Position numbers and translations under genes: made by a program. Below are positions 1 to 64,000 of a stretch of 64,000 nucleotides of DNA, in pieces. The notes below the pieces were generated by a model that was not told where the DNA came from, did not search any database, and saw only the letters and a program-made list of their open reading frames with translations. Origin of the DNA: Rhodohalobacter sp. 614A (GTDB lineage Bacteria > Bacteroidota > Rhodothermia > Balneolales > Balneolaceae); assembly GCF_021462415.1 (NCBI RefSeq), contig NZ_JAKEDS010000003.1, positions 62,001 through 126,000 of the forward strand. Reading direction: 5' to 3'. Positions within the stretch are counted from its first letter, which is position 1, and every line of letters starts with the position of its first letter.

Positions 1-1
1 A

Positions 2-1666
2 TTGACCCTGGTGTCCCTTCCGGAATTCGGCACTCTCACCTTGGGCGATAACCCGGTTACCCAAGGGCAGGTGGTCAATGACGTACAGGTGGAACAGGAC
101 GGGCTTACCTACTCCCCATTAGAAACCGATCCCACCAAATATGGCTATAATTACGATAGCTTTACCTACCGCGCCGGTATTAATCAGCGGACGGTGAACA
201 TTGATTTGCCAGCCAAACAATTAGATATTGAACAGGAAGGCTGGCACTTTTTAACCAGCCCCGGCGAGCAGACCGTTGGCGCGTTCCTTTCGCCGGTGTG
301 GACACAGGGTTTCCCGGGTAGTGATTGGCCGACGGACAGCAACTCAAACGTGTATTTTTTTAACCAGGAAGCCTTCGAATGGGTAGTGCCTACCTCGGCT
401 GGACAGTCGATCAGCCAGGGCCAGACGGTGCTGGTGTATATTTACACTGACGACCAGAAAGGCAGTACCAGCTTCCCAAAATCGTTGAGTGATGAGGGCC
501 CGTGGAATCCACTGGACGGGAGTTTCAGCTTTGACGGACAGCTGGATTATGATATAAACCAAGACGAGCTGGGTAACAGCTATTATTTGATTGCCAACCC
601 GCATCCTGTAGCTATTGACGTATGCCAGATGATCGATGAAGCCACCAACCTGGCCGGCAGCATTACTGTGTGGGATCAAACCGAGAATGATAATAACGGC
701 GGGTATATAAGCCGTAGCTGTGCCGTTGATGCGCCGGTGTATGTGACCCCGTTTGCTGGTTTCTGGGTACGTACGACCGATGCCTCCCCACAGCTTGGAA
801 TCAGTACAGAGAGCTATGTAAGCTATGACGACTTGTTTGGCACAGCCCCAAAAGTCAATAATACACCTGCTGAAGCGATGCCTGAATTGCTGAGCCTGCA
901 GGTAGAGTATGACAGAACGCCTGGCTATAGCGGCAGAACCCGGGTGCTGTTCCATCAGGATGCTGACGAGAAGCTGGATGATCTGGATGCACCGAAGCTG
1001 AGTTCGACGGGCCTTGCGAGCCGCTATACCGAACTGGCAGCATATGACAGGCATGGGCGTCCGCATGCGCTGCTATCACTTCCGGAACACCCCGGAGAGC
1101 AGAGAGTGATTCCGGTGGGGTTTGCCACCACCGAGAGCGGAGCATACACGTTTTCATGGACCCTGCCGGAGAATGGCTACAATTATTACTTGCGCGACAG
1201 TAAAACCGGCGAGATTGTAGAGCTAAACCCCGGCGGGGAGTACCACTTTGAGAGCCTGGCCACGGTAGCGGCTAAAACTGCTAAAGAGGATCTACGCCCA
1301 CAGAACCCGGTACAAAAAGCAACCGGAGAACAACCGTCGCGCTTTGAACTGGTGATCAGCAGCGGACAAATTAAGGATGATATTGCAAATGGAGAGCTGC
1401 CGGGCAACCTGGCGCTGCAGCAGAACTACCCGAATCCATTTAACCCGACCACGCAGATTAGCTACAACCTTCCGCAGGCGAATCACGTAAGTCTGGCGGT
1501 GTACAATATAGCGGGCCGGCAGGTAGCCGAGCTGGTGAGCGATCAGATGAGTGCGGGCATCCATACGGTGAGCTTCGATGCGAGTGAGCTGTCGAGCGGA
1601 GTGTATATGTATCGACTGCGGGCCGGCGGGCAGATACTCACACGCAAGCTTACGGTTATTAAGTAG
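2..1666 (+). CDS. T9SS type A sorting domain protein (5'-truncated)
   Basis: The reading frame is open to the window edge, so this is the C-terminal part (at least 554 residues) of a larger secreted protein. The body is rich in Gly, Asn, Tyr and Asp and looks like extracellular beta structure; I recognise no catalytic motif. The last ~80 residues are a type IX secretion C-terminal domain: NYPNPFNPTTQISY, then VYNIAGRQVAELV, then LSSGVYMYRLRAGG and a basic end (LTRKLTVIK). Such tails are read by the T9SS translocon and removed on export or anchoring. Base composition is visibly more GC-rich than the genes that follow. Function of the cargo is unknown; a large surface or repeat protein is likely. 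Confidence 0.85.
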   Translation: MTLVSLPEFGTLTLGDNPVTQGQVVNDVQVEQDGLTYSPLETDPTKYGYNYDSFTYRAGINQRTVNIDLPAKQLDIEQEGWHFLTSPGEQTVGAFLSPVWTQGFPGSDWPTDSNSNVYFFNQEAFEWVVPTSAGQSISQGQTVLVYIYTDDQKGSTSFPKSLSDEGPWNPLDGSFSFDGQLDYDINQDELGNSYYLIANPHPVAIDVCQMIDEATNLAGSITVWDQTENDNNGGYISRSCAVDAPVYVTPFAGFWVRTTDASPQLGISTESYVSYDDLFGTAPKVNNTPAEAMPELLSLQVEYDRTPGYSGRTRVLFHQDADEKLDDLDAPKLSSTGLASRYTELAAYDRHGRPHALLSLPEHPGEQRVIPVGFATTESGAYTFSWTLPENGYNYYLRDSKTGEIVELNPGGEYHFESLATVAAKTAKEDLRPQNPVQKATGEQPSRFELVISSGQIKDDIANGELPGNLALQQNYPNPFNPTTQISYNLPQANHVSLAVYNIAGRQVAELVSDQMSAGIHTVSFDASELSSGVYMYRLRAGGQILTRKLTVIK

Positions 1667-1855
1667 AATAAAGAATAAATCGAGTGGTCTAAAACAGTGA
1701 GTAAAACCATCCATTAAAAAAATAAGCGGTCCGTGATTCGGAACATCTTCTCATCGTCGAATTTTGATATCTGTATGATTATGCAAACATACTTCGCCCG
1801 CAATACTCGGGCCCGGCTTTCTGGCTTTTAACTCTCGATTCCTTATTTAACAAAT

Positions 1856-1899
1856 CCACATACATTTGAGTGTAACTTATGCGCAATGTCGTTATGTGG
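1856..1899. repeat. Imperfect inverted repeat ending in GTTATGTGG
   Basis: CCACATA (1856-1862) pairs exactly with TATGTGG (1893-1899), and ACATT (1862-1866) with AATGT (1885-1889), leaving a short bulge. The octamer GTTATGTG (1891-1898) recurs at 2994-3001. A second small hairpin, GCCCG/CGGGC (1796-1800/1808-1812), lies upstream and may help terminate the T9SS gene. The rest of 1667-1925 shows nothing coding. Confidence 0.4.
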
Positions 1900-1925
1900 C
1901 AATTGCTCTAACTGATTAATTTGTT

Positions 1926-2300
1926 ATGAGAAAACAATACTATTTTCGTCCATCTCAAAATGGATTCTATGCTTGGGATGTAGATCGACTCATAAACTTG
2001 ACAAAAAACTCAGAAGTTAAACAGATTCGTTTGGATTTAATTCGAGAAATTGATGAGAATCACTGGTTTCATCATGGTAACGAGCCCACTTGCCGATCAA
2101 TATATAAACATGCTATTCTAATCCGGGAAGCTGATTTAAATTATCCGATCATACTCGCCGAAGATGGCCGTGTGATGGATGGAATGCATAGAGTTGGCAA
2201 GGCTTATATCCTGGGATGGGATACTATAGATGCCGTACAATTCAAGAAAAATCCTGAACCTGACTATACCGATGTGTACCCGGATGAACTCGAATACTAA
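1926..2300 (+). CDS. Small ParB/sulfiredoxin-fold-like protein
   Basis: A 124-residue soluble protein. The C-terminal half carries YPIILAEDGRVMDGMHRVGKA, in pieces: a strand, then DGRVMDGMHR and a helix with Gly-Lys-Ala. This resembles the ParB N-terminal/sulfiredoxin core, in which an (I/V)xDGxHR-type loop binds nucleotide. The N-terminal half (NLTKNSEVKQIRL) would supply the first strands. No DNA-binding HTH of true ParB is present, so a chromosome-partition role is unlikely. It sits alone between two dyad elements and is AT-richer than the gene before it. Similar stand-alone proteins are usually annotated hypothetical; the fold assignment is an inference from one motif. Confidence 0.6.
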   Translation: MRKQYYFRPSQNGFYAWDVDRLINLTKNSEVKQIRLDLIREIDENHWFHHGNEPTCRSIYKHAILIREADLNYPIILAEDGRVMDGMHRVGKAYILGWDTIDAVQFKKNPEPDYTDVYPDELEY

Positions 2301-2378
2301 CTTGTCACCTAACCACCACTTCACGATCATTTTAAAATGACAGTAACAACTATCGACAACATTAAAGAATAGACTTCA

Positions 2379-2930
2379 ATGAGAAAACTGATTGCAGCAA
2401 TCAATATGACACTTGACGGAGTTTGTGACCATACGGCAGGACTGCCAGATGAAGAAATACACCAACACTATGAAGAACTTTTAGGCGAGGCAGATGCGAT
2501 TTTATATGGCAGAATAACGTATCAACTTATGGAGTTTTGGCGGACACTGTTAGAAAATCCTTCAGAAGAAAAATCGATGAATGACTTTGCTATAGCCATA
2601 GACAAAATTCCAAAAATCGTTTTTTCTCATACATTGAATCATGTTGAATGGAATAGTGCAACCGTTGCAAAGCGTTCCTTAGAGGAAGAGATTTTAGAAC
2701 TTAAGCAACAATCAGGTAGAGACATTCTTGTTGGCAGCCGGAGTTTAATTATACAGCTAATGAAACTTAATTTGATTGATGAATATCAACTTTGTATTCA
2801 CCCGGTTGTTGCAGGGAGCGGGTTGCCATTGTTTGAAAATATCGAAGCCAGAACGATTCTTACATTCATCAAGACAAAAACGTTTCGTGGCGGTGCCGTA
2901 CTGATCTATTATAAACCGATACAACAATGA
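2379..2930 (+). CDS. Dihydrofolate reductase-fold (RibD C-terminal) family protein
   Basis: A 183-residue protein of the RibD_C/DHFR-like family. It opens with MRKLIAAINMTLDGV, the usual first strand and Ser/Thr-Leu-Asp-Gly loop, followed by DAILYGRITYQLM (NADPH-binding strand and helix), GRDILVGSRSLI, and the C-terminal IHPVVAGSGLPLF, typical of stand-alone members. These bind NADPH; substrates of the stand-alone group are mostly unknown and need not be folate or riboflavin intermediates. Length matches the family. It precedes an ArsR/SRPBCC pair, an association common in Bacteria, and a second decayed copy of the same family lies after that pair (3994-4113). Confidence 0.85.
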   Translation: MRKLIAAINMTLDGVCDHTAGLPDEEIHQHYEELLGEADAILYGRITYQLMEFWRTLLENPSEEKSMNDFAIAIDKIPKIVFSHTLNHVEWNSATVAKRSLEEEILELKQQSGRDILVGSRSLIIQLMKLNLIDEYQLCIHPVVAGSGLPLFENIEARTILTFIKTKTFRGGAVLIYYKPIQQ

Positions 2931-2996
2931 CCTGCTAAGTTGATTTTTACACTTCAAGAAAAAGTGCCTGAAAGTCAATTCACACGAGAGATTGTT
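2923..2996. repeat. Nested dyad (three stacked inverted repeats) at a gene end
   Basis: Three inverted repeats sit inside each other: AACAAT (2923-2928)/ATTGTT (2991-2996), AGTTGA (2938-2943)/TCAATT (2975-2980, one G-U pair), and CACTT (2950-2954)/AAGTG (2962-2966). The first arm overlaps the stop codon of the DHFR-like gene and the element ends in GTTATGTG. The layout (outer R-like arms with AAC/GTT, inner L-like arms, ~10-nt spacers) recalls an integron attC site, but consensus R boxes are not met. It could also be a weak terminator. Confidence 0.4.
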
Positions 2997-3093
2997 ATGT
3001 GACTTTTCAAATAACTCATTCTGAGAGCCTCCTCTCCTTTCCTGACTCTCTTAGTTAATCTATCAGACCAAAATAATTTCAAAAAGTAATTGC

Positions 3094-3137
3094 GTAAGTA
3101 TTTACTTACCTATATATTTACGTAAGCATTTACTTAC
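3094..3137. promoter_or_regulatory. Paired 16-bp palindromic operators for the ArsR gene
   Basis: GTAAGTATTTACTTAC (3094-3109) is a perfect 7+2+7 palindrome, and GTAAGCATTTACTTAC (3122-3137) is the same word with one change. Their start-to-start spacing is 28 bp, and the second ends 12 bp before the ArsR start codon at 3150. The arrangement is typical of ArsR/SdpR-type autorepression. Confidence 0.75.
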
Positions 3138-3149
3138 ACAAAAGATTGT

Positions 3150-3476
3150 ATGGAAAAACGCAGAGATGTATTTCAGGCTATAGCAGATCCAACCCGGCGG
3201 GATATTCTGTGCCTTATTGCTGAAGAACCGCTAAACCTGAATTCGATTGCTGAAAATTTTGAAATGAGCCGACCGGCAATTTCGCAGCATATCAAAATAT
3301 TGGATGAAAGCGGACTTATCATCATCCGAAAAAAAGGAAGACAACGGTTTTGTCATATTCGTCCACAGAAAATAAAAGAGGTAGACAAATGGCTGGAACA
3401 ATTCAGACAGCTTTGGGAAGACCGTTTCAATCAACTTGACAATGTATTATCAACAATAAAAAAGAAGGAAAAATGA
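3150..3476 (+). CDS. ArsR/SmtB-family winged-helix regulator
   Basis: A 108-residue ArsR-family repressor: AIADPTRRDILCLI begins the family core, LNLNSIAENFEMSRPAISQHIKIL is split between the support and recognition helices (SRPAISQH), and IRKKGRQRFCHI forms the beta wing. No Cys-based metal site (ELCVCDL-like) is present, so this belongs to the metal-independent SdpR/SRPBCC-linked branch. The gene overlaps the next by 4 bp (ATGA), showing translational coupling. Two near-identical palindromes directly upstream are the likely self-operator. In the many genomes with this pair, the regulator controls the linked SRPBCC gene. Confidence 0.92.
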   Translation: MEKRRDVFQAIADPTRRDILCLIAEEPLNLNSIAENFEMSRPAISQHIKILDESGLIIIRKKGRQRFCHIRPQKIKEVDKWLEQFRQLWEDRFNQLDNVLSTIKKKEK

Positions 3477-3970
3477 ACATGAATCCACAATTCGACTTCC
3501 TTGTAAACAAGGAAACAAACACGATCACCGTAAAAAGAGAATTTGACGCTCCGCAATCGGATGTTTGGGCTGCATGGACCGACCCCGAACTTCTGGACCA
3601 ATGGTGGGCTCCAAAACCATGGAAATCCGTGACCAAATCCATGGATTTCAGTGAAGGCGGAAGACGTTTATACGCAATGGTTGGGCCAAACGGAGAAGAA
3701 CATTGGGCTTTTTCTGATTATACATCCATCAACCCAAAAGATAATTTCTCCTACAGTGATGGCTTTTGTGACAGTAATGGAAACAGAACGGAATCCCTTC
3801 CTGACTCTGATTGGATCGTTAATTTCAGCGAATCTGATGGAATTACTACGGTGTATGTCGAGATCAAGCATAAATCCCTTGAAGACCTCGAAAAAATCAT
3901 AGAAATGGGCTTTAAAGAAGGCTTTAGCGCTTGTTTGGATCAATTAACTCTGATTTTTTCTAATAAATAG
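3473..3970 (+). CDS. SRPBCC (AHSA1-like) domain protein
   Basis: A 165-residue START-like protein. VKREFDAPQSDVWAAWTDPE followed by LLDQWWAPKPW is the hallmark opening of the Aha1/CalC branch, and DWIVNFSESDGITTVYV then EMGFKEGFSACLDQL give the last strands and the long C-terminal helix. These proteins form a deep hydrophobic cavity for a ligand; the ligand is unknown here. The start codon overlaps the ArsR stop, so both are made from one transcript. It is cytosolic. A DHFR-like remnant follows, suggesting that the ancestral operon was ArsR-SRPBCC-DHFR. Confidence 0.9.
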   Translation: MNMNPQFDFLVNKETNTITVKREFDAPQSDVWAAWTDPELLDQWWAPKPWKSVTKSMDFSEGGRRLYAMVGPNGEEHWAFSDYTSINPKDNFSYSDGFCDSNGNRTESLPDSDWIVNFSESDGITTVYVEIKHKSLEDLEKIIEMGFKEGFSACLDQLTLIFSNK

Positions 3971-3993
3971 TACCCAGTTCATGAGAAGATTAA

Positions 3994-4113
3994 AATTACA
4001 TTGGAAAAGGTGAATCTGCTTTCTCGATGTTGGAACAATGGCAGCCGCTAAAGTTGATTCGATCAATCACCTGCAAAAGCGGGATTATCATCCTTCATTA
4101 TGAAAAAGGATAA
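3994..4113 (+). pseudogene. 3' remnant of a DHFR/RibD_C-family gene
   Basis: One frame from 3994 to the stop at 4111-4113 reads NYIGKGESAFSMLEQW, then QPLKLIRSITCKSGIIILHY and EKG. This matches the C-terminus of stand-alone RibD_C proteins (GKG-x-x-LF ... L-K-L ... SGxxxLxY) and parallels the intact copy at 2379-2930 (GSGLPLF ... RGGAVLIYY). The frame closes with a stop at 3991-3993 and no start or N-terminal domain remains. It lies right behind the ArsR/SRPBCC pair. Confidence 0.6.
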
Positions 4114-4139
4114 AATATTCAGGTTAGAATAATCAGCAA

Positions 4140-4883
4140 ATGGAATTCAATCCAAACAACAATATTGTCAAGCTCTGTCTTAAGGGGATGGAACTGGAAG
4201 ATAAGGGCGAACCCAAAGAAGCGGTCAAATGTTTTCTCCAGGCCTGGAACGAAACATTGAACGATTTTGAAAAGTTTATTGCAGCTCATTGTGTGTCACG
4301 GCATCAAACCAATGTTCATGATAAATTAAAATGGCTGGAAACAACTCTGATGCATGCATTAAAGCTAAATGATGATACTGTTGCGAGTGCTTTCCCTTCT
4401 CTCTACTTAAAGATTGCCAAATGCTATGAAGATTTAGGTGGACCTGCCAAGGCAAAAAAGAATCATGAATTGGCAACTTCGTACAAGAATAAACCTTCTG
4501 ACAAAGGTCCCTTCTATCACGGGACGAAAGCAGATTTACAGGTCGGGGATTTGCTGATTGCTGGTAACCAATCAAATTACAAATCTGAACTCAAAATGAA
4601 TCACATCTATTTCACCGCCCTTGTCAATGGAGCGGGACTTGCAGCAGCATTGGCTAAAGGTGAGGGCTCTGAACGGGTTTATATTGTTGAACCAACCGGG
4701 AGTTTTGAAAATGACCCAAATGTTACGGATAAAAAATTCCCTGGAAATCCGACACGTTCCTATCGCTCCCGGTCACCTCTAAAAATTGTCGGTGAAGTAA
4801 CCGAGTGGATGAAACAAACACCGGAGCAAATCCAAAAATGGCGCGAAAAATTGGCTAATAATAACGGAGAGGTTATTAATTAA
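4140..4883 (+). CDS. arr: TPR-Arr fusion: rifampin ADP-ribosyltransferase
   Basis: Two-part protein of 247 residues. Residues ~1-115 are helical, with TPR-like motifs (GEPKEAVKCFLQAW; LYLKIAKCYEDLGGPAKAKK). Residues ~122-240 are a complete Arr domain: GPFYHGTKADLQVGDLL, then NHIYFTALVNGA, RVYIVEPTGSFENDP, DKKFPGNPTRSYRSRSPL and VGEVTEW. Arr transfers ADP-ribose from NAD+ to the C23 hydroxyl of rifamycins, inactivating them; the HGT histidine (H127) and the TDKKFPGNPTRSYRS segment are conserved. Classical Arr is about 140 residues and lacks the N-terminal part. It is a single gene, convergent with the SDR gene that follows. Confidence 0.88.
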   Translation: MEFNPNNNIVKLCLKGMELEDKGEPKEAVKCFLQAWNETLNDFEKFIAAHCVSRHQTNVHDKLKWLETTLMHALKLNDDTVASAFPSLYLKIAKCYEDLGGPAKAKKNHELATSYKNKPSDKGPFYHGTKADLQVGDLLIAGNQSNYKSELKMNHIYFTALVNGAGLAAALAKGEGSERVYIVEPTGSFENDPNVTDKKFPGNPTRSYRSRSPLKIVGEVTEWMKQTPEQIQKWREKLANNNGEVIN

Positions 4884-4934
4884 ACACATTTTTCATTGGT
4901 TTCTGTCACAACTATGCTTCACCTTTTTTAACAT

Positions 4935-5690
4935 TTACAACATAAAGCCACCTGAAACTTCAATGTCCTGTGCAGTAACCCAGCTAAAATCATCAGACAA
5001 TAAGTTTACAATTACCTTGCCAATATCATCCGGGTTGGCAATTCTTCCAAGTGCCGTTTGATCTGCCAAAGGTTTGATGTATTCGGGGTGTTTGTCAAAT
5101 ACTCCATCGCCGAAATTACTGTGAACCGGGCCCGGAGAAACGGCATTCACACGGATTTGTCGCGGCGCCAACTCCTTCGCCAAATAACGTGTCCAGGTTG
5201 ACAGAGCTGCCTTTAAAGAACCATAAACTGAATAGCCCGGAGGAGTGAGCGACGCTGAATTGCTTGATGTATTTACAATCCGTCCGCCATCTTCCATTAG
5301 TTGGATAAGCTGTTGAGTTAAAAAAACGGGTCCTTTAAAGTTTGTATTGAGTATCAAATCGAAATAGTCTTCAGTCATCTCCGGAAACATCATTCCACCG
5401 CCAATGCCTCCATTATTCACTAAATAATCAAAACTGTTTCTCTGAAAAACCTCATGGAGACTCTCCCTTATTTGCTGTGTAAAATCGTCAAAGGTTGATT
5501 TTTGACTCAGATCTAATTTTAGTCCTATGGCCCTGACTCCATTGTTTTGTTCAATTTGCCGAACCACATCATCTGCACTTTCTTTATGGGAATGATAGGT
5601 TAGGATGACACTAACCCCGCGTTTTCCCAGTTCAAGGGCTGTGCTTTTTCCGATTCCGTTACTTCCGCCTGTTATGATTGCTATTTTCAT
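4935..5690 (-). CDS. SDR family oxidoreductase
   Basis: A 251-residue classical short-chain dehydrogenase/reductase. TGGSNGIG near the N-terminus is the dinucleotide-binding glycine motif, VNNGGIGGG the NNAG-like strand, and VNTSSNSAS plus YSVYGSLKAAL supply the catalytic Ser, Tyr and Lys. AVSPGPVHSNFGDG is the usual post-catalytic loop. The C-terminus ends in the standard substrate strand (DIEVSGGFML). The substrate cannot be read. It is transcribed divergently from an AraC-type regulator at 5862, separated by 171 bp, so that regulator probably controls it. Confidence 0.9.
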   Translation of the reverse strand: MKIAIITGGSNGIGKSTALELGKRGVSVILTYHSHKESADDVVRQIEQNNGVRAIGLKLDLSQKSTFDDFTQQIRESLHEVFQRNSFDYLVNNGGIGGGMMFPEMTEDYFDLILNTNFKGPVFLTQQLIQLMEDGGRIVNTSSNSASLTPPGYSVYGSLKAALSTWTRYLAKELAPRQIRVNAVSPGPVHSNFGDGVFDKHPEYIKPLADQTALGRIANPDDIGKVIVNLLSDDFSWVTAQDIEVSGGFML

Positions 5691-5861
5691 TGGTTTCTCC
5701 TATTGTGATTTAAATAAAAAAAGTATAGGATATTTCTGTCCGCACGGAAAGATCTGATCATACCGATTTATTGCCTAATCCTACCTGTCTAAAAACACAA
5801 TGCACCTTTTCCTTACACTACTCAATCAGAATAAACCTAAAAATAGCATGAGGTATTCTGT

Positions 5862-6761
5862 ATGATAAAGGAAGCAATTAGTGAAATCGCTCAGTTGACA
5901 AGTAACGCCGGCACGGATCCTACAAAAACCGAGTTGCCGGGAGTATGGATAATAAAGGGTGAAGTTCCTCAACATCAACTTGCGGCAATCTATGAACCGA
6001 TGATTGGATTTGTAGTTCAGGGAAGCAAAACAATTACCATTGGTGATCAGGTGATTTACGCGAAAGCTCCCTCCTATTTTGTTGTGCCCCTCGAAATTCC
6101 GGTAACGGGGCGAGTACATCAGGGATCTGAGGGACTACCATATTTATCAGTAGGCCTTTCTTTGAATCTATACAGATTAATGGATTTACTGAATGACATT
6201 TCTGATGGCCTTCCTGAATCAAATAGCTCTGACAAATTTATGGCTTGTGATGCTACACCAGAGTTTATTGATGCATGGCTCCGGTTACTGCGCCTTCTGA
6301 AAAACCCGGAGGATATTCCTGCACTCGCTCCTGCGTATGAAAGGGAAATCCTCTATCGGGTACTTCTTGGTCCCCAAGGTTGGCGTCTCAAACAGCTCTG
6401 CCATACTGATGGTGACATCCCGAATGTTCATCAATCTGTAAAATGGCTACGGGAAAGTTATACAGAACCCATCGAAGTAAAACAAATGGCAGACAAAGCC
6501 GGAATGGGTGTAACTACATTTCACCGAAAATTCAAACAAATGACAGGCTTGAGCCCCATTCAATTTCAAAAAGAATTAAGATTATTGGAGGCAAGAAAGC
6601 TTTTAGTATATCAAGGGTATACCGTTGGGAATGCAGCGTATGAAGTGGGATACAACAGTCCATCTCAATTTAATCGGGAATATTCCAGGTTTTTTGGTGC
6701 ATCCCCTGCGAAAGATGCTTCTGATCTGAAGGAGCTGGAGAATCAGACGAATGGTGTTTGA
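5862..6761 (+). CDS. AraC-family regulator with AraC_N cupin domain
   Basis: A 299-residue regulator. The N-terminal half (VPQHQLAAIYEPMIGFVVQG; VTGRVHQGSEGLPYLSVGL) is the AraC_N (PF06719-type) ligand/dimer domain. The C-terminal ~100 residues form two HTH motifs: EVKQMADKAGMGVTTFHRKF and VGNAAYEVGYNSPSQFNREY, with the FFGASPAKDA tail. Members with this layout, such as YqhC, typically activate an adjacent oxidoreductase gene in response to reactive aldehydes. Here an SDR gene is divergent, so this is the natural target (inference). A small GC-rich dyad (CCGCACGG, near 5737) lies between them. Confidence 0.9.
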   Translation: MIKEAISEIAQLTSNAGTDPTKTELPGVWIIKGEVPQHQLAAIYEPMIGFVVQGSKTITIGDQVIYAKAPSYFVVPLEIPVTGRVHQGSEGLPYLSVGLSLNLYRLMDLLNDISDGLPESNSSDKFMACDATPEFIDAWLRLLRLLKNPEDIPALAPAYEREILYRVLLGPQGWRLKQLCHTDGDIPNVHQSVKWLRESYTEPIEVKQMADKAGMGVTTFHRKFKQMTGLSPIQFQKELRLLEARKLLVYQGYTVGNAAYEVGYNSPSQFNREYSRFFGASPAKDASDLKELENQTNGV

Positions 6762-6915
6762 TGTCTTTTAAATTGCTCATCTTTTCATGCTATCCTCCGG
6801 GTGAATCCATTTACTCTGTATTTGATTGAAGAAGACCTTATTTCTTCTGCTCAACAAAATTCATTACAAAATTATATTTTATCGGAAGACCTAACTTTCA
6901 TCCAAAAAAAATACA

Positions 6916-7980
6916 GTGATTTTGAGAAAACTTCCTCTCTTCAGCATCGTCTTTGTACTCTTTATTTCCTGTTCACAAGTTGAGCCCGAATCACAAAAAA
7001 TCCAAGCGGGAAACCCTGTGATTGAAGGCTGGTATGCCGATCCCGAAGGTATCATTTTTGATAACGAATACTGGATTTTCCCCACCTATTCCGATCATTA
7101 CGGAAAACCGGATACTTCTTCCGTATTTACAGAAAGACAGCTTGAGGCCCGTTCGAAAGCCATCAACGAGCAATACCTGATCCAAACTTTCTTTGATGCT
7201 TTCTCATCCAAAGACCTGGTCAATTGGGAAAAGCATTCGCACGTGCTGGACATAAAAGATGTGAAATGGGCGTCTTACTCGATGTGGGCACCATCTATAA
7301 TCCAAGCAAACGATCAGTATTATCTGTTCTTTTCAGCCAATGATATTCAGAGTAATGAAGAATACGGAGGTATCGGGATAGCCGTAGCCGATCAGCCGGA
7401 AGGCCCGTACAAAGATGCTCTGGGCGAGCCTTTGATCAATGAATTTCATAATGGAGCCCAACCTATTGATCAGTTTGTTTTTAAAGATGATGACGGTCAG
7501 TTTTATATGTTTTATGGCGGCTGGCGCCATTGCAATGTGGTAAAACTGAGTGATGACCTGCTCAGCCTGGAACCGTTTGAAGACGGAGAATACTACAAGG
7601 AAATCACTCCGGATAGTTATGTAGAAGGCCCTTTTGTATTCAAAAAAAACGGCAAATATTATTTCATGTGGTCAGAAGGCGGCTGGATGGGGCCGGATTA
7701 CAGCGTTGCTTATGCCATCGGGGACTCCCCAACCGGTCCATTTGAGCGAATCGGAAAAGTCCTGGAACAGGATTCCACCGTTGCAAGAGGTGCCGGCCAT
7801 CACTCCGTCATCATCACCCCGGATAAAGATTACTATATGGTGTACCATCGCCGGCCTCTTGATACGGATGATCCTCACCACCGGGTGGTCAGCATTGACC
7901 GAATGTACTTTGACGAAAATGGTTTCATCCAACCGATTGAGATGACATTCGATGGCGTAGAAGCGAACCCCTTGGATTAG
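6916..7980 (+). CDS. GH43 family glycoside hydrolase, lipoprotein
   Basis: A 354-residue enzyme starting at GTG. The N-terminus has a hydrophobic stretch ending LFISCS, a lipobox, so it should be lipid-anchored. The five-bladed propeller acids of GH43 are visible: D42 in GWYADPEGI (general base), D185 in PIDQFVF (pKa modulator) and E237 in SYVEGPFVF (general acid). SKDLVNWEKH and the late H-rich GAGHHSVI support the family. GH43 enzymes cleave arabinose- or xylose-containing glycans; the exact substrate is not readable. It stands outside any visible polysaccharide locus. The next gene starts 3 bp after its stop, but is functionally unrelated. Confidence 0.9.
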   Translation: MILRKLPLFSIVFVLFISCSQVEPESQKIQAGNPVIEGWYADPEGIIFDNEYWIFPTYSDHYGKPDTSSVFTERQLEARSKAINEQYLIQTFFDAFSSKDLVNWEKHSHVLDIKDVKWASYSMWAPSIIQANDQYYLFFSANDIQSNEEYGGIGIAVADQPEGPYKDALGEPLINEFHNGAQPIDQFVFKDDDGQFYMFYGGWRHCNVVKLSDDLLSLEPFEDGEYYKEITPDSYVEGPFVFKKNGKYYFMWSEGGWMGPDYSVAYAIGDSPTGPFERIGKVLEQDSTVARGAGHHSVIITPDKDYYMVYHRRPLDTDDPHHRVVSIDRMYFDENGFIQPIEMTFDGVEANPLD

Positions 7981-7983
7981 TTC

Positions 7984-8565
7984 ATGAATTCCAACGTTGA
8001 TAAATTTTTAAGCAAAGCCGACAAATGGCGAGAAGAGATGGAACGGTTACGACAAATCTGTCTCGAATGTGGACTCACTGAAGAGTTGAAATGGAGAAAA
8101 CCATGCTACACATCTCAGGGTAATAATATTGCTATCATCCAACCTTTTAAAGACTCCTGTGCGCTGATGTTTTTTAAAGGAGTGTTGATGAAAGACAACA
8201 ATAATATTCTGGAGAAACCCGGTGAGAATTCACGGGTAGCGCGCAGGCTCTCCTTCAAAAGGCTGGAAGATATTGTTGAGGTTGAATCCGTTATCAAATC
8301 CTACATTCAGGAAGCTGTTGAAATAGAAAAAAAGGGTTTAAAAGTACCTGAAAGAGAAAATGAAGAACCCGATCTACCGGAAGAATTACAAGAAAAACTG
8401 GATGAAAATCCTCAACTTAAAACAGCTTTTGAGGCATTAACTCCGGGTCGCCAGCGGGGTTACACTCTCTATTTTTCAGATGCCAAGCAATCCCGGACGA
8501 GAAAACGAAGAGTTGAAAAATATATCCCGAAAATTCTTGATGGAAAAGGATTGCATGACCGTTAG
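7984..8565 (+). CDS. YdeI/OmpD-associated family protein
   Basis: A 193-residue cytosolic protein of two parts. Residues ~1-115 resemble the DUF1801 fold (KWREEMERLRQICLECGLTE; EELKWRKPCYT; CALMFFKGVLM). The C-terminal part carries the YdeI signature (LPEELQEKLDENPQLKTAF, LTPGRQRGYTLYFSDAKQ, TRKRRVEKYIPKIL). Escherichia YdeI has been linked to antimicrobial peptide tolerance, but its biochemistry is unclear. It follows the GH43 stop by 3 bp, so read-through transcription is likely. Confidence 0.88.
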   Translation: MNSNVDKFLSKADKWREEMERLRQICLECGLTEELKWRKPCYTSQGNNIAIIQPFKDSCALMFFKGVLMKDNNNILEKPGENSRVARRLSFKRLEDIVEVESVIKSYIQEAVEIEKKGLKVPERENEEPDLPEELQEKLDENPQLKTAFEALTPGRQRGYTLYFSDAKQSRTRKRRVEKYIPKILDGKGLHDR

Positions 8566-8628
8566 ATTCAGGTATTTACATCAGAACTTTTCCAGAAAAA
8601 TTCCTTAGAAACTCCAAACAGTTTAAAA

Positions 8629-9195
8629 ATGAGCAACCCGAAAAAAGAGCTGTCTCAACAGCAAAATGATAAACTTCTCCAAATCTTGAAGACCCGATTT
8701 GAGAAGAATGTGAACCGACATAAAGATTTACACTGGCCAGATGTTCAGTCAAAGTTGGAGAGTCATCCGGAGAAACTCTGGTCGCTTAACGAAATGGAGC
8801 AAACAGGTGGTGAGCCCGATGTTGTTGGGTTCGATGAAACCACCGGAGAATACATTTTCTTTGATTGCTCAGCCGAAAGTCCCAAAGGCCGAAGAAGTGT
8901 TTGTTATGATGGTGAAGCTCTTGAATCCCGAAAGAAGCACAAGCCCAAAAACAGCGCAATGGATTTGGCTGCCGAAATGGGAATTGAAATGCTGACTGAA
9001 GAACAATATCGGGAACTGCAAAGTCTTGGCAATTTCGATACAAAAACTTCAAGCTGGGTGAAAACTCCTGCAGAAATCCGAGAACTTGGCGGGGCAATAT
9101 TTTGTGACCGGCGATACGATCAAGTTTTCACGTACCACAACGGAGCAGAATCTTATTATGGCGCCCGTGGATTCCGTGGTTTTCTTAAGGTCTGA
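8629..9195 (+). CDS. DUF4256 domain-containing protein
   Basis: A 188-residue protein matching DUF4256 from end to end: LLQILKTRFEKNVNRH and HWPDVQSKLESHPEKLWSL open the domain; EMEQTGGEPDVVG, FFDCSAESPKGRRSVCYD and MDLAAEMGIEMLTEEQYREL are its conserved blocks; AIFCDRRYDQVFTYHNGAES ends it. The family is widespread and uncharacterised. Conserved Cys, His and acidic residues could hint at an active site, but none is established. It is preceded by YdeI with a 63-bp gap and shows no signal peptide. Confidence 0.9.
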   Translation: MSNPKKELSQQQNDKLLQILKTRFEKNVNRHKDLHWPDVQSKLESHPEKLWSLNEMEQTGGEPDVVGFDETTGEYIFFDCSAESPKGRRSVCYDGEALESRKKHKPKNSAMDLAAEMGIEMLTEEQYRELQSLGNFDTKTSSWVKTPAEIRELGGAIFCDRRYDQVFTYHNGAESYYGARGFRGFLKV

Positions 9196-9275
9196 TTTTC
9201 GATATTCACAAAACAGAAATCGGATTGATCATCTTCAATCTTCACCATTCAAAAAATTAACGACCGGATATCCTG

Positions 9276-9953
9276 ATGAAAACCCTCATACAGACACCAA
9301 CCAACGATTTAAAGAACAGTATTGAATTTTATTCAAAATTGAAGTTCAATATTATTTCTGATAAGGATCCTGTTCTCGTATCCGATGGGAAAGCCTTTAT
9401 ACAAATCAATCCGGACAGATATGCCCGTGCAGGAATCAAGCTGTTCCGTTCAGAATGGAAGGAAGCGGTAAACGAACTTTCCAAATTGGCAAAAGTGGTC
9501 AAAACCAATGACGGATTTCTGCTTACTGATACCAGTGGTATGTGGATCTATTTAATCGAAACGGATACCTCTTTTGATCTGCAAATATCAGAAACCTCTG
9601 ATTCAGTTCTTGGAAATTATATGGGTATTGGACTGGAAACCCCGGAGGTAGAAAAATCAAAAGAAATATGGTCCATTCTTGGGTTTGAAAGGAATGATCC
9701 GAAATGGCCGTCGTTTACGAATATCGACCAGGTTACAATTACACTTTATGAACCAAATAGCTGTCCCCATCTCTTTTTTAACCCTTCATTAACGTACTTC
9801 AACGGCCCCGAAAATTTGAAAGTGATCGACTATATTCGGCAACAAAACATACCTATTGCGGAAGAAATCACTTATTTCAACCCGAATAATGAAGTAGATA
9901 ATATCATTATCAAAGACCCGGGTGGACTCGGCTTTTTTCTCTTCAACGATTGA
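9276..9953 (+). CDS. VOC (glyoxalase/bleomycin-resistance fold) protein
   Basis: A 225-residue protein with two vicinal-oxygen-chelate halves. The first begins LIQTPTNDLKNSIEFYSKLKF and VLVSDGKAFIQINPD; the second begins MGIGLETPEVEKSKEIWSIL, GFERNDPKW and closes with IIIKDPGGLGFFLFND, the typical DPxG strand. Two tandem babb-b modules would make one complete site. Metal ligands are not all obvious, so the protein could be catalytic or a binding protein. Function unknown; single gene. Confidence 0.75.
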   Translation: MKTLIQTPTNDLKNSIEFYSKLKFNIISDKDPVLVSDGKAFIQINPDRYARAGIKLFRSEWKEAVNELSKLAKVVKTNDGFLLTDTSGMWIYLIETDTSFDLQISETSDSVLGNYMGIGLETPEVEKSKEIWSILGFERNDPKWPSFTNIDQVTITLYEPNSCPHLFFNPSLTYFNGPENLKVIDYIRQQNIPIAEEITYFNPNNEVDNIIIKDPGGLGFFLFND

Positions 9954-10144
9954 AATATCAATTCAACAGATCAAAAAGTCGTTTCTTACAAATTCTATCT
10001 TCGATATCTCTGAGATTTACTTGTCTATTTAATCTCGTTTTCAGTAATAATCTTGTCAGCACAATTATTGATAGATAAAAGTCCTTTGTTGAACGACTGT
10101 GTAAAAGTGCATGTTTAGGTAGTTAAACAAAAAGGACTAATATC

Positions 10145-10780
10145 ATGAAGATTGGAATCATTGGATCAGGACATATCGGCGGAAATCTTGGAATTCACCT
10201 TGCGAATGCAGGACATTCAGTCAAATTCAGCTCCCGACATCCCGACCAGTTGAAAGAGCTTGCAGAAGACGCCGGAGAAAATGCGAGCGTTTGTACGATT
10301 AAAGAAGCCGCTGATTTTGGAGATGTGTTGGTGTTGTCCATTCCGTTTTGGGCCATTGAAGAAGTCGCTGAGAAAACAGGTCCATTAGAAGGAAAAATTA
10401 TCATTGAAACGACAAACCCCTACCCCGGACGAGATGGTGAAATAGCAACAAAAGCCAGGGAAAGCAGCAAAGCGGCATCCACATTTGTGGCTGATCATTT
10501 CCAAAAAGCGCATGTTGTAAAAGCCTTTAACACAATCTATTACGAACATTTAAAGAACCAGGCGAATCGGTCAGATAACGTAAGAACCATTCCTTATGCT
10601 GGCGATGACAAAGTTGTGCTTGAACTGGTTGAAGATCTTATCAGGCAAATTGGATTTGCTCCGGTTTATGTTGGCAAGCTTTCCGAAAGTCATCTGATGG
10701 ATGTTGACCAACCTCTCTACAACAAAGATTTAAATGAAGCGGAAGTAAAAGAGATTATCCAAAATAACAGGATTGGTTGA
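10145..10780 (+). CDS. NADPH-dependent F420 reductase-like / NAD(P)-binding protein
   Basis: A 211-residue Rossmann protein. MKIGIIGSGHIGGNLGIHL is the GxGxxG motif, FSSRHPDQL carries the arginine and histidine expected for NADP binding, and VLVLSIPFWAI, IIETTNPYPGRDGE and HVVKAFNTIYYEHL are diagnostic of the F420_oxidored/YafB-like reductases (canonical VKAFNTI). Balneolota are not known to make F420, so the substrate is probably different, and the family name should be taken only as a fold label. A single gene upstream of the TetR unit. Confidence 0.88.
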   Translation: MKIGIIGSGHIGGNLGIHLANAGHSVKFSSRHPDQLKELAEDAGENASVCTIKEAADFGDVLVLSIPFWAIEEVAEKTGPLEGKIIIETTNPYPGRDGEIATKARESSKAASTFVADHFQKAHVVKAFNTIYYEHLKNQANRSDNVRTIPYAGDDKVVLELVEDLIRQIGFAPVYVGKLSESHLMDVDQPLYNKDLNEAEVKEIIQNNRIG

Positions 10781-10853
10781 AATAGATTCCAAAAGGCAAA
10801 TGTCATCATTTCAGGATCACAAAATCTGACACCATCATTGATCAAAAAAACGA

Positions 10854-10905
10854 TTGGACAGGTAGGGAAACTTGGCTATATTATCAACCGAACATTCATT
10901 CGGTT
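10854..10905 (+). promoter_or_regulatory. Promoter and TetR-type operator
   Basis: TTGGAC (10854-10859) and TATATT (10877-10882) are separated by 17 bp, a good sigma-70-like pair. Starting 3 bp after the -10 is the dyad AACCGAA-CATTCA-TTCGGTT (10886-10905), which would cover the transcription start. The ATG of the TetR gene follows at 10911, so the message has almost no leader. Confidence 0.6.
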
Positions 10906-10910
10906 TTTCA

Positions 10911-11468
10911 ATGAAAAAAGAAGCTGTTTTACAGAGCACGCTAAAACTGATCTCTGAATTGGGAGTACACAACACACCAATGTCTAAAATTGCAAAAGAT
11001 TCGGGTGTGGCAGTCGGTACGATTTATCATCATTTTAGCAGCAAGGAAGAGATTTTGAATGAACTCTACCTGGAGATTAAAAAGGAGTTCGGAGAACGTC
11101 TGGATACTGTTTTGGATAAAAATATGTCGCCTGAACAGACATTCACAGAAACATTTAAAACCGTTTATCACTTCTATTCCGGCAATCCTCTGAAGTTTAT
11201 TTTTACTGAGCAGGTAGATTTCACTCCTATCATTTCGGAAGAAGTAAAAAAGAAATCCCAGGTGTTCTATCAATCAATGATTCACTTTTTGGAGGAATTG
11301 ATTGCTGATGGCACCTTCAGACAAATTCCATTGAATTTGCTCAGTCAGCTTTGCTATGGAAATATCAGGACCCTTATTCAAATGGAATTGAGTAAAAAAG
11401 GAACCGTAACGAACGAAATACTTGAAGAAGCCATCCATACGACCTGGATCAGTTTTTCAAGCCGCTAA
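10911..11468 (+). CDS. TetR/AcrR-family regulator
   Basis: I place the start at ATG 10911 (MKKEAVLQSTLKLI), since the 13 extra codons upstream from a TTG would run through the operator dyad. The N-terminal HTH is clear: LISELGVHNTPMSKIAKDSG then VAVGTIYHHFSSKEEILNEL. The C-terminal ~130 residues are the ligand domain, without identifiable ligand. Length (185) fits the family. Operator-like dyads lie at its own promoter and again before the SDR gene that follows, so it probably represses both. Confidence 0.92.
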   Translation: MKKEAVLQSTLKLISELGVHNTPMSKIAKDSGVAVGTIYHHFSSKEEILNELYLEIKKEFGERLDTVLDKNMSPEQTFTETFKTVYHFYSGNPLKFIFTEQVDFTPIISEEVKKKSQVFYQSMIHFLEELIADGTFRQIPLNLLSQLCYGNIRTLIQMELSKKGTVTNEILEEAIHTTWISFSSR

Positions 11469-11482
11469 ATTTTTTTTAGTAA

Positions 11483-11500
11483 AACCGAATGAACATTCAA
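11483..11500. promoter_or_regulatory. Second copy of the TetR-type operator
   Basis: AACCGAATGAACATTCAA (11483-11500) shares its first 11 bases with the reverse complement of the dyad at 10886-10905 and contains the small palindrome GAATG-AA-CATTC. It lies 26 bp before the SDR start codon (11527), consistent with shared control by the TetR protein. Confidence 0.5.
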
Positions 11501-11526
11501 TCTAATCAAAATTAAAAACTCAATAA

Positions 11527-12348
11527 ATGAAGAACAAAAAAGTGGTACTCGTAACCGGAGCCTCATCCGGAATTGGAAAAGCGACGGCCAAACAGTTATT
11601 AAAAGACAACCATACCGTCTACGTTGCAGCTCGACGAATCGAGAAAATGCAGGATCTTGAAGATCTCGGAGCGAAAGCCATCAAAATGGATATCACGGTT
11701 GAGGAAGATATCCAGCATGTAGTTTCCACCATCCAGAAAAACCACGGCGGAGTAGATATTTTGGTTAATAACGCTGGGTATGCTATCTACGGTGCTGTAG
11801 AAGATACCACGATTGATGATGCCCGCCGACAATTTGAAGTCAATATTTTTGGACTCGCACGATTAACCCAGCTTCTTCTGCCATACATGCGGGAACAACA
11901 ATCCGGAAAAATCATCAACATTTCATCCATGGGTGGAAAAATCTATACGCCACTTGGTGCATGGTATCATGCTACCAAACATGCATTGGAGGGATGGAGC
12001 GACTGTCTTCGGCTTGAGCTCGAACAATTTGGAATTGATGTTGTGATTATTGAACCCGGAATCATTCAAACCGAATTTGGAGATGTAATGTCGGGTCCTA
12101 TGATGGAACGTTCGGGCGATACAGCTTATGCAAAACTGGCCAAGGCAGTGAGCAAATCTTCTGCAGATTCTTATGAAAAAGGTGGAGGTTCTCCCCCTTC
12201 GGTTATAGCTGAAATTATTTCAGAAGCCGTTTCATCCAACAAACCCAAAACTAGGTATGCCAAAGGAAAACTGGCAAAACCGCTGATCTTAATGAGAAGA
12301 ATCCTAAGCGACCGGATGTTCGATAAAGCGGTTATGAGCCAGCTTTAA
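11527..12348 (+). CDS. SDR family oxidoreductase (TetR-linked)
   Basis: A 273-residue short-chain dehydrogenase. VTGASSGIGKATAKQL is the cofactor motif, with ARR at the end of strand 2 suggesting NADP(H). VDILVNNAGYAIYG, IINISSMGGKIY and WYHATKHALEGWSD give the structural NNAG and the catalytic Ser, Tyr and Lys. The length and the RLELEQFGIDVVIIEPG segment place it with the SDR group often called 'oxidoreductase' next to TetR regulators. Substrate unknown. Expression is probably governed by the upstream TetR via the dyad at 11483. Confidence 0.9.
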   Translation: MKNKKVVLVTGASSGIGKATAKQLLKDNHTVYVAARRIEKMQDLEDLGAKAIKMDITVEEDIQHVVSTIQKNHGGVDILVNNAGYAIYGAVEDTTIDDARRQFEVNIFGLARLTQLLLPYMREQQSGKIINISSMGGKIYTPLGAWYHATKHALEGWSDCLRLELEQFGIDVVIIEPGIIQTEFGDVMSGPMMERSGDTAYAKLAKAVSKSSADSYEKGGGSPPSVIAEIISEAVSSNKPKTRYAKGKLAKPLILMRRILSDRMFDKAVMSQL

Positions 12349-12429
12349 TCCTGGAAGTTAACATTGCCGCTACTTCCCGAAAGCACTTGCTCACAAGGCT
12401 CTTATTGGAATGATTATTTTTTGGGATGG

Positions 12430-12461
12430 AAAAAGAGATTTCACTTCATCCGTAAATCTCT
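12430..12461 (-). terminator. Second (distal) terminator-like hairpin
   Basis: Inverted repeat AGAGATTT (12434-12441)/AAATCTCT (12454-12461) with a 12-nt loop; read on the minus strand it is followed by a short T run. It is in tandem with the hairpin at 12470-12502 behind the Gfo/Idh/MocA gene. Confidence 0.5.
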
Positions 12462-12469
12462 GATGCTAT

Positions 12470-12502
12470 AAAAAAGATCCCGGATAAAGTTTACCCGGGA
12501 TC
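12470..12502 (-). terminator. Intrinsic terminator of the Gfo/Idh/MocA gene
   Basis: GATCCCGG (12476-12483) pairs with CCGGGATC (12495-12502) and, on the minus strand, is followed directly by six T residues (12475-12470). The loop region (TAAAGTTTA) adds further pairing. It begins 9 bp past the stop codon. Confidence 0.85.
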
Positions 12503-12510
12503 CAACTTGA

Positions 12511-13869
12511 CTAAACCACAGGAGTCATACCCGGCATGGGTACCGAATAATATCCATTTTCGCCAACCGTAATTGGCGCAGGTGTATCATAGTTCACATC
12601 TTCAGGGTTCAATTCGTGATGCGGATAGAACCGCAGGTTTGAATTGAGTGCTTCATCATAAGTTAAAAGCTGGCCTGAGTAGGCAGCCATATATCCCAAA
12701 ATCGCTGTCATGGTTGTTTGAGCAGCACGTTCTGTATTATCAAGAACTTTTCCATTGCGGATGGCATCAAACAGCTCTGTATGCTCATGTACATATGGAT
12801 TTGGCTCCGTATTTCCACGATAATCATAAATCACGTTGCCGGATGAATCTGTGATTGTGCCGTCATCGGCAAACCCCTGGGTATAAGCCACACCTTTTGA
12901 TCCCACAATGCGTTCAGCTACCCGGGTCATTGTATCTCTTTGCCGCCGGGCCTGTGCAGAAACAATCACGCCGCCGGGATAGGTATATTCGATGAAATTG
13001 TGATCGTATACCTGGCCGGTGTCTTTACCGGTGATTGCTTCAAGCCGGCCGCCCATTGCCTGTGCTGAAACCGGGTGACCTCCCACATACCAGTTGGCTA
13101 CGTCGATATTGTGAATAAGCTGATCGAGAACCTGCCCGCCGGATGTCCAGAAGAACTGGAACTGGTTACGGATCTGCATATCGAGTTCGCTCCATGAAGG
13201 ATCGCGCCGTAAGTTTCCGAATGCGCCTTCCATCCAGTAGATATTTCCTGAGACCACATCACCAATTTGTCCGTCCTGAATTCGATTGTAAATTTCACGG
13301 TATTTGTTTGAGTAACGGCGCTGCAAGCCTACAACCACATTCAGATTTTTTTGCCTGGCAACTTTTGCGGCTTCCAGAACTCTTCGTACTCCTCCCGGAT
13401 CTACGGCCACAGGTTTTTCCATGAAAATGTGTTTGCCCTGGCGAACGGCTTCCTCGTAATGCAACGGACGCCAAAATGTAGGTGTTGTCAAAATTACAAC
13501 ATCAGCTAACGCCATTGCATCTTTGTAGCCTTCGAAGCCAATAAATTTGTTTTCATCAGGCACATCCACTTTATCGCCGTTTCTTTGGCTTAAAATATTG
13601 TAACTGCTATTCAGGCGGTCTTCGTAGATATCTGCCATAGCCACCAATTTAATGCCTTCGGCTGCATCCAGTGCATTGGCAACGGCTCCGGTCCCCCGGT
13701 TTCCACAGCCAATAATAGCCAGTTTCAATTCGTCACTTGCACCTGCATATGCACTTGCTCCTAAAGGCAATGAACCCAGCATAATGCCTCCGGCCGTAAA
13801 TGCTGAAGCTGCTTTTACAAAATCCCGTCTCGAAATACTCTTTTGAAAGTTGGTTTTTAATTTTTCCAT
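12511..13869 (-). CDS. Gfo/Idh/MocA-family oxidoreductase, Tat-exported
   Basis: I take the start at 13869 (MEKLKTNFQKSISRRDFVKA): it puts the twin-arginine motif SRRDFVK 13 residues in, followed by a hydrophobic stretch and AYA; the longer frame to 13938 crosses a strong hairpin. The mature part begins LKLAIIGCGNRGTGAVANAL (NAD(P)-binding), HIFMEKPVAVDPGG (the EKP motif with the catalytic Lys), then the C-terminal alpha/beta domain. Balneolota and Bacteroidota carry many such exported dehydrogenases or glycosidase-like relatives acting on sugars or inositols in the periplasm; the substrate is not readable. Single gene with its own hairpins on both sides. Confidence 0.9.
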   Translation of the reverse strand: MEKLKTNFQKSISRRDFVKAASAFTAGGIMLGSLPLGASAYAGASDELKLAIIGCGNRGTGAVANALDAAEGIKLVAMADIYEDRLNSSYNILSQRNGDKVDVPDENKFIGFEGYKDAMALADVVILTTPTFWRPLHYEEAVRQGKHIFMEKPVAVDPGGVRRVLEAAKVARQKNLNVVVGLQRRYSNKYREIYNRIQDGQIGDVVSGNIYWMEGAFGNLRRDPSWSELDMQIRNQFQFFWTSGGQVLDQLIHNIDVANWYVGGHPVSAQAMGGRLEAITGKDTGQVYDHNFIEYTYPGGVIVSAQARRQRDTMTRVAERIVGSKGVAYTQGFADDGTITDSSGNVIYDYRGNTEPNPYVHEHTELFDAIRNGKVLDNTERAAQTTMTAILGYMAAYSGQLLTYDEALNSNLRFYPHHELNPEDVNYDTPAPITVGENGYYSVPMPGMTPVV

Positions 13870-13902
13870 GAGTCTATTCTCTCTGTTGTTAAAGGGTATA
13901 AA

Positions 13903-13931
13903 AAATCTCTTATCATAAAGATAAGAGATTT
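13903..13931. promoter_or_regulatory. Perfect 12-bp hairpin in the leader of the Gfo/Idh/MocA gene
   Basis: AAATCTCTTATC (13903-13914) and GATAAGAGATTT (13920-13931) are exact complements around a 5-nt loop. On the minus strand the stem runs into TTTTTT, so it can act as an attenuator-like terminator 34 bp before the gene start, or as an operator. Imperfect direct repeats GGGTATAAAAAAT (from 13894) and GGGTGTAAAAAAT (from 13953) flank it. Confidence 0.6.
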
Positions 13932-14147
13932 CATACAATTTTATCTGTTATAGGGTGTAAAAAATTTACTGCTAATATGATATCTGAACGATTCTCTCTC
14001 CTATCATAACCTGTACTGTAACTCAAATTCATTTGTCTTTTCAGCCCGTTTTGTTTTCCAGGTATCAAATAGTAAACTCCAATCACAAACAGTCAATTAT
14101 CTAGTGCTTAAGCGCAAGAACGCTATACCTCAAAATTAATAAGAACT

Positions 14148-14600
14148 ATGTCAGGAATATTTGAGCAAGATTTTATTATGAGGCAAATCCAGCAGCTTGT
14201 TCAGGTCTTGCAGAAAATTTTATTCAAAAAAAGCCAAGGTCTGCATCAAGAAGCGCAAATAATGATTGATGAAACTCTTGATGATTTTTTAGATGATGAT
14301 TCTAAGAGCTTTCAATCACTAACGCTGTCAGAAACGCTCGAAGTTTTAAAAAAAGATGGCTTATTCAATGTAGAACTTGCATATGCTGTTGGGGATATTT
14401 TGTATGAAAGAGCAGAATTAGAAATTGATGAAGAAAAATCAAAGAAATTTTATAGACAAGCCTTTCTGCTTTTTCACAAGGCAATGCAATATCCATCTGT
14501 AGCTTTTCCGATGACAACAACAGACAAGATGTCTCATATTGAGGAAAAATTGGATTCGTCTTCTCTGGAATCCATCAAAAAGCTTGCAGAGGAGACATAA
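14148..14600 (+). CDS. DUF6483-like small helical protein
   Basis: A 150-residue acidic, all-helical protein. The opening FEQDFIMRQIQQLVQVLQKI matches the start of the DUF6483 group (xxxDYLMRxIxxLxxxLxxxL), and the middle (VELAYAVGDILYERAELEI; KKFYRQAFLLFHKAM) has a TPR-like feel. Function of the family is unknown. It is AT-rich compared with its neighbours and stands alone between the Gfo/Idh/MocA gene and the convergent pst operon. I do not recognise any catalytic feature. Confidence 0.6.
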   Translation: MSGIFEQDFIMRQIQQLVQVLQKILFKKSQGLHQEAQIMIDETLDDFLDDDSKSFQSLTLSETLEVLKKDGLFNVELAYAVGDILYERAELEIDEEKSKKFYRQAFLLFHKAMQYPSVAFPMTTTDKMSHIEEKLDSSSLESIKKLAEET

Positions 14601-14928
14601 ATGCCTGTCTGTTTAAAAATTTTGTATAAACGAGAAGAAAACATTTCCGCAGGATAAGGTTTCCATATTAAACCTCATCAGTTAAGTTCAAAGTACACCA
14701 TCTTTTTTTAACGGAAGCGATTCTCACTCTATTAGTCACGTTCACCGTTCACCCTATCCTATACCGGGCTTATCTGCACTTCAGTTGCCGGAGGGGTAGT
14801 ATTTATATCACATTTTAAGCATTGAAATCGGTGGTATAAATACCCCCCCTTCAAGACAGACCGCAAATGCCGACTCATGGACACTTAAGCAGAAAGCCTT
14901 TTGCATGCATTCAATGGCAACCTCAATT
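14601..14928. other. Gene-free convergent region with a long imperfect hairpin
   Basis: No coding sequence seen. A long inverted repeat, GGGGTAGTATTTATA...CAC (14793-14811) with GTGGTATAAATACCCCC (14831-14848), folds with a 2-nt bulge, one mismatch and a ~19-nt loop. It lies past the 3' ends of both the DUF6483-like gene and pstB, so a bidirectional terminator or transcript-stabilising hairpin is the simplest reading. Confidence 0.5.
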
Positions 14929-15693
14929 CTACACTCCTGCTGTTACATATTTTTTTGTTAACTCTTCTTTGGGATGATCTAGCACCTGTTCTACAGGGCC
15001 ATGTTCGATGATTTCTCCATAGTAAATGAACACCACATAATCCGCTAACCGCCGCGCCTGCCGAAGCATGTGTGTGACCAGCACGATGGTATATTCTTCC
15101 TTCAACTGCTGAAATTGCTGTTCAATCATTTGAGTTGAAACCGGATCAAGGGCGGACGTTGGTTCATCGGCAAGAATTACTTCCGGATTTACGGCCAGTC
15201 CACGTGCCAGGCATAATCGTTGCTGCTGCCCAATTGATAATTGTTCAGCGGAACTGTGCAGGCGATCTTTCACTTCATCCCACAAAGCTGCTTTTTCCAG
15301 ATATTCCTGAACGCGATTTTGAATCTCCTCTTTATTTTTAATGCCTTTGAGTTTTAATCCATACGCCACATTTTTAAAAATGGACATGGGCAGTGGATAT
15401 GGACGCTGAGAAAGCAATCCCATTTTTTGGCGGATTTGGGTTACGTCCCGATCAGGGTGAAGAATATCGTCGCCATCAATAAAAATATTCCCTTTTACTT
15501 TCAGCTCGGAATATAAATCGGTTAACCGATTCAGGCTTTTCAGAAGTGTAGTTTTCCCACATCCGGAAGGGCCAAGCAATACGGTAATTTTATTTTTGGG
15601 AATATCCAGATGAATATTTTTGAGAATATGATGATCCGGGGCATGAACATTAAGGTCCCGGATTCGAATGATTGGTGTTTCAGTCAGTACCAT
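14929..15693 (-). CDS. pstB: Phosphate-type ABC transporter ATPase (PstB-like)
   Basis: A 254-residue ATPase. Walker A GPSGCGKTT (41-49), the PstB-type Q-loop region GLLSQRPYPLPMSI, and Walker B VILADEPTSALDP are clear. The ABC signature reads LSIGQQQR rather than LSGGQQQR: I154 replaces the first glycine. It overlaps the pstA-like gene by 14 bp and ends the operon. It energises uptake through the two permeases upstream. PstB-like family membership is firm; phosphate as the substrate is inferred from the family and could be another oxyanion. Confidence 0.88.
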   Translation of the reverse strand: MVLTETPIIRIRDLNVHAPDHHILKNIHLDIPKNKITVLLGPSGCGKTTLLKSLNRLTDLYSELKVKGNIFIDGDDILHPDRDVTQIRQKMGLLSQRPYPLPMSIFKNVAYGLKLKGIKNKEEIQNRVQEYLEKAALWDEVKDRLHSSAEQLSIGQQQRLCLARGLAVNPEVILADEPTSALDPVSTQMIEQQFQQLKEEYTIVLVTHMLRQARRLADYVVFIYYGEIIEHGPVEQVLDHPKEELTKKYVTAGV

Positions 15694-16540
15694 TTGCAGT
15701 ATATTTTTTGTAAAGCGTTGAAATTCCGCGTCCGGTCAGGCTGAACAACAGAATTAATATTGTTAAAATGATAGCAGCTGCGTACGCCCGTTCCCTGACC
15801 GCTTCGATGGGTGAGCTAAGCTGAAAGAATATGGATAATGGAAGTGTAGCCGTTGGCTGCAATAAATTTTCTGGAATGTAATCGGTAAAACCGGCCGTAA
15901 ATAGAACAGCGGCGGCATCACCGACTCCCTTTCCCAAAGCCAAAAGAATCGCTGTGGTGAGGCCCGGCAATGCTTTTCTTGCATAAATCTTGAATGCCGT
16001 TTCCGTTTGGGTAGAACCAAGAGAATACGAAGCCTCCATTAAGCCTCGCGGAATGGTTCGCAAGACTTCATCCATAGCCCGAATCATGATCGGGCAAATC
16101 ATAATGGCGACGGTGATAATTCCGGCAAGCAATGAGGCACGAAGACCTATAAATAACATCAAAGTAAACCCGAATGCACCGTACACGATAGCCGGCACAC
16201 CCCACAAAATATCCAGCAAAAGCCGGATTCGGATGAGTGTTTTTCGATGTTTAATCATATGAATGTTCATAAACAACGCCACAGGCAAGCTGACAACAAT
16301 TGCACATAAAGTGGCGCCACCTGCCAGATAAAAGGATCCAATAATGGCGTTCAGTACCCCGCCCTCCTTCCCAAAATAAAATCCGCCTTGCGGTACTTTG
16401 GTAATCATATCCCATGACATAGCCGGAATTCCACGATATAAAATCGTCGCGATAATCCATCCCAAAACCACAAAGAGTAACCATGTGGTAAGCCTTGTTA
16501 AATATTTGAAAAACTTTTCTTCAAATAGCTTCTTATTCAT
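15680..16540 (-). CDS. pstA: Phosphate-type ABC transporter permease (PstA-like)
   Basis: A 286-residue inner-membrane permease with about six hydrophobic helices (WLLFVVLGWIIATILYRG; LAGGATLCAIVVSLPVALFM; the last TILILLFSL). The EAA loop that docks to the ATPase reads MEASYSLGSTQTETAFKIYA. The GVPAIVYGAFGF segment is characteristic of PstA/PstC. It overlaps the upstream permease by 4 bp and the downstream ATPase by 14 bp, so the three are translated together. It forms the membrane pore with PstC. Confidence 0.88.
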   Translation of the reverse strand: MNKKLFEEKFFKYLTRLTTWLLFVVLGWIIATILYRGIPAMSWDMITKVPQGGFYFGKEGGVLNAIIGSFYLAGGATLCAIVVSLPVALFMNIHMIKHRKTLIRIRLLLDILWGVPAIVYGAFGFTLMLFIGLRASLLAGIITVAIMICPIMIRAMDEVLRTIPRGLMEASYSLGSTQTETAFKIYARKALPGLTTAILLALGKGVGDAAAVLFTAGFTDYIPENLLQPTATLPLSIFFQLSSPIEAVRERAYAAAIILTILILLFSLTGRGISTLYKKYTANGTD

Positions 16541-17445
16541 CCTACCTCCGATTTTTGAATAACGTACCGGGATGCAAAATTGAAGGACGTCACCATCACA
16601 AATAACAGCAATGCGGCCAGCATCAACGCCGAATCATAGAGTGGAATTGACATCATTTCCCCGTAATTGTTAGCAATTAAAGCAGGAATGGGATACCCGG
16701 CCTCAAACACATTGGATGGAAATTGTACCCGGTTTCCGACTACCATCAATACAGCAATCGTATTCCCCAAAGCATTGGATACCCCGAGTGCGAAAGCTGC
16801 CAGAATGCCGGACAATCCTTTTCTTAAAAGAACATGTTTAATACACTCCCAATAGGTCGATCCCAGAGACAGGGAAGCTTCTTTCAGGCCGACAGGCATG
16901 CTTCGAAATACCTCAATCAACATATTGAGCACATAAGGAGTGGACATAACAGCCAGAACAATTCCGCCGGCCAGGATACTGTAACCCGTGGACCGGATGC
17001 CAAACCACGATGCCAGCCCGGCGACCAACGGAACAATCGTCAAAATTCCCCAAACTCCGTAAATCACTGATGGAATTCCGGCCAGAATATCGATGACCGG
17101 ATGCACCATTTTTAAAAACCGTTTTGGAGCAAATTGTGTGATGTAAATAGAGGTCATTAAACTGGTTGGCGCTGTTATGCAAACCGCCAATATGGTTACT
17201 AAAACAGAACCCACAATAAATGGAAGAAATCCGAAATTACCTTTCATCGGCGACCACTGGGTACCGCTGAGAATAGTCCAAATACTCTGATCATAGAGCA
17301 GTGGCAACGATTTGATCAGCAAGCCGAGGAATATGGCAAGTGGAATCACTAAAATGAAAGAGAGTCCGGCAAACATCCAGATTGTAGATACCCGATCCAC
17401 CCAAAAACGCCTGCCTGCCTGTTTGATTTTTAAAGCTGAGATCAT
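16537..17445 (-). CDS. pstC: Phosphate-type ABC transporter permease (PstC-like)
   Basis: The start at 17445 (MISALKIKQAGRRFWVDRV) follows the pstS stop by 7 bp; a longer frame to 17496 would overlap pstS. It gives 302 residues. Six helices are visible, the first FAGLSFILVIPLAIFLGLLI. The EAA loop reads KEASLSLGSTYWECIKHVLL, and DILAGIPSVIYGVWG is the family GxPSxxYG segment. It pairs with the PstA-like subunit. No PhoU or PhoBR gene is adjacent. Confidence 0.88.
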   Translation of the reverse strand: MISALKIKQAGRRFWVDRVSTIWMFAGLSFILVIPLAIFLGLLIKSLPLLYDQSIWTILSGTQWSPMKGNFGFLPFIVGSVLVTILAVCITAPTSLMTSIYITQFAPKRFLKMVHPVIDILAGIPSVIYGVWGILTIVPLVAGLASWFGIRSTGYSILAGGIVLAVMSTPYVLNMLIEVFRSMPVGLKEASLSLGSTYWECIKHVLLRKGLSGILAAFALGVSNALGNTIAVLMVVGNRVQFPSNVFEAGYPIPALIANNYGEMMSIPLYDSALMLAALLLFVMVTSFNFASRYVIQKSEVG

Positions 17446-17452
17446 AACATAT

Positions 17453-18436
17453 TCAGTTTTGAAGTTTCGAAAGCTGATCCCGGATATAAGCCTCATTCAA
17501 AGGAACGTAACCACTTGGCCGAACGAATTGCTGTCCTTCTGTCAAAACCCACTCGAGAAATGCAATAACGGCCTGTTGTTCAGGTTCGCCATTCGTTATC
17601 AAGTATAATTCACGGGCCGGTGGCGATGGATATTTTCCAGAACCAACTGCTTTTAAAATGGCACTGAAGTTGTCATAAAAATCTTCATCTTCATCAAGCA
17701 CGCCATTTGTATTCAGATCAAACGGAATAATCTCAATACCCTCATTTTTTTGGCCCGATTCCACATCATAAACATAAATGGTATTGTTAAAACCAACACT
17801 CAAAGGATCTCTCCGCACTGCATCAGCAAGTCCCGGATCTCCCATTATTCCTACCCCATTCATATCCTCCTGATGAGCACCAAAATAGGATGCAAATGTT
17901 TCGGCGGCGCCGGCTGCATCAGAACGGGCAAACACCGTGATTTGCTCTCCCCTGCCTTCTTCCAGATCTATAACATCTCCCCAATGAGGGTACTCATTAT
18001 TCAACCAAATCGTGGCTAAATCTTCTTGAGTTACTCCCTGCTTATGCAGCTCTTCCAGGTAGGGATTTTCAGTGCTTATAGTTGGAATTACCGCATCTTT
18101 GGTCACAGCTACCCACCACACTCCGCGATCTATTTCTGCCTGTGTGAAATTTCTCGAGAACATACCCAAATCGGTAGCACCGGCCATCACATCGGCCATG
18201 CCCTTGCCGGCTCCGCCAGCCTGAATATCGAACTGAATGTTGGGATGAGTTTTGTTAAACTCCTCCGCCCAGGTGGTCACCAATGGATAGAGAGCAAAGG
18301 CACCGGATATGGCTATCCTTGCATTTTCACCTTCTGTTTGCTGACCTTTTTTATCGGAAGAGCCGCAACCACCCAGAATACCTAATATTAAGATTGAGAG
18401 GATAATGACAGGTAAGAAAAAGGTTTTAATATTCAT
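17453..18436 (-). CDS. pstS: Phosphate-type substrate-binding lipoprotein (PstS-like)
   Basis: A 327-residue binding protein. The lipobox LGGC (C24) makes it a lipoprotein. ISGAFALYPLVTTWAEEF and GGAGKGMADVMAGATDLGMFSR form the anion-binding lobe typical of the PstS-like superfamily. FDLNTNGVLDEDED at 240-251 is a perfect EF-hand-type loop (D240, N242, N244, D248, E251), implying bound calcium. It is the first transporter gene, 29 bp after a DUF2490 gene. The SGAFALYP type differs from classical Pst phosphate-binding proteins, so the anion may not be phosphate. Confidence 0.85.
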   Translation of the reverse strand: MNIKTFFLPVIILSILILGILGGCGSSDKKGQQTEGENARIAISGAFALYPLVTTWAEEFNKTHPNIQFDIQAGGAGKGMADVMAGATDLGMFSRNFTQAEIDRGVWWVAVTKDAVIPTISTENPYLEELHKQGVTQEDLATIWLNNEYPHWGDVIDLEEGRGEQITVFARSDAAGAAETFASYFGAHQEDMNGVGIMGDPGLADAVRRDPLSVGFNNTIYVYDVESGQKNEGIEIIPFDLNTNGVLDEDEDFYDNFSAILKAVGSGKYPSPPARELYLITNGEPEQQAVIAFLEWVLTEGQQFVRPSGYVPLNEAYIRDQLSKLQN

Positions 18437-18465
18437 AATATCTATAGATTTAATAGGATTTAAAT

Positions 18466-19230
18466 TTAAAAAGATTGATTGAATGTTACACGTAAAATAT
18501 ATCGGCTTCTGAAATCATCGCCGTTACTTCGTTGTTGAAACCAATTGATGAGATCGGCCTCAAGATTGCTTTTAGAACTGAATTTGCTTCTGATTCCGAC
18601 ATACAATCGATTCTGGTCAAAGGTATTTCGGACAATATCTTTACCTGCATTGATCATAATTTCATCACCAATTTTGAAGTCAAGAGCTCCGGCCCCACTT
18701 TTATCATTGAGTGGAATCCTGAATTGAACACGGTAGCGAAACCGCAAGTTGAAATCATATCCATCAGCAAGTTCAGTTCCTTCCGTTTTTCTGATGAACC
18801 GTTCCTCCAGCCGATATCGATGTGTAATCCCCACGTTACCCACCTTATCTCTCATCGTCAAATCCTGGTGAGGCCTTATTTCGGGACGCGTCAAGTCAAT
18901 GTCAGCCTCGCCATCCTGGGGCAATGACTGGAAAAAATATACACCGCCTGCTCCTATCTCCCAGCCGTTAGAAAGGCTTTTCACAAATGTTACACGGGGA
19001 ACCAGCAGTTGATGTTGACGGTCGGGGAAAGCCCACCTCCGGATCTCTAATTCACCTTTTAGCGACCAACTGCTGCCAAGATCAAACGAGGGACTATAGC
19101 GCAACCAGTAGAAAGTCTCGTGATCGATGTTCTTGCTTTGCGCTGCCAATCTGGTTGAAGTGAATAATGTTAGAAAGACTGAAAACAATGTTAATGTCAG
19201 TATAGCTTTTGTATCATATTTGTATTTCAT
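18466..19230 (-). CDS. DUF2490 outer-membrane beta-barrel protein
   Basis: A 254-residue exported protein: signal peptide ending TSTRLAAQS, then alternating amphipathic strands (WSLKGELEIRRW, YRLEERFI, FNLRFRYRVQFRIPL) and a terminal aromatic residue (RVTFNQSF), as in outer-membrane barrels. The pattern matches DUF2490, whose function is unknown. It is immediately upstream of pstS in the same direction, so it may form the outer-membrane part of this oxyanion uptake unit (inference). Confidence 0.85.
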   Translation of the reverse strand: MKYKYDTKAILTLTLFSVFLTLFTSTRLAAQSKNIDHETFYWLRYSPSFDLGSSWSLKGELEIRRWAFPDRQHQLLVPRVTFVKSLSNGWEIGAGGVYFFQSLPQDGEADIDLTRPEIRPHQDLTMRDKVGNVGITHRYRLEERFIRKTEGTELADGYDFNLRFRYRVQFRIPLNDKSGAGALDFKIGDEIMINAGKDIVRNTFDQNRLYVGIRSKFSSKSNLEADLINWFQQRSNGDDFRSRYILRVTFNQSF

Positions 19231-19282
19231 GGAATAAATATTGGTTAGGATTTTAAGAATGGGATGAATCTACAAAATACCT

Positions 19283-19308
19283 AATTACCTACCAAGTTTA
19301 TAGGAATT
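19283..19308 (-). promoter_or_regulatory. Candidate Rrf2 operator before the DUF2490-pst operon
   Basis: AATTACCTA (19283-19291) and TAGGAATT (19301-19308) form a dyad with one bulged base around a 9-nt centre, placed 52 bp before the DUF2490 start and just behind the Rrf2 gene. A further ACCTA repeat precedes it. Assignment to Rrf2 rests on position only. Confidence 0.4.
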
Positions 19309-19321
19309 AATTTTAAAAAAA

Positions 19322-19756
19322 CTACAACTCTTCTAAAAACCCTTCCTGTTCTACCAAACGGGTCAGTGTATATCTTTTTAAAATATGCACTGTTTCATCT
19401 CTCACTTCTTTTATTGCTTTGCGAATCGTACATGTTTTCTCGTCCTTGCACTCTTCACACCGTTCGTAATAGTTATAAGTAACACAGGGAAGCAGAGCAA
19501 TCGCACCATCTATCGTACGATGAATATCTGCGAGGTTAATTTCATCCGGGTGTTGACGCAGATAATATCCTCCGCTTCGTCCTTTTTTACTGCTAATGTA
19601 TCCCGAACTTTTAAGCTCAAGTAATATAGCTTCCAAAAACTTGTGTGGGATGTTCTCTTTCTCTGCAATCTCTCCAATAGACATGGGGCCGCGGTTACGT
19701 TCTTTCGCTAAACGTAACATTGCATGAATAGCATATTTGGCTTTTTTGGACAGCAA
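19322..19756 (-). CDS. Rrf2-family regulator with cysteine cluster
   Basis: A 144-residue regulator. MLSKKAKYAIHAMLRLA and SIGEIAEKENIPHKFLEAIL are the Rrf2 winged-HTH start, GYISSKKGRSGGYYL the wing. Cysteines C91, C100, C103 and C109 (PCVTY...RCEECK...TCT) lie where IscR and NsrR bind an Fe-S cluster, so redox, NO or Fe-S status sensing is plausible. It is transcribed in the same direction as the DUF2490-pst genes, 91 bp upstream, with a dyad between. A DNA-binding repressor of that operon is the likely role. Confidence 0.9.
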   Translation of the reverse strand: MLSKKAKYAIHAMLRLAKERNRGPMSIGEIAEKENIPHKFLEAILLELKSSGYISSKKGRSGGYYLRQHPDEINLADIHRTIDGAIALLPCVTYNYYERCEECKDEKTCTIRKAIKEVRDETVHILKRYTLTRLVEQEGFLEEL

Positions 19757-19914
19757 AGCAAGTAGATTGTTTGTAGTTAAGTATTCAAAATATAAACCAA
19801 AAGATGTCGTCTAACAAACGTTTCGGGATGACCGGAGACGATGCCGTGTTTAAATTTAACCATAAAAGTTCAGCTACTTTTATGAATCAAATATAAAAGC
19901 CAAGTTGCTACACC

Positions 19915-21123
19915 TCACTCTAAAACAACTTCCACAGAATTAGATTTGAAGTGATCAAAAAAGTCGGGCATAACAGTTAACGGATAGCTTGAGTGAGTGT
20001 TGATAAGAATGCAGATTCCTACTCCATCTTCTGGTGCAAAAGCGATTTCGCTTCGATAGCCGTTTACATATCCTCCGTGGTATACGATTCTTTGCCCATG
20101 ATTATCAAGCACTCTCCACCCCATTCCATAATACGATTCATTCACTCCTTCCCAATACCGGCTATAGCGTCGGTTGTGGATGGTAGCCAACGGATCAAAA
20201 ATTTCTTCCAGCCTTTTCCCGGAAATTATTTCAGGATGATGACCGGTTAACAATAGCAACCATTTCCCCATATCTGAGGCCGAAGCATTGATTCCTCCGG
20301 AAGAAATTGCATTGTAATATTTTTCAGAAATAGACATGGGTACACGTCCCCTCGAACTGGAATGATAGACATGGGGCAACGCTTTATTCGTGGAAGATTG
20401 AATGCTCTCAAAACTTGCCGATGAATGATTCATTGCTAACGGCTTAAACAGTTTCTCTTCCAGAAGTGTGTGAAAGCTGGTATTCGTTTGGGATTCCAGC
20501 ACTTTTTCAATTGCTGAATAGGTTGCATTCTGGTAGGAAACCTGCCTGCCTTCTTTTGAAATTAAAGGCACGTATTGCAGCCGGGGAATGATGCTGTCTA
20601 AAGAAAGTCCGTCTTCTACCAAATTCGTATACGAATGGCGTGGCAATCCTGTGGTATGAGACAATAGATGCTTGATCTGAATCCGCTTGGTTTGTTCCGG
20701 ATCATTCAGTTTGAAATCCTCCAAATAACGGAATACAGGGTCATTCCAGTTCACAACTCCTTCTTCTACCATTATTCCCGTCAGGACCGAAGCAAAACCT
20801 TTCGAAACACTTCCCAACCTGAATACGGTGTGTTCGTCAACTTTTTGAGGCTTTCCTTTCTCTGTTACACCGAATCCTTTTTGAAAAATAACCCGTCCAT
20901 CTTTTACGAAGACAACCGCGGCACCCGGTATTTGCTCATCAGTCAGGCCATCTTTAAAACCCTGTTCAAATTCTTCCAGGTACATGGCTAAAGATTCATC
21001 CATCACCCATTCTTCTTTGGGTTCCGGTTCTACAACGATTGGCTCCGATTTGATATCGTTAAAGGCCAAATAAGCCACAAAAATAATAACCAGCAAAAGA
21101 AGTGCAGAAAAAAATCGGATCAC
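19915..21123 (-). CDS. Serine hydrolase (class C beta-lactamase fold), membrane-anchored
   Basis: A 402-residue protein with an N-terminal hydrophobic anchor (FFSALLLLVIIFVAYLAF). The active-site set is present: S105-V-S-K108 (nucleophile and base), Y197-Q-N199, and HGG in RIVYHGGYVNGY. LLSHTTGLPRHSY is the usual family segment. Such proteins are esterases, D,D-peptidases or amidases; beta-lactam hydrolysis is not implied. Periplasmic, single gene. Confidence 0.9.
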   Translation of the reverse strand: MIRFFSALLLLVIIFVAYLAFNDIKSEPIVVEPEPKEEWVMDESLAMYLEEFEQGFKDGLTDEQIPGAAVVFVKDGRVIFQKGFGVTEKGKPQKVDEHTVFRLGSVSKGFASVLTGIMVEEGVVNWNDPVFRYLEDFKLNDPEQTKRIQIKHLLSHTTGLPRHSYTNLVEDGLSLDSIIPRLQYVPLISKEGRQVSYQNATYSAIEKVLESQTNTSFHTLLEEKLFKPLAMNHSSASFESIQSSTNKALPHVYHSSSRGRVPMSISEKYYNAISSGGINASASDMGKWLLLLTGHHPEIISGKRLEEIFDPLATIHNRRYSRYWEGVNESYYGMGWRVLDNHGQRIVYHGGYVNGYRSEIAFAPEDGVGICILINTHSSYPLTVMPDFFDHFKSNSVEVVLE

Positions 21124-21456
21124 AGAATATGGATGTGTAGCATAAAAATGCAGTTCTGGTTCTTGCTAAAATTCATGCCAAGAATACTAAAAATCTGACT
21201 CCGATATAAAATAGAATTGAGGTAAAATTTTATTTATATCATCTTCTCAATTATGGCTCACGTCAAAATGAAATGCAAAGATGGATGCTTTCGATCTAAA
21301 AAAGTACCTTACATAATTTTATATCCAAATAATCAGCAGAATAATCAACATATCCACCTTTTAAGGCGGCGCAAATACGGGTTCAGAAATTTAAAATAAC
21401 TACCAGGCTAACCGCTTCAACTTTGGGAATTAAGCGGCTGTAAAAAATCACTGCAC
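21124..21456. other. Gene-free intergenic region between divergent serine hydrolases
   Basis: About 330 bp, AT-rich, separating two divergently transcribed serine hydrolase genes. It must hold both promoters, but I cannot pick them out confidently. A 48-codon basic frame (21253-21399) has no ribosome binding site and is not called. Confidence 0.5.
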
Positions 21457-22503
21457 ATGGAAAAAAAGAAACTCATCGTCCGGCTTCTTCGAATCATCAT
21501 GCCAATCCTGGCAATAATCTCTATTGTGATATTCCCGCCTTGGGATGGAATATGGGCATGGTTACCGCCATTACCCGACACCGTTCAGGAACAGGTTGAT
21601 GATGCCATTGATCATGGTCTGGATGGCATCATTGTTTATGTAGATCAATCCGGTAAAAAGCCGGCTTTTTATTCAGCCGGCTGGAAAAATAAAGGAACTC
21701 GAACGCTGGCTGATCCACATGCATTGTTCAAAATTGCCAGTATCAGCAAATTATATATTGCCGCTGCAGCCACCAAATTGGCCCATAACCAAAGCTTGGC
21801 GCTGGATGATACTCTCGCCGATCATTTGCCAGAACTTGTTGGAAGAATTGAATATGCGGATCAGATTACTTTGAGAATGTTACTACAGCATCGCAGCGGC
21901 ATTCCTAATTTCACTGACCAGGAAGAATTCGACTGGTTCATTCCCCAGACAGACCTAAACAAAAATCTGGAAATCATCTTAGATAAACCGGCAGATTTTA
22001 CGCCTGACTCCCGCCACAGTTATTCCAATACAAACTATCTGTTGATAGGCCGTATTCTTGACAACATTTTAGGATATAGTCACCATCAATATATCGAGAC
22101 AGAAATACTGGCCCCTCTCGGCCTGACGAATACATATAGTTTGCCTGAAGATGTAGAAAACGAAAATATTGTCAGCGGGTACTGGTATCAATATGAAGAT
22201 GATCTTTGGAGTCTTGATTATTTAATTCCCGGCGGCTCGATGATTGCAACTGCTCAGGACGTGGGTATCTTTTTGAGAGCTTTGAATAATGGTTCGTTAC
22301 TGAATGACGATGAGCAGGCTATTTACTCTTCAATTTATGAATATGAACATACGGGCTGGCTGCCGGGATACCAGAGTATCGCACGTTATCACAAGGATAT
22401 GGATACCGTTGTTGTTCAATTTGTGAATACAACCGGTGGAGAATCAATAATGATGTCGAACATTGTTTACAACCGCATTGTTCGAATACTCAGCGAACAA
22501 TAA
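21457..22503 (+). CDS. Serine hydrolase (class C beta-lactamase fold)
   Basis: A 348-residue exported or anchored enzyme (hydrophobic IIMPILAIISIVIFPP near the N-terminus). Motifs: S95-I-S-K98, Y189-S-N191 in SYSNTNYLL, and HTG in YEHTGWLPGY. LLQHRSGIPNF is the family segment after the second motif. It is shorter than the preceding serine hydrolase and not closely similar outside the motifs, so the two are not a recent duplication. The substrate is not readable. Confidence 0.88.
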   Translation: MEKKKLIVRLLRIIMPILAIISIVIFPPWDGIWAWLPPLPDTVQEQVDDAIDHGLDGIIVYVDQSGKKPAFYSAGWKNKGTRTLADPHALFKIASISKLYIAAAATKLAHNQSLALDDTLADHLPELVGRIEYADQITLRMLLQHRSGIPNFTDQEEFDWFIPQTDLNKNLEIILDKPADFTPDSRHSYSNTNYLLIGRILDNILGYSHHQYIETEILAPLGLTNTYSLPEDVENENIVSGYWYQYEDDLWSLDYLIPGGSMIATAQDVGIFLRALNNGSLLNDDEQAIYSSIYEYEHTGWLPGYQSIARYHKDMDTVVVQFVNTTGGESIMMSNIVYNRIVRILSEQ

Positions 22504-22654
22504 GCCCGATTAGCATTATTGTCAGTTAGATATTTGTTATCCTGATGGAGTGCAAATCAACAGGGATTTTGAATTAAATGAGCATCAACGTTGGCAGCTA
22601 ATTTAACTCACCAAATTCCAAATTCTTTCCAGATTCTTCTTTTATTATGAAACG

Positions 22655-23332
22655 ATGAAAATTTTAGTCATTGAAGATGAAAAACAGCTTCAAAAGAGTA
22701 TTGTAGAATCTCTTGAAAAGGAGCACTATGTAGTAGAAACGGCGGATGATTATCCTTCAGCAGTCGAGAAAGTCTTTGTGTATGATTACAACTGCATTTT
22801 GCTCGATATCATGCTGTCAAACGGAAACGGGCTACAATTACTTGAAAAGCTAAAGAGAGAGGGCAAAAGTGAAAACGTTATCATCATATCAGCAAAAGAT
22901 TCGCTGGATGACAAGTTAAAAGGCCTGGAGTTAGGAGCCGACGATTATCTGACAAAACCATTTCACCTGGCGGAGTTGAATGCAAGAGTAAAAGCTGTTC
23001 TCAGACGAAATACTTTGGATGGACAATCAACCATAGATTTTGGCAATGTAAGTCTCAACCCAGACACCCGGGAAGTTCGTGTTCATGAACAGGAGATCAA
23101 TCTCAACCGAAAAGAATTCGATATACTTAAATATTTCCTGACCAATAAGAAAAGACTCGTAACTCGAACTGGCCTTGCGGAACACGTTTGGGGCGATCAT
23201 ATTGATCAGGCTGATAATTTTGATTTCATCTACTATCAGATTACAAATCTGCGAAAGAAACTGGAAAAAGCTGATGCCGATGTTGAAATCAAGGCTGTTT
23301 ACGGAGTAGGTTATAAATTAGAGTTGCAATGA
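22655..23332 (+). CDS. OmpR/PhoB-type response regulator
   Basis: A 225-residue response regulator. The acidic pair E7-D8, phospho-acceptor D51 (CILLDIML), and the TKPF lysine are in place. The C-terminal winged HTH (INLNRKEFDILKYFL; VWGDHIDQADNFDFIYYQI; VYGVGYKLEL) binds DNA. Its last codons overlap the histidine kinase start by 4 bp. The PepSY-like gene downstream is the probable target, as in many Bacteroidota envelope-sensing systems. Confidence 0.95.
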   Translation: MKILVIEDEKQLQKSIVESLEKEHYVVETADDYPSAVEKVFVYDYNCILLDIMLSNGNGLQLLEKLKREGKSENVIIISAKDSLDDKLKGLELGADDYLTKPFHLAELNARVKAVLRRNTLDGQSTIDFGNVSLNPDTREVRVHEQEINLNRKEFDILKYFLTNKKRLVTRTGLAEHVWGDHIDQADNFDFIYYQITNLRKKLEKADADVEIKAVYGVGYKLELQ

Positions 23333-24594
23333 AGTTACTCAACCGTTCTTTACAATATCTTTCGGTTACCATTCTGGTTGTTGTTGGCATCTGGTCTGTG
23401 ATTTTTTACCTCGACTTCAGAGATGAAGTTTATGATATTGTAGATGACAGCCTGGAAGACCAATTGGAACTTCTCAATGCCCGGGTCAGAGAAAATCCTT
23501 CCCTGTTGGAAACAACCACATTTGAGAACGGTGTTTTTTCTATCTCTCCTATCACAGAACAAGAAGCTTTGGTTTATCAGGAAGAAGTTTTCAGCGACGA
23601 GCTTATGCCGCTGCCCTATGACAATGATCTTGAACAGGTTCGAATGCTCTCTGAAGCTTACCTGGTTGACGGAAAGTATTACAAATACCAGGTCATTTCT
23701 TCAACTGTTGAAGAAGACGATCTGATCGAAAGCCTGTTTTGGTTTATCGTGTGGCTTTACATGGCCCTAATTCTTACCATCATAGTGGTGAATAACTGGG
23801 TACTTAGAGGCCTGTGGTCTCCTTTCTATCAAATATTGACGGAGCTGAAGCAATTTCGGCTGGAAAAGAAGACAAACCTCGCAAATGTTTCATCAAGAAC
23901 CAGGGAATTCCAGGAGTTGAAAAAGGTTGCGGAAGAGTTAATCGAGCGGACCACACAAACGTTTATCAATCAGAAACAATTTACGGAAAATGCTTCTCAT
24001 GAACTGCAAACACCCATTGCTATCATCAGAAGCAAACTTGAATTGTTAATCGAAAAAGGAACTCTCGCTGATGAGGATGCAAAAACGGTTGGCGAGGTTT
24101 TAGACATCACATCCCGATTGACGCAATTAAATAAATCGCTTTTGCTTTTAAGCAGAATTGATAACAAGCAATTTGCCGAAGATAAATATACTTCCGTCAA
24201 TGAAATGGTTCATCAAATTGTACATGAACTTGATGAGATTTCATCATACAAGAACATTTCTATAAATATCACAGAAAATTCATCTGCAACGATGTATGCA
24301 GATCCGTATTTAGCCAAAATTCTTTTCCAAAATTTGCTGGTGAATGCTATCCATCACAATAAAAAAGGAGGAAAAGTTGACATCGAAATCTCAGAAAAAG
24401 AATTCAAAATTTGTAATACATCAAACACAAAAGCTTTGGATGAAAAGCAATTGTTCAAGCGATTTTCAAAAAATAGAGAGACAAAAAATAGTACGGGTTT
24501 GGGATTAGCCATTGTTCATGCAATCTGCAATTTATACGAGTTCGATATCGAATATTCCTATAATGAATTGCATTGTTTCCAGGTCTTCTTATAA
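23329..24594 (+). CDS. Sensor histidine kinase
   Basis: A 421-residue membrane kinase. Two membrane helices (LSVTILVVVGIWSVIFYLDF; FWFIVWLYMALILTIIVV) bracket a ~100-residue periplasmic sensor. H224 in ENASHELQTP is the phospho-site; NLLVNAIHHNKKGGK and STGLGLAIVHAICNL are the N and G boxes of the ATPase. No clear HAMP domain is seen between the second helix and the histidine. Translation is coupled to the response regulator by the 4-bp overlap. The sensed signal is unknown; position next to a PepSY-like protein suggests envelope stress or metal. Confidence 0.95.
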   Translation: MKLLNRSLQYLSVTILVVVGIWSVIFYLDFRDEVYDIVDDSLEDQLELLNARVRENPSLLETTTFENGVFSISPITEQEALVYQEEVFSDELMPLPYDNDLEQVRMLSEAYLVDGKYYKYQVISSTVEEDDLIESLFWFIVWLYMALILTIIVVNNWVLRGLWSPFYQILTELKQFRLEKKTNLANVSSRTREFQELKKVAEELIERTTQTFINQKQFTENASHELQTPIAIIRSKLELLIEKGTLADEDAKTVGEVLDITSRLTQLNKSLLLLSRIDNKQFAEDKYTSVNEMVHQIVHELDEISSYKNISINITENSSATMYADPYLAKILFQNLLVNAIHHNKKGGKVDIEISEKEFKICNTSNTKALDEKQLFKRFSKNRETKNSTGLGLAIVHAICNLYEFDIEYSYNELHCFQVFL

Positions 24595-24648
24595 ATAATT
24601 TTCTTTGCTCCCTCCGATTCCAAATTGTTTCTAAATTTGGCTCATATA

Positions 24649-24754
24649 TTCTGTACGTAATCAAAAGATAAAGCCCTGGAATGCTGTTTTAAGTTTCTAT
24701 TTGGCAGATCTAAAACAGACGAACCAGGGCAGTAAACCAAATAAACGTACAGAA
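24649..24754. repeat. Triple nested inverted repeat in the leader of the PepSY-like gene
   Basis: Three exact inverted repeats are concentric: TTCTGTACGT (24649-24658)/ACGTACAGAA (24745-24754), GCCCTGG (24673-24679)/CCAGGGC (24724-24730), CTGTTTTA (24684-24691)/TAAAACAG (24711-24718). The internal spacers are nearly symmetric (14/14 and 4/5 nt). The outer arm ends 2 bp before the ATG of the PepSY-like gene (24757), so the transcript would hide the start region. There is no T run behind it. A regulatory leader, operator complex, or small MITE-like insertion are possible. Confidence 0.6.
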
Positions 24755-24756
24755 CA

Positions 24757-25206
24757 ATGAGACATTTAATTCTTTTACTCGCACTATTTACTCTTTCGCT
24801 CGGAACAGTAAAGGGACAGGATGTGCCTGCAAATCAGGTTCCGGAAGCTGTGACGGCCGCATTCTCTTCAGACTTTTCCAATGCGCGTGATATCGAATGG
24901 GAGAAAAATCCCTCCTTTTATGAAGTTGAATTCGAAACCCGCTGGGGAAGAGATCATGAGGCACGATATGACAGCGATGGAAATCTCCTTTATCACAAAG
25001 AGGAAATTCCAAACCGGGAAATTCCTGATGAAATTACCAATCGTATTAATACAGAATTTGAAGGATATAAAATTGACGATGCTGATAAAATCATAGAAGG
25101 AGAACAAACCCGATATTTGCTCTCTCTTGAAGCAAAAGGCATGGATGACATTGATGTTTTAATCGGTGAAGACGGAGAAATTATCAGCCAAATTTATGAT
25201 GATTAA
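24757..25206 (+). CDS. PepSY-like domain exported protein
   Basis: A 149-residue periplasmic protein with signal peptide (LILLLALFTLSLGTVKGQ). The mature part has two copies of the PepSY-like (BT-type, PF11396) motif: ARDIEWEKNPSFYEVEF...ARYDSDGNLLYHKEEIP and YKIDDADKIIEGEQTRYLLSL...DVLIGEDGEIISQIYDD. Such proteins are often regulon members of the adjacent two-component system and may sense or inhibit envelope processes; the molecular role is unproven. Its start is directly behind the nested dyad element, and a strong terminator follows the gene. Confidence 0.85.
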   Translation: MRHLILLLALFTLSLGTVKGQDVPANQVPEAVTAAFSSDFSNARDIEWEKNPSFYEVEFETRWGRDHEARYDSDGNLLYHKEEIPNREIPDEITNRINTEFEGYKIDDADKIIEGEQTRYLLSLEAKGMDDIDVLIGEDGEIISQIYDD

Positions 25207-25255
25207 TTTCCGCAACCTCATCTAAGCCCTATTTAAGAATCCTCTGAAATCGTCT

Positions 25256-25284
25256 AAGCCTGCAAAAACATTGCGGGCTTTTTT
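25256..25284 (+). terminator. Intrinsic terminator after the PepSY-like gene
   Basis: AAGCCTGCAA (25256-25265) pairs with TTGCGGGCTT (25271-25280) with one G-U pair and a 5-nt loop, followed by TTTT. It separates the two-component/PepSY unit from the porin gene. Confidence 0.85.
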
Positions 25285-25312
25285 AATTCTGAAATGATTT
25301 TACAGACATAAA

Positions 25313-26404
25313 ATGAAAACATTTTTAAACAGCATCTTTATCACTCAACTTTTTCTTGTTCTTGCATTCTCCGAACGTGTTCTGGCCCAAAAAACGCTTC
25401 AGGATATTGGCGTGAGCGGACAATTTTTCCTCTCTTATGAATATGATTTCTATGAAGATTATGAAACCAATGAATTTACGGTTAAACGAGGATACATCAC
25501 TTTTGAGAATGATTTGAGTGACAAACTGGGGATTCGATTTACCCAGGATATTACCATTGACCAAGAGGGAGATGGTTCCGGTGATATCGAACTTCGTCTA
25601 AAATATGCGCTTCTCAACTACGCTATGGATGATATTGGAATTTTAACTTCACCAAATATTGAAATGGGTGTAGTCCATCGTCCGTGGATTGATTTTGAAC
25701 AAAACACGAATGATTTCCGTGTCCAAAAACCAATGATGCTCGATCAGAACGAGATTCTTGCATCGGCCGATTTTGGATTACAGTTTGAGGCCGGTATCGG
25801 CAATGAACTAAGAACTGATCAGCAAAAAGGTTTAAAGTCAAACCCCGCTAAGTATGGAAGTTTTAGTGTTGGTTTATATAATGGCGGTGGCTATTCAAGC
25901 CTAGAAATGAATAATAATAAATTGTTTGAAGCCCGATTGAGTTTACGTTTCTTTCCACGCACTATTCCCGGTTTTCAAACATCATTCCTGGGAGCTTTTG
26001 GAAAAGGAAATATTCCTGAAAGTCCGGACTTTCAGTTGATAGGTTCAGCACTTACGTATGAATCGGAAAAAGTGAATTTTGTATTTCAGGGTTTTCAAAG
26101 TACAGGTGATAGTTCAGGCCGATTTGTACATCCTGATTCAGGCTCTCCCTATCGCCTTAAAGGTTGGAGTGCATTTTCTGATGTTAAGCTATTCAATTCT
26201 CCCGTTCACGTCACTTTAAGATATGATGAACTTTACAATAGAGATCTTAACCATTTGTCTGTACAACAATGGGTTGCCGGCTTGGCGTATATTTTTAAAA
26301 ATCGGTCGAAAATACTGCTTGATGTAAGCCGGGAAAATGTAAATGCCCTTTTAAATTCAGATGGTTTTACGAGGTTTGAAGTCGTTACGGAGGTGAGGTT
26401 CTAA
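25313..26404 (+). CDS. Phosphate-selective porin-like outer-membrane protein
   Basis: A 363-residue barrel protein: signal peptide ending SERVLAQ, then FFLSYEYDFYEDYETNEFTVKR, in pieces, followed by GYITFENDLSDKLGIRFTQD, the usual start of OprO/OprP-like and related porins. Alternating strands continue to a terminal phenylalanine (FEVVTEVRF), the outer-membrane insertion signal. Substrate selectivity cannot be read from sequence alone. It follows the terminator of the PepSY-like gene; no other transport gene is adjacent. Outer-membrane location is confident, the ligand is not. Confidence 0.8.
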   Translation: MKTFLNSIFITQLFLVLAFSERVLAQKTLQDIGVSGQFFLSYEYDFYEDYETNEFTVKRGYITFENDLSDKLGIRFTQDITIDQEGDGSGDIELRLKYALLNYAMDDIGILTSPNIEMGVVHRPWIDFEQNTNDFRVQKPMMLDQNEILASADFGLQFEAGIGNELRTDQQKGLKSNPAKYGSFSVGLYNGGGYSSLEMNNNKLFEARLSLRFFPRTIPGFQTSFLGAFGKGNIPESPDFQLIGSALTYESEKVNFVFQGFQSTGDSSGRFVHPDSGSPYRLKGWSAFSDVKLFNSPVHVTLRYDELYNRDLNHLSVQQWVAGLAYIFKNRSKILLDVSRENVNALLNSDGFTRFEVVTEVRF

Positions 26405-26637
26405 CGGTTTTAATTAAAACGAGTTGTCAGGAAATTTTATGACTTTCATATTACAGCAAATCTCTATAAACAATTGAGAGCATTTAAGTTAATACTATTA
26501 TCCAGTTGAAACCGTTCTTTCGAAATGTTTGGTTTTAAACTTGAATCGGGGTACGATAATTTTTTGGAAGAATCATTACGCAAGATAATCCGGAATATGT
26601 TTCCTATTAGTATCTGTCCCTTCTTAACTTTTGTGGA

Positions 26638-27786
26638 ATGCTTAAATCAATAATCCCCGCCCTTGTATTTTTTACTTTTTCATTGAACGGTTATGGTCAG
26701 GAACTTGACGCCCCTTCCTATCAAGCCGGTTTTAAAATTATTTCTTTAACAGATTCAAGCCGCATTTATAAACCAAATACTTCACCTACCGATCGTTTGC
26801 ATTATCGATCTCTGGAATTAGATGTTTGGTACCCGGCTCAAAATGAAAACTCCTCCACTGGGAAAATGTACTTTCGTGACTTTCTTGAATCGTTTGAAGA
26901 CAGGGCAAATCGATTTCAGGACGAGAATGATTATACCGGAATGGCATTGAATCTGGCTCAATCTTTTGCCGTTGGACTTGGCCTTGAACCTGATAAAGCT
27001 GATTCTCTGCTGAATTATGAAACAAACAGCTACCCAAATGCTGAAATCGCTGACGGAAAATTTCCTCTTATTCTCTATTTGGCCGGATTTAACGGGATGG
27101 GATTTGAGAATAATATTAGTTTGGAAAATCTTGCTCAGCATGGATATATCGTCGTATCAATCTGGTCAGTGGGACGATATCCTGGAGATATGACGAACGA
27201 TAAACTGGACATGCTTGAACAAGTTTATGATGCTGAGTTTGCTGTAAAAGCACTACAGAATCAAACCGATCTTCCTATTGATTTTGATAAAATCGGTGTC
27301 CTAGGCACCAGTTGGGGCGGCATGAGTTCAGCAGTGCTCCTGGACAGAAATCCTACTATTGATGCATTGGTATCTCTCGATGGAACAGAAACATTTTACT
27401 TTGGCGAGAGTGAAGATGAGAATGCATATTTGAATGAAATCTATAACTCAGATTTAATTCATCCGGGCAAGATGACCGCACCATATTTATATATCGAGAG
27501 CGGAAACAAATTGGATGGGTTTATTCCCTCTGGAGAGTATAATTATTTCAAAAAGAGCCGTTCAGAAAGATTTTATCTCCGTTTTTCAGAAAGCAAACAC
27601 GAAGATTTTTTGAGTATTCCCTCCCTTTTGAAAGTGTCGGAGACGACGGTAAACTTATATCAAACTCTTTCTGAAACTACACTTCGGTTTTTTGATACCT
27701 ACCTGAAAAATAAGACGGAATTCAAATCCTTTTATAACAAACTGGCCACCCGTGATGATGTTTCGACAAAGCCCTTTGAATATTAA
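26638..27786 (+). CDS. Exported alpha/beta hydrolase
   Basis: A 382-residue protein with signal peptide (LVFFTFSLNGYGQ). LELDVWYPAQN is reminiscent of PAF-acetylhydrolase/dienelactone-type hydrolases, and FPLILYLAGFNGMG is the oxyanion strand. GTSWGG centred on S225 is the nucleophile elbow; the late segment SESKHEDFLS supplies the probable catalytic His. An esterase or lipase acting in the periplasm is likely; the substrate is unknown. Single gene. Confidence 0.85.
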   Translation: MLKSIIPALVFFTFSLNGYGQELDAPSYQAGFKIISLTDSSRIYKPNTSPTDRLHYRSLELDVWYPAQNENSSTGKMYFRDFLESFEDRANRFQDENDYTGMALNLAQSFAVGLGLEPDKADSLLNYETNSYPNAEIADGKFPLILYLAGFNGMGFENNISLENLAQHGYIVVSIWSVGRYPGDMTNDKLDMLEQVYDAEFAVKALQNQTDLPIDFDKIGVLGTSWGGMSSAVLLDRNPTIDALVSLDGTETFYFGESEDENAYLNEIYNSDLIHPGKMTAPYLYIESGNKLDGFIPSGEYNYFKKSRSERFYLRFSESKHEDFLSIPSLLKVSETTVNLYQTLSETTLRFFDTYLKNKTEFKSFYNKLATRDDVSTKPFEY

Positions 27787-27925
27787 TCCGGGTAACAGAA
27801 AAGTTATTTATTCCATTTGATTCCTGATCATTTTTATCAAAACTTATAGAGCTTGACAATTTTCAGAAAGCAACGGTTTCTGCCGTATAAACAGAGACTG
27901 TCCATTTTCTATAAACGAGATCATA

Positions 27926-29065
27926 TTGTTAGGACGCGCTATAAAATCCCCTTTACTTAAGCATCTGAGATTACAAATATTCTTCTGGAGTATTTATAAT
28001 TTTTCTTTAGCCAATCTTGTATTTCTCAATTATGCGATAATAATTACAGCCTACAAGATTTCTGTGGAAATGAACTATACAGAATTGGTTCTGTATGCTT
28101 TTGGAATGGCTTTCTTTCATGGGACCCTGCTGGGGATTACAAATTATGCTACAAATAAACTTTTTTTCGTCACAAAATCCGTTCGGAAGGCTTTAACGGT
28201 TCAATCATTACTTTCTCTTTTAATTTTTGTACTAACGTTCGCAATCGTCAGATTTTTGTTAGACCAGATTCTACTCCCTGACGCTTCATTTGATGGCACC
28301 ATGTGGTCGTATATTTTTAACCTGGCCTTGGTTCATTACACAATAGGATCAATCTTAATTGCTTTTGCCAATCAGGTTGTGCGGAAATTTGGGATAAATG
28401 TAGTTTTGCCCATGCTTACGGGAGTTTATAGAAAACCTCGGCTGGCAAACAAAATATTCATGGTTATTGACCTTAAATCATCCACCATGCTTGCTGAAAT
28501 CTTCGGGCACAAGAAGTATAGTAAATTCGTACAGGAGTTTATTCTTGATATCAATCGATGCCTCGACTCGTTCAATGCAGAAGTTTATCAATATGTGGGT
28601 GATGAAGTAGTGGTCATTTGGGATACAACCTCTTTCCATACCTTACAAGCCATCCATTTTTATTATGCTTGTACCCGCCAGGTTTATAAAAGACGAAATT
28701 TTTACCTGAAAACCTTTGGTATCATCCCAACATTTAAATCCGGAATGGACTGTGGATTGGTTACTGCCGTTGAAGTTGGGGATATTAAACGAGACATCGC
28801 CTATCATGGAGATACTATTAATACGGCTTCCAGAATTCAAAGCCTTTGCAATGAACTGGATCGTCCGTTGATTATTTCTCAAAACGTTGAACAACTTCTG
28901 ACAGACGAACATCCATTTACTCTGGAAAAAATTGGGGAAATAAAATTACGGGGAAAGGATCATCCAACTTTACTGTTTGCTATTAATGATACGGATAACA
29001 TCGATACACATTCCTTAGAAATGATCTGTTCCAGGAATTATGCTCAGCTTAAGGACGCAGAATAA
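27926..29065 (+). CDS. Membrane adenylate/guanylate cyclase (class III)
   Basis: A 379-residue protein starting at TTG, since no ATG precedes residue 49. Residues ~15-150 form about four membrane helices; residues ~175-365 are a class III cyclase domain. Metal-binding D182 (MVIDLKSST) and D226 (YVGDEVV) are present, as are N299 and R303 (DTINTASRIQ). The usual substrate-selecting Lys before VGD is Q222, a variation seen in this family in related bacteria. It would make cAMP or another cyclic nucleotide at the membrane in response to an unknown input. Confidence 0.88.
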   Translation: MLGRAIKSPLLKHLRLQIFFWSIYNFSLANLVFLNYAIIITAYKISVEMNYTELVLYAFGMAFFHGTLLGITNYATNKLFFVTKSVRKALTVQSLLSLLIFVLTFAIVRFLLDQILLPDASFDGTMWSYIFNLALVHYTIGSILIAFANQVVRKFGINVVLPMLTGVYRKPRLANKIFMVIDLKSSTMLAEIFGHKKYSKFVQEFILDINRCLDSFNAEVYQYVGDEVVVIWDTTSFHTLQAIHFYYACTRQVYKRRNFYLKTFGIIPTFKSGMDCGLVTAVEVGDIKRDIAYHGDTINTASRIQSLCNELDRPLIISQNVEQLLTDEHPFTLEKIGEIKLRGKDHPTLLFAINDTDNIDTHSLEMICSRNYAQLKDAE

Positions 29066-29097
29066 TATCACAATTATACCTGATCAAAGGAATAGTT

Positions 29098-29196
29098 ATG
29101 GATTATAGCGGGAATATTGGTTTAGCTATAGCCGTAGCAATGGGATTGATTGGCCTGGCTTTTGTCAGCGGCATCACGCTTCTTAGAAAAGCATAA
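29098..29196 (+). CDS. 32-residue single-span membrane protein
   Basis: An ATG at 29098 with a strong ribosome binding site (AAAGGAA, 5-bp spacing) opens a 32-codon frame: polar MDYSGN, a hydrophobic helix of about 20 residues (IGLAIAVAMGLIGLAFVSGI) and a basic end LLRKA. The positive-inside rule would put the C-terminus in the cytoplasm. It starts 33 bp after the cyclase stop, so it may be co-transcribed and interact with that membrane enzyme (inference). Confidence 0.55.
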   Translation: MDYSGNIGLAIAVAMGLIGLAFVSGITLLRKA

Positions 29197-29230
29197 ATGA
29201 TATTCCGGATTTATGTTCGTAGTAATAAGA

Positions 29231-29629
29231 CTAATCAGAATCGGTATTCAGGGAGTCTAATAATCCAATCACAAGTATTTCAGAAATCTCTTCTTTCATC
29301 TCGAGTTCAGTATTCCTGATAGCCATTAAAACGGCATCGCGGATACTCATTTCGCCTTTCACCGCATTCACCCAAATGGCTCCCGTTTTTGAAAGATCTG
29401 TCTCTATGAAACAACCCGAGGCATGTGCTAATTGTTGAGCGGTTTCATCAAACCGTTGAGCTGGAATATCATAGGGATTTTCTGTTACGATGCTATTACA
29501 GCCTCTATATGCGGTTGAATCGTTGGATGCAGTCGTGTTATCAGTCTCCTTTTCCTTTGGAGTACTTTCACAACCTACAAGTAAAACACTTGCAATAGGG
29601 ATGATGAATAATTTGATCCATTTAACCAT
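29231..29629 (-). CDS. Stand-alone STN-domain lipoprotein
   Basis: A 132-residue lipoprotein: hydrophobic IIPIASVLLVGC with C20 as the lipid-modified residue, then a Ser/Thr/Asp-rich linker. Residues ~52-113 fit the secretin/TonB short N-terminal (STN) domain: YDIPAQRFDETAQQLAHASG, FIETDLSKTGAIWVNAVKGE, MSIRDAVLMAIRNTELEM. STN domains normally cap TonB-dependent transducers, where they bind the anti-sigma factor, or secretins. A free lipoprotein version is unusual. It is divergent from the GNAT gene; no receptor is adjacent. Confidence 0.7.
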   Translation of the reverse strand: MVKWIKLFIIPIASVLLVGCESTPKEKETDNTTASNDSTAYRGCNSIVTENPYDIPAQRFDETAQQLAHASGCFIETDLSKTGAIWVNAVKGEMSIRDAVLMAIRNTELEMKEEISEILVIGLLDSLNTDSD

Positions 29630-29688
29630 TTTTCGGGTACTATTTTTTTTATATCACTTCAAAAAATACCAATTTATATACTGAATAG

Positions 29689-29705
29689 TACTTTTTGAAA
29701 AAGTA
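29689..29705. promoter_or_regulatory. 17-bp palindrome upstream of the STN lipoprotein
   Basis: TACTTTTTGAAAAAGTA (29689-29705) is a perfect dyad around a central G, 60 bp before the STN lipoprotein start. It could be an operator or an AT-rich hairpin. The rest of 29630-29879 shows nothing clear. Confidence 0.35.
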
Positions 29706-29879
29706 TATCTACTCAGCTATTGTAATAACAAAAACCAAATCCGGTTCCCATAATATCTGGTCTTGTCCACTCATTCTTTGTGGCGATAAGACAAAATGCT
29801 AAATTTCATTTGTAGACATTCATCTGGTTTACTGTTCTACATATTGTGTTCCAGATGAAATGGGCTGAGACAAATCATA

Positions 29880-30413
29880 ATGCGAACAGAACAAAGCAAT
29901 ATGAAGAAAGCATGGACAATCAGAAAGGAAAGAGAGTCAGATTTTAAATCTATTTCAACGGTTACCAGAGAGGCATTCAAGAATCTCGAAATCAGTGACC
30001 AAACGGAACACCTTATCATCAATGCCTTGCGCCATGCAGGTGCTTTAACAATCTCACTCGTTGCAGAAATTGATGGCAGGATTGTTGGCCATATCGCTTT
30101 TTCACCCGTGACAATTTCTGATGGCACCGAGCACTGGTATGGCCTGGGGCCCGTTTCTGTTTTGCCAGATTATCAAAACCAGGGAATCGGGAAAAATCTT
30201 ATTCATCAGGGTTTGTCAATGCTGAGAGAAATTGGAGCCGAAGGCTGTGTTCTTGTCGGGCACCCGGAATATTACCCTCAATTTGGGTTCCGAAATATTC
30301 CAGAGCTTATATACGAGGGAGTTCCACAGGAGGCCTTCCTTGTCTTACCTTTTACGGACAAAACACCGGAGGGACAAGTGGTATTTCATGATGCATTTAA
30401 CATGAAAGAATAA
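29880..30413 (+). CDS. GNAT N-acetyltransferase (YhbS-like)
   Basis: A 177-residue acetyltransferase; the start may be at 29880 or, more simply, at the internal ATG 29901 (MKKAWTIRK). VAEIDGRIVGHIAFSPV and LGPVSVLPDYQNQGIGKNL are the GNAT core, the latter containing the Q-x-x-G-x-G acetyl-CoA site. CVLVGHPEYYPQFGFRNIP is the YhbS-type C-terminal block. It would transfer acetyl groups to an unknown amine. It is followed 11 bp later by a membrane protein gene, so the two are probably one transcript. Confidence 0.9.
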   Translation: MRTEQSNMKKAWTIRKERESDFKSISTVTREAFKNLEISDQTEHLIINALRHAGALTISLVAEIDGRIVGHIAFSPVTISDGTEHWYGLGPVSVLPDYQNQGIGKNLIHQGLSMLREIGAEGCVLVGHPEYYPQFGFRNIPELIYEGVPQEAFLVLPFTDKTPEGQVVFHDAFNMKE

Positions 30414-30424
30414 CATTTAAAAAA

Positions 30425-31012
30425 ATGTCTGATCACAAAATGAGAAAACTGATCGGATTTGCAGCTATCATCGGGCCGGGTCTCCACCTGCTTTCTGATA
30501 TCATGGAGGTCTGGAGTGGGAAGTTTTCAGATGCACAATTGTCTATCAATTACGTGGCATTTCTGATCATTCCATATATGATTCTCGGCCTTCACTCCAT
30601 CCAGAGAAAAAGAGGTGGATGGATCAGTTTTTGGGGTGCTGTCTTATACGGTTTCTCATTTATCTTTTTTACCGGAACAACATTGTTTGCCCTGTTTCAA
30701 TCTACTTCTGATTACAGCCGGCTTTGGGAAGAATTAGGTTTAATATATACGGCTCATGGTATCCTGATGATCGTTGGGGGATTGATGTTCAGTATCAGTG
30801 TTATTCGCGCTCGTATATTTCCACAAATGACGGGATTTATTCTTTTATTTGGCCTTTGCATTAACCTGTTGGTGGGAGTACTTGGAACTGCTGAAATCTT
30901 TCAGATTGTGGGGAGTACATTCAGAAATATTGCCTTTATAAGTATGGGTTTTGCTCTATTTCTACATCCAAAGTTTAGAAACTTCCCTGTCACAGAAAAT
31001 GCAGAGTCATGA
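30425..31012 (+). CDS. Six-helix membrane protein of unknown function
   Basis: A 195-residue integral membrane protein with about six hydrophobic helices (GFAAIIGPGLHLLSDI; YVAFLIIPYMILGLHSI; GAVLYGFSFIFFTGTTLFAL; HGILMIVGGLMFSISVI; GFILLFGLCINLLVGVLGT; IAFISMGFALFL). I cannot name a family with confidence; it recalls small DUF4386-like proteins. It is 11 bp after the GNAT gene. No catalytic residues stand out. Confidence 0.6.
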   Translation: MSDHKMRKLIGFAAIIGPGLHLLSDIMEVWSGKFSDAQLSINYVAFLIIPYMILGLHSIQRKRGGWISFWGAVLYGFSFIFFTGTTLFALFQSTSDYSRLWEELGLIYTAHGILMIVGGLMFSISVIRARIFPQMTGFILLFGLCINLLVGVLGTAEIFQIVGSTFRNIAFISMGFALFLHPKFRNFPVTENAES

Positions 31013-31183
31013 ATTCTCAACAGAGCTTTCGGGTAAATCAAAAGAGCGCACAGTCAGAGAGTTGATGCATGTTTGCTTACATTCTTCAAAAAACTGCATC
31101 CATCATGTAAGGAAAATGGAAGATTCAGTCTTTTATTGCTATCATTGTCGTTTCTTAAATTCAATGAAAGTAATATTTGCTCA

Positions 31184-32188
31184 ATGCTCAAAACACCTTA
31201 TTTATTATTTTTAGGGGATGCTCACGATCAGCTCGCAGCTAAAGTAGCCAAAGGAATTTGTGATTGGCGTCCTGAATATGCCGTTGGTCAATTACGCCTG
31301 CCTGGATGCAATGCCGATTTGGGATTGCCGGACATGACACTTGATGAAGCCCGCGAAGCCGGTGCACAAACGATGGTTATTGGTGTAGCCAACCGCGGCG
31401 GAGTCATCTCCGAATCCTGGAAAGATGTGATGGTAGAAGCTCTTGAAAATGGTTTTGATCTCGCTTCCGGCCTCCATAACCGCCTGCGTGACAATCCTCA
31501 CCTGGCGGCCACTGCGGCAAAATACGGCCAGGAACTCTTTGATGTTCGCATACCCAATCAGACCTACCCAATTGCAACGGGAGAAAAACGATCCGGGAAA
31601 CGCTGTCTCACAGTTGGTACAGATTGCTCTGTCGGTAAAATGTATACAACACTCGCCCTGGAAAAGGAGATGAAAGAGCGCAGCATGAATGTAGATTTTC
31701 GGGCCACCGGTCAGTCCGGAATTTTAATTACAGGTGACGGCGTTCCCCTGGATGCTGTTATTGCCGACTTTATGGCCGGTGCTGTAGAATGGCTTACCCC
31801 GGATAATGACCCGGATCACTGGGATCTGATTGAAGGACAGGGTTCTCTGTTTCATGTTTCTTTTTCCGGTGTAACTATGGCTTTAATTCATGGTGGACAA
31901 CCGGATGCACTTATACTGTGCCACGAACCCACACGAACGCACATGCGCGGGATTCCAACTTTTGGTCTCCCCTCCCTGGAAGAAGTGCGTGATCTTTCAC
32001 TCAAGATTGCACAGGTTGTAAATGCCGACTGCAAAGTTGTTGGAATTTCAGTGAACACCGCATCTCTCAATCAAGAAGAAGCAAAGAAATATCTTGCTGA
32101 AGTAGAGAACCGAATGGGCCTCCCAACTGTTGACCCATACCGCCAGGGAGCTGCCCGTCTCGTGGATGAACTTGAAAAAATCACGTAA
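31184..32188 (+). CDS. dgcN: D-glutamate N-acetyltransferase DgcN (DUF1611)
   Basis: I start at 31184 (MLKTPYLLFLGDAHDQ), since upstream codons are not family-like. The 334-residue protein carries the DUF1611 blocks: VGQLRLPGCNADLGLPD, IGVANRGGVISESW, GSGKRCLTVGTDCSVGKMYT in pieces (RCLTVGTDCSVGKMYTT is a P-loop-like nucleotide site), DFRATGQSGILITGDG and LIEGQGSLFH. DgcN N-acetylates D-glutamate from acetyl-CoA, the first step of the DgcN-DgcA D-glutamate route. The racemase gene follows 3 bp later, which fixes the identification beyond the single motif set. Confidence 0.85.
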   Translation: MLKTPYLLFLGDAHDQLAAKVAKGICDWRPEYAVGQLRLPGCNADLGLPDMTLDEAREAGAQTMVIGVANRGGVISESWKDVMVEALENGFDLASGLHNRLRDNPHLAATAAKYGQELFDVRIPNQTYPIATGEKRSGKRCLTVGTDCSVGKMYTTLALEKEMKERSMNVDFRATGQSGILITGDGVPLDAVIADFMAGAVEWLTPDNDPDHWDLIEGQGSLFHVSFSGVTMALIHGGQPDALILCHEPTRTHMRGIPTFGLPSLEEVRDLSLKIAQVVNADCKVVGISVNTASLNQEEAKKYLAEVENRMGLPTVDPYRQGAARLVDELEKIT

Positions 32189-32191
32189 TTC

Positions 32192-33166
32192 ATGAATGTG
32201 ATGGAGATCGCTATTCAACCGGAATCCTTTCCTCTTGCAGAAGTTTTTACGATATCGCGGGGTTCGCGTACGGAAGCGAAGGTTCTGACCGTTCAGATCA
32301 CCAAAAACGGAATTACCGGGCGGGGCGAATGTGTTCCCTATGCCCGGTATGGCGAAAGTATGGAAAGTGTAACATCCCAAATTCAATCGCTGCCGAACGA
32401 GTTTGACCGTACCACACTTCAGGAACTTCTGCCGGCGGGTGCGGCACGAAATGCAGTAGATTGTGCTCTTTGGGATGTGGAAGCAAAAACTCAGAATAAA
32501 CGAGTTTGGGAACTGGCCGGGCTCCCCGATCCCGGGCCGGAAATTACTGCCTACACTCTTTCGCTGGATACTCCCGAACGAATGAAAGCGGCAGCTTCCA
32601 AAAATGCATTTCGCCCGTTGTTAAAAATTAAACTGGGTACTCCGGATGACATGCCGCGATTGGAAGCCGTGAGAGCTGGCGCGCCCGATTCGCATATTAT
32701 TGTGGATGCCAATGAGGGATGGACCGCTGAGGTTTATAAAGACCTTGCCCCTCACCTTCTTGATCTTGGCGTTTCGATGGTCGAGCAGCCACTACCCGCC
32801 GGTCAGGATGAACTTCTTGAAGAAATTGAGCGGCCGTTACCCGTTTGTGCGGATGAATCCTGCCACGATCGTAATAGCCTGCCAACCTTAAAAGGGAGAT
32901 ATGATATGATCAATATCAAACTGGATAAAACCGGTGGACTGACCGAAGCATTGGCGCTCAAAAAACAAGCCCTTTCTGAAGGCTATGAAATTATGACCGG
33001 CTGTATGGTTGGAACGTCATTAGCAATGGCGCCGGCCGTTTTACTGGCCCAGGGATCGGCTTTTACGGACCTCGATGGGCCATTGCTTTTAGCTGAAGAC
33101 CGTACAAATCCTCTGAAATTTGATGAAGCCGGAGTCCATCCACCCTCTCCTGAGCTTTGGGGATGA
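32192..33166 (+). CDS. dgcA: N-acetyl-D-glutamate racemase DgcA (enolase superfamily)
   Basis: A 324-residue dipeptide-epimerase-like enzyme. The active site is complete: K145-I-K147 at the end of strand 2, metal ligands D172 (IVDANEGW), E198 (MVEQPLP) and D221 (CADES), and K243 (INIKLDKTGGL). In this operon context it should racemise N-acetyl-D-glutamate to the L form for later deacylation. The alternative name is L-Ala-D/L-Glu epimerase; the immediate DgcN partner (3-bp gap) favours DgcA. Cytosolic. Confidence 0.88.
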   Translation: MNVMEIAIQPESFPLAEVFTISRGSRTEAKVLTVQITKNGITGRGECVPYARYGESMESVTSQIQSLPNEFDRTTLQELLPAGAARNAVDCALWDVEAKTQNKRVWELAGLPDPGPEITAYTLSLDTPERMKAAASKNAFRPLLKIKLGTPDDMPRLEAVRAGAPDSHIIVDANEGWTAEVYKDLAPHLLDLGVSMVEQPLPAGQDELLEEIERPLPVCADESCHDRNSLPTLKGRYDMINIKLDKTGGLTEALALKKQALSEGYEIMTGCMVGTSLAMAPAVLLAQGSAFTDLDGPLLLAEDRTNPLKFDEAGVHPPSPELWG

Positions 33167-33276
33167 TCGCTATCTATTCATTTTACTCAAAAAACCTCAG
33201 CCAAATCAATACATTGGGGATCAGTATTTACTATTTTCAACAGTAGTTTTACTTAACAAATGAACTGAGAAAACGC

Positions 33277-34110
33277 ATGTTTGGAAAAGAGGTTGCTGCC
33301 ATACTTGAAGATGTAAATGAGATGATCGTGGAAAATTTCCATTCCGCGCATGAAATCAGCATCAAACCGGATGAAAGTATTGTAACAAAAACCGATCGTG
33401 AAGTAGAAAATATTTTAATTCCCAGATTAAAGGAATTACTTCCGGAGTCTACAATCATAGGCGAAGAATCGGCTCCAAAGGATCCCGAAGAAATAGAAAA
33501 ATGTTTCCAAAGCGAATATCTATGGTCGGTTGATCCCATTGACGGTACCATGAACTTTGCTGCCGGTCTTCCGTTATTTGCGGTATCTGTAGGTTTGTTT
33601 AAACGAACCGAGAAAGGCTACGAACCGGTTTCGGGCAGTATCAGTTTTCCTGCATTTTCTGAGGTTTATTTTACGCATGAAGGATCAACCTGGCTAAGGA
33701 ATATCCACTCAGGAAAGGAGACCAAAATCCAAAGGAATCCGGAAAAATCTATTTCGTCTCTGCTTGTCCCGAATCATTATGTGATTGGGAAAAATGTAGA
33801 CCGAAAAAATCCTTTTGCAAGCAATATCCGCCTGCTTGGAAGTACTGCCGCAGATATGCTTTTTGTGAGCCTCGGAAAGGCTACAGCTACATTAACGCTT
33901 GCTCATTTGTGGGATATCGCAGCTGCCCTTGCCATCGCAAAAACCCAGGATTTATATCCACGTGACTTGATATCCGGAGAAGTCAAAGAATACTTCACTA
34001 AAGATGATTTTTTCTATGGCGAACCCAAACAGCACTGGCGTTTAAAAAAGCCGCTTGTCCTTTGCGATGACATTTATTTTTCAGATGTAAAAAACCTTAT
34101 CAAAGATTAA
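33277..34110 (+). CDS. Inositol monophosphatase family phosphatase
   Basis: A 277-residue Mg2+/Li+-type phosphatase. The metal-binding set is present: E64 in IGEESAP, D86-P-I-D89-G in VDPIDGTMNFAAGLP, and D213 in HLWDIAAALAI. Substrate could be inositol phosphate, PAP, or a sugar phosphate; nothing nearby decides this. The gene starts 110 bp after dgcA and may belong to the same transcript. No signal peptide. Confidence 0.9.
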   Translation: MFGKEVAAILEDVNEMIVENFHSAHEISIKPDESIVTKTDREVENILIPRLKELLPESTIIGEESAPKDPEEIEKCFQSEYLWSVDPIDGTMNFAAGLPLFAVSVGLFKRTEKGYEPVSGSISFPAFSEVYFTHEGSTWLRNIHSGKETKIQRNPEKSISSLLVPNHYVIGKNVDRKNPFASNIRLLGSTAADMLFVSLGKATATLTLAHLWDIAAALAIAKTQDLYPRDLISGEVKEYFTKDDFFYGEPKQHWRLKKPLVLCDDIYFSDVKNLIKD

Positions 34111-34255
34111 AACAAAGTCTGCCTACGAGTCTGATCATCTCCATCTTTCAACCGAATTTCCCAAAAAGTGACTTTTAATGCATAGTTCGTTCAACTGCAT
34201 GCAATTGCTATAATTATTCAGATAATATGGTATTTTAGTCTTTTGATTTTTAAAA

Positions 34256-36241
34256 ATGTATACAATGATATTTCCCGTGTGGCGCATTTTCCCACTACTA
34301 CTGCTTTTTGTTCTGGCTCTTACAACTTCACCTACTTTCGCTCAAATCACTGCCGAGTTAGACTCTATTGAAGTCACCACCACCCGAATTCCTACATCCA
34401 TAAAGAAAAGCGGTAAAAGTGTTTCGATCCTTACCCAGGATGACCTCCAGGTGATGCCGGTTTCTTCTGTTGATGAACTGCTGCAATCTCTTCCCGGTGT
34501 GAATCTGAATAGCCGAAATGCTTTTGGCGTGCAGGCCGACATAGGAATGCGGGGCAGTACATTTGCACAAGTGTTGGTGATGGTTGATGGAATTCGGATT
34601 AACGATCCGTTAACGGCTCATTTCAATAATAATATCCCGGTTTCAATGTCGGAAATTGAGCGAATTGAAATCGTTCGGGGACCCGCAGCCACTTCCTTTG
34701 GAGCTGATGCTGTAGGCGGAATCATCCATATCAAAACAAAAACATACGTTAACAACTCTGGCACAGGCCGGCAATTGGATACGTCCGGTGAAATAGGATA
34801 TGGTGAAAATGCACTATTTCTTGCGGATGCCGGTTTTTATTCCCAAGTGGATAAACTTCAGATTTCAGGAGGAATTAAAACCAGTATTTCTGATGGAGAA
34901 ACTTTCCAAAATCCCAATTTTGGCCAGGTAGAATCTGCCGACAGTTTATACCGTAACTATTTTGACCTGCAAACCTATACCCTCTCTGCGGCTTATCAAT
35001 TCAATCAAAAATGGAGACTCTATTCGAGGGTGGGATATGATAACCGTGATTTCAGTTCGAAATATTTTTACACAGCAAGTACTTTTGATGAATCTTACGA
35101 AAAAACCGATAGCTGGTGGACACAATTGGCGCTGGATCGAACCTCTGACAAGCACCAAACAAACCTGAATCTTGGCTATAAAACCGGAAGCGACTATTAT
35201 GTGTTCAATCCTGATTCACCTGCGAATGAGCATTCAAGCGGTCAGTTTGCCTTTTCTTTGAATCACCAAATGAATTTGAATCCCGGCCTCCAACTTTCAT
35301 TCGGAACGCAGGCATTGCACCGGTCGATCGAAAGTACGGATCGTGGAGACCACAAAACCAGCTCTATTGGTTTCTACAGTATTATTTCCAAACAGCTCAC
35401 AGAAAATCTTATTGGAACGGCAAGCGTTCGTTTAGAACACGATGAAAAATTTGGAACCGAATTTCTTCCCCAAATCAGCCTGGCTTATCCTCTGGAGAAT
35501 ATCACCTTCCGAAGTTCTTTTGGCAAAGCAATCCGTGCCGGTGATTTCACAGAAAAATATGTTTCCACACAAGGCGAAAGCGTCTCGCCGGGCAGAAACT
35601 TGGGTAACCCGGATCTGAAAGCCGAAACGTCTTACACACTCGATTTTGGGGTAGATATCTATCCTATTTCCGGTCTAACCGTAAGCAACACAGTTTTTTA
35701 CCGAACATCTGATAACCTGATTGATTACACGGTAACCAACTCAAATTCTATTCCCAATAACGATAATCTCCAACCCGATGCCGATTATTATTATGCCACA
35801 AATGTATCGGACAGCCAAACATTTGGAATTGAATCTCTGATCGGGAAATATTTTGCGCTCTCTGGAAATCGTTTTTTCCATCCTGAAATAAATTACACCT
35901 ACTTGCATACAACAAATGCCGCCGGTGAGGTTTCGAAGTACATCGCCAATCATCCCAAACATGACCTGAGTTTTACTCTTTCGTATCAGGGCAACTACTT
36001 TGGAATCACCTCGGCATCTCATCTGATTAAGCGAAATGCTGAAACAATATCCGCCATTAACGGACGTGTTAAATCCGACTATTTTCTAAGTCATCTGAAA
36101 TTGGAAGTGATGCCTTTTACAAATAACAGGCTCAGTCTTTACATGAAAATTCACAACCTTTTTGATACGGATTACCAGGAAATTTTGGGAGCTCAAATGC
36201 CCGGACGCTGGACAATGGGTGGTATACATTGGAATCTGTAG
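34256..36241 (+). CDS. TonB-dependent receptor (BtuB-like)
   Basis: A 661-residue outer-membrane receptor: signal peptide ending SPTFAQ, TonB-box-like segment before IEVTTTRIPTSIKKSG, the plug (LLQSLPGVNLNSRN; QVLVMVDGIRINDPLT; IERIEIVRGPAATSFGADAV, with GGIIHIKT), and a 22-strand barrel ending in LEVMPF...FDTDYQEI...WNL. It lacks the carboxypeptidase-like N-terminal domain of SusC types, fitting vitamin or metallophore receptors. No cobalamin riboswitch is recognisable upstream (34111-34255), so the ligand is open. Confidence 0.88.
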   Translation: MYTMIFPVWRIFPLLLLFVLALTTSPTFAQITAELDSIEVTTTRIPTSIKKSGKSVSILTQDDLQVMPVSSVDELLQSLPGVNLNSRNAFGVQADIGMRGSTFAQVLVMVDGIRINDPLTAHFNNNIPVSMSEIERIEIVRGPAATSFGADAVGGIIHIKTKTYVNNSGTGRQLDTSGEIGYGENALFLADAGFYSQVDKLQISGGIKTSISDGETFQNPNFGQVESADSLYRNYFDLQTYTLSAAYQFNQKWRLYSRVGYDNRDFSSKYFYTASTFDESYEKTDSWWTQLALDRTSDKHQTNLNLGYKTGSDYYVFNPDSPANEHSSGQFAFSLNHQMNLNPGLQLSFGTQALHRSIESTDRGDHKTSSIGFYSIISKQLTENLIGTASVRLEHDEKFGTEFLPQISLAYPLENITFRSSFGKAIRAGDFTEKYVSTQGESVSPGRNLGNPDLKAETSYTLDFGVDIYPISGLTVSNTVFYRTSDNLIDYTVTNSNSIPNNDNLQPDADYYYATNVSDSQTFGIESLIGKYFALSGNRFFHPEINYTYLHTTNAAGEVSKYIANHPKHDLSFTLSYQGNYFGITSASHLIKRNAETISAINGRVKSDYFLSHLKLEVMPFTNNRLSLYMKIHNLFDTDYQEILGAQMPGRWTMGGIHWNL

Positions 36242-36318
36242 ATTGATTCTTTTAGAAATACTTCTTCTTCTTGGCCTCAAAAAAGCGCATCAATAACACG
36301 AACTATTTCCGGACAAAA

Positions 36319-37005
36319 CTATTGCTTCTCACGAACTCCCTTAATTAACAGCCATAAGCAAAGCGCCACCTCCCCAATAGCGGCCGTAAATCCAACCAAA
36401 GTGGCAAAAACAGTTTCATATTCCGGATAAAAAGTAAACCCAAAACTTTCAATGAGGTATCCGAATGAGGCAATTACAATCAAAATACCCAACACTTTTG
36501 GAAACAGTTCGGATTGGTAGAGAAGATAGCCGAGAATCAATAAATGGATTCCAAAAAAAGCGCCGGCAATTAAGTATCCGTAGTTATGAAAATCCATGAA
36601 CAAAAGCGCGGTTGATTGTAACTGGATCGTTTCGAAAGTTCCTGAGAAAACCGATTCTTTCAACACATAGAGTGCACCGTAATGATTCAACAGGTTTAAA
36701 CTGCCAATTGCAGGATGTGCGATTAACCGAAATGCCGCCGCAATCAATGAGAGGGTTTTGCTAACCGGTTTCAATAACACATAAAGCAGAATTGCAACGA
36801 CGGCATCACACAAAAAAGCAATCAAATCAGCGGCCAATCCGGCCCGGAATAATCCTTCTGAGGCCAAAATGTTTTGAGCTGTAGTGACAGCATCGCCGGG
36901 AACAATCAATCCTCCGCGGACGAAACCTTCAGCAAAACCGGCACACACAATAATCACCAGATATAAAGCGCCTGCAATTCTCGCTTTCTTTTTAAATGAA
37001 TTCAT
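36319..37005 (-). CDS. DUF4386 domain membrane protein
   Basis: A 228-residue membrane protein. ARIAGALYLVIIVCAGFAEG and the block AFRLIAHPAIGSLNL, with LLFMDFHNYGYLIAGAFFGI and HLLILGYLLYQSELFPKVLG, are the DUF4386 hallmarks. Six to seven membrane helices. Function of the family is unknown. It lies 14 bp after the MDR gene in the same direction, so they form an operon. Confidence 0.92.
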   Translation of the reverse strand: MNSFKKKARIAGALYLVIIVCAGFAEGFVRGGLIVPGDAVTTAQNILASEGLFRAGLAADLIAFLCDAVVAILLYVLLKPVSKTLSLIAAAFRLIAHPAIGSLNLLNHYGALYVLKESVFSGTFETIQLQSTALLFMDFHNYGYLIAGAFFGIHLLILGYLLYQSELFPKVLGILIVIASFGYLIESFGFTFYPEYETVFATLVGFTAAIGEVALCLWLLIKGVREKQ

Positions 37006-37019
37006 ATTCTTTCCCCGGT

Positions 37020-37997
37020 TTATGAATGGATGTTGATAACCGCATTGCCTTTTTTGTGCCCTTTGTCGATATATCGATGAGCATCGGCTGTCTCTTCCAG
37101 GGAGTATCGGCGGTCAATCATTGTTTTTACTTTCCCCTCTTTAAAAAGCACGATCAGTTCTTTCAGCATTTTTTTCAATTCGGGAACAGGCATCAAACCG
37201 GTAGCTGAAAATTTGGCTTTCTTCTTGCCAGCCAAAGATGTCCTCATCATCTGGAATAATAATGGCATTCCAAGCACGGGGCAAATATAGGCTCCATTCT
37301 CAGAAAGAACACCTTTACAGCTTGAGAATGAACTTTTACCGATGGTATCGTAAATAATGTCCCACTCCTCACCGTATTTAGTAAAATCTTCCTTTTTATA
37401 ATCAATCACATGATCGGCACCGAGCTCTTTTACAAACTCCACATTTGATGTACTGCAGACTCCCGTTACCTCCGCACCAAATACTTTTGCGAGCTGTATA
37501 CCTGAAGTGCCCAATCCACCGGATGCTCCATTAACGAGAACCCGCTGTCCTTTTTTAATCTTGCCGATGTTCTTCAAAAAGTTCATTCCGGTAAGAGCTC
37601 CGTCGCAGATCGGGGCGGCTTCCTCAAACCCCATATCCGGTGGAATATTCATCACCAAATCGTCTTCCGCGATACAAACATACTCGGCATTCCCTCCAAA
37701 GTTTACCCCCAATTCTCCAAAAACCTTCTCCCCTGTTTTGAAATGTTTGACTTCAGATCCAACGGCTTCAACGACTCCTGCAAACCCCGTTCCCGGAATT
37801 GGATGCTTAGGTTTGGTGAATCCCAGAAAAATTCGTCCGTATAATGGTTCGCCCTTTCTCATCATCCCGTCTGCCCTGGTAACACTTGCTGAGTGAACCC
37901 TGACAAGAAGCTCGTTCTCTTTGGGAATGGGTTTCTCTACTTCCTTTAATTGTAAGACCTCCGGGCCTCCATATTTCGTGCATACGATCGCTTTCAA
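37020..37997 (-). CDS. Zinc-independent MDR alcohol dehydrogenase / quinone reductase
   Basis: A 325-residue medium-chain reductase. MKAIVCTKYGGPEVLQL is the N-terminal strand, PGTGFAGVVEAVGSEV the GHExxG-like block without zinc-ligand cysteines, and VNGASGGLGTSGIQLAK the NAD(P)H fold. ELGADHVIDYKKEDF is typical for the quinone oxidoreductase-like branch. It should reduce an unsaturated carbonyl or quinone; the substrate is unknown. Co-oriented with the DUF4386 gene behind it. Confidence 0.9.
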   Translation of the reverse strand: MKAIVCTKYGGPEVLQLKEVEKPIPKENELLVRVHSASVTRADGMMRKGEPLYGRIFLGFTKPKHPIPGTGFAGVVEAVGSEVKHFKTGEKVFGELGVNFGGNAEYVCIAEDDLVMNIPPDMGFEEAAPICDGALTGMNFLKNIGKIKKGQRVLVNGASGGLGTSGIQLAKVFGAEVTGVCSTSNVEFVKELGADHVIDYKKEDFTKYGEEWDIIYDTIGKSSFSSCKGVLSENGAYICPVLGMPLLFQMMRTSLAGKKKAKFSATGLMPVPELKKMLKELIVLFKEGKVKTMIDRRYSLEETADAHRYIDKGHKKGNAVINIHS

Positions 37998-38240
37998 AGT
38001 TACCCCTTTTTTATTGTTTAATAAGTAGTTAGAATTTTTAGCCCTGCCAATTTACGTAGATTTCATTGTTTTGGTTTTGATTTTTTTGACTCATAGTCAT
38101 TTTCTATGAAAACATGATTTTCAGACATTCATTTTGATCTTACCTTTTTGATTACAGACCATCGTATTTTTGTTACTCTTTGTTTTTTAAAGTCTAATTC
38201 GTCATACTCTCTCAAATAAACATTCACGTTCCTTCTTGCT

Positions 38241-39599
38241 ATGCTCACGAAAATCATTTCTGCTATATGTCTTGTTCTATTTCTTTGTGTCAACTTTTCC
38301 TGTGACCGGGAACAAGTCAGCGAAACTGAAATCATGAAATGGAAAGACGGAAAGCGGGCGGCTGCTTCCCTCACTTATGATGACAGTACCATCAACCAAT
38401 TCCGTGTTGCTCTTCCCATCATGAACCAACTGAATCTGCCTGGCACATTTTATGTGATTACGGGAGCTATTCCCGGATCGCAATATGAACCAACATTTGT
38501 AGGGCGACCGGTAGATGAAATTATTGCCGAAACAGCCGACATTCCAACAAATAAAGAGAACCTGTTTGAACGCGCCTCGGCGATTCGCTTTTTAGGATTA
38601 GACGGCACCTATCAATATCACAACCGGGCCGGACAAGCTATGGAATCAGGCAATCTCGAAGAGGCCATCAGTGCTATTGATGAGGGCTACCAACGGGTTA
38701 GAAATGGCGAGTTTGTCCCGGATACAACATACGATGAGGAATTATATGACGTCCTGGCCATTGAGGATATGAATGTGGATCTCATCACGTGGGATGAGCT
38801 TCAGGAAGTCGCAAACCAAGGACATGAAATTGGCAGCCACACGATTTTGCATCCCTACCTTGCCGTATTGGATTCGGCCAATATCCATCATGAACTGGTG
38901 AAAAGCCGGGAAGATATTTTGAACCATCTTGGTCCGGAGCATACGTTTTCTGCCGAGGGCCCTTTTGGCACTGAAAATGAACGTGTGATGGAATACGCTT
39001 ATGAATTGTATCCTGCTTTGAGGAACCGAATGCCGCATTCATGGCTGGATGAGTTGAACCGCTCGAGCGATGAAGATCCAACTCAATCACAAAATGAATA
39101 CGTTCAGTGGCAAAGAGGTACACTTTCTGATACGCCCATGGAGACAATGAAATCATGGGTGGATACCTCTCTTGAAAAAGATAATATCTGGCTTGTTCTT
39201 GTAATCCACGGTGTGGAAGGCATTGGATGGGAGCCGCTTACAGAATCAGAACTAACAGAATATTTTGGATATATGGCCGATAAAACTGATGACCTTTGGG
39301 TCGCCACGTTTAAAGATGTCACTCAATATATCCGCGAACGAATGAACGCAGATGTTGAAACCAACTATGATAATGACCGCATTTCGGTTAATCTGACTCA
39401 TTCCCTTGACCCGCACTTATACAATCACCCCCTCACCCTCAAAACCTATATTCCTACAGAGTGGAGTTCAATCTCCGTAAGACAAGGGGATGCTATGAAT
39501 GAAGCAGAAGTGATGAAAGATGATACCGGAACCTACGTATTGTATGATGCGGTGCCAAACGCAGAAACCATTGAACTTTCGCCGGAGAATGTAGATTAA
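38241..39599 (+). CDS. Polysaccharide deacetylase (CE4-like) lipoprotein
   Basis: A 452-residue lipoprotein (lipobox ending NFSC, C21). The NodB-type catalytic residues appear: D47-D48 in LTYDDST and the metal histidines H200 and H204 in HEIGSHTILHPYL. Between them lies a ~100-residue insert not found in minimal NodB domains, and the last ~90 residues (VSVNLTHSLDPHLYNHPLTL onward, in pieces) look like a beta-sandwich accessory domain. The enzyme probably removes acetyl or similar groups from an extracellular glycan. Single gene. Confidence 0.85.
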   Translation: MLTKIISAICLVLFLCVNFSCDREQVSETEIMKWKDGKRAAASLTYDDSTINQFRVALPIMNQLNLPGTFYVITGAIPGSQYEPTFVGRPVDEIIAETADIPTNKENLFERASAIRFLGLDGTYQYHNRAGQAMESGNLEEAISAIDEGYQRVRNGEFVPDTTYDEELYDVLAIEDMNVDLITWDELQEVANQGHEIGSHTILHPYLAVLDSANIHHELVKSREDILNHLGPEHTFSAEGPFGTENERVMEYAYELYPALRNRMPHSWLDELNRSSDEDPTQSQNEYVQWQRGTLSDTPMETMKSWVDTSLEKDNIWLVLVIHGVEGIGWEPLTESELTEYFGYMADKTDDLWVATFKDVTQYIRERMNADVETNYDNDRISVNLTHSLDPHLYNHPLTLKTYIPTEWSSISVRQGDAMNEAEVMKDDTGTYVLYDAVPNAETIELSPENVD

Positions 39600-39674
39600 A
39601 ATATCTCAAAAAAGATTTTTTAGGATTTAGGAGTTCAGATAGCCTGGGCTCAAAAAATCAAGAAAAGAATATCG

Positions 39675-40403
39675 TCAAAGCCCTCTTTTCCCGTCTGCCC
39701 AATAAGGTTCGGTTTGAATTTGTTTTTTACTTACTCCTTTTGATAATAAAAACCGACGTAGCTGTTGTATCGATTTTGCTCTTCCGGTTAAGTAAATAGC
39801 CGTGGGATGATCTGAGCTCCATAATTCAAAATCAGTTTTCTTAAGGGATTCAATAGCATATTGTGCAGGATATTGAACAGATTGCTCTACATACACATGT
39901 TTACCGCCTATCAAATTAATCCAGATTTCATGATGGGATTCCATCTCAAGAAGAATCCTTAATTGTTGACCGTATAATTCGGCAGTTTTTTGTAAACACA
40001 TGGCCATCCCCAAAGAGGCTTCATCGCCAAACAGAAAATGTGTTGAACTGGATTTATTATAATTTAGTTTTCCGCCCGGTCCCAGCAACTTAACCGTATC
40101 TCCTTCTTTAAGATTTTCTGCCCACAAGCTTCCCGGTCCCTTTCCATGAAGGAAAAAAACAACCTCACAGACTCCTTCTTCAGAATGATAGAAGGAAGGG
40201 GTATAATGCCTGAAATCTCTATCATTAACTCTGAATTCAATGACATTTCCGGGTGTAAAGTCCGTATCAGACAGATCTCCTTCAAAACGAACTTTCTTTA
40301 GATCTTTATGCAAAAATGTTATACCCGTTACTTTGACAGGATGAACATATTTGCCAAAAAACTTTTCAGAGGCATCCGCCATCCATTTGGGCATTCTGGG
40401 CAT
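39675..40403 (-). CDS. Siderophore-interacting protein (ferric reductase, ViuB/SIP-like)
   Basis: A 242-residue FAD- and NAD(P)H-dependent reductase. RHYTPSFYHSEEG is the flavin motif (R-x-Y-T), VEVVFFLHGKGPGSLWAENL, in pieces, with GDTVKLLGPGGK the phosphate-binding loop, and AIYLTGRAKSIQQLRRFLL and PYWADGKRG complete the SIP fold. It releases iron from ferric siderophore in the cytoplasm by reduction. It is the last gene of the iron operon that starts with the TonB receptor at 47529, 62 bp after the permease gene. Confidence 0.88.
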   Translation of the reverse strand: MPRMPKWMADASEKFFGKYVHPVKVTGITFLHKDLKKVRFEGDLSDTDFTPGNVIEFRVNDRDFRHYTPSFYHSEEGVCEVVFFLHGKGPGSLWAENLKEGDTVKLLGPGGKLNYNKSSSTHFLFGDEASLGMAMCLQKTAELYGQQLRILLEMESHHEIWINLIGGKHVYVEQSVQYPAQYAIESLKKTDFELWSSDHPTAIYLTGRAKSIQQLRRFLLSKGVSKKQIQTEPYWADGKRGL

Positions 40404-40465
40404 GATCTATTGTATATATTCTGGATTCTTATTGTTAAACATGTTCCAATGGCACATATTTGAAT

Positions 40466-43400
40466 TCACTCTACCGTTTCAAATATAGCTGTTACCCTTT
40501 CCTGCTCTTCAGAGCTTAACACTGATTTTAACCCTACATAAAAATCCTTGAACACTGCATTTTGTTGCTCGGAATTAACCGAACCTGTCCAGTCCGTCAG
40601 CATTGTATAGAATTCTTCTTCACCGATTTGTTTAATAAGGTTGTACATGGCCAGTGCTCCCTTATTTTCTTCCAGATAATCAGTCCCATCAGCATCAACT
40701 AAAGCAGGTTCAAAATTGGGTTCACCACCTCGGTCTTTTTTGTAGCGATCTTCCTTACGCCGGATATAATCGCCCAATACCTGCTCGCCAAATGTTTCTT
40801 TTATAAATTGAAGAGCAACGGCCTCGGGCAGAGCCACACGCAGCATATCCGCCCCACGGACATCAGCAATTTTTATGTTTTGGAACACCCATTGCTTTGC
40901 AAGTTCTCGAACAATATTGTAGTAGATATCAGCCAGATCTTCCTGTTTACTGCCATCAGCTGTCCATCCCTGTTTTTCTGAAATTGTGATGATATTGGAA
41001 TAGGCATAAAAATCATCTTCCTCATAAAAAGGAACTTCCACAACCGTCAGTGTAGAATATGGGTATGAATCCAAATGATCTTCAATAAATGTAATTCCTT
41101 GTTGAACAGCGTCTTCAATCGATTCTACATTGTAAGTATGCCGAGGATCGTGCAATATCGTCAGATCAGTATTTGAAATATCTGCTTCATATTTTTGATA
41201 CGTTGCCGAGCCGATATACCATTGCATAGGCGATGGCTGATTCATCTCAAACCGATAGTAATTTCGCCCGTTCTCATTCCACTGCTCCTGAAGAATTCCG
41301 GGAGCAAATGCGGTTTGAGCAGATGATGTACTTACTTGAATCGTTGCTTTATGCCAATTGGCATCTGCCGAATAAACATCTTGCCGAAGAGATAACGAAT
41401 CTTCAATCGAAGCCATGCGGGACGACAACTCAGAAAGTTGATATTCTTTTCTCGTTCTATTTTCAGTCAGCTCTTTTTCTGAATTGTATCCAATCACCGG
41501 AAGGATATCTCTGCCCATCAGAGAACCGTTAAACGTTAAAGCAGACTGCGGATCACCTTGGCTGAAACCAACATAATGGAGGCTCAACTCCCCTTCTATT
41601 TCCATCTCTTCATTTGGTGCCAGAGAAGACGGAAGCAGATATGCGTACTGCTGATGACGTTCATCAGAAGAAATGTTTTGTAATGCTTCTCCTTGTGAAG
41701 AAAATGAATATATAGATACAAAATCTTTTAGGCTTATATGCAATGTATCAATCGAAGTTTGCGTCGGATTTAGAAGACGCATCGTAAAACGATAATTGGC
41801 CTTTCTCTCCTGTGGAAAAATATCAACCGATACATCCAGTCCGGTGATGGTTGGCTGCGGTGCCGATTCCAGATATTTATACCGCTTTTCATACTCAGCA
41901 GATTCCATCTCTTCCTGGTCCTCGATTTGAAAGTTGCCTGTTTCATTCACGTTCTCCACAATAAAACTCTGCAAAAACACAAAGCCAATCAGCAAAATGG
42001 GGATTGCTACTTTTCCAGAAATGGAAAGCTGGGGATTACGAATGTCCATTCGTTTCAGGAAACTTTTTTCGGCACCGCGGCTCCACCACCAGGCACCGGT
42101 CAGTAGCATCGCTGAAACCAACAAGCCCCACATCAAAGCATAATAGTTTGCTGCCACCCCAAAAATGCCGTATCCGTTCATTTCTGAATAATCGGCTGAA
42201 CCCGGCACAAATGGAAAATAGTACCGAATCTGTTCAATGAGTCCCAAATCTTCTGAAATAAGAAGAAACAGGAGAATAGCGACTCCCAAAATATGGGTCG
42301 CAAAACGACTGCCGGTAAGTCCCGCTAAAAAGAAAGCGAGTGCAATCATAAAAATGTAGGTCATCCAGCCCATTTTAAAGCCGTATATATCTTCTATATA
42401 AAGAAGCCAATCGATATCAAAAAAACCCTGAACAGCCTGAGCAAGAACGCCACACACAAACAAAGTTGTAGCCATTAAAAATGCGACGCCGGCCATCGCA
42501 AAAAATTTCGAAAAATAGGTCACCCAAGTCGGGACAGGTAATGAATCTGTGATCTGCCAGATACTTACCGTTTTCTCTTTAAAGAGTAATTCTCCCGCCC
42601 AAATTGTCAACAAAATTAAAATAAAAACACCATTTGGGAGCCGGGTAAATGTCATCAAAGATGTAATAGGAAGCGTATTGGAACTGATGTAATATTCTGC
42701 ATTCCAGATCAAATTGTAGAGGAAGAACATGAGAGCTGTAATTCCAATAATCAATTTAAACCCTGCCGGGCGAATCACGTTTTTTAATTCAAGCCATGCC
42801 AGACGAAATAGTTTTTTTATATTTTCTACTCCGCTGAAATTAATCTGAGGTATAGGGATCGTACTTATCCTGTGCTGAATCTTACCATCTTGATTTTGTA
42901 TCGACGTTTTGACGGACTTATCTTTTTTTACTTTTTCAGACGCTGCCGTTATAAAGCTTTTGAACCGGAATTTTCTGTATGAGAGATATCCAAGAAGGGC
43001 GCTTATTCCTATCCATAACAACCGGTTCGCAATCATAAGTGGAAGTAAGGGGAAATAGCTGTAATTCTTTGCAGAAAGTGACATGCTCTGAACCGTATCA
43101 CTCGTAATTGTATATCCCATAGGATCCAATAAATAGATCAGCGTTTTGTAGGTTGTATTTTCTCTTGTGCTTTCAGCAATCAAAAAGCAAACCATGATCA
43201 TAAAAACACCTACATAACCGGCCGTCATATTTCTGAAGAACACAACTCCCGCAATACAGATTGTGGTTAGCAGTAAAATATTGGGAATGGTGAATATCAA
43301 AAATCCATGAACTAACGGTCCCCAGGGTGTAGGCCCAAACTGTTCGGCCGGCGCCACACCAAGATAAGGCAAAAGAATCATCCCAAGCGGATAGCCCATA

Positions 43401-43744
43401 CATATCACAACATTGATAAGAAAAGCAGCGTTGAATTTTGCCAGAAAATATTTTTTCTCATGGATAGGAAGGGTATAAATAATTCCAGCGGATTTGTATT
43501 CAATATCTTTGAAGAGTGCCGTTCCGGTGATAATTGCAATAACGATACATAATAACATCCCTGTACCTGACAGGTTCTGATAAAAGATGCCCGAAGCATT
43601 CATCAACGTGGCGTCATTGATGTAAAAATTGTAGGTACCAATGGTGTACCAGACGCCCTGAAAAACCAACATCAATAGAAAAATATAGGTGATAGGTTTC
43701 GAAAATCTGTACGTAAATTCAAAGGGAAGGATCGTTCTGATCAT
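40466..43744 (-). CDS. ABC-2 permease fused to inactive M1 peptidase-like domain
   Basis: A 1092-residue protein in two halves. Residues ~1-610 are two ABC-2-type permease modules with about twelve membrane helices (first YIFLLMLVFQGVWYTIG; IVIAIITGTALFKDIEYKSAG). Residues ~650-1092 follow the M1 aminopeptidase layout (DVSVDIFPQERKANYRFTMR; LTVVEVPFYEEDDFYAYSNI). The zinc motif HExxH is replaced by R946-E-L-A-K950, so both histidine ligands are lost and the domain is probably a binding or scaffold module. The start overlaps the ATPase gene by 4 bp. Together they form an ABC transporter inside a siderophore operon. Confidence 0.85.
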   Translation of the reverse strand: MIRTILPFEFTYRFSKPITYIFLLMLVFQGVWYTIGTYNFYINDATLMNASGIFYQNLSGTGMLLCIVIAIITGTALFKDIEYKSAGIIYTLPIHEKKYFLAKFNAAFLINVVICMGYPLGMILLPYLGVAPAEQFGPTPWGPLVHGFLIFTIPNILLLTTICIAGVVFFRNMTAGYVGVFMIMVCFLIAESTRENTTYKTLIYLLDPMGYTITSDTVQSMSLSAKNYSYFPLLPLMIANRLLWIGISALLGYLSYRKFRFKSFITAASEKVKKDKSVKTSIQNQDGKIQHRISTIPIPQINFSGVENIKKLFRLAWLELKNVIRPAGFKLIIGITALMFFLYNLIWNAEYYISSNTLPITSLMTFTRLPNGVFILILLTIWAGELLFKEKTVSIWQITDSLPVPTWVTYFSKFFAMAGVAFLMATTLFVCGVLAQAVQGFFDIDWLLYIEDIYGFKMGWMTYIFMIALAFFLAGLTGSRFATHILGVAILLFLLISEDLGLIEQIRYYFPFVPGSADYSEMNGYGIFGVAANYYALMWGLLVSAMLLTGAWWWSRGAEKSFLKRMDIRNPQLSISGKVAIPILLIGFVFLQSFIVENVNETGNFQIEDQEEMESAEYEKRYKYLESAPQPTITGLDVSVDIFPQERKANYRFTMRLLNPTQTSIDTLHISLKDFVSIYSFSSQGEALQNISSDERHQQYAYLLPSSLAPNEEMEIEGELSLHYVGFSQGDPQSALTFNGSLMGRDILPVIGYNSEKELTENRTRKEYQLSELSSRMASIEDSLSLRQDVYSADANWHKATIQVSTSSAQTAFAPGILQEQWNENGRNYYRFEMNQPSPMQWYIGSATYQKYEADISNTDLTILHDPRHTYNVESIEDAVQQGITFIEDHLDSYPYSTLTVVEVPFYEEDDFYAYSNIITISEKQGWTADGSKQEDLADIYYNIVRELAKQWVFQNIKIADVRGADMLRVALPEAVALQFIKETFGEQVLGDYIRRKEDRYKKDRGGEPNFEPALVDADGTDYLEENKGALAMYNLIKQIGEEEFYTMLTDWTGSVNSEQQNAVFKDFYVGLKSVLSSEEQERVTAIFETVE

Positions 43745-44628
43745 GATAATACAGGCTGATTTTGAGTGAACAGAATATTGAAATAAGCATCTTCCAGTGA
43801 AGGTGTTTTCTGCCGGAAACCATTGCCTGGTTCCTCATCAGAAATTACCGTGATGATTAATCTTCCAAGATGAAAGTGAGAGGAAATAACAGCATATTCT
43901 TGTTCGTGGATTTCCAGATTTTCTTTTTTGATCTGTTTCTCCCAAAGTTTTCCACGGAGTGAATTCTGAATCTCTTCAGGCTGACCGGTAAGTAAAACTT
44001 CTCCTTTCCCGATGATAGCCATGTAATTACAAAGAGTTGAAACATCTTCAACAATATGAGTTGAAAGAATAACCACAGTGTTCTCTCCAATTTCTGAAAG
44101 AAGATTGTAAAAACGGTTTCTTTCCAGCGGATCCAAACCGGCAGTAGGTTCGTCTACAATAATCAGTTTGGGATCACCCAGCAGAGCCTGAGCAATTCCA
44201 AACCGCTGTTTCATACCACCAGAATATCCTTTGAGTTTTTTCTTTCGAACATCCCAGAGATTTACTTTTTCGAGAAGAGAATCTACCATGTCCCTGCGTT
44301 CTCCTTTTGCCACAATCCCTTTCATATCCGCAATATGAGTCAGTAATTCTTCAGCGGTAACACTGGGATAAACCCCAAATTCCTGCGGAAGGTATCCCAG
44401 CATTTTTCGAAGCTCTCCCGGTTGATTAAAAACATCAATATCACCAAATGATATATGCCCAGTATCTGCTTCCTGCAGAGTTGCAATGGTACGCATCAGT
44501 GTGGATTTGCCTGCCCCATTCTGTCCCAAAAGGCCAAACATACCTTTCCCAATTGTAAGAGATACATTCTTTAATGCCTGTACCCCATTGGGATAGGTTT
44601 TAGAAAGGTTACTTATAGTAAGTTGCAT
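43741..44628 (-). CDS. ABC transporter ATP-binding protein
   Basis: A 295-residue ATPase: Walker A GLLGQNGAGKST, signature YSGGMKQR, Walker B LIIVDEPTAGLDP, and the H-loop STHIVEDV. The C-terminal extension (QIKKENLEIHEQEYAVISSH) is common in ABC-2 type ATPases paired with large permeases. It is translationally coupled to the permease-M1 fusion (4-bp overlap). Export or membrane remodelling is more likely than import; the cargo is unknown, but the operon is devoted to siderophore iron. Confidence 0.92.
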   Translation of the reverse strand: MQLTISNLSKTYPNGVQALKNVSLTIGKGMFGLLGQNGAGKSTLMRTIATLQEADTGHISFGDIDVFNQPGELRKMLGYLPQEFGVYPSVTAEELLTHIADMKGIVAKGERRDMVDSLLEKVNLWDVRKKKLKGYSGGMKQRFGIAQALLGDPKLIIVDEPTAGLDPLERNRFYNLLSEIGENTVVILSTHIVEDVSTLCNYMAIIGKGEVLLTGQPEEIQNSLRGKLWEKQIKKENLEIHEQEYAVISSHFHLGRLIITVISDEEPGNGFRQKTPSLEDAYFNILFTQNQPVLS

Positions 44629-44700
44629 AAATGTCTGATTTTTGAATAAAAATTTTTCCCGGATGTAATCAATAAATGGTTTGATGATATATAGAGAAGC

Positions 44701-45117
44701 TTATAACACTGTTTTGGCCGGCCTCAAAAAAGTAGCCTGAAGAAGCCGAAAATGGTGAAGAATAATCACCAAATTCAGGCTTAACAAGGTGCTGTCAAAA
44801 ACCATGTATCCTACATTTTTTGAAAAGAATACATGTGTCATTACCAGGCACAACATGAGCGGAAACAGCATCACCGCCCCCAGCAGATATGTTTTTTTAA
44901 AGACCAGGAGTCCCCCGCAAAGAAGTTGGCAAACCCCAACAAAACTGAGATATCCCGTTTTCTGAAGTAAATCATAGAATTCAAAAAAAGCTTCACCAGA
45001 GTGGGGCATATTGGCTTGAAACACCTCCGAATGATAGGGTAAAAATAATTTTTCTATCCCCGAGTAGATAAATAACAATGCCAACAGAAATCGAATGATA
45101 TAGATAACCACCTTCAT
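44701..45117 (-). CDS. DoxX/MauE-like four-helix membrane protein
   Basis: A 138-residue protein with four membrane helices; FLLALLFIYSGIEKLFLP is the DoxX/MauE start motif (F-x-x-SGxxK). The remaining helices (VGVCQLLCGGLLVF; LLGAVMLFPLMLCLVMTHVF; LSLNLVIILHH) fit the family. Members act in quinone- or thiol-linked redox at the membrane. Its position between the TonB receptor and the ABC genes makes a redox or assembly role in iron uptake possible, but unproven. Confidence 0.75.
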   Translation of the reverse strand: MKVVIYIIRFLLALLFIYSGIEKLFLPYHSEVFQANMPHSGEAFFEFYDLLQKTGYLSFVGVCQLLCGGLLVFKKTYLLGAVMLFPLMLCLVMTHVFFSKNVGYMVFDSTLLSLNLVIILHHFRLLQATFLRPAKTVL

Positions 45118-45132
45118 ATATCTGACTGGTAT

Positions 45133-47529
45133 TTAAAATTCTGCTGTTAATGTAGCGCCGAATGTAGCAGGAAGGCCGTAGTTTCCTAAACCTCCATATC
45201 CTGATATAGCATAGGCGTAACTGAAGTACACTTCATCCGTCAGATTTTTACCCCAAAGTGAGAGTTTATAATTTTCCAACTGTGCAGAAATTTGTCCATT
45301 TAAAATGCCGTAGCCATCTTGTGAATAATTGTTTTCTGCACTAAAATACATTTCTGTCTGGAATTGATAATCCAGGGATGCATTGAAATGCACATCATTC
45401 AAATTTTTATTAAAAATGAGTCCCAGTCCCCCATTCCAGTGTGGTGAGTAGCCTTGTTCATTTCCGCTGTAATCCACCGTCTCTCCCAGGCTGTTTATGA
45501 CCGTATACTCCGTCACATCTGTATCCAGATAACCGAGATTCACAAGAGCATTCAATGACTTCGACAGAATCCACTCAGATTCCATTTCCAATCCATAACT
45601 GATACTGGTTCCTATATTTTCCCGACCATAATTAAAAGTGGTCATATCAATAATGGTAAAAAGCTGCTGATCCTGATAATCGATGTAGAAACCCGTCAGA
45701 TTCAATTTTAACCTGTTGCTTAAAAGAGTTGATTTCAATCCCGCTTCATAATTCCAACTTACTTCTTCATCAAATACGGCTTTATCTTCATCCGAGGTCC
45801 ACGTATTAATCCCGCCAGGTCTGTAGCCTTTTGCTACATTTCCATAGATCAACAGCTGATCATTTGCTTCATACGATAATCCAAACTTTGGCGAGAGCGC
45901 ATCATAAGAAGCTGATTTCTCAAACTCCCCGGGCATAACACCTAATGGCGGATAGGTATAGGGGGCTCCGTCTTTTCGATAATAATTTTGAACCTCACTC
46001 TCCTGTTTGGATATCTCATACCGAAGACCGGCGATGAGGCTTAACTTCTCCGTAAGATTGTAATCCACGTTACCGAAAAATGAAACGCCGTTGTCGGTCG
46101 TCAGGTTGTCTTCAATACTGTTGTATGGAAACTGGGCCTGGGTTTCGGGATCTTCATAATACATGGCATTATCGGGTCCCGACGTATATACCTGGTAGAG
46201 ATCTTCATTAAAATGATAGACAAAAACCCCGGCAAGCCAATCGAACGCAGGATTGCTTTGAGAGGGACGCAGCCGAAGTTCTTCAGAAAGCGTGTACTTT
46301 TTAGAATCTACATCTGCGTAGGAGATATTTAAAGGAGTGAAGTCATATTCCTCCTCTTCATCCGTATCCTTGGTTCGCTGGAACGATGTGATAGATGTTA
46401 ATGAAACCTTGTTTCCGTAATATCCAACTTTCAACGAATTATTCGATAACAGAACCTTATGATTCCCGACGTGGCTATAATTTACTTCATACGGGTGATT
46501 TGTTTTTATTGAATCCAGTTGTGCATTGGTGGCACCCGGCGTCCCGGCTAATGCAAATCCTTTCATATCCCGAAACTCCAAACCCGATGAAAGTGTAACA
46601 TTCCACTTATTGGAAGGAAGCCAGGAAAGTTTCATATTCCCGTTTATTCTCTCATGAGATAAAAGATCCTCACTATCTGGAATGGCCGCATTCTCAACAT
46701 AGCCGTCTCTCGTGGTGAATCCACCGCCAATTAATGCAAAGAGTTTATCATCAACTAACGGAAGGTGTGTACCGGCATTTACATTAAACTGATTCAAACT
46801 TCCATATCCTGCCTTTATATATCCTCCGGCAGTATTCGTCGGTTTTTTAGTTACAATATTGATCACGCCGGCCAATGTATTTCTGCCGTATAGTGTTCCC
46901 TGCGGACCTCTTAATACTTCAATTCGTTCAATATTCGTCAAAGCTGCCGGAAACGAATAGGTGCTAAATAGCGGGACATCATCCACATACACACCCACTG
47001 TCGGTTTTTCATCGATTGTAAAAATCCCTCTGCTGGCCACCATCGAAAAAATCCCGACGCCATCGTCATACGTCATAAAGTTGGGAGAAATTCTGCCGAT
47101 TTCATTCAGATTTGATATTTGAAGATCTTCAGCTCGCTGCTCACCGATGGAAGCAACTGCGATCGGTACTTTCTGTAATTCTTCTTCCCTTTTTTGAGCC
47201 GTAACAACCAGTTCCTGTAACTCCAGCACATTTTCGCTGAGACGAAAGTTTACTTTCCGGGAATCCGCGTCGATATCAATCTCTTTTGTTTGAGCTGCAA
47301 AGCCAATAAAACTTGCCCGAATTTTTTGGTTGCCCGCAGGAACATGCAACAATTCATAGCTCCCCTGGCTATTTGTGACGGCTCCAATCGTCGAATTTAA
47401 TACCTGAATACTAACGCCGGGAAGTGGTTTACCTGAAGAATCTGTCACCTCTCCGGTAATCGATGTTTGAGCAAAACCAACAGATGTAGATATAATTAAA
47501 AAAGTAAATATTAATAGATGTTTGAACAT
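45133..47529 (-). CDS. TonB-dependent siderophore-type receptor
   Basis: A 798-residue receptor. Signal peptide ends SVGFAQ; residues ~24-100 are a carboxypeptidase-regulatory beta-sandwich (SITGEVTDSSGKPLPGVSIQ). The plug follows: LQELVVTAQKREEELQKVP, RGIFTIDEKPTVGVYVDDVP and IERIEVLRGPQGTLYGRNTL, with AGVINIVTKKPT. The barrel ends LTAEF. The KREE(E)LQKVPIAV type is typical of iron complex receptors. The start codon is 13 bp from the 17-bp palindrome at 47542-47558, and an AraC gene is divergent. It opens the siderophore operon. Confidence 0.92.
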   Translation of the reverse strand: MFKHLLIFTFLIISTSVGFAQTSITGEVTDSSGKPLPGVSIQVLNSTIGAVTNSQGSYELLHVPAGNQKIRASFIGFAAQTKEIDIDADSRKVNFRLSENVLELQELVVTAQKREEELQKVPIAVASIGEQRAEDLQISNLNEIGRISPNFMTYDDGVGIFSMVASRGIFTIDEKPTVGVYVDDVPLFSTYSFPAALTNIERIEVLRGPQGTLYGRNTLAGVINIVTKKPTNTAGGYIKAGYGSLNQFNVNAGTHLPLVDDKLFALIGGGFTTRDGYVENAAIPDSEDLLSHERINGNMKLSWLPSNKWNVTLSSGLEFRDMKGFALAGTPGATNAQLDSIKTNHPYEVNYSHVGNHKVLLSNNSLKVGYYGNKVSLTSITSFQRTKDTDEEEEYDFTPLNISYADVDSKKYTLSEELRLRPSQSNPAFDWLAGVFVYHFNEDLYQVYTSGPDNAMYYEDPETQAQFPYNSIEDNLTTDNGVSFFGNVDYNLTEKLSLIAGLRYEISKQESEVQNYYRKDGAPYTYPPLGVMPGEFEKSASYDALSPKFGLSYEANDQLLIYGNVAKGYRPGGINTWTSDEDKAVFDEEVSWNYEAGLKSTLLSNRLKLNLTGFYIDYQDQQLFTIIDMTTFNYGRENIGTSISYGLEMESEWILSKSLNALVNLGYLDTDVTEYTVINSLGETVDYSGNEQGYSPHWNGGLGLIFNKNLNDVHFNASLDYQFQTEMYFSAENNYSQDGYGILNGQISAQLENYKLSLWGKNLTDEVYFSYAYAISGYGGLGNYGLPATFGATLTAEF

Positions 47530-47541
47530 TTTAGCTATTTG

Positions 47542-47558
47542 TTTAGATTTAGTCTAAA
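47542..47558. promoter_or_regulatory. Iron-type operator palindrome, copy 1
   Basis: TTTAGATTTAGTCTAAA is a perfect TTTAGA-N5-TCTAAA dyad and contains ATTTAG-T-CTAAAT. It sits 13 bp from the TonB receptor start and 77 bp from the divergent AraC gene, so one repressor bound here could control both. A copy differing by one base is at 54910-54926. Confidence 0.7.
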
Positions 47559-47634
47559 TAAGAGCCAAATATACAGCACTCTTTTCTTTTGAGTGTTACG
47601 CCAAACGGAATAAAACCTACGCTACAAGTAGAAA

Positions 47635-48624
47635 ATGAAACTGCACATACATGGACAAGATCTCTCAGAAATACTCATCAAAAACCGATATCCCCGCTCC
47701 TTTCAGGATGACCAGTCAGATATTGTAGAACAGACCTATGGAGATGACTTTTTCTTTGGAACCGGAACTGTTCATGAAATTTATTTTGAGGGTATACACA
47801 TTGCTTATGGCGACCTTCACCTCATCCATAAAACTTGCCTCCGATTTGAAAGTGAGATCAAAACCGTAGAAATGCATTTTGCTTTGTCGGGCCAGAGTTT
47901 AAGCCGTTCACCAAATTTTAAAGAAGAGATTATTTTTGGTTCTAATCAGCATAACATTGTATATGTAGACGGCTTTAACGGCATTATAGAATGGTCTGGC
48001 CTGAACAATAACATGGCGTTTTTAGAAATCAACCTGTTACCGCATATTTTTGAAAAATATCTTCCTGAAGGAACTGAAATTTTTGAGTCTTTCAAGAAAA
48101 ATATCGACCGGAATAACACATCCAGTTTGGGCTCCCAAAATTTTCCGATCTCCCCACAAATGTTGATGATCATCCGGGAAATCACATCATGCAAAAGAGA
48201 GGGGATTTTTAAAAAGATATTCCTGAAAGCCAAAGTTATTGAATTACTTTTACTTCAACTGGAACAGATCAATGAACGCCATTCCCAAACGCCGTATTCA
48301 ATTAAAAAAACGGACATCAACAAGATGCATGCCGTTAAAGAGATTCTTCTAAATAACCTTGATCAGTCATACACGTTGGATGATCTTGCACTTAAAGCAG
48401 GCACCAATGCCTTCACCCTGAAAAAGGGTTTTAAAGAGATCTTTGGTACTACAGTTTTTGATTTCTGGCATGACATTAAAATGCAGCAAGCCAGGAAAAT
48501 GCTTTTGGAAGAAGGACTGGCTGTGTATGAAGTTTCTGAACAGGTGGGCTATAAATATCCGCAGCATTTTACAACAGCGTTTAAAAAGAAGTTTGGAGTA
48601 GTGCCAAGTGATTTAAAAACTTGA
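47635..48624 (+). CDS. AraC-family regulator (PchR-like)
   Basis: A 329-residue regulator divergent from the TonB receptor. The N-terminal ~200 residues match the PchR-like sensor (EIYFEGIHIAYGDLHL; VEMHFALSGQSLSR). The C-terminal HTH pair is clear: YTLDDLALKAGTNAFTLKKG, with FKEIFGTTVFDFWHDIKM, and VYEVSEQVGYKYPQHFTTAF, then KKKFGVVPSDL. In pyochelin and alcaligin systems, members of this group bind the ferric siderophore and switch on its receptor; the same is likely here. Confidence 0.92.
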   Translation: MKLHIHGQDLSEILIKNRYPRSFQDDQSDIVEQTYGDDFFFGTGTVHEIYFEGIHIAYGDLHLIHKTCLRFESEIKTVEMHFALSGQSLSRSPNFKEEIIFGSNQHNIVYVDGFNGIIEWSGLNNNMAFLEINLLPHIFEKYLPEGTEIFESFKKNIDRNNTSSLGSQNFPISPQMLMIIREITSCKREGIFKKIFLKAKVIELLLLQLEQINERHSQTPYSIKKTDINKMHAVKEILLNNLDQSYTLDDLALKAGTNAFTLKKGFKEIFGTTVFDFWHDIKMQQARKMLLEEGLAVYEVSEQVGYKYPQHFTTAFKKKFGVVPSDLKT

Positions 48625-48655
48625 TAACTATCTGCTTTAATACCAGATACAGGGG

Positions 48656-48733
48656 TTAGTTGGGTTTTTCTCCAAAAGCATATTCGTTTTGACGATATTT
48701 GTCATCCCATTTCTTAAGCCAGGCATCTGCCAT
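48656..48733 (-). pseudogene. 5' remnant of a SAM-dependent methyltransferase gene
   Basis: A 25-codon minus-strand frame reads MADAWLKKWDDKYRQNEYAF then GEKPN and stops. WDxRYxxxEYAxGxxPN is the N-terminal signature of a well-known class I methyltransferase group (TehB/thiopurine-type relatives), which continues with DFL and the SAM-binding fold; nothing of that fold remains. It sits between two convergent iron genes. Confidence 0.5.
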
Positions 48734-48792
48734 ACTTTTTTTGTTTATGATTTTTTAGAAGAATTGTTTTTTAGCAAAACTTTTAAAAGAAA

Positions 48793-48847
48793 GAGCCCTG
48801 AATCCACTTGAATTCAATCATTCCTGTGGATGGGCTCTCCTCAAATT
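48793..48847 (-). terminator. Terminator of the Xus-like operon
   Basis: GAGCCC (48793-48798) and ATCCAC (48802-48807) pair with GTGGAT (48836-48841) and GGGCTC (48842-48847), leaving a 3-nt bulge. On the minus strand the hairpin is followed by TTTCTTTT. It lies 8 bp beyond the DUF4374 stop codon. Confidence 0.75.
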
Positions 48848-48855
48848 TTCTGTAA

Positions 48856-50127
48856 TTAATGACTATACGAAAGATCATATAATCCAATCAATTCGCCACC
48901 GGTAACATCAAATGCTTTTTGAGATTGGCCTGTGGATGGATCATATTCGTAATAGGCATTTTCGGACGGTGTAACAACCGGAATGTAGAGTTTCCCATTT
49001 ATTTCCGTAATTATATTTACTGAAAAAGGAGAAACATTCGGAAAGTCAGGGAGCGGCGTTACGGTTTGTGCCTGTAAATCAAGCTCACTCCATCGTCCAT
49101 TTTGAGCATTGTATAAAATATCAAACGCCTGTACAATTTGCTCATCCGAGAGATTGGACGGATCGCCACCGACTGAAGCAACAAGTTCCAAAAGCTCCTG
49201 TGGTATATCTGTGGCAACGGCCGCATATGCTTTGTTATTTTGATGGTAATAGAGGCCATTGGTAACGGAAAGCAACTGATTTGAAGGATTTGCTGTAAAT
49301 GCCGGAGGAAAATCGTAACTGTCATCAAATTCGTTGGAACCTGCCGGGATTCTCAAAACTGTAGAAATTGGATTGGTTCCGGTAGGATTTCCGGTATCAG
49401 CTACATAAATATTTCCCTGCTCGTCAATATTGTTTTGGCCAAATCCAAATACAGGAATGGATTGTCCACTGGCCATTGAAGTGGTTCCTACGTAGGTCCC
49501 CGTTGATACATCCGCAATATGCACGATGGTAGAATCAAAAGAGCCACCTGCATTGGGCCGTACAGGAGCAAATACCAAATCGTCTCTGAACGCGAACGAT
49601 TCGTACCTTGATGGAGCCGGAGTTGTGGCTGCACTCATATCAATGGTTCCTTTTATACTAAGATCAGACGGATCAAAAACCGTAATTTCATCAGGATTAT
49701 TTCGGTCATGATATACACCTGTGTTTTCGTCCTTAATTTTAATTGCAAAAGAAGAACCGTCTACCGTAGGCAGTACACCTTCTTCAATAATCTCTCCTTC
49801 ACTGTTAACCACGATTTTCGCAAAACCGCCTGATTCATCAGGACGAACCATAAAAAATGCTCCGCCTATAGCATCAACCGGATAAAAGTATTGGAAATCG
49901 GTTCCGGTACTAAGGTCTACTGTGCCGGTTGGCATTTCTTCTTCATATTTCACCAAATATGTATTTGAAGGAGTCATTCCGGTTATAAGGAAACCAGTCT
50001 TTTTATTTTCAGACTCGTCTTCTCCACCGGTGCTGTTATCACTGCATGAAGACAAAACCACTGTCAGTGTAACTAACAGGATTATAAACATACTTGCTTT
50101 TGTGCTGTATCTATGTAAGAGGTTCAT
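48856..50127 (-). CDS. xusB: DUF4374 lipoprotein (XusB-like)
   Basis: A 423-residue lipoprotein with lipobox LSSC (C28) followed by Ser/Asp/Glu-rich sequence as for surface export. The rest is a beta-propeller-like DUF4374 protein: AIGGAFFMVRPDESGGFAKI, DLSIKGTIDMSAATTP, FAFRDDLVFAPVRPNAGG, VFGFGQNNIDEQGNIYVAD. In Bacteroides thetaiotaomicron XusB, a surface lipoprotein of the xenosiderophore system XusABC, has this domain and neighbours a TonB receptor and a PepSY protein, as here. It probably captures the ferric siderophore. Last gene of its operon. Confidence 0.8.
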   Translation of the reverse strand: MNLLHRYSTKASMFIILLVTLTVVLSSCSDNSTGGEDESENKKTGFLITGMTPSNTYLVKYEEEMPTGTVDLSTGTDFQYFYPVDAIGGAFFMVRPDESGGFAKIVVNSEGEIIEEGVLPTVDGSSFAIKIKDENTGVYHDRNNPDEITVFDPSDLSIKGTIDMSAATTPAPSRYESFAFRDDLVFAPVRPNAGGSFDSTIVHIADVSTGTYVGTTSMASGQSIPVFGFGQNNIDEQGNIYVADTGNPTGTNPISTVLRIPAGSNEFDDSYDFPPAFTANPSNQLLSVTNGLYYHQNNKAYAAVATDIPQELLELVASVGGDPSNLSDEQIVQAFDILYNAQNGRWSELDLQAQTVTPLPDFPNVSPFSVNIITEINGKLYIPVVTPSENAYYEYDPSTGQSQKAFDVTGGELIGLYDLSYSH

Positions 50128-50145
50128 AGTATTTGTTTATTGATT

Positions 50146-52584
50146 TTAATTTATAGAATAGTTGATTTTTAAAGAGGCGTTTAAACCGGGTTTAGGAACA
50201 CGATAATTATCATAAACCGTGTTATCGAAGACATTATTTGCCTGGAAAGAAAAAGACAGAGATTGCCGGGGAGCGTACGTGATTCCGAAATTATGCTGAT
50301 GTTGGGTCGGCACAAGATTCTCACGATTGGCATTCGATTTATCCGGCACATATGTGATGCTGAATTGATCAACGAAATAGTAATTCCAAAACAATTCAAG
50401 AAAACCCTGATTTCTGAACAGCTCTGTAAACCGATACGCCCATGATGTATTAAAAAAGAAATCAGGGATATTCGGTACCTGAACACCGACGAAACTTTCC
50501 TCCTGGACGGTGTTTGCGGACGTCAGCTCTATTTTTTGATAGGTTACATTTGCTTGTACCGACAGGTTTTGAACCGGATTTGATTTCACAGCCAGTTCGA
50601 GTCCACGTGCCGAAACCTCATCTTCATTCATATACTGAGACTCTTCCCCAAATCCTCGTGGCCGTAAACGAACCAGGTTTTCCTGACGCCGCAAAAAGCC
50701 ATTAACATCAACCGAATAAAAACGTCCGCCCGAGTACTCTTTTTGATAGAACAAACCTATGTTCAGGTTTTGACTTCGTTCTGGTAAAATGGTGTAATTG
50801 GGAACAATGCTTAGAAAATCCCCATAAATTTCAGTTTCATCCGGCATGCGAATGGTTCGTTCAAAACTGCTCCGTACAAATAAATTCGAATGAATGTCCA
50901 TCTTTACCGCCATCCCATACCCGTGATCGAGAGAATTGTTTTCTCTAATTGGGATAATGGTGGATGAAACCTGATTGATGTCTATTGACCGGGCGTTGTA
51001 ATAGTAATTTTTATAAAAAACTGTTGTGGTCAATCGATCATTTTTCAACCATAGTGATTGGAGTTCGGCACCCGAAATATTCCGTTTATAATGAGATGGA
51101 ATGGTATTTGGATCTAACATTTCTCCAGCGAGATTCAGCCGATTTCCCACAGGGTCTTTTCCTTCAATCCGCGAATACCCAAAGAAATTACTTAGTGCAA
51201 CAGAATGGCGGGGATGAAGGTCGATTTGAAAGGTAAGCCTGTGTGCGGTTCCTGTTTGATCTCCGTCCCGAAGGGATGGCCTTGATAGGATTTCGGCACC
51301 GCGGTTATTTGTAATTGGCATGATATCGCCATTCCAGTCATACAGGTTAGAGGTCGAATCATCTACCATGCTTTTTGTAAGTGACACCATTCCGAAATAC
51401 TCAACCTGAATTTGTGAACCAAAGGCTTTCCGATAGCGTATTCTTTCTATGAAAGATTGCACATCCTTATGTGCCTCGCCTGCAGGCCGTTTCGTTACTC
51501 GCTGCCCATGCTGAAATTCATCATACCGTGTTGAATATGCCGTACTGAGTGTTAATTCATCTGCCCATGATTGATTGGAAACCGAAAAACCTCCTTCAAA
51601 ATATGCTGATGTATGCTGGCTGTTAAACCGTTTTACATCCGTCCGATTTTCCACAACAGTGGTATCCATTCGCCCGAAATCATTCTCAAAAATCCTGATC
51701 GTCTGATTTGGGATATTCTCCATACCATATGTATTGTCTGAGTGATTAAGAAACATATTTCCAGAAAGAGATATGTTCTCACCCACTTCTTTCCGTCCGG
51801 CTATTGTGGCCCGGTGTGTGTTAAAAGAACCATATTCGTAAGAAGCCTGTAAAAAATTATATCCAAATGTTTTCGGGATAATGTTGATTCCGCCTCCGAG
51901 TGCGTCCGTTCCTACCGTAATAGGCATCACTCCTTTGTACACCTCCACCCTTTCGATACTATTCACCGGCAAATTATTCAGTTGAATTCCCTCCCCGTAT
52001 AAATCAATAGGAATTCCGTCATAATAGACTCTCACGGCGTTTCCGGTCAGTCCATTTAGGTTAATGGATGACCGGCTTCCCAAACCACCCTCTTGCCGCA
52101 CCAACACTCCCGTGGCCCTTTTCAAAATATCTTCCGCTCCGATGGCTTGCGTATTCAGCGAGGCAGCGTCAATCGCGGTGATGGTTATCGGTTCCCTGGA
52201 TCGTCGCGTGGCATCCGATTCTGCCGAAACGGTGATATCTCCTAACGCTGAGATCTCTTCAATCAGCGTAAAATTGACAACCGTTTCTTCATTCCTCCTC
52301 ACCGTTACACTTTTCTTTTGGGTTTGATATCCCACGGATGAGGCTACAATCGTATAATCACCGGTTTCCAAACCTGTGATTGAATATTCTCCGTTTTGAT
52401 CGGTGATATTTCCCTTTCTTGTGCCTTCAATTCCAACATTTACATTCTCAAGCGGAGTACCGGTTTCATCCGTTATTTTTCCCTGAACCGTTTGTACAGA
52501 TTGAGCCTGAACAGTGACTGGCCGTATCACCAACAGAATAAAAACAAGTAAGACCAGTTGATTTTTCTCTTTCAAAATTTTCAT
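50146..52584 (-). CDS. xusA: TonB-dependent receptor (XusA-like)
   Basis: I choose ATG 52584 (MKILKEKNQLVLLVFILLV), which gives a normal signal peptide ending TVQAQS and avoids overlap with the PepSY gene. It makes 812 residues: carboxypeptidase-regulatory domain (VQGKITDETGTPLENVNVGI), plug (GDITVSAESDATRRSREPI; ILKRATGVLVRQEGGLGSRS; VRVYYDGIPIDLYGEG; IERVEVYKGVMPITVGTDAL), and barrel to LKINYSIN. It imports ferric siderophore with TonB energy. Its neighbours, a DUF4374 lipoprotein (18-bp gap) and PepSY reductase, define a Xus-type set. Confidence 0.88.
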   Translation of the reverse strand: MKILKEKNQLVLLVFILLVIRPVTVQAQSVQTVQGKITDETGTPLENVNVGIEGTRKGNITDQNGEYSITGLETGDYTIVASSVGYQTQKKSVTVRRNEETVVNFTLIEEISALGDITVSAESDATRRSREPITITAIDAASLNTQAIGAEDILKRATGVLVRQEGGLGSRSSINLNGLTGNAVRVYYDGIPIDLYGEGIQLNNLPVNSIERVEVYKGVMPITVGTDALGGGINIIPKTFGYNFLQASYEYGSFNTHRATIAGRKEVGENISLSGNMFLNHSDNTYGMENIPNQTIRIFENDFGRMDTTVVENRTDVKRFNSQHTSAYFEGGFSVSNQSWADELTLSTAYSTRYDEFQHGQRVTKRPAGEAHKDVQSFIERIRYRKAFGSQIQVEYFGMVSLTKSMVDDSTSNLYDWNGDIMPITNNRGAEILSRPSLRDGDQTGTAHRLTFQIDLHPRHSVALSNFFGYSRIEGKDPVGNRLNLAGEMLDPNTIPSHYKRNISGAELQSLWLKNDRLTTTVFYKNYYYNARSIDINQVSSTIIPIRENNSLDHGYGMAVKMDIHSNLFVRSSFERTIRMPDETEIYGDFLSIVPNYTILPERSQNLNIGLFYQKEYSGGRFYSVDVNGFLRRQENLVRLRPRGFGEESQYMNEDEVSARGLELAVKSNPVQNLSVQANVTYQKIELTSANTVQEESFVGVQVPNIPDFFFNTSWAYRFTELFRNQGFLELFWNYYFVDQFSITYVPDKSNANRENLVPTQHQHNFGITYAPRQSLSFSFQANNVFDNTVYDNYRVPKPGLNASLKINYSIN

Positions 52585-52618
52585 TCTTGAAATCCTGTTG
52601 TCTCTATGAAAAGAGTGT

Positions 52619-54211
52619 TTATCTGACAAGTGCAGGTTCGGGTTCTGTTTGATTCTGAGTTTTAATTTCACGGGCTCCCCAAATCGCAGCGATACCCGAA
52701 ATCAGCCAGAGAAGGTCAATTCCGGCCACAGCCGGCACTTCTCTCCAGCTGTTCCATATCCAATCGCTGGTTATAACTCCATTCAGGATGGGAATCAAAA
52801 AAGAGAGTGCTCCGCCAAGCAAAAAATAATTCCGGGTCATTTCAGAATATTGATCCCAGAACCAGCCGACGGTTGATAAAACCAGCCACGATACAAAGAA
52901 AATCATCTCAACCATTATCCCTCTTCCGTCAACATCCAAAGGAATGACTTTGTTAGCGATAAACAGGATGGCAATAGCAGGAAACAAGCTGAGGCAAACC
53001 GTTAAGTTTAATTTTGTAATCCGGTGGTGAAACCTCTTCTCCTTTTCTGTGTAGCTATTCTTGTCACGCGCTACCTGCCAGATAAGAATTCCACTGATAA
53101 TCATGAAACATGTAAGCAACGCTAACAGAAAATAGATGATCCTTAATAATACTCCACCAAAGGACCCAAAATGCAATTTGATGAATATCGAATACACGGC
53201 TTCGCCATAGCTTTTCTTATAAGGCAGATGACTGGACGCTTTTAAAAAGTCACCATTCATCAATTGAAAAGACATGTTTCCGCTACCCATCAGGCCCTGA
53301 TGATCATCAACTTCAAAAGAGGCAACTGCGTCTTCTCTGCCGTAATTAACCAAAGTAATTCGTAGCAAATCGTGTTCCGGATAATTGTTTGCTACTGTTG
53401 ATTTTAACTCGTTGAGTGAAACCATTTCTGCGTGCGGTGCATCTTCATCTGCTTCAATTCCATAACTTGGCTGAATAACAGAATAAACGGGAGTCGCGCT
53501 GCCGCCAAACATCACCATTACACTCGGTAAAAGAAGTAAAATCGACAAGCAGAACAGAGCACCTGTAATGGCATACATTACCTGGAAAGGTAAACTTATC
53601 ACGCCCACAACGGTGTGAGCATCCGTCCATATCTGCTTCCAGCGTTTTCCTACAAAAAAGGCATAAAACTTCTGAAAGATATTCCGCCAGTGAATTAATA
53701 TTCCGGTTACGGTAGCGAGCAAAAAGAATAAAGCAACAAATCCGGAAATGTACATGCCCAATGTTGGAATTTGTGCAAGATAATGGAGCTCGTATAGCGT
53801 TTGGCTAACGGTTGTCTGGCTGCTTACGGAACCTTGATCTTCAACTTCAACGTGGTATGATTCCGGATCAATATGGCCCTGAATGTGATCATGTGTACCA
53901 TCCGTATTTTTAACAGAGGCGTAAAATTCAACTTCTGAGTGGCCAACTTTTGACGGATAAATATAAACGGGATCGTGCATATCCAATTCATACGATTGGG
54001 TAATACTTTGAATCACCCGGTCATAGTCCACATTTTTAGCAGTTGCTGTTCTGGCCTCCGGGTTTTCCCAGAGGTAGATTTCATCCATAAACAGCGAATA
54101 GGCCCCTGCATAAAAAATGATAAACAGAACAAGGCTAATCATCATACCTGTTACGGTATGTGCGTGGTGCATGATATTATAAGCCCTGTTTCCTAACCCT
54201 TTTAATCTCAT
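52619..54211 (-). CDS. xusC: PepSY-TM inner-membrane reductase (XusC/FpvG-like)
   Basis: A 530-residue membrane protein of the PepSY_TM family. The first helix follows IMHHAHTVTGMMISLVLFII; later membrane segments carry histidines suited to heme or metal relay: LHYLAQIP, GILIHWRN, WTDAHTVVGV, KLHFGSFGG, RFHHRITKLN. The soluble parts hold PepSY repeats. FpvG of Pseudomonas, of the same family, reduces ferric pyoverdine in the periplasm; XusC is its Bacteroides counterpart. It starts 1 bp after the preceding small gene and should be made with it. Confidence 0.87.
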   Translation of the reverse strand: MRLKGLGNRAYNIMHHAHTVTGMMISLVLFIIFYAGAYSLFMDEIYLWENPEARTATAKNVDYDRVIQSITQSYELDMHDPVYIYPSKVGHSEVEFYASVKNTDGTHDHIQGHIDPESYHVEVEDQGSVSSQTTVSQTLYELHYLAQIPTLGMYISGFVALFFLLATVTGILIHWRNIFQKFYAFFVGKRWKQIWTDAHTVVGVISLPFQVMYAITGALFCLSILLLLPSVMVMFGGSATPVYSVIQPSYGIEADEDAPHAEMVSLNELKSTVANNYPEHDLLRITLVNYGREDAVASFEVDDHQGLMGSGNMSFQLMNGDFLKASSHLPYKKSYGEAVYSIFIKLHFGSFGGVLLRIIYFLLALLTCFMIISGILIWQVARDKNSYTEKEKRFHHRITKLNLTVCLSLFPAIAILFIANKVIPLDVDGRGIMVEMIFFVSWLVLSTVGWFWDQYSEMTRNYFLLGGALSFLIPILNGVITSDWIWNSWREVPAVAGIDLLWLISGIAAIWGAREIKTQNQTEPEPALVR

Positions 54212-54212
54212 A

Positions 54213-54494
54213 TCACCTCAACCCATAAATAATTCCCGAACAAATGATGATGATCAGGAGATATAGCCCCCAGACTTTCCACGCTTTTTCAAAAAGAAGT
54301 GCGACAATAATTGTTGTAATCCACAAAGAAAAGGCACTGTATGTTGTGGTTTGAATCCAAACGGCTCCAGTGCCTAAAACGGCCCCGAATACCAGGTGAA
54401 TCACTACCGTAACAAAATACCCGCCAATAATTCCGGCCAGGGTTTTAGAAATACGCTGAAGTCGGGTTGACAAATATCTTTCGTTAGCCGGCAT
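54213..54494 (-). CDS. DUF3649-like small membrane protein
   Basis: A 93-residue protein with three hydrophobic helices. LQRISKTLAGIIGGYFVTVV is like the start of DUF3649 (R-x-x-A-x-x-GGY), followed by YSAFSLWITTIIVALLFEKA, with WKVWGLYL, in place of the family's W-x-F-A-x-R-S-x-x-x-A-W segment. In Proteobacteria DUF3649 genes travel with PepSY reductases and siderophore receptors. It overlaps the upstream gene by 11 bp. The precise role is unknown; it may stabilise the reductase. Confidence 0.6.
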   Translation of the reverse strand: MPANERYLSTRLQRISKTLAGIIGGYFVTVVIHLVFGAVLGTGAVWIQTTTYSAFSLWITTIIVALLFEKAWKVWGLYLLIIIICSGIIYGLR

Positions 54495-54801
54495 AAACGA
54501 CCAGATCCAAGACTGCGGTTGCCGTTAATAAAATCACCCAGACAATCCAGCTTTTGGGATAAAGAGTCAGGGAAAAAATGAGAAGAGGCAAAATGGTCAT
54601 CCATGAAACCAAACTTACAGTAATCGCCGTAGCCAGTTTCATATCCTGAACAAGAAATGCAACGCCAATCACCCAAAGCCCCAAACCTGCCAGACGACCT
54701 ATATTCTTGTTTACCGATATTTTTTCTTGCAGCGAGAGCGGAAAATATTTTGAGGTACTATAGAACAGCAATGCTGAACTCGTGATAAATAATAAAGCCA
54801 T
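54484..54801 (-). CDS. DUF3325-like small membrane protein
   Basis: A 105-residue protein with three membrane helices: LLFITSSALLFYSTSKYF, RLAGLGLWVIGVAFLVQD, and ITVSLVSWMTILPLLIFSL, with LYPKSW. Layout and the R-x-x-G-x-x-L and late YP-x pattern fit DUF3325, again a companion of PepSY siderophore reductases. It is the first gene of the five-gene iron operon, with the operator palindrome 109 bp upstream. Family assignment is by pattern rather than by search. Confidence 0.55.
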   Translation of the reverse strand: MALLFITSSALLFYSTSKYFPLSLQEKISVNKNIGRLAGLGLWVIGVAFLVQDMKLATAITVSLVSWMTILPLLIFSLTLYPKSWIVWVILLTATAVLDLVVYAG

Positions 54802-54909
54802 TCTTTACTTACCGTTTATCGCGCTTTTGAATCGAGAGAACTTATTAGCCAATTCTGAGTGTTTCAGGGCGGTAAAAATATCAGGAAGGATAAAACTCGT
54901 CAATTTTTA

Positions 54910-54926
54910 TTTAGAATAAATCTAAA
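54910..54926. promoter_or_regulatory. Iron-type operator palindrome, copy 2
   Basis: TTTAGAATAAATCTAAA matches the reverse complement of copy 1 (TTTAGACTAAATCTAAA) at 16 of 17 positions. It precedes the Xus-like operon by 109 bp. Shape resembles DtxR/IdeR-type sites (TTAG...CTAA) more than a Fur box. The rest of 54802-55041 is AT-rich and non-coding. Confidence 0.7.
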
Positions 54927-55041
54927 CAATCAATAAAAGCACGCAACTATTGTATCATAATTAAAATAAAATCAATCATTTAAAAAATATGACATTTCCA
55001 ACGATCATGATGAGTTGATCTGGAAAAGGAAGAATGATTTT

Positions 55042-56328
55042 TTAGAAATCATCCTCAAAGACAAGCGTTTCGTCTGTATTTTTAAATCGAAGATAATCAA
55101 GATCCCCAAAGCCGGAAAACCGATAATCCACCCCTACCACTTTGCCAAAATCATTTTCAAAAGCGATCTCATAAATCTTCTCTCCATTCAAAAGAATGGT
55201 GGCATATTTTTGTTCAACATGCAGAGAGACTTCCTGCCATTCTGAGAGATCGGTTCCAAAGGCAGACAGGTCATTGTCATTTCCCGATATATATTTCTCG
55301 CCGATCATTAAAGCCAATTCACCGACACATCCCATGGAAGTAAATTTCAGGAAATAAATATTGGCTTCGGTATGAATGGTAAACTGTGTAAATGGACACG
55401 GCGAATTCATGAAAGGCCTGTTCTTAAAACGTGTTTCTGCAATGAAGTTATGTCCGTCCAGGTTTCCGAAATCACCAATATTGAAAAACCCCGAACCACC
55501 AAACCGATTCATATCCAAACCGCTTTCGGGAAGAATTTCCTCTGGTATTGAAAGTGCTCCATTTTCACGCAATACATTTGAAAGATAAACGGGTTGTGTA
55601 TCATCATCACGGTGTACGGCAGCAGCCAGCCATCCCTCCGTTCGGATGAAAACCTCCTGCATCTTCAATAGGGTTTCATCCGCATAAATTCGCGCTTTAT
55701 GAAAACCGGGGTAGTAATAGACACTGGTAAAATAGTTGGAAGCGGGATCGATCTCCTGCCTGTTGTCAGGATCCCAATCCTGCTGAATGAAGAACTTTTC
55801 GGCCTGAATATCCTTCAAATCATAATTAAATATGACGGTTGTCGGTACACCGGACTCAACCGTATTACTCACATTAAATGCTACACTCTCTGCATCGGCA
55901 GGAGTTACAATTCTTTTTGAAGTGAATGAAATTACAATCAATGCCACAATTGCCAGAAAGACGGCCGCCATCAGCATCGGTTTTCTTTGGGTGACAAATG
56001 AGGTCTTTGATTTATCAGGAGCCGCAGGCAAGGGATTTTTCTCCTCGATATTCTGCGCATTTTCAACTTTAAATTCCATCCAGTCTTTATTTCCCAGAAT
56101 GGATACAAGTGCATCCAGCGTGGATGGATGTGGATTTTGCTGCTCCGTCTCCCGCCACAGACGTTTTAGCGTAGATATGCTCAGTTTCGTCCCGCATTTC
56201 TCTTCAATCAGATCAATGAGATATTCGAAATCCCGCTGCTTCAAACGCTGATCACCCTTTCCGAGATGGTACTTCTCCTCAATTTTGGTTTTGCAGATCT
56301 CTAAAAAATCCTGTTCGGATAGTTCCAT
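55042..56328 (-). CDS. Membrane-anchored HTH protein with PKD/LamG-like outer part
   Basis: A 428-residue protein of mixed location. Residues ~1-90 are cytosolic and helical; GTKLSISTLKRLWRE and HPSTLDALVSILGNKDWMEF match a small HTH-like N-terminal domain common in Bacteroidota membrane proteins. A single helix follows at 118-137 (MLMAAVFLAIVALIVISF). The outer part has a PKD-like section (~145-220) and a C-terminal jelly-roll/LamG-like section (~230-428: HNFIAETRFKN; ATILLNGEKIYEI). It could relay an outside glycan or peptide signal to DNA in one step. Single gene, no partner seen. Confidence 0.6.
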   Translation of the reverse strand: MELSEQDFLEICKTKIEEKYHLGKGDQRLKQRDFEYLIDLIEEKCGTKLSISTLKRLWRETEQQNPHPSTLDALVSILGNKDWMEFKVENAQNIEEKNPLPAAPDKSKTSFVTQRKPMLMAAVFLAIVALIVISFTSKRIVTPADAESVAFNVSNTVESGVPTTVIFNYDLKDIQAEKFFIQQDWDPDNRQEIDPASNYFTSVYYYPGFHKARIYADETLLKMQEVFIRTEGWLAAAVHRDDDTQPVYLSNVLRENGALSIPEEILPESGLDMNRFGGSGFFNIGDFGNLDGHNFIAETRFKNRPFMNSPCPFTQFTIHTEANIYFLKFTSMGCVGELALMIGEKYISGNDNDLSAFGTDLSEWQEVSLHVEQKYATILLNGEKIYEIAFENDFGKVVGVDYRFSGFGDLDYLRFKNTDETLVFEDDF

Positions 56329-56475
56329 GAATGTATTCCAAGATTCTGAAAGAGCCGTTTATGGCAAACAAACCACACTTGAACGGTAAATGAACGGCCA
56401 ATGATTTTTATCTCACACGATTCATACTGAATATTGATTCATAGAATTTTAATCCAAAAACAATCGGGAAACAAA

Positions 56476-57228
56476 ATGAAAATCATCCTAACAACTATCC
56501 TTTTCTTCACCCTTAGTTTTCATGCCGCATTTAGTCAACAGATGAATATGCCTGAAAAAATGATTGCCGTTGATGTGGCGCATGATCCAATCTTCTGGGG
56601 CGATCCCAATCAAACGGAAGCATTTGATGAAAACCGGGCAAACCGTGTTCAGTATCTATCATCACAACTCCAGGAAAATGCAAACGCAATCGGTGCTGAA
56701 CAGTTTTATATACATGATGAAATTTCTGCCGATGATTTAGAAATGAGCGATCTTCTTTTCATACATGTTCCTTCTTCGCGATACAGCGAAAATGAAGTGA
56801 ATGTTATTCGAGATTTTTTGCAAAATGGAGGTTCTCTTTTCCTCGCTTTTGATGTCGATGGCTGGGCTACGCTTGATCAGACAAATGTAAATGATTTGAT
56901 TAGTCCTTTTGGAATCCGGTTTGGTTCCGACAGTCCGGATACGGAAGTTGGAGCTTCATCAAGAAAGGGAGAAATCACCAATGAAGCTTTTAAAATACCG
57001 TATCACGGAGGGCGAATTGTTGAAGGCGGCACACCCTTCGCCTTTACAACCGGGCCCGATGAAGTGCCTTTCGCTTTTTTTACCGAAATTGACGGCGGCG
57101 GAAAATTGGTAGTCATGGGCGATGCAATGACTCCGCTCTACATGAATAGCTGGCAGGGAGTGGATGATTACCAGACTGAGAAGTTTATGGGGGCTGTTAT
57201 TCAATGGCTGGTTGATTCATCCAGATGA
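56476..57228 (+). CDS. DUF4350/ThuA-like exported protein
   Basis: I start at 56476 (MKIILTTILFFTLSFHAAFS), a clean signal peptide ending FSQQ; an upstream in-frame ATG at 56434 adds only 14 unlikely codons. The 250-residue protein has the glutamine-amidotransferase-like fold of DUF4350/ThuA: DLLFIHVPSSRYSENEVNVI, DFLQNGGSLFLAFDVDGW, and GGGKLVVMGDAMTPLYMN, near the C-terminus. No catalytic Cys of class I amidotransferases is evident. It may sense or process sugars outside the cytoplasm. The next gene follows closely. Confidence 0.75.
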   Translation: MKIILTTILFFTLSFHAAFSQQMNMPEKMIAVDVAHDPIFWGDPNQTEAFDENRANRVQYLSSQLQENANAIGAEQFYIHDEISADDLEMSDLLFIHVPSSRYSENEVNVIRDFLQNGGSLFLAFDVDGWATLDQTNVNDLISPFGIRFGSDSPDTEVGASSRKGEITNEAFKIPYHGGRIVEGGTPFAFTTGPDEVPFAFFTEIDGGGKLVVMGDAMTPLYMNSWQGVDDYQTEKFMGAVIQWLVDSSR

Positions 57229-57302
57229 AGTCTGAGTTGTCAGTTTCTAATCGCTGTTCTGCTATCGGATTGATGCTAACTAATAATTTCAAATCGCCTG
57301 TT

Positions 57303-58388
57303 ATGACTTTCAAAAAAATTCAAGTTTTACTGTTGGCTATCTTCATTTCAAGCTGTTCGTACGGACAACCGGCCACTAACGGAACTGTTAAAGACTATTT
57401 TGGGTCTGACAGGACTATTTCTGAAGTGGATCGTTTTCTCCAATCCAAAATGGATTCTTTACATATTCCCGGACTTTCATTCGCCTTAATCAATAATGGA
57501 GATGTGGTTCATCATAAAACATTTGGATATGCAGATCGTGAATCTAAAAAGCCGGTTACATCACAAACCATTTTTGAAGCGGCATCTTTATCGAAATCGG
57601 TTTTCGCTTTCTTTGCAATGACCTACGTTGAGGACGGCAAACTGGACCTTGATAAACCGCTCTATGAATATCTCCCCTACCCCGATATTGCTGATGATGA
57701 CCGGTATAAAAAGATTACCGCGAGAATGGTGTTAAGTCACCGATCGGGCTTTCCGAACTGGCGATTTAATGAGCCCGACGGCAAGCTGAAAATCTATTTT
57801 GAGCCGGGAACCGATTACAAATACTCTGGAGAAGGATATCAATACCTGGCAAAGGTTTTACGGGAAATTGAGAATACAGACTGGGAAGGACTGGAAAATA
57901 TTTTTCAGCAGAAAATTGGAAGTCCTCTGAACCTTGAGCATACGGTTTTTCTGCAAACACCATTTACACGAGCGAATAAAGCCATCCCCTATGATGAAAA
58001 TGGTCAGCGTTTAACGCCTTCAATGAATAATCGTGAATTCGGTGCAGCCTATTCCATTCATACTGAAGCTGCCGATTTTTCAAAATGGATGATCGCAGTA
58101 ATGAATAAAGAAATATTGGCTGAAGAAAGTTATTCAGAACTGTTCAAGCGGCATTCAAAATTGCCTAACAATGAGCGGGATGTGTACTACACACTCGGAT
58201 TCACATCGCCGGAAATTCCCGGAACAGAAACCAATATTTACATGCACAATGGAAACAATCCGGGGTTCACATGTATGTATCTTCTGGATATCGAAAAAGA
58301 TTGGGGATTTGCACTTTTTACAAACTCTGAATTCGGCCAGGATTTGGGAAACGAGCTGGGTGATTATTTGATACCGGAACCTAAGTAA
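57303..58388 (+). CDS. Serine hydrolase (class C beta-lactamase fold) lipoprotein
   Basis: Start at 57303 (MTFKKIQVLLLAIFISSCS) gives a lipoprotein signal with C18; the frame also opens at 57225, overlapping the preceding stop, but that adds a non-signal N-terminus. The 361-residue enzyme has S95-L-S-K98, YSGEGYQYL (Tyr motif), and HNGNNPGF near the end. VLSHRSGFPNW is the family segment. It may be a glycan or peptide esterase; position next to the mannan cluster is suggestive, but it is in the opposite direction. Confidence 0.88.
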   Translation: MTFKKIQVLLLAIFISSCSYGQPATNGTVKDYFGSDRTISEVDRFLQSKMDSLHIPGLSFALINNGDVVHHKTFGYADRESKKPVTSQTIFEAASLSKSVFAFFAMTYVEDGKLDLDKPLYEYLPYPDIADDDRYKKITARMVLSHRSGFPNWRFNEPDGKLKIYFEPGTDYKYSGEGYQYLAKVLREIENTDWEGLENIFQQKIGSPLNLEHTVFLQTPFTRANKAIPYDENGQRLTPSMNNREFGAAYSIHTEAADFSKWMIAVMNKEILAEESYSELFKRHSKLPNNERDVYYTLGFTSPEIPGTETNIYMHNGNNPGFTCMYLLDIEKDWGFALFTNSEFGQDLGNELGDYLIPEPK

Positions 58389-58543
58389 AGAATTTTTCCA
58401 AAGGCCGGGCGGGAATTTTTGTCGGTTGAAGTTTTCCTGATTTGTGATTTTGGTTAGGGGCTGAGCCCACGCATTCAGAATCGTATATCAATTATCGATA
58501 CAAAAAAATATTTACTGACAGGGCGCGCTCTGATGGCCAGATT

Positions 58544-60124
58544 CTATCTATAAACCCACAAAATCACAAGACAAAAAACCAGTAATGCTATGGACCAGAA
58601 GCGGTAGTTTTTATACCATTTTGTGCCTTTCATCTCCTGTGTTTCCTTGTAGAAAATCTCCTTCGACCAAGTGTTCTCTGCAATTTTATCGGCGGGCGGT
58701 TCTTCTGTCAACCAACTGATGCCCATCATTACCATCAAACTAAATCCGAATAAATAAGGTACAACAAGCAGAAAGTGCAACTCTCCAAAAATCGAATCTT
58801 TAAAAAAGAGAAGAAGAACAGCCACGGCCAATCCGCTGATCAATCCGTAAAAAGCGCCTTTTTCATTGGCTCTTTTTGAGAAGAGCCCGAGAAAAAAGGC
58901 TGCCACGATCGGAGGTGCAATATAGGAGAGCATTTCCTGATAGTATTTTACAAGGGAATCAAATTTTCCGATCTGCGGTGCCCAGATAACGGCTATAATT
59001 AACACCACTACCGATGTAATTCGACCGACCCGAACCAGCTCATCCGATGTAGCATTTTCTTTGAAAGACGAATAAAAATCCATCGTAAACAGTGTGGATA
59101 CAGAGTTCAGAATCGCACTGAGTGTAGAGGTCAAAGCGGCGACAAGTGCGGCCATCATCACTCCGAGAAGTCCCACCGGAAGAAGCTGCAGTACCATTTG
59201 CGGATAGACCATATCCGGCCGTTCCAAGCCGGGAAATAATTTTTGGGACATGATGCCGGGATACACTATGAAGAACAGAGTCAGCACGGTTAGTAACCCT
59301 ACCAGAAGCACGCCCTTTCGTCCCTCATCTACAGATTTTGCACTTAAAACGCGCTGGACCAGCGTTTGGTTATTTCCCCAGAAATAAAATCCAAGAATGG
59401 GAATCCCCACGATTAGCCCGAGCCACGGAACCGATGGATCATCCAGGGGGCGAACCAGCTGCATCGTCATAGCATGTTCTTCGATCAATCCCTGGATATA
59501 TTCAGCACCACCATTTACCATAGCCAACCATGTCAAAACGATAGACCCCACAATCAGGATAAACGCCTGGATTATTTCCGCGCTGATGGCCGAGGAGAGT
59601 CCTCCGGGAATGGTATATGAAGCCACAGCAAGAGCAAAAACAATAATAATCAGCTGGAGTCCGACTTCCGGTAGAATTAGCTTTATAATAAGTGCAGCAG
59701 CATAAAGTGCGCCGGCGGCATCCAGGAAAATATTTCCCAGAATGGTGATGAATGAGAAGTAATATTTAGACTTGGAATCAAATCTTCGTTCCAGGAATTC
59801 CGGCATTGTAAATACTCCCGATTTGATATAAAACGGAAGGAAAAACCAAGCAAAGAAAATCATTACAATCACAGAAATGAGATTGTAATTGAACACGGCA
59901 ATACCGGTGCTGTATGCATCTCCCGATTGCCCGATCAACGTTGAGCTGGAAATGCTTGCGGCAAAAAGTGCCAGTCCAATGGCAGGCCAGCGCATATTCC
60001 GTCCCGCTAAAAAGTAGGATGTAGAATCCTCACTTTTACCATGTTTCAGGGCCCACCATATGATGGCGATGAAATACACGACCAGAATTGAAATATCAAT
60101 CCAGCCCAAGTTAATTTGCTCCAT
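58544..60124 (-). CDS. Sodium:solute symporter (SSS/SGLT family)
   Basis: A 526-residue transporter with about 14 membrane helices. YFLAGRNMRWPAIGLALFAA and SISSSTLIGQSGDAY are the SGLT-type first helices; YTIPGGLSSAISAEIIQAFI is the central signature; FWGNNQTLVQRVLSAKS and LVAALTSTLSAILNS are further family marks. It imports a solute with Na+. As the gene lies 6 bp after the GH130 gene, it likely takes up mannobiose or related mannooligosaccharide (inference). Confidence 0.92.
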   Translation of the reverse strand: MEQINLGWIDISILVVYFIAIIWWALKHGKSEDSTSYFLAGRNMRWPAIGLALFAASISSSTLIGQSGDAYSTGIAVFNYNLISVIVMIFFAWFFLPFYIKSGVFTMPEFLERRFDSKSKYYFSFITILGNIFLDAAGALYAAALIIKLILPEVGLQLIIIVFALAVASYTIPGGLSSAISAEIIQAFILIVGSIVLTWLAMVNGGAEYIQGLIEEHAMTMQLVRPLDDPSVPWLGLIVGIPILGFYFWGNNQTLVQRVLSAKSVDEGRKGVLLVGLLTVLTLFFIVYPGIMSQKLFPGLERPDMVYPQMVLQLLPVGLLGVMMAALVAALTSTLSAILNSVSTLFTMDFYSSFKENATSDELVRVGRITSVVVLIIAVIWAPQIGKFDSLVKYYQEMLSYIAPPIVAAFFLGLFSKRANEKGAFYGLISGLAVAVLLLFFKDSIFGELHFLLVVPYLFGFSLMVMMGISWLTEEPPADKIAENTWSKEIFYKETQEMKGTKWYKNYRFWSIALLVFCLVILWVYR

Positions 60125-60130
60125 CTGTTT

Positions 60131-61198
60131 CTACGAATGTTTTACGGTCTTCTGATTTGAGGGATGTTGGCCGTTCCTGGGAAGCGAATGAGATTTAAGA
60201 AAATCGAGCAGTTCCTGAACAGGACAAGTAGCTACGCAAACATATTTATCTGCGCCGCCATAATACACGAATAAAGTGTCGTCAACAATAACGTTTCCCA
60301 CGGGAAAAACGCAACCGTTATAAAAACCCTGAGTTTCATATTCGTGCTCGGGTTCCATAATCCACTCAGGAGTTCTCGCTATCACTTTGGTGGGCTCCTT
60401 CAGATCCAGCAGTGCAGCTCCTACGCGGTAAAATCCGGTACCTCCGTTTTCAACGCCATGATAGAGCATCAGCCAGCCCTCTTCTGTTTTGATGGGCGGC
60501 GCATTCCCTCCCACTTTTTCTTCCCACGTTCCTTTTCGTCCAGCTACCAAAAGGTGACTCTCCTCATTCCATACCATCAAATCGTCTGAAAATGTGATCC
60601 AAATGGATGGATAGGAACAGCCATACTCTTCACCAATCCATTGTTTGGGACGATGTAAAAGTGCATATTTTCCGTTGATCTTTTCCGGAAACAGAATTAC
60701 GTCCCGATCATCGAGGTTTGATTGTGTCATCCTCCCCAGCCTCCGCCAGTTTTTAAAATCTTTTGTCACCGCCAGTCCTGTATTCGCAATATTTTTTTTA
60801 TACACGCCAGGAGTAAACTCATCCGAATCCGGCACCCGAACCTGGTCATGTTCAAACGTCCAGTATTGTCCCGGTGGAAACGGACGATAAGCATAGGTTA
60901 CGTAAAAGGAATTGCCGAATTTAACGATCCTCGGATCTTCCACGCCTCCCGAATCAGGTCCGTCCGGGCTGGGTCCAAAAACCGGTTCATCAGATACCCT
61001 TTCAAATTGAATCCCATCTGTACTTTCTGCCAAGCCAAATCGAATAATATGTTCTTCATCATTCCCGGCCGCCCGATACAACAACTTAAATGTTCCATCT
61101 TCATGCCAAACTCCGGGATTACACACAGCTAAATTTTCCCATTCATTCTTTTCATTTGGACGAAGAATGGGATTTTGATTACTCTTCGATAATTTCAT
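60131..61198 (-). CDS. GH130 beta-mannoside phosphorylase-like enzyme
   Basis: A 355-residue cytosolic five-bladed propeller. NPGVWHEDGTFKLLYRAAG and SGGVEDPRIVKFGNSFYVTY (D88 is the proton donor) are the GH130 signature; RDVILFPEKINGKYALLHRP and WLMLYHGV complete it. GH130 enzymes phosphorolyse beta-mannosidic bonds, using phosphate to make mannose 1-phosphate; some are hydrolases. With GH26 upstream and a symporter downstream, it fits mannooligosaccharide breakdown. No signal peptide. Confidence 0.93.
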   Translation of the reverse strand: MKLSKSNQNPILRPNEKNEWENLAVCNPGVWHEDGTFKLLYRAAGNDEEHIIRFGLAESTDGIQFERVSDEPVFGPSPDGPDSGGVEDPRIVKFGNSFYVTYAYRPFPPGQYWTFEHDQVRVPDSDEFTPGVYKKNIANTGLAVTKDFKNWRRLGRMTQSNLDDRDVILFPEKINGKYALLHRPKQWIGEEYGCSYPSIWITFSDDLMVWNEESHLLVAGRKGTWEEKVGGNAPPIKTEEGWLMLYHGVENGGTGFYRVGAALLDLKEPTKVIARTPEWIMEPEHEYETQGFYNGCVFPVGNVIVDDTLFVYYGGADKYVCVATCPVQELLDFLKSHSLPRNGQHPSNQKTVKHS

Positions 61199-61274
61199 TC
61201 TGTAGATAAAAAGTGATTAAATAGTTAAAACTGTTCCTAAACTGTTTTCCAAAGGACAGATATTGAAAATTTTT

Positions 61275-62519
61275 TTATTGGATGCTGACCCCTTCCGCCA
61301 TTTCATACATATCCGGCAGATCATTGCTGAATAGCATAATTGAACTATTATAAAATTCAATAAAATCCGGAACGGATGAATGCCCCTCAAACGGAGCGAA
61401 ATAGTGATGCCCTGTATTCTGCGGATCGTATTTATTCCGCCACATAATTACCATGCTGATTTCATGCCCGATTAACGGGGTCATAATTTCACGCGTCCAA
61501 TATTCATTGAGGGGATTTCCGTTGTAATCCCGAATGCCTTCAATTCCCGTTTCTGTGATGCCTCCCGGCTTTTTCTTTTCCAGGATCAGCTCTTCAAGAT
61601 TTGCCACATTATGCGCCAGTGCATCGGTATTGGTTCCGTGGTAGCTGTCCATCCCGATGAAGTCCACATACTCATCACCCGGCCAGGCGTAAAGCATCTC
61701 TTGCTTTGTACCCACGCCATCCAATTGGGGAGAAATCGCATAGATAAGATTATGCACATTCTTTTCATCTCTTAAATAGTTGATTGTAAACCGCCAGAGA
61801 TCAATATATTCCTGCGATGTAGTCGTACCGCTTCCCCACCATGACCATGAATGATTGTGTTCATGAAAAGGCCTGAAAATTAAGGGCACTAATTCTCCAT
61901 TGTGCCCCCGAAGATTATTGACGAATTCAGCCAGATTATCGAGCCATTTTTTAAATTTTTGATGGGTTTCACTGCCTTCTGTCAACAGCTCACTAACCAC
62001 CTCCGAGCTGGAATTGTCCCACGCATCTCCTCCGGTCAGCGGATTGTTGAGATGCGCATTTGCGATAATCACCTCGCCCCTTTCGTACGCTTCCAGGATC
62101 GTTCGCCTGCGATCGTCATTCAGTTCATACCCATCCACAGCACTTTTGCTGTTCATGATTTCAGCCAAATCCACACTAAATACGGCGGGATAATCTCCGG
62201 TGATATCTTTAATATCGGAGCGGCCCTGCTCAGCCATCCAGTGTCGGCCGTAGATCAGATCATCATGATGTCCAAACATCACTCCTTCTGACTGCATGGC
62301 CCATAAATTTGAGTATAAAGCGCGGGTATTTTCAGTGGCATTATCATCCACCATTTGTAATGTGATAGGCTCTTCCGGTTCAGGTTCTTCTCCGGGATCT
62401 GTGGGGGTACTGTCTGATGAACATCCAACCGTAAGTGTGAATAAGCCTAATATTATTAATCCCGACAGAAATGGTGACCCATTTTGATGCAGATTCGCGT
62501 TCGAGTTTATTTCTAACAT
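61275..62519 (-). CDS. GH26 endo-beta-1,4-mannanase lipoprotein
   Basis: Start at 62519 (MLEINSNANLHQNGSPFLSG), which avoids overlap with the upstream gene and gives a lipoprotein signal ending TVGC (C33), then a Glu/Pro-rich linker. Of the 414 residues, E220 in FRPFHEHNHSWSWWG is the acid/base and E323 in GITETGIEG the nucleophile of GH26. GVMFGHHDDLIYGRHW is also family-typical. The enzyme should cut mannan backbone at the cell surface. It follows the GH-A gene by 13 bp and precedes GH130 by 76 bp. Confidence 0.92.
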   Translation of the reverse strand: MLEINSNANLHQNGSPFLSGLIILGLFTLTVGCSSDSTPTDPGEEPEPEEPITLQMVDDNATENTRALYSNLWAMQSEGVMFGHHDDLIYGRHWMAEQGRSDIKDITGDYPAVFSVDLAEIMNSKSAVDGYELNDDRRRTILEAYERGEVIIANAHLNNPLTGGDAWDNSSSEVVSELLTEGSETHQKFKKWLDNLAEFVNNLRGHNGELVPLIFRPFHEHNHSWSWWGSGTTTSQEYIDLWRFTINYLRDEKNVHNLIYAISPQLDGVGTKQEMLYAWPGDEYVDFIGMDSYHGTNTDALAHNVANLEELILEKKKPGGITETGIEGIRDYNGNPLNEYWTREIMTPLIGHEISMVIMWRNKYDPQNTGHHYFAPFEGHSSVPDFIEFYNSSIMLFSNDLPDMYEMAEGVSIQ

Positions 62520-62532
62520 TCTTTCCAAAATC

Positions 62533-64000
62533 TCAGTAAGAAAAATTTGTGTAGACAATAAGTGATTCAGAAGGCATCTCAACCGATATTCCTTTACCGA
62601 AATCAAGGTTCAGATCTTCGCTGTTCGGCACGATTTGATGATCGCCTCTTTTCTTCAGCGTTCCTTCTGAGTAGATAAACTTTTTCATATTAGATTTGAC
62701 CCCAAGTTTATCACTCCGTAACTGAACGGATCGGCTCTCATTCCCCACATTTACCAGCGCAATCATGTGATGATCTCCTTTTTGAAGGGCGATCGCCTTA
62801 ATATTTTCATCGCCATCTGTGGTCACTTCAAAAATCCGGGAACCGGCAGGCATATATTTGGAAAGAAGCGACCAGGCATAATACCACGGCCGAACGTTTT
62901 CTTCTTCGGCTCCAAAGTATTCTTCTCCAAAAATATTCCAGAACCCCCACACTTTCAGTTTATGCGGTTCTTCCAACGAGTACATGGCATCGTCCAGCAT
63001 CCATACGACCGATCCGGAATAGCCGGCATTCACGGTTTGAAACAGTGCATCAGCCATATCTGTACCGTATATATTATCGTAAACAAACATCTGTGAATCT
63101 CCCACAGAGGCATACTCTTTCGCTTCAGCACGCCGGACATTTTCCTGATTGAGTAACGAATCGGCATCTTCAACAAACTTGAAACCGATCTCTCCCATCA
63201 CAATCTTTTTACCGTTTGGAACGCGGTCCTTATAGGATTTCACGATCTCGTAAAACTCACCGGAATTGACCGTTACTTTTGATGGATATGTGTGGATATC
63301 ATACAATCCTACCGCTTCTCCTAAATCAGTTGCGGTGCTATCAATCCACCAGTTTTCCTCCGGCGTCCAGATGGCAACATCCGGTCCGACGATAGATATT
63401 TGATCCGATATTCCGACTTCCTCAAACTGCTCGTGCAGATATTTCGCTGCACTTGACCACAGCTCATAACTCCCTTCTGTTGAGGCCCAATATCCATTCG
63501 GTTCGTTGATGATGTTGAAATATTTCAGGCTTTCATCAAATCCCTCTTCGTTGATCAGGTAATCGGCAAGCCGGGCGGCATAGGCAATATTTTCTTTGTT
63601 GAGGGTTTTATCATCGCCATTTATAAGATCCCATCCCCAGTCTCCAAACAGAACCGTGATTCCGTTTTCGTTACAGTAGTTGAGAATATTCAGAAGCTGG
63701 CCGCCATCTGCATCCGGACGAAGTTTTCCATCTTGGACATAACTCCCGATATTAATCACCACCCGCATCAACTGCGGACGCATAAAATCGAGACGATCAT
63801 AAAGTTTTTCCCAATCCTCATCGGAAATCTCAAGTTTTACTTCGCCGTAATCCAGTTGATAGGGATCCCATTGGGCTCCATTCCCGATATAGTGATCATT
63901 GATAATGGTTTCTGAATGAATCTCTACCGTTGCATCCTGGGCAACCGTTTGATTACAAACCAGAAATACAAGACAAAACAGTGAAAAAATAGTTTTCTGC
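62533..64000 (-). CDS. Clan GH-A glycoside hydrolase (cut by window edge)
   Basis: The frame extends past the internal methionine at 63783 to the window end. It reads QKTIFSLFCLVFLVCNQTVA and AQDATVEIHSE at the edge, a signal peptide, and the last base fits an ATG two bases outside, so only the start codon is likely missing. About 490 residues. The (beta/alpha)8 acids are FNIINEPNGYW (acid/base Glu) and IVMGEIGFKF (nucleophile Glu), as in GH5/GH39-type clan GH-A. The exact family is not certain; a mannan- or glucomannan-active enzyme is likely from its neighbours. First gene of the visible cluster. Confidence 0.85.
   Translation of the reverse strand, partial: QKTIFSLFCLVFLVCNQTVAQDATVEIHSETIINDHYIGNGAQWDPYQLDYGEVKLEISDEDWEKLYDRLDFMRPQLMRVVINIGSYVQDGKLRPDADGGQLLNILNYCNENGITVLFGDWGWDLINGDDKTLNKENIAYAARLADYLINEEGFDESLKYFNIINEPNGYWASTEGSYELWSSAAKYLHEQFEEVGISDQISIVGPDVAIWTPEENWWIDSTATDLGEAVGLYDIHTYPSKVTVNSGEFYEIVKSYKDRVPNGKKIVMGEIGFKFVEDADSLLNQENVRRAEAKEYASVGDSQMFVYDNIYGTDMADALFQTVNAGYSGSVVWMLDDAMYSLEEPHKLKVWGFWNIFGEEYFGAEEENVRPWYYAWSLLSKYMPAGSRIFEVTTDGDENIKAIALQKGDHHMIALVNVGNESRSVQLRSDKLGVKSNMKKFIYSEGTLKKRGDHQIVPNSEDLNLDFGKGISVEMPSESLIVYTNFSY

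Follow-up and report, generated by a model that had tools for sequence, protein, structure and literature searches.

Two iron-uptake operons of Rhodohalobacter sp. 614A are headed by nearly identical short palindromes, which raises the question of which regulator, if any, recognizes this element. The window, that is, the whole stretch of 64,000 nucleotides analysed here, corresponds to contig C3:62001-126000 of the 4.69 Mb assembly. The 17-mers at 47542-47558 (TTTAGACTAAATCTAAA, minus-strand reading) and 54910-54926 (TTTAGAATAAATCTAAA) differ by a single base, as stated in the initial annotation, and its remark that the window holds no third copy is borne out by an exact search with TTTAGAn5TCTAAA, which returned these two sites alone and nothing in 100 dinucleotide-shuffled windows. 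Matches with two mismatches elsewhere in the window are at chance level (6 against 5.2 expected). The full unit is a 19-bp inverted repeat of 9-1-9 form, ATTTAGAnTnAnTCTAAAT, and both window sites end in C.

Box 1 lies 12 bp upstream of the ATG of a TonB receptor gene and 76 bp upstream of that of a divergent AraC gene (see the table). The best subfamily match of this receptor is a siderophore receptor, with a score below the cut-off of that model. The box had been placed before a siderophore receptor/ABC operon and the divergent AraC gene; the position stands, but the ABC genes do not encode a siderophore importer, as they specify an ATPase and permease of the ABC-2 type (PF12730). Box 2 lies 108 bp upstream of a 105-aa ORF, the first gene of the Xus-like operon that had been recognized behind it. 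The TonB and PepSY members of this operon are clear and the DUF4374 match falls just under the cut-off, while DUF4374 is clearly matched in the two other DUF4374/PepSY modules of the genome.

Table. Positions of the candidate boxes, their neighbouring genes and further sites in the genome (window coordinates, unless a contig is named)
Feature	Position	Strand	Remarks
Fur-type box 1 (candidate)	47541..47559	(-)	19-bp unit ATTTAGACTAAATCTAAAC; 17-bp core 47542-47558
Match to Bacteroidota -7 element TAnnTTTG, TATATTTG	47566..47573	(-)	offset -14 from box 1 19-mer
TonB-dependent receptor, 798 aa	45133..47529	(-)	probable box 1 target
DoxX/MauE-like membrane protein	44701..45117	(-)	downstream of box 1 receptor
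ABC ATPase	43741..44628	(-)	downstream of box 1 receptor; ABC-2-type, not FecCD-kind importer
ABC2_membrane_4 permease, 1092 aa	40466..43744	(-)	downstream of box 1 receptor
AraC-family regulator	47635..48624	(+)	divergent from receptor; possible second box 1 target
Fur-type box 2 (candidate)	54909..54927	(-)	plus strand ATTTAGAATAAATCTAAAC; gene direction TTTAGATTTATTCTAAA
105-aa membrane ORF	54484..54801	(-)	first after box 2; counterpart in G048 and G052
PepSY_TM protein, Xus-like operon	52619..54211	(-)	
TonB-dependent receptor, Xus-like operon	50146..52671	(-)	
Lipoprotein, weak DUF4374 (XusB-type) match	48856..50127	(-)	24.1 bits against cut-off 25
Exact site	C1:171997		heads TonB receptor + HmuY operon
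Exact site	C1:1480616		heads TonB + DUF4374 + PepSY operon
Exact site	C2:190155		heads beta-propeller + Peripla_BP_2 + FecCD + ATPase importer
Exact site	C2:201127		heads TonB receptor operon, divergent from esterase
Exact site	C1:41145		core TCGCA, unlike others; between purL and Rrf2/copper-type ATPase/cbb3-like oxidase cluster; no uptake gene
Near match, right core	C1:1996962		heads third DUF4374/PepSY module, divergent from imelysin
Near match, right core	C1:1084262		heads CbiX-like gene

A scan of the complete genome, which the initial annotation had suggested, recovered seven exact TTTAGAn5TCTAAA sites against none for the reversed word, with 0.7-1.1 sites expected on uniform base usage (GC assumed to be 40-44%). 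Six of the seven head iron-uptake operons, with TonB receptors, HmuY, Xus-like (DUF4374/PepSY) modules and a FecCD ABC importer as their targets. One-mismatch matches as a class showed no excess over the control in a 12-base scan of the genome (25 against 52), and we therefore relied on exact sites and accepted a near match only where both its core and its context were right. The failure of this class to exceed the reversed control is what chance AT-rich palindromes would also give; however, the exact sites stand far above their controls and an orthologous site is kept within diverged flanks (see below), on which grounds we rejected chance as a vanishingly improbable explanation. The proximity of the AraC gene to box 1 might also suggest that the palindrome is the operator of this divergent regulator. 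Yet AraC proteins usually bind direct repeats, and the other exact sites have no adjoining AraC gene, so that the genome scan disfavours AraC as the binder and leaves it with next to no probability.

In 58 genomes of the family, a scan with an open core (ATTTAGAn5TCTAAAT) detected 79 sites, against 2 for reversed-word controls, and the box is present in 48 of these genomes. The narrow core YTnAR is found in only 3 of the 58, and the scan restricted to it had suggested a species-specific box; this notion was discarded because the open-core scan showed the arms to be conserved and the core not. The genes directly behind 30 sites in the family code for ferric-type SBPs (10/38), TonB plugs, CbiX, ferrochelatase, HemS/ChuX and others. 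Orthologs of the PepSY protein of the window Xus-like operon are restricted, among the family genomes, to G052 (68%) and G048 (63%). A comparison of orthologous promoters, likewise proposed earlier, revealed that upstream of the same gene set in G048 box 2 is retained at 17 of 17 positions amid diverged flanks (16/60 and 25/60), and a degenerate copy with 3 mismatches occupies the same place in G052. Box 1 cannot be footprinted in this way, as at a threshold of E 1e-60 none of the other 57 family genomes has an ortholog of its 798-aa receptor.

Beyond the family, exact copies of ATTTAGATTnAATCTAAAT were sought in one genome per GTDB species; among the matches listed they come mostly from Bacteroidota and their relatives, with Ignavibacteria and Rhodothermales represented besides Bacteroidota. 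Thus, of the "Balneolota iron box" postulated earlier, the iron box survives and the restriction to Balneolota does not. Behind the GTDB matches listed we found genes for IscA-like proteins (13/104), FeoA (8), SufBD (6), NuoA (4), NqrA (3), hemA (2) and others, and the boxed genes across the FCB group further include feoAB, ferric SBP genes, nrfHA and sodB, again among the matches listed. Control genes more than 1.5 kb away in the same listed loci displayed no such pattern, bar a few suf genes that are probably part of one operon with the boxed genes. The presence of sites before iron genes throughout the genome and its relatives, together with the site kept at an orthologous promoter, gives good support to the earlier proposal of a common metal-dependent (iron) repressor. 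As a separate and suggestive observation, clostridial Fur-family genes are located directly behind an exact box (L087, L105).

The placement of the boxes relative to promoters is as expected of a repressor. Among 157 site-gene pairs, TAnnTTTG is concentrated in two intervals counted from the box start, -15 to -12 and +22 to +28; these counts are not independent, since related loci share ancestry, but they draw on several gene families and lineages. Box 1 belongs to the first geometry class, with the commonest placing of the -7 element across FCB boxes, and no TAnnTTTG was found in the neighbourhood of box 2. A site over +1 or within the promoter spacer suits a repressor, and repression would be the natural reading of this arrangement.

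The identity of the binder is best approached through Riemerella anatipestifer, in which the Fur box ATTTAGAATTATTCTAAAT was defined with RegPredict and by EMSA with purified Fur (PMC5609570). In the same bacterium rhuB is preceded by ATTTAGAATTATCCTAAAT, with support from EMSA and from derepression in a fur mutant (PMC10986502), and rhuH is reported to be derepressed once its Fur box has been deleted (PMC11967795). The match between these sites and the local box is hidden because an E. coli-type word is quoted instead in the abstract of PMC5609570 and in PMC7976709. The Rhodohalobacter genome encodes one canonical Fur of 170 aa (contig C1, near 2,135,600), which scores 102 bits against PF01475 and can be aligned with Fur proteins of solved structure (E 3e-24). 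All 23 FCB Fur proteins aligned have the same recognition-helix segment, SRATVYNTL. The genome and protein evidence, taken together with the published binding, makes it highly probable that both palindromes are Fur boxes and operators for this single Fur; as Fur binding to the word is known from R. anatipestifer, we infer by analogy the host Fur as the binder and repression as the outcome. The promoter of the main Fur gene (L175) has no box even at 4 or fewer mismatches, and autoregulation is therefore unusable as an argument for Fur.

DtxR-type sites have a TTTAG...CTAAA look, and the initial annotation had favoured a DtxR/IdeR-type over a Fur site. The binder would then be the DtxR-family protein of the host, an IdeR/MntR-like repressor whose C-terminal domain is of the FeoA type, and it would bind in its Fe2+- or Mn2+-loaded form. 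A DtxR-family member is encoded in 54 of the 58 family genomes, and exact boxes occur 3.5-4.2 kb from dtxR in G019, G009, G020, G044 and G054, the adjacent gene not being dtxR. Fur is likewise present in 54 of the 58, and in 20 sampled box-bearing FCB genomes Fur-family matches were obtained in 19 and DtxR in 15; as most genomes have both proteins, co-occurrence discriminates weakly between them. Matches to a "dtx" profile proved to be FeoA proteins rather than DtxR. Several lines of evidence speak against a DtxR-family binder. The sole such protein of the host (Fe_dep_repr_C) is MntR-like, scoring 233 bits with the MntR model against 105 with DtxR, and at the metal-ligand positions it has D and E, in alignment with the Mn regulators ScaR and SloR; no iron-type DtxR/IdeR protein was found in the host genome, and the dtxR promoter has no box. 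The DtxR-family MntR of P. gingivalis bound the promoter of its own feoB2 operon and not the iron promoter feoB1 (PMC4805248). Furthermore, Fur-bearing genomes that lack DtxR keep the box in its iron-gene context, before feoAB (G070), sufB (G073), sodB (G076) and a ferric SBP gene (G016), and nrfHA is also boxed in DtxR-less genomes, some of these gene names being assigned by eye from translations. A counter-case is G023 (93% complete), with three boxes, one of them before sufB, and no FUR match; the missing Fur probably reflects assembly loss. With the word itself assigned to Fur in the R. anatipestifer studies, the DtxR/IdeR reading lacks support and is unlikely.

The Fe-S and respiratory targets in the FCB group (suf, IscA-like, nqrA, nuoA, nrfHA and sodB) could also be taken to indicate another iron-linked regulator, such as an Rrf2/IscR-like protein or a second Fur-family protein, given that one genome site precedes an Rrf2 gene and that the genome encodes two more Fur-family proteins. 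The genes of the latter, however, adjoin P-type metal ATPases and bear little resemblance to Fur models, both features suggesting a role with zinc or a different metal; the published binding is that of Fur; and the promoters of one ferric-SBP gene family carry the local core, the R. anatipestifer core and others. Such a regulator is, in our estimate, very improbable.

With the canonical Fur as the preferred binder, its action can be pictured as follows. In iron-replete cells, dimers of Fur charged with Fe2+ would bind the 19-bp palindrome, which overlaps the promoter, box 1 being just downstream of the -7 element and over the expected transcription start; the bound Fur would block RNA polymerase and so silence both the TonB receptor operon and the Xus-like one. 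Under iron shortage, Fur would lose its metal and both operons would be derepressed with at least four other boxed iron-uptake loci.

Less certain, though a fair possibility, is that one Fur box is common to Bacteroidota, Ignavibacteria, Rhodothermota and Balneolota, and that Fur there exerts direct control not only over uptake genes but also over genes that use iron (suf, IscA-like, nqrA, nuoA, hemA, nrfHA and sodB), acting at sites that overlap the promoter, either in the -33/-7 spacer or over +1. If true, Fur would achieve directly on the DNA what the sRNA RyhB does in enterobacteria. The FCB Fur box is unlike the textbook form and so is missed or credited to another family; a superphylum-wide word with measured specificity offers a ready means of predicting iron regulons in genomes from the environment and the gut, by the thousand, and suggests that Fur targets Fe-S and respiratory genes directly. 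One bacterium, R. anatipestifer, has already yielded the box together with its binder, and Fur regulons are well known as a kind; as far as our literature search shows, what is new is the extension to the present host and the wider FCB group, along with the footprint at an orthologous promoter and the geometry of box and promoter.

The window Xus-like operon shares a TonB receptor, a PepSY_TM protein and a putative DUF4374 lipoprotein with the xusABC siderophore-utilisation operon of Bacteroides, from which it differs in its small leading membrane ORF and its weak DUF4374 match. As for the boxes, the DtxR/IdeR box TTAGGTTAGSCTAACCTAA and MntR sites are also palindromes with TTAG/CTAA arms bound by metal-dependent repressors, but the arms of the former are TTAGG/CCTAA with another spacing, and the local DtxR homologue is of the MntR kind. 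The classical E. coli-type Fur box GATAATGATAATCATTATC likewise stands before iron-uptake genes and is an inverted repeat of 19 bp in 9-1-9 form, but its half-site letters, TGATAAT, differ from the local TTAGAnT, which is why Fur was missed at the first reading. The R. anatipestifer Fur box is the same 19-bp 9-1-9 palindrome with identical arms, ATTTAGA/TCTAAA(T/C), and a different centre: the present genome favours the core YTnAR (GAYTnARTC), whereas ATnAT (GAATnATTC) is the core in R. anatipestifer, where the binding by Fur is known. The two boxes share their kinds of target, namely TonB receptors, HmuY/hmu-like genes and imelysin, and both are situated near start codons.

In Bacteroidota genomes without a match to a DtxR-family protein, the box, TTTAGAn5TCTAAA, read as a predicted Fur-type operator, is also found upstream of sufBCD, nrfHA, sodB and a cytochrome c gene (loci L267, L268, L261 and L264), all of which are iron-using and not uptake genes. 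Further, the exact word ATTTAGATTnAATCTAAAT lies 13-26 bp upstream of a Fur-family gene in two Clostridia (L087:6687-6705 and L105:4666-4684), which suggests that there the Fur-family protein is autoregulated via the same word as the box, beyond the FCB group (Bacteroidota and related phyla).

Within the Rhodohalobacter genome, one exact palindrome has a core unlike the others, and an identical 17-mer, TTTAGATTCATTTTAAA, recurs at two sites, possibly as a half-degenerate box or as the site of a different regulator. This genome also codes for two divergent Fur-family regulators, which are likely to control the efflux of zinc or other metals, each being close to a heavy-metal P-type ATPase gene.

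Sites and regulators in the Rhodohalobacter genome (C, contig; L, extracted locus)
Feature	Contig position	Locus position	Neighborhood
TTTAGATTCATTTTAAA copy	C1:1961555-1961571	L025:4556	upstream of DUF6686-like gene
TTTAGATTCATTTTAAA copy	C1:2098501-2098517	L026:4502	flanked by cytochrome c7/alternative-complex-III-like operon and DUF420 gene
Exact palindrome, different core	C1:41145-41161	L016:5146	purL on one side; Rrf2 regulator/copper-type ATPase/cbb3-like oxidase cluster on the other
Divergent Fur-family regulator	C1	L176:4761-5192	heavy-metal P-type ATPase gene
Divergent Fur-family regulator	C6	L177:4831-5244	heavy-metal P-type ATPase gene

The ABC genes following the first TonB-dependent receptor in the window (40466-44628) are of the ABC-2 type, and the 1092-aa permease encoded there has a long C-terminal part with, by eye, a candidate M1-peptidase-like region. 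At the boxed HmuY/TonB operon, a divergent gene whose product, 203-204 aa long, partially matches the IS1595 transposase is retained in two species (L017:5124-5735 and L179:5865-6479), in both with the box in between; this protein is perhaps a domesticated transposase fragment.
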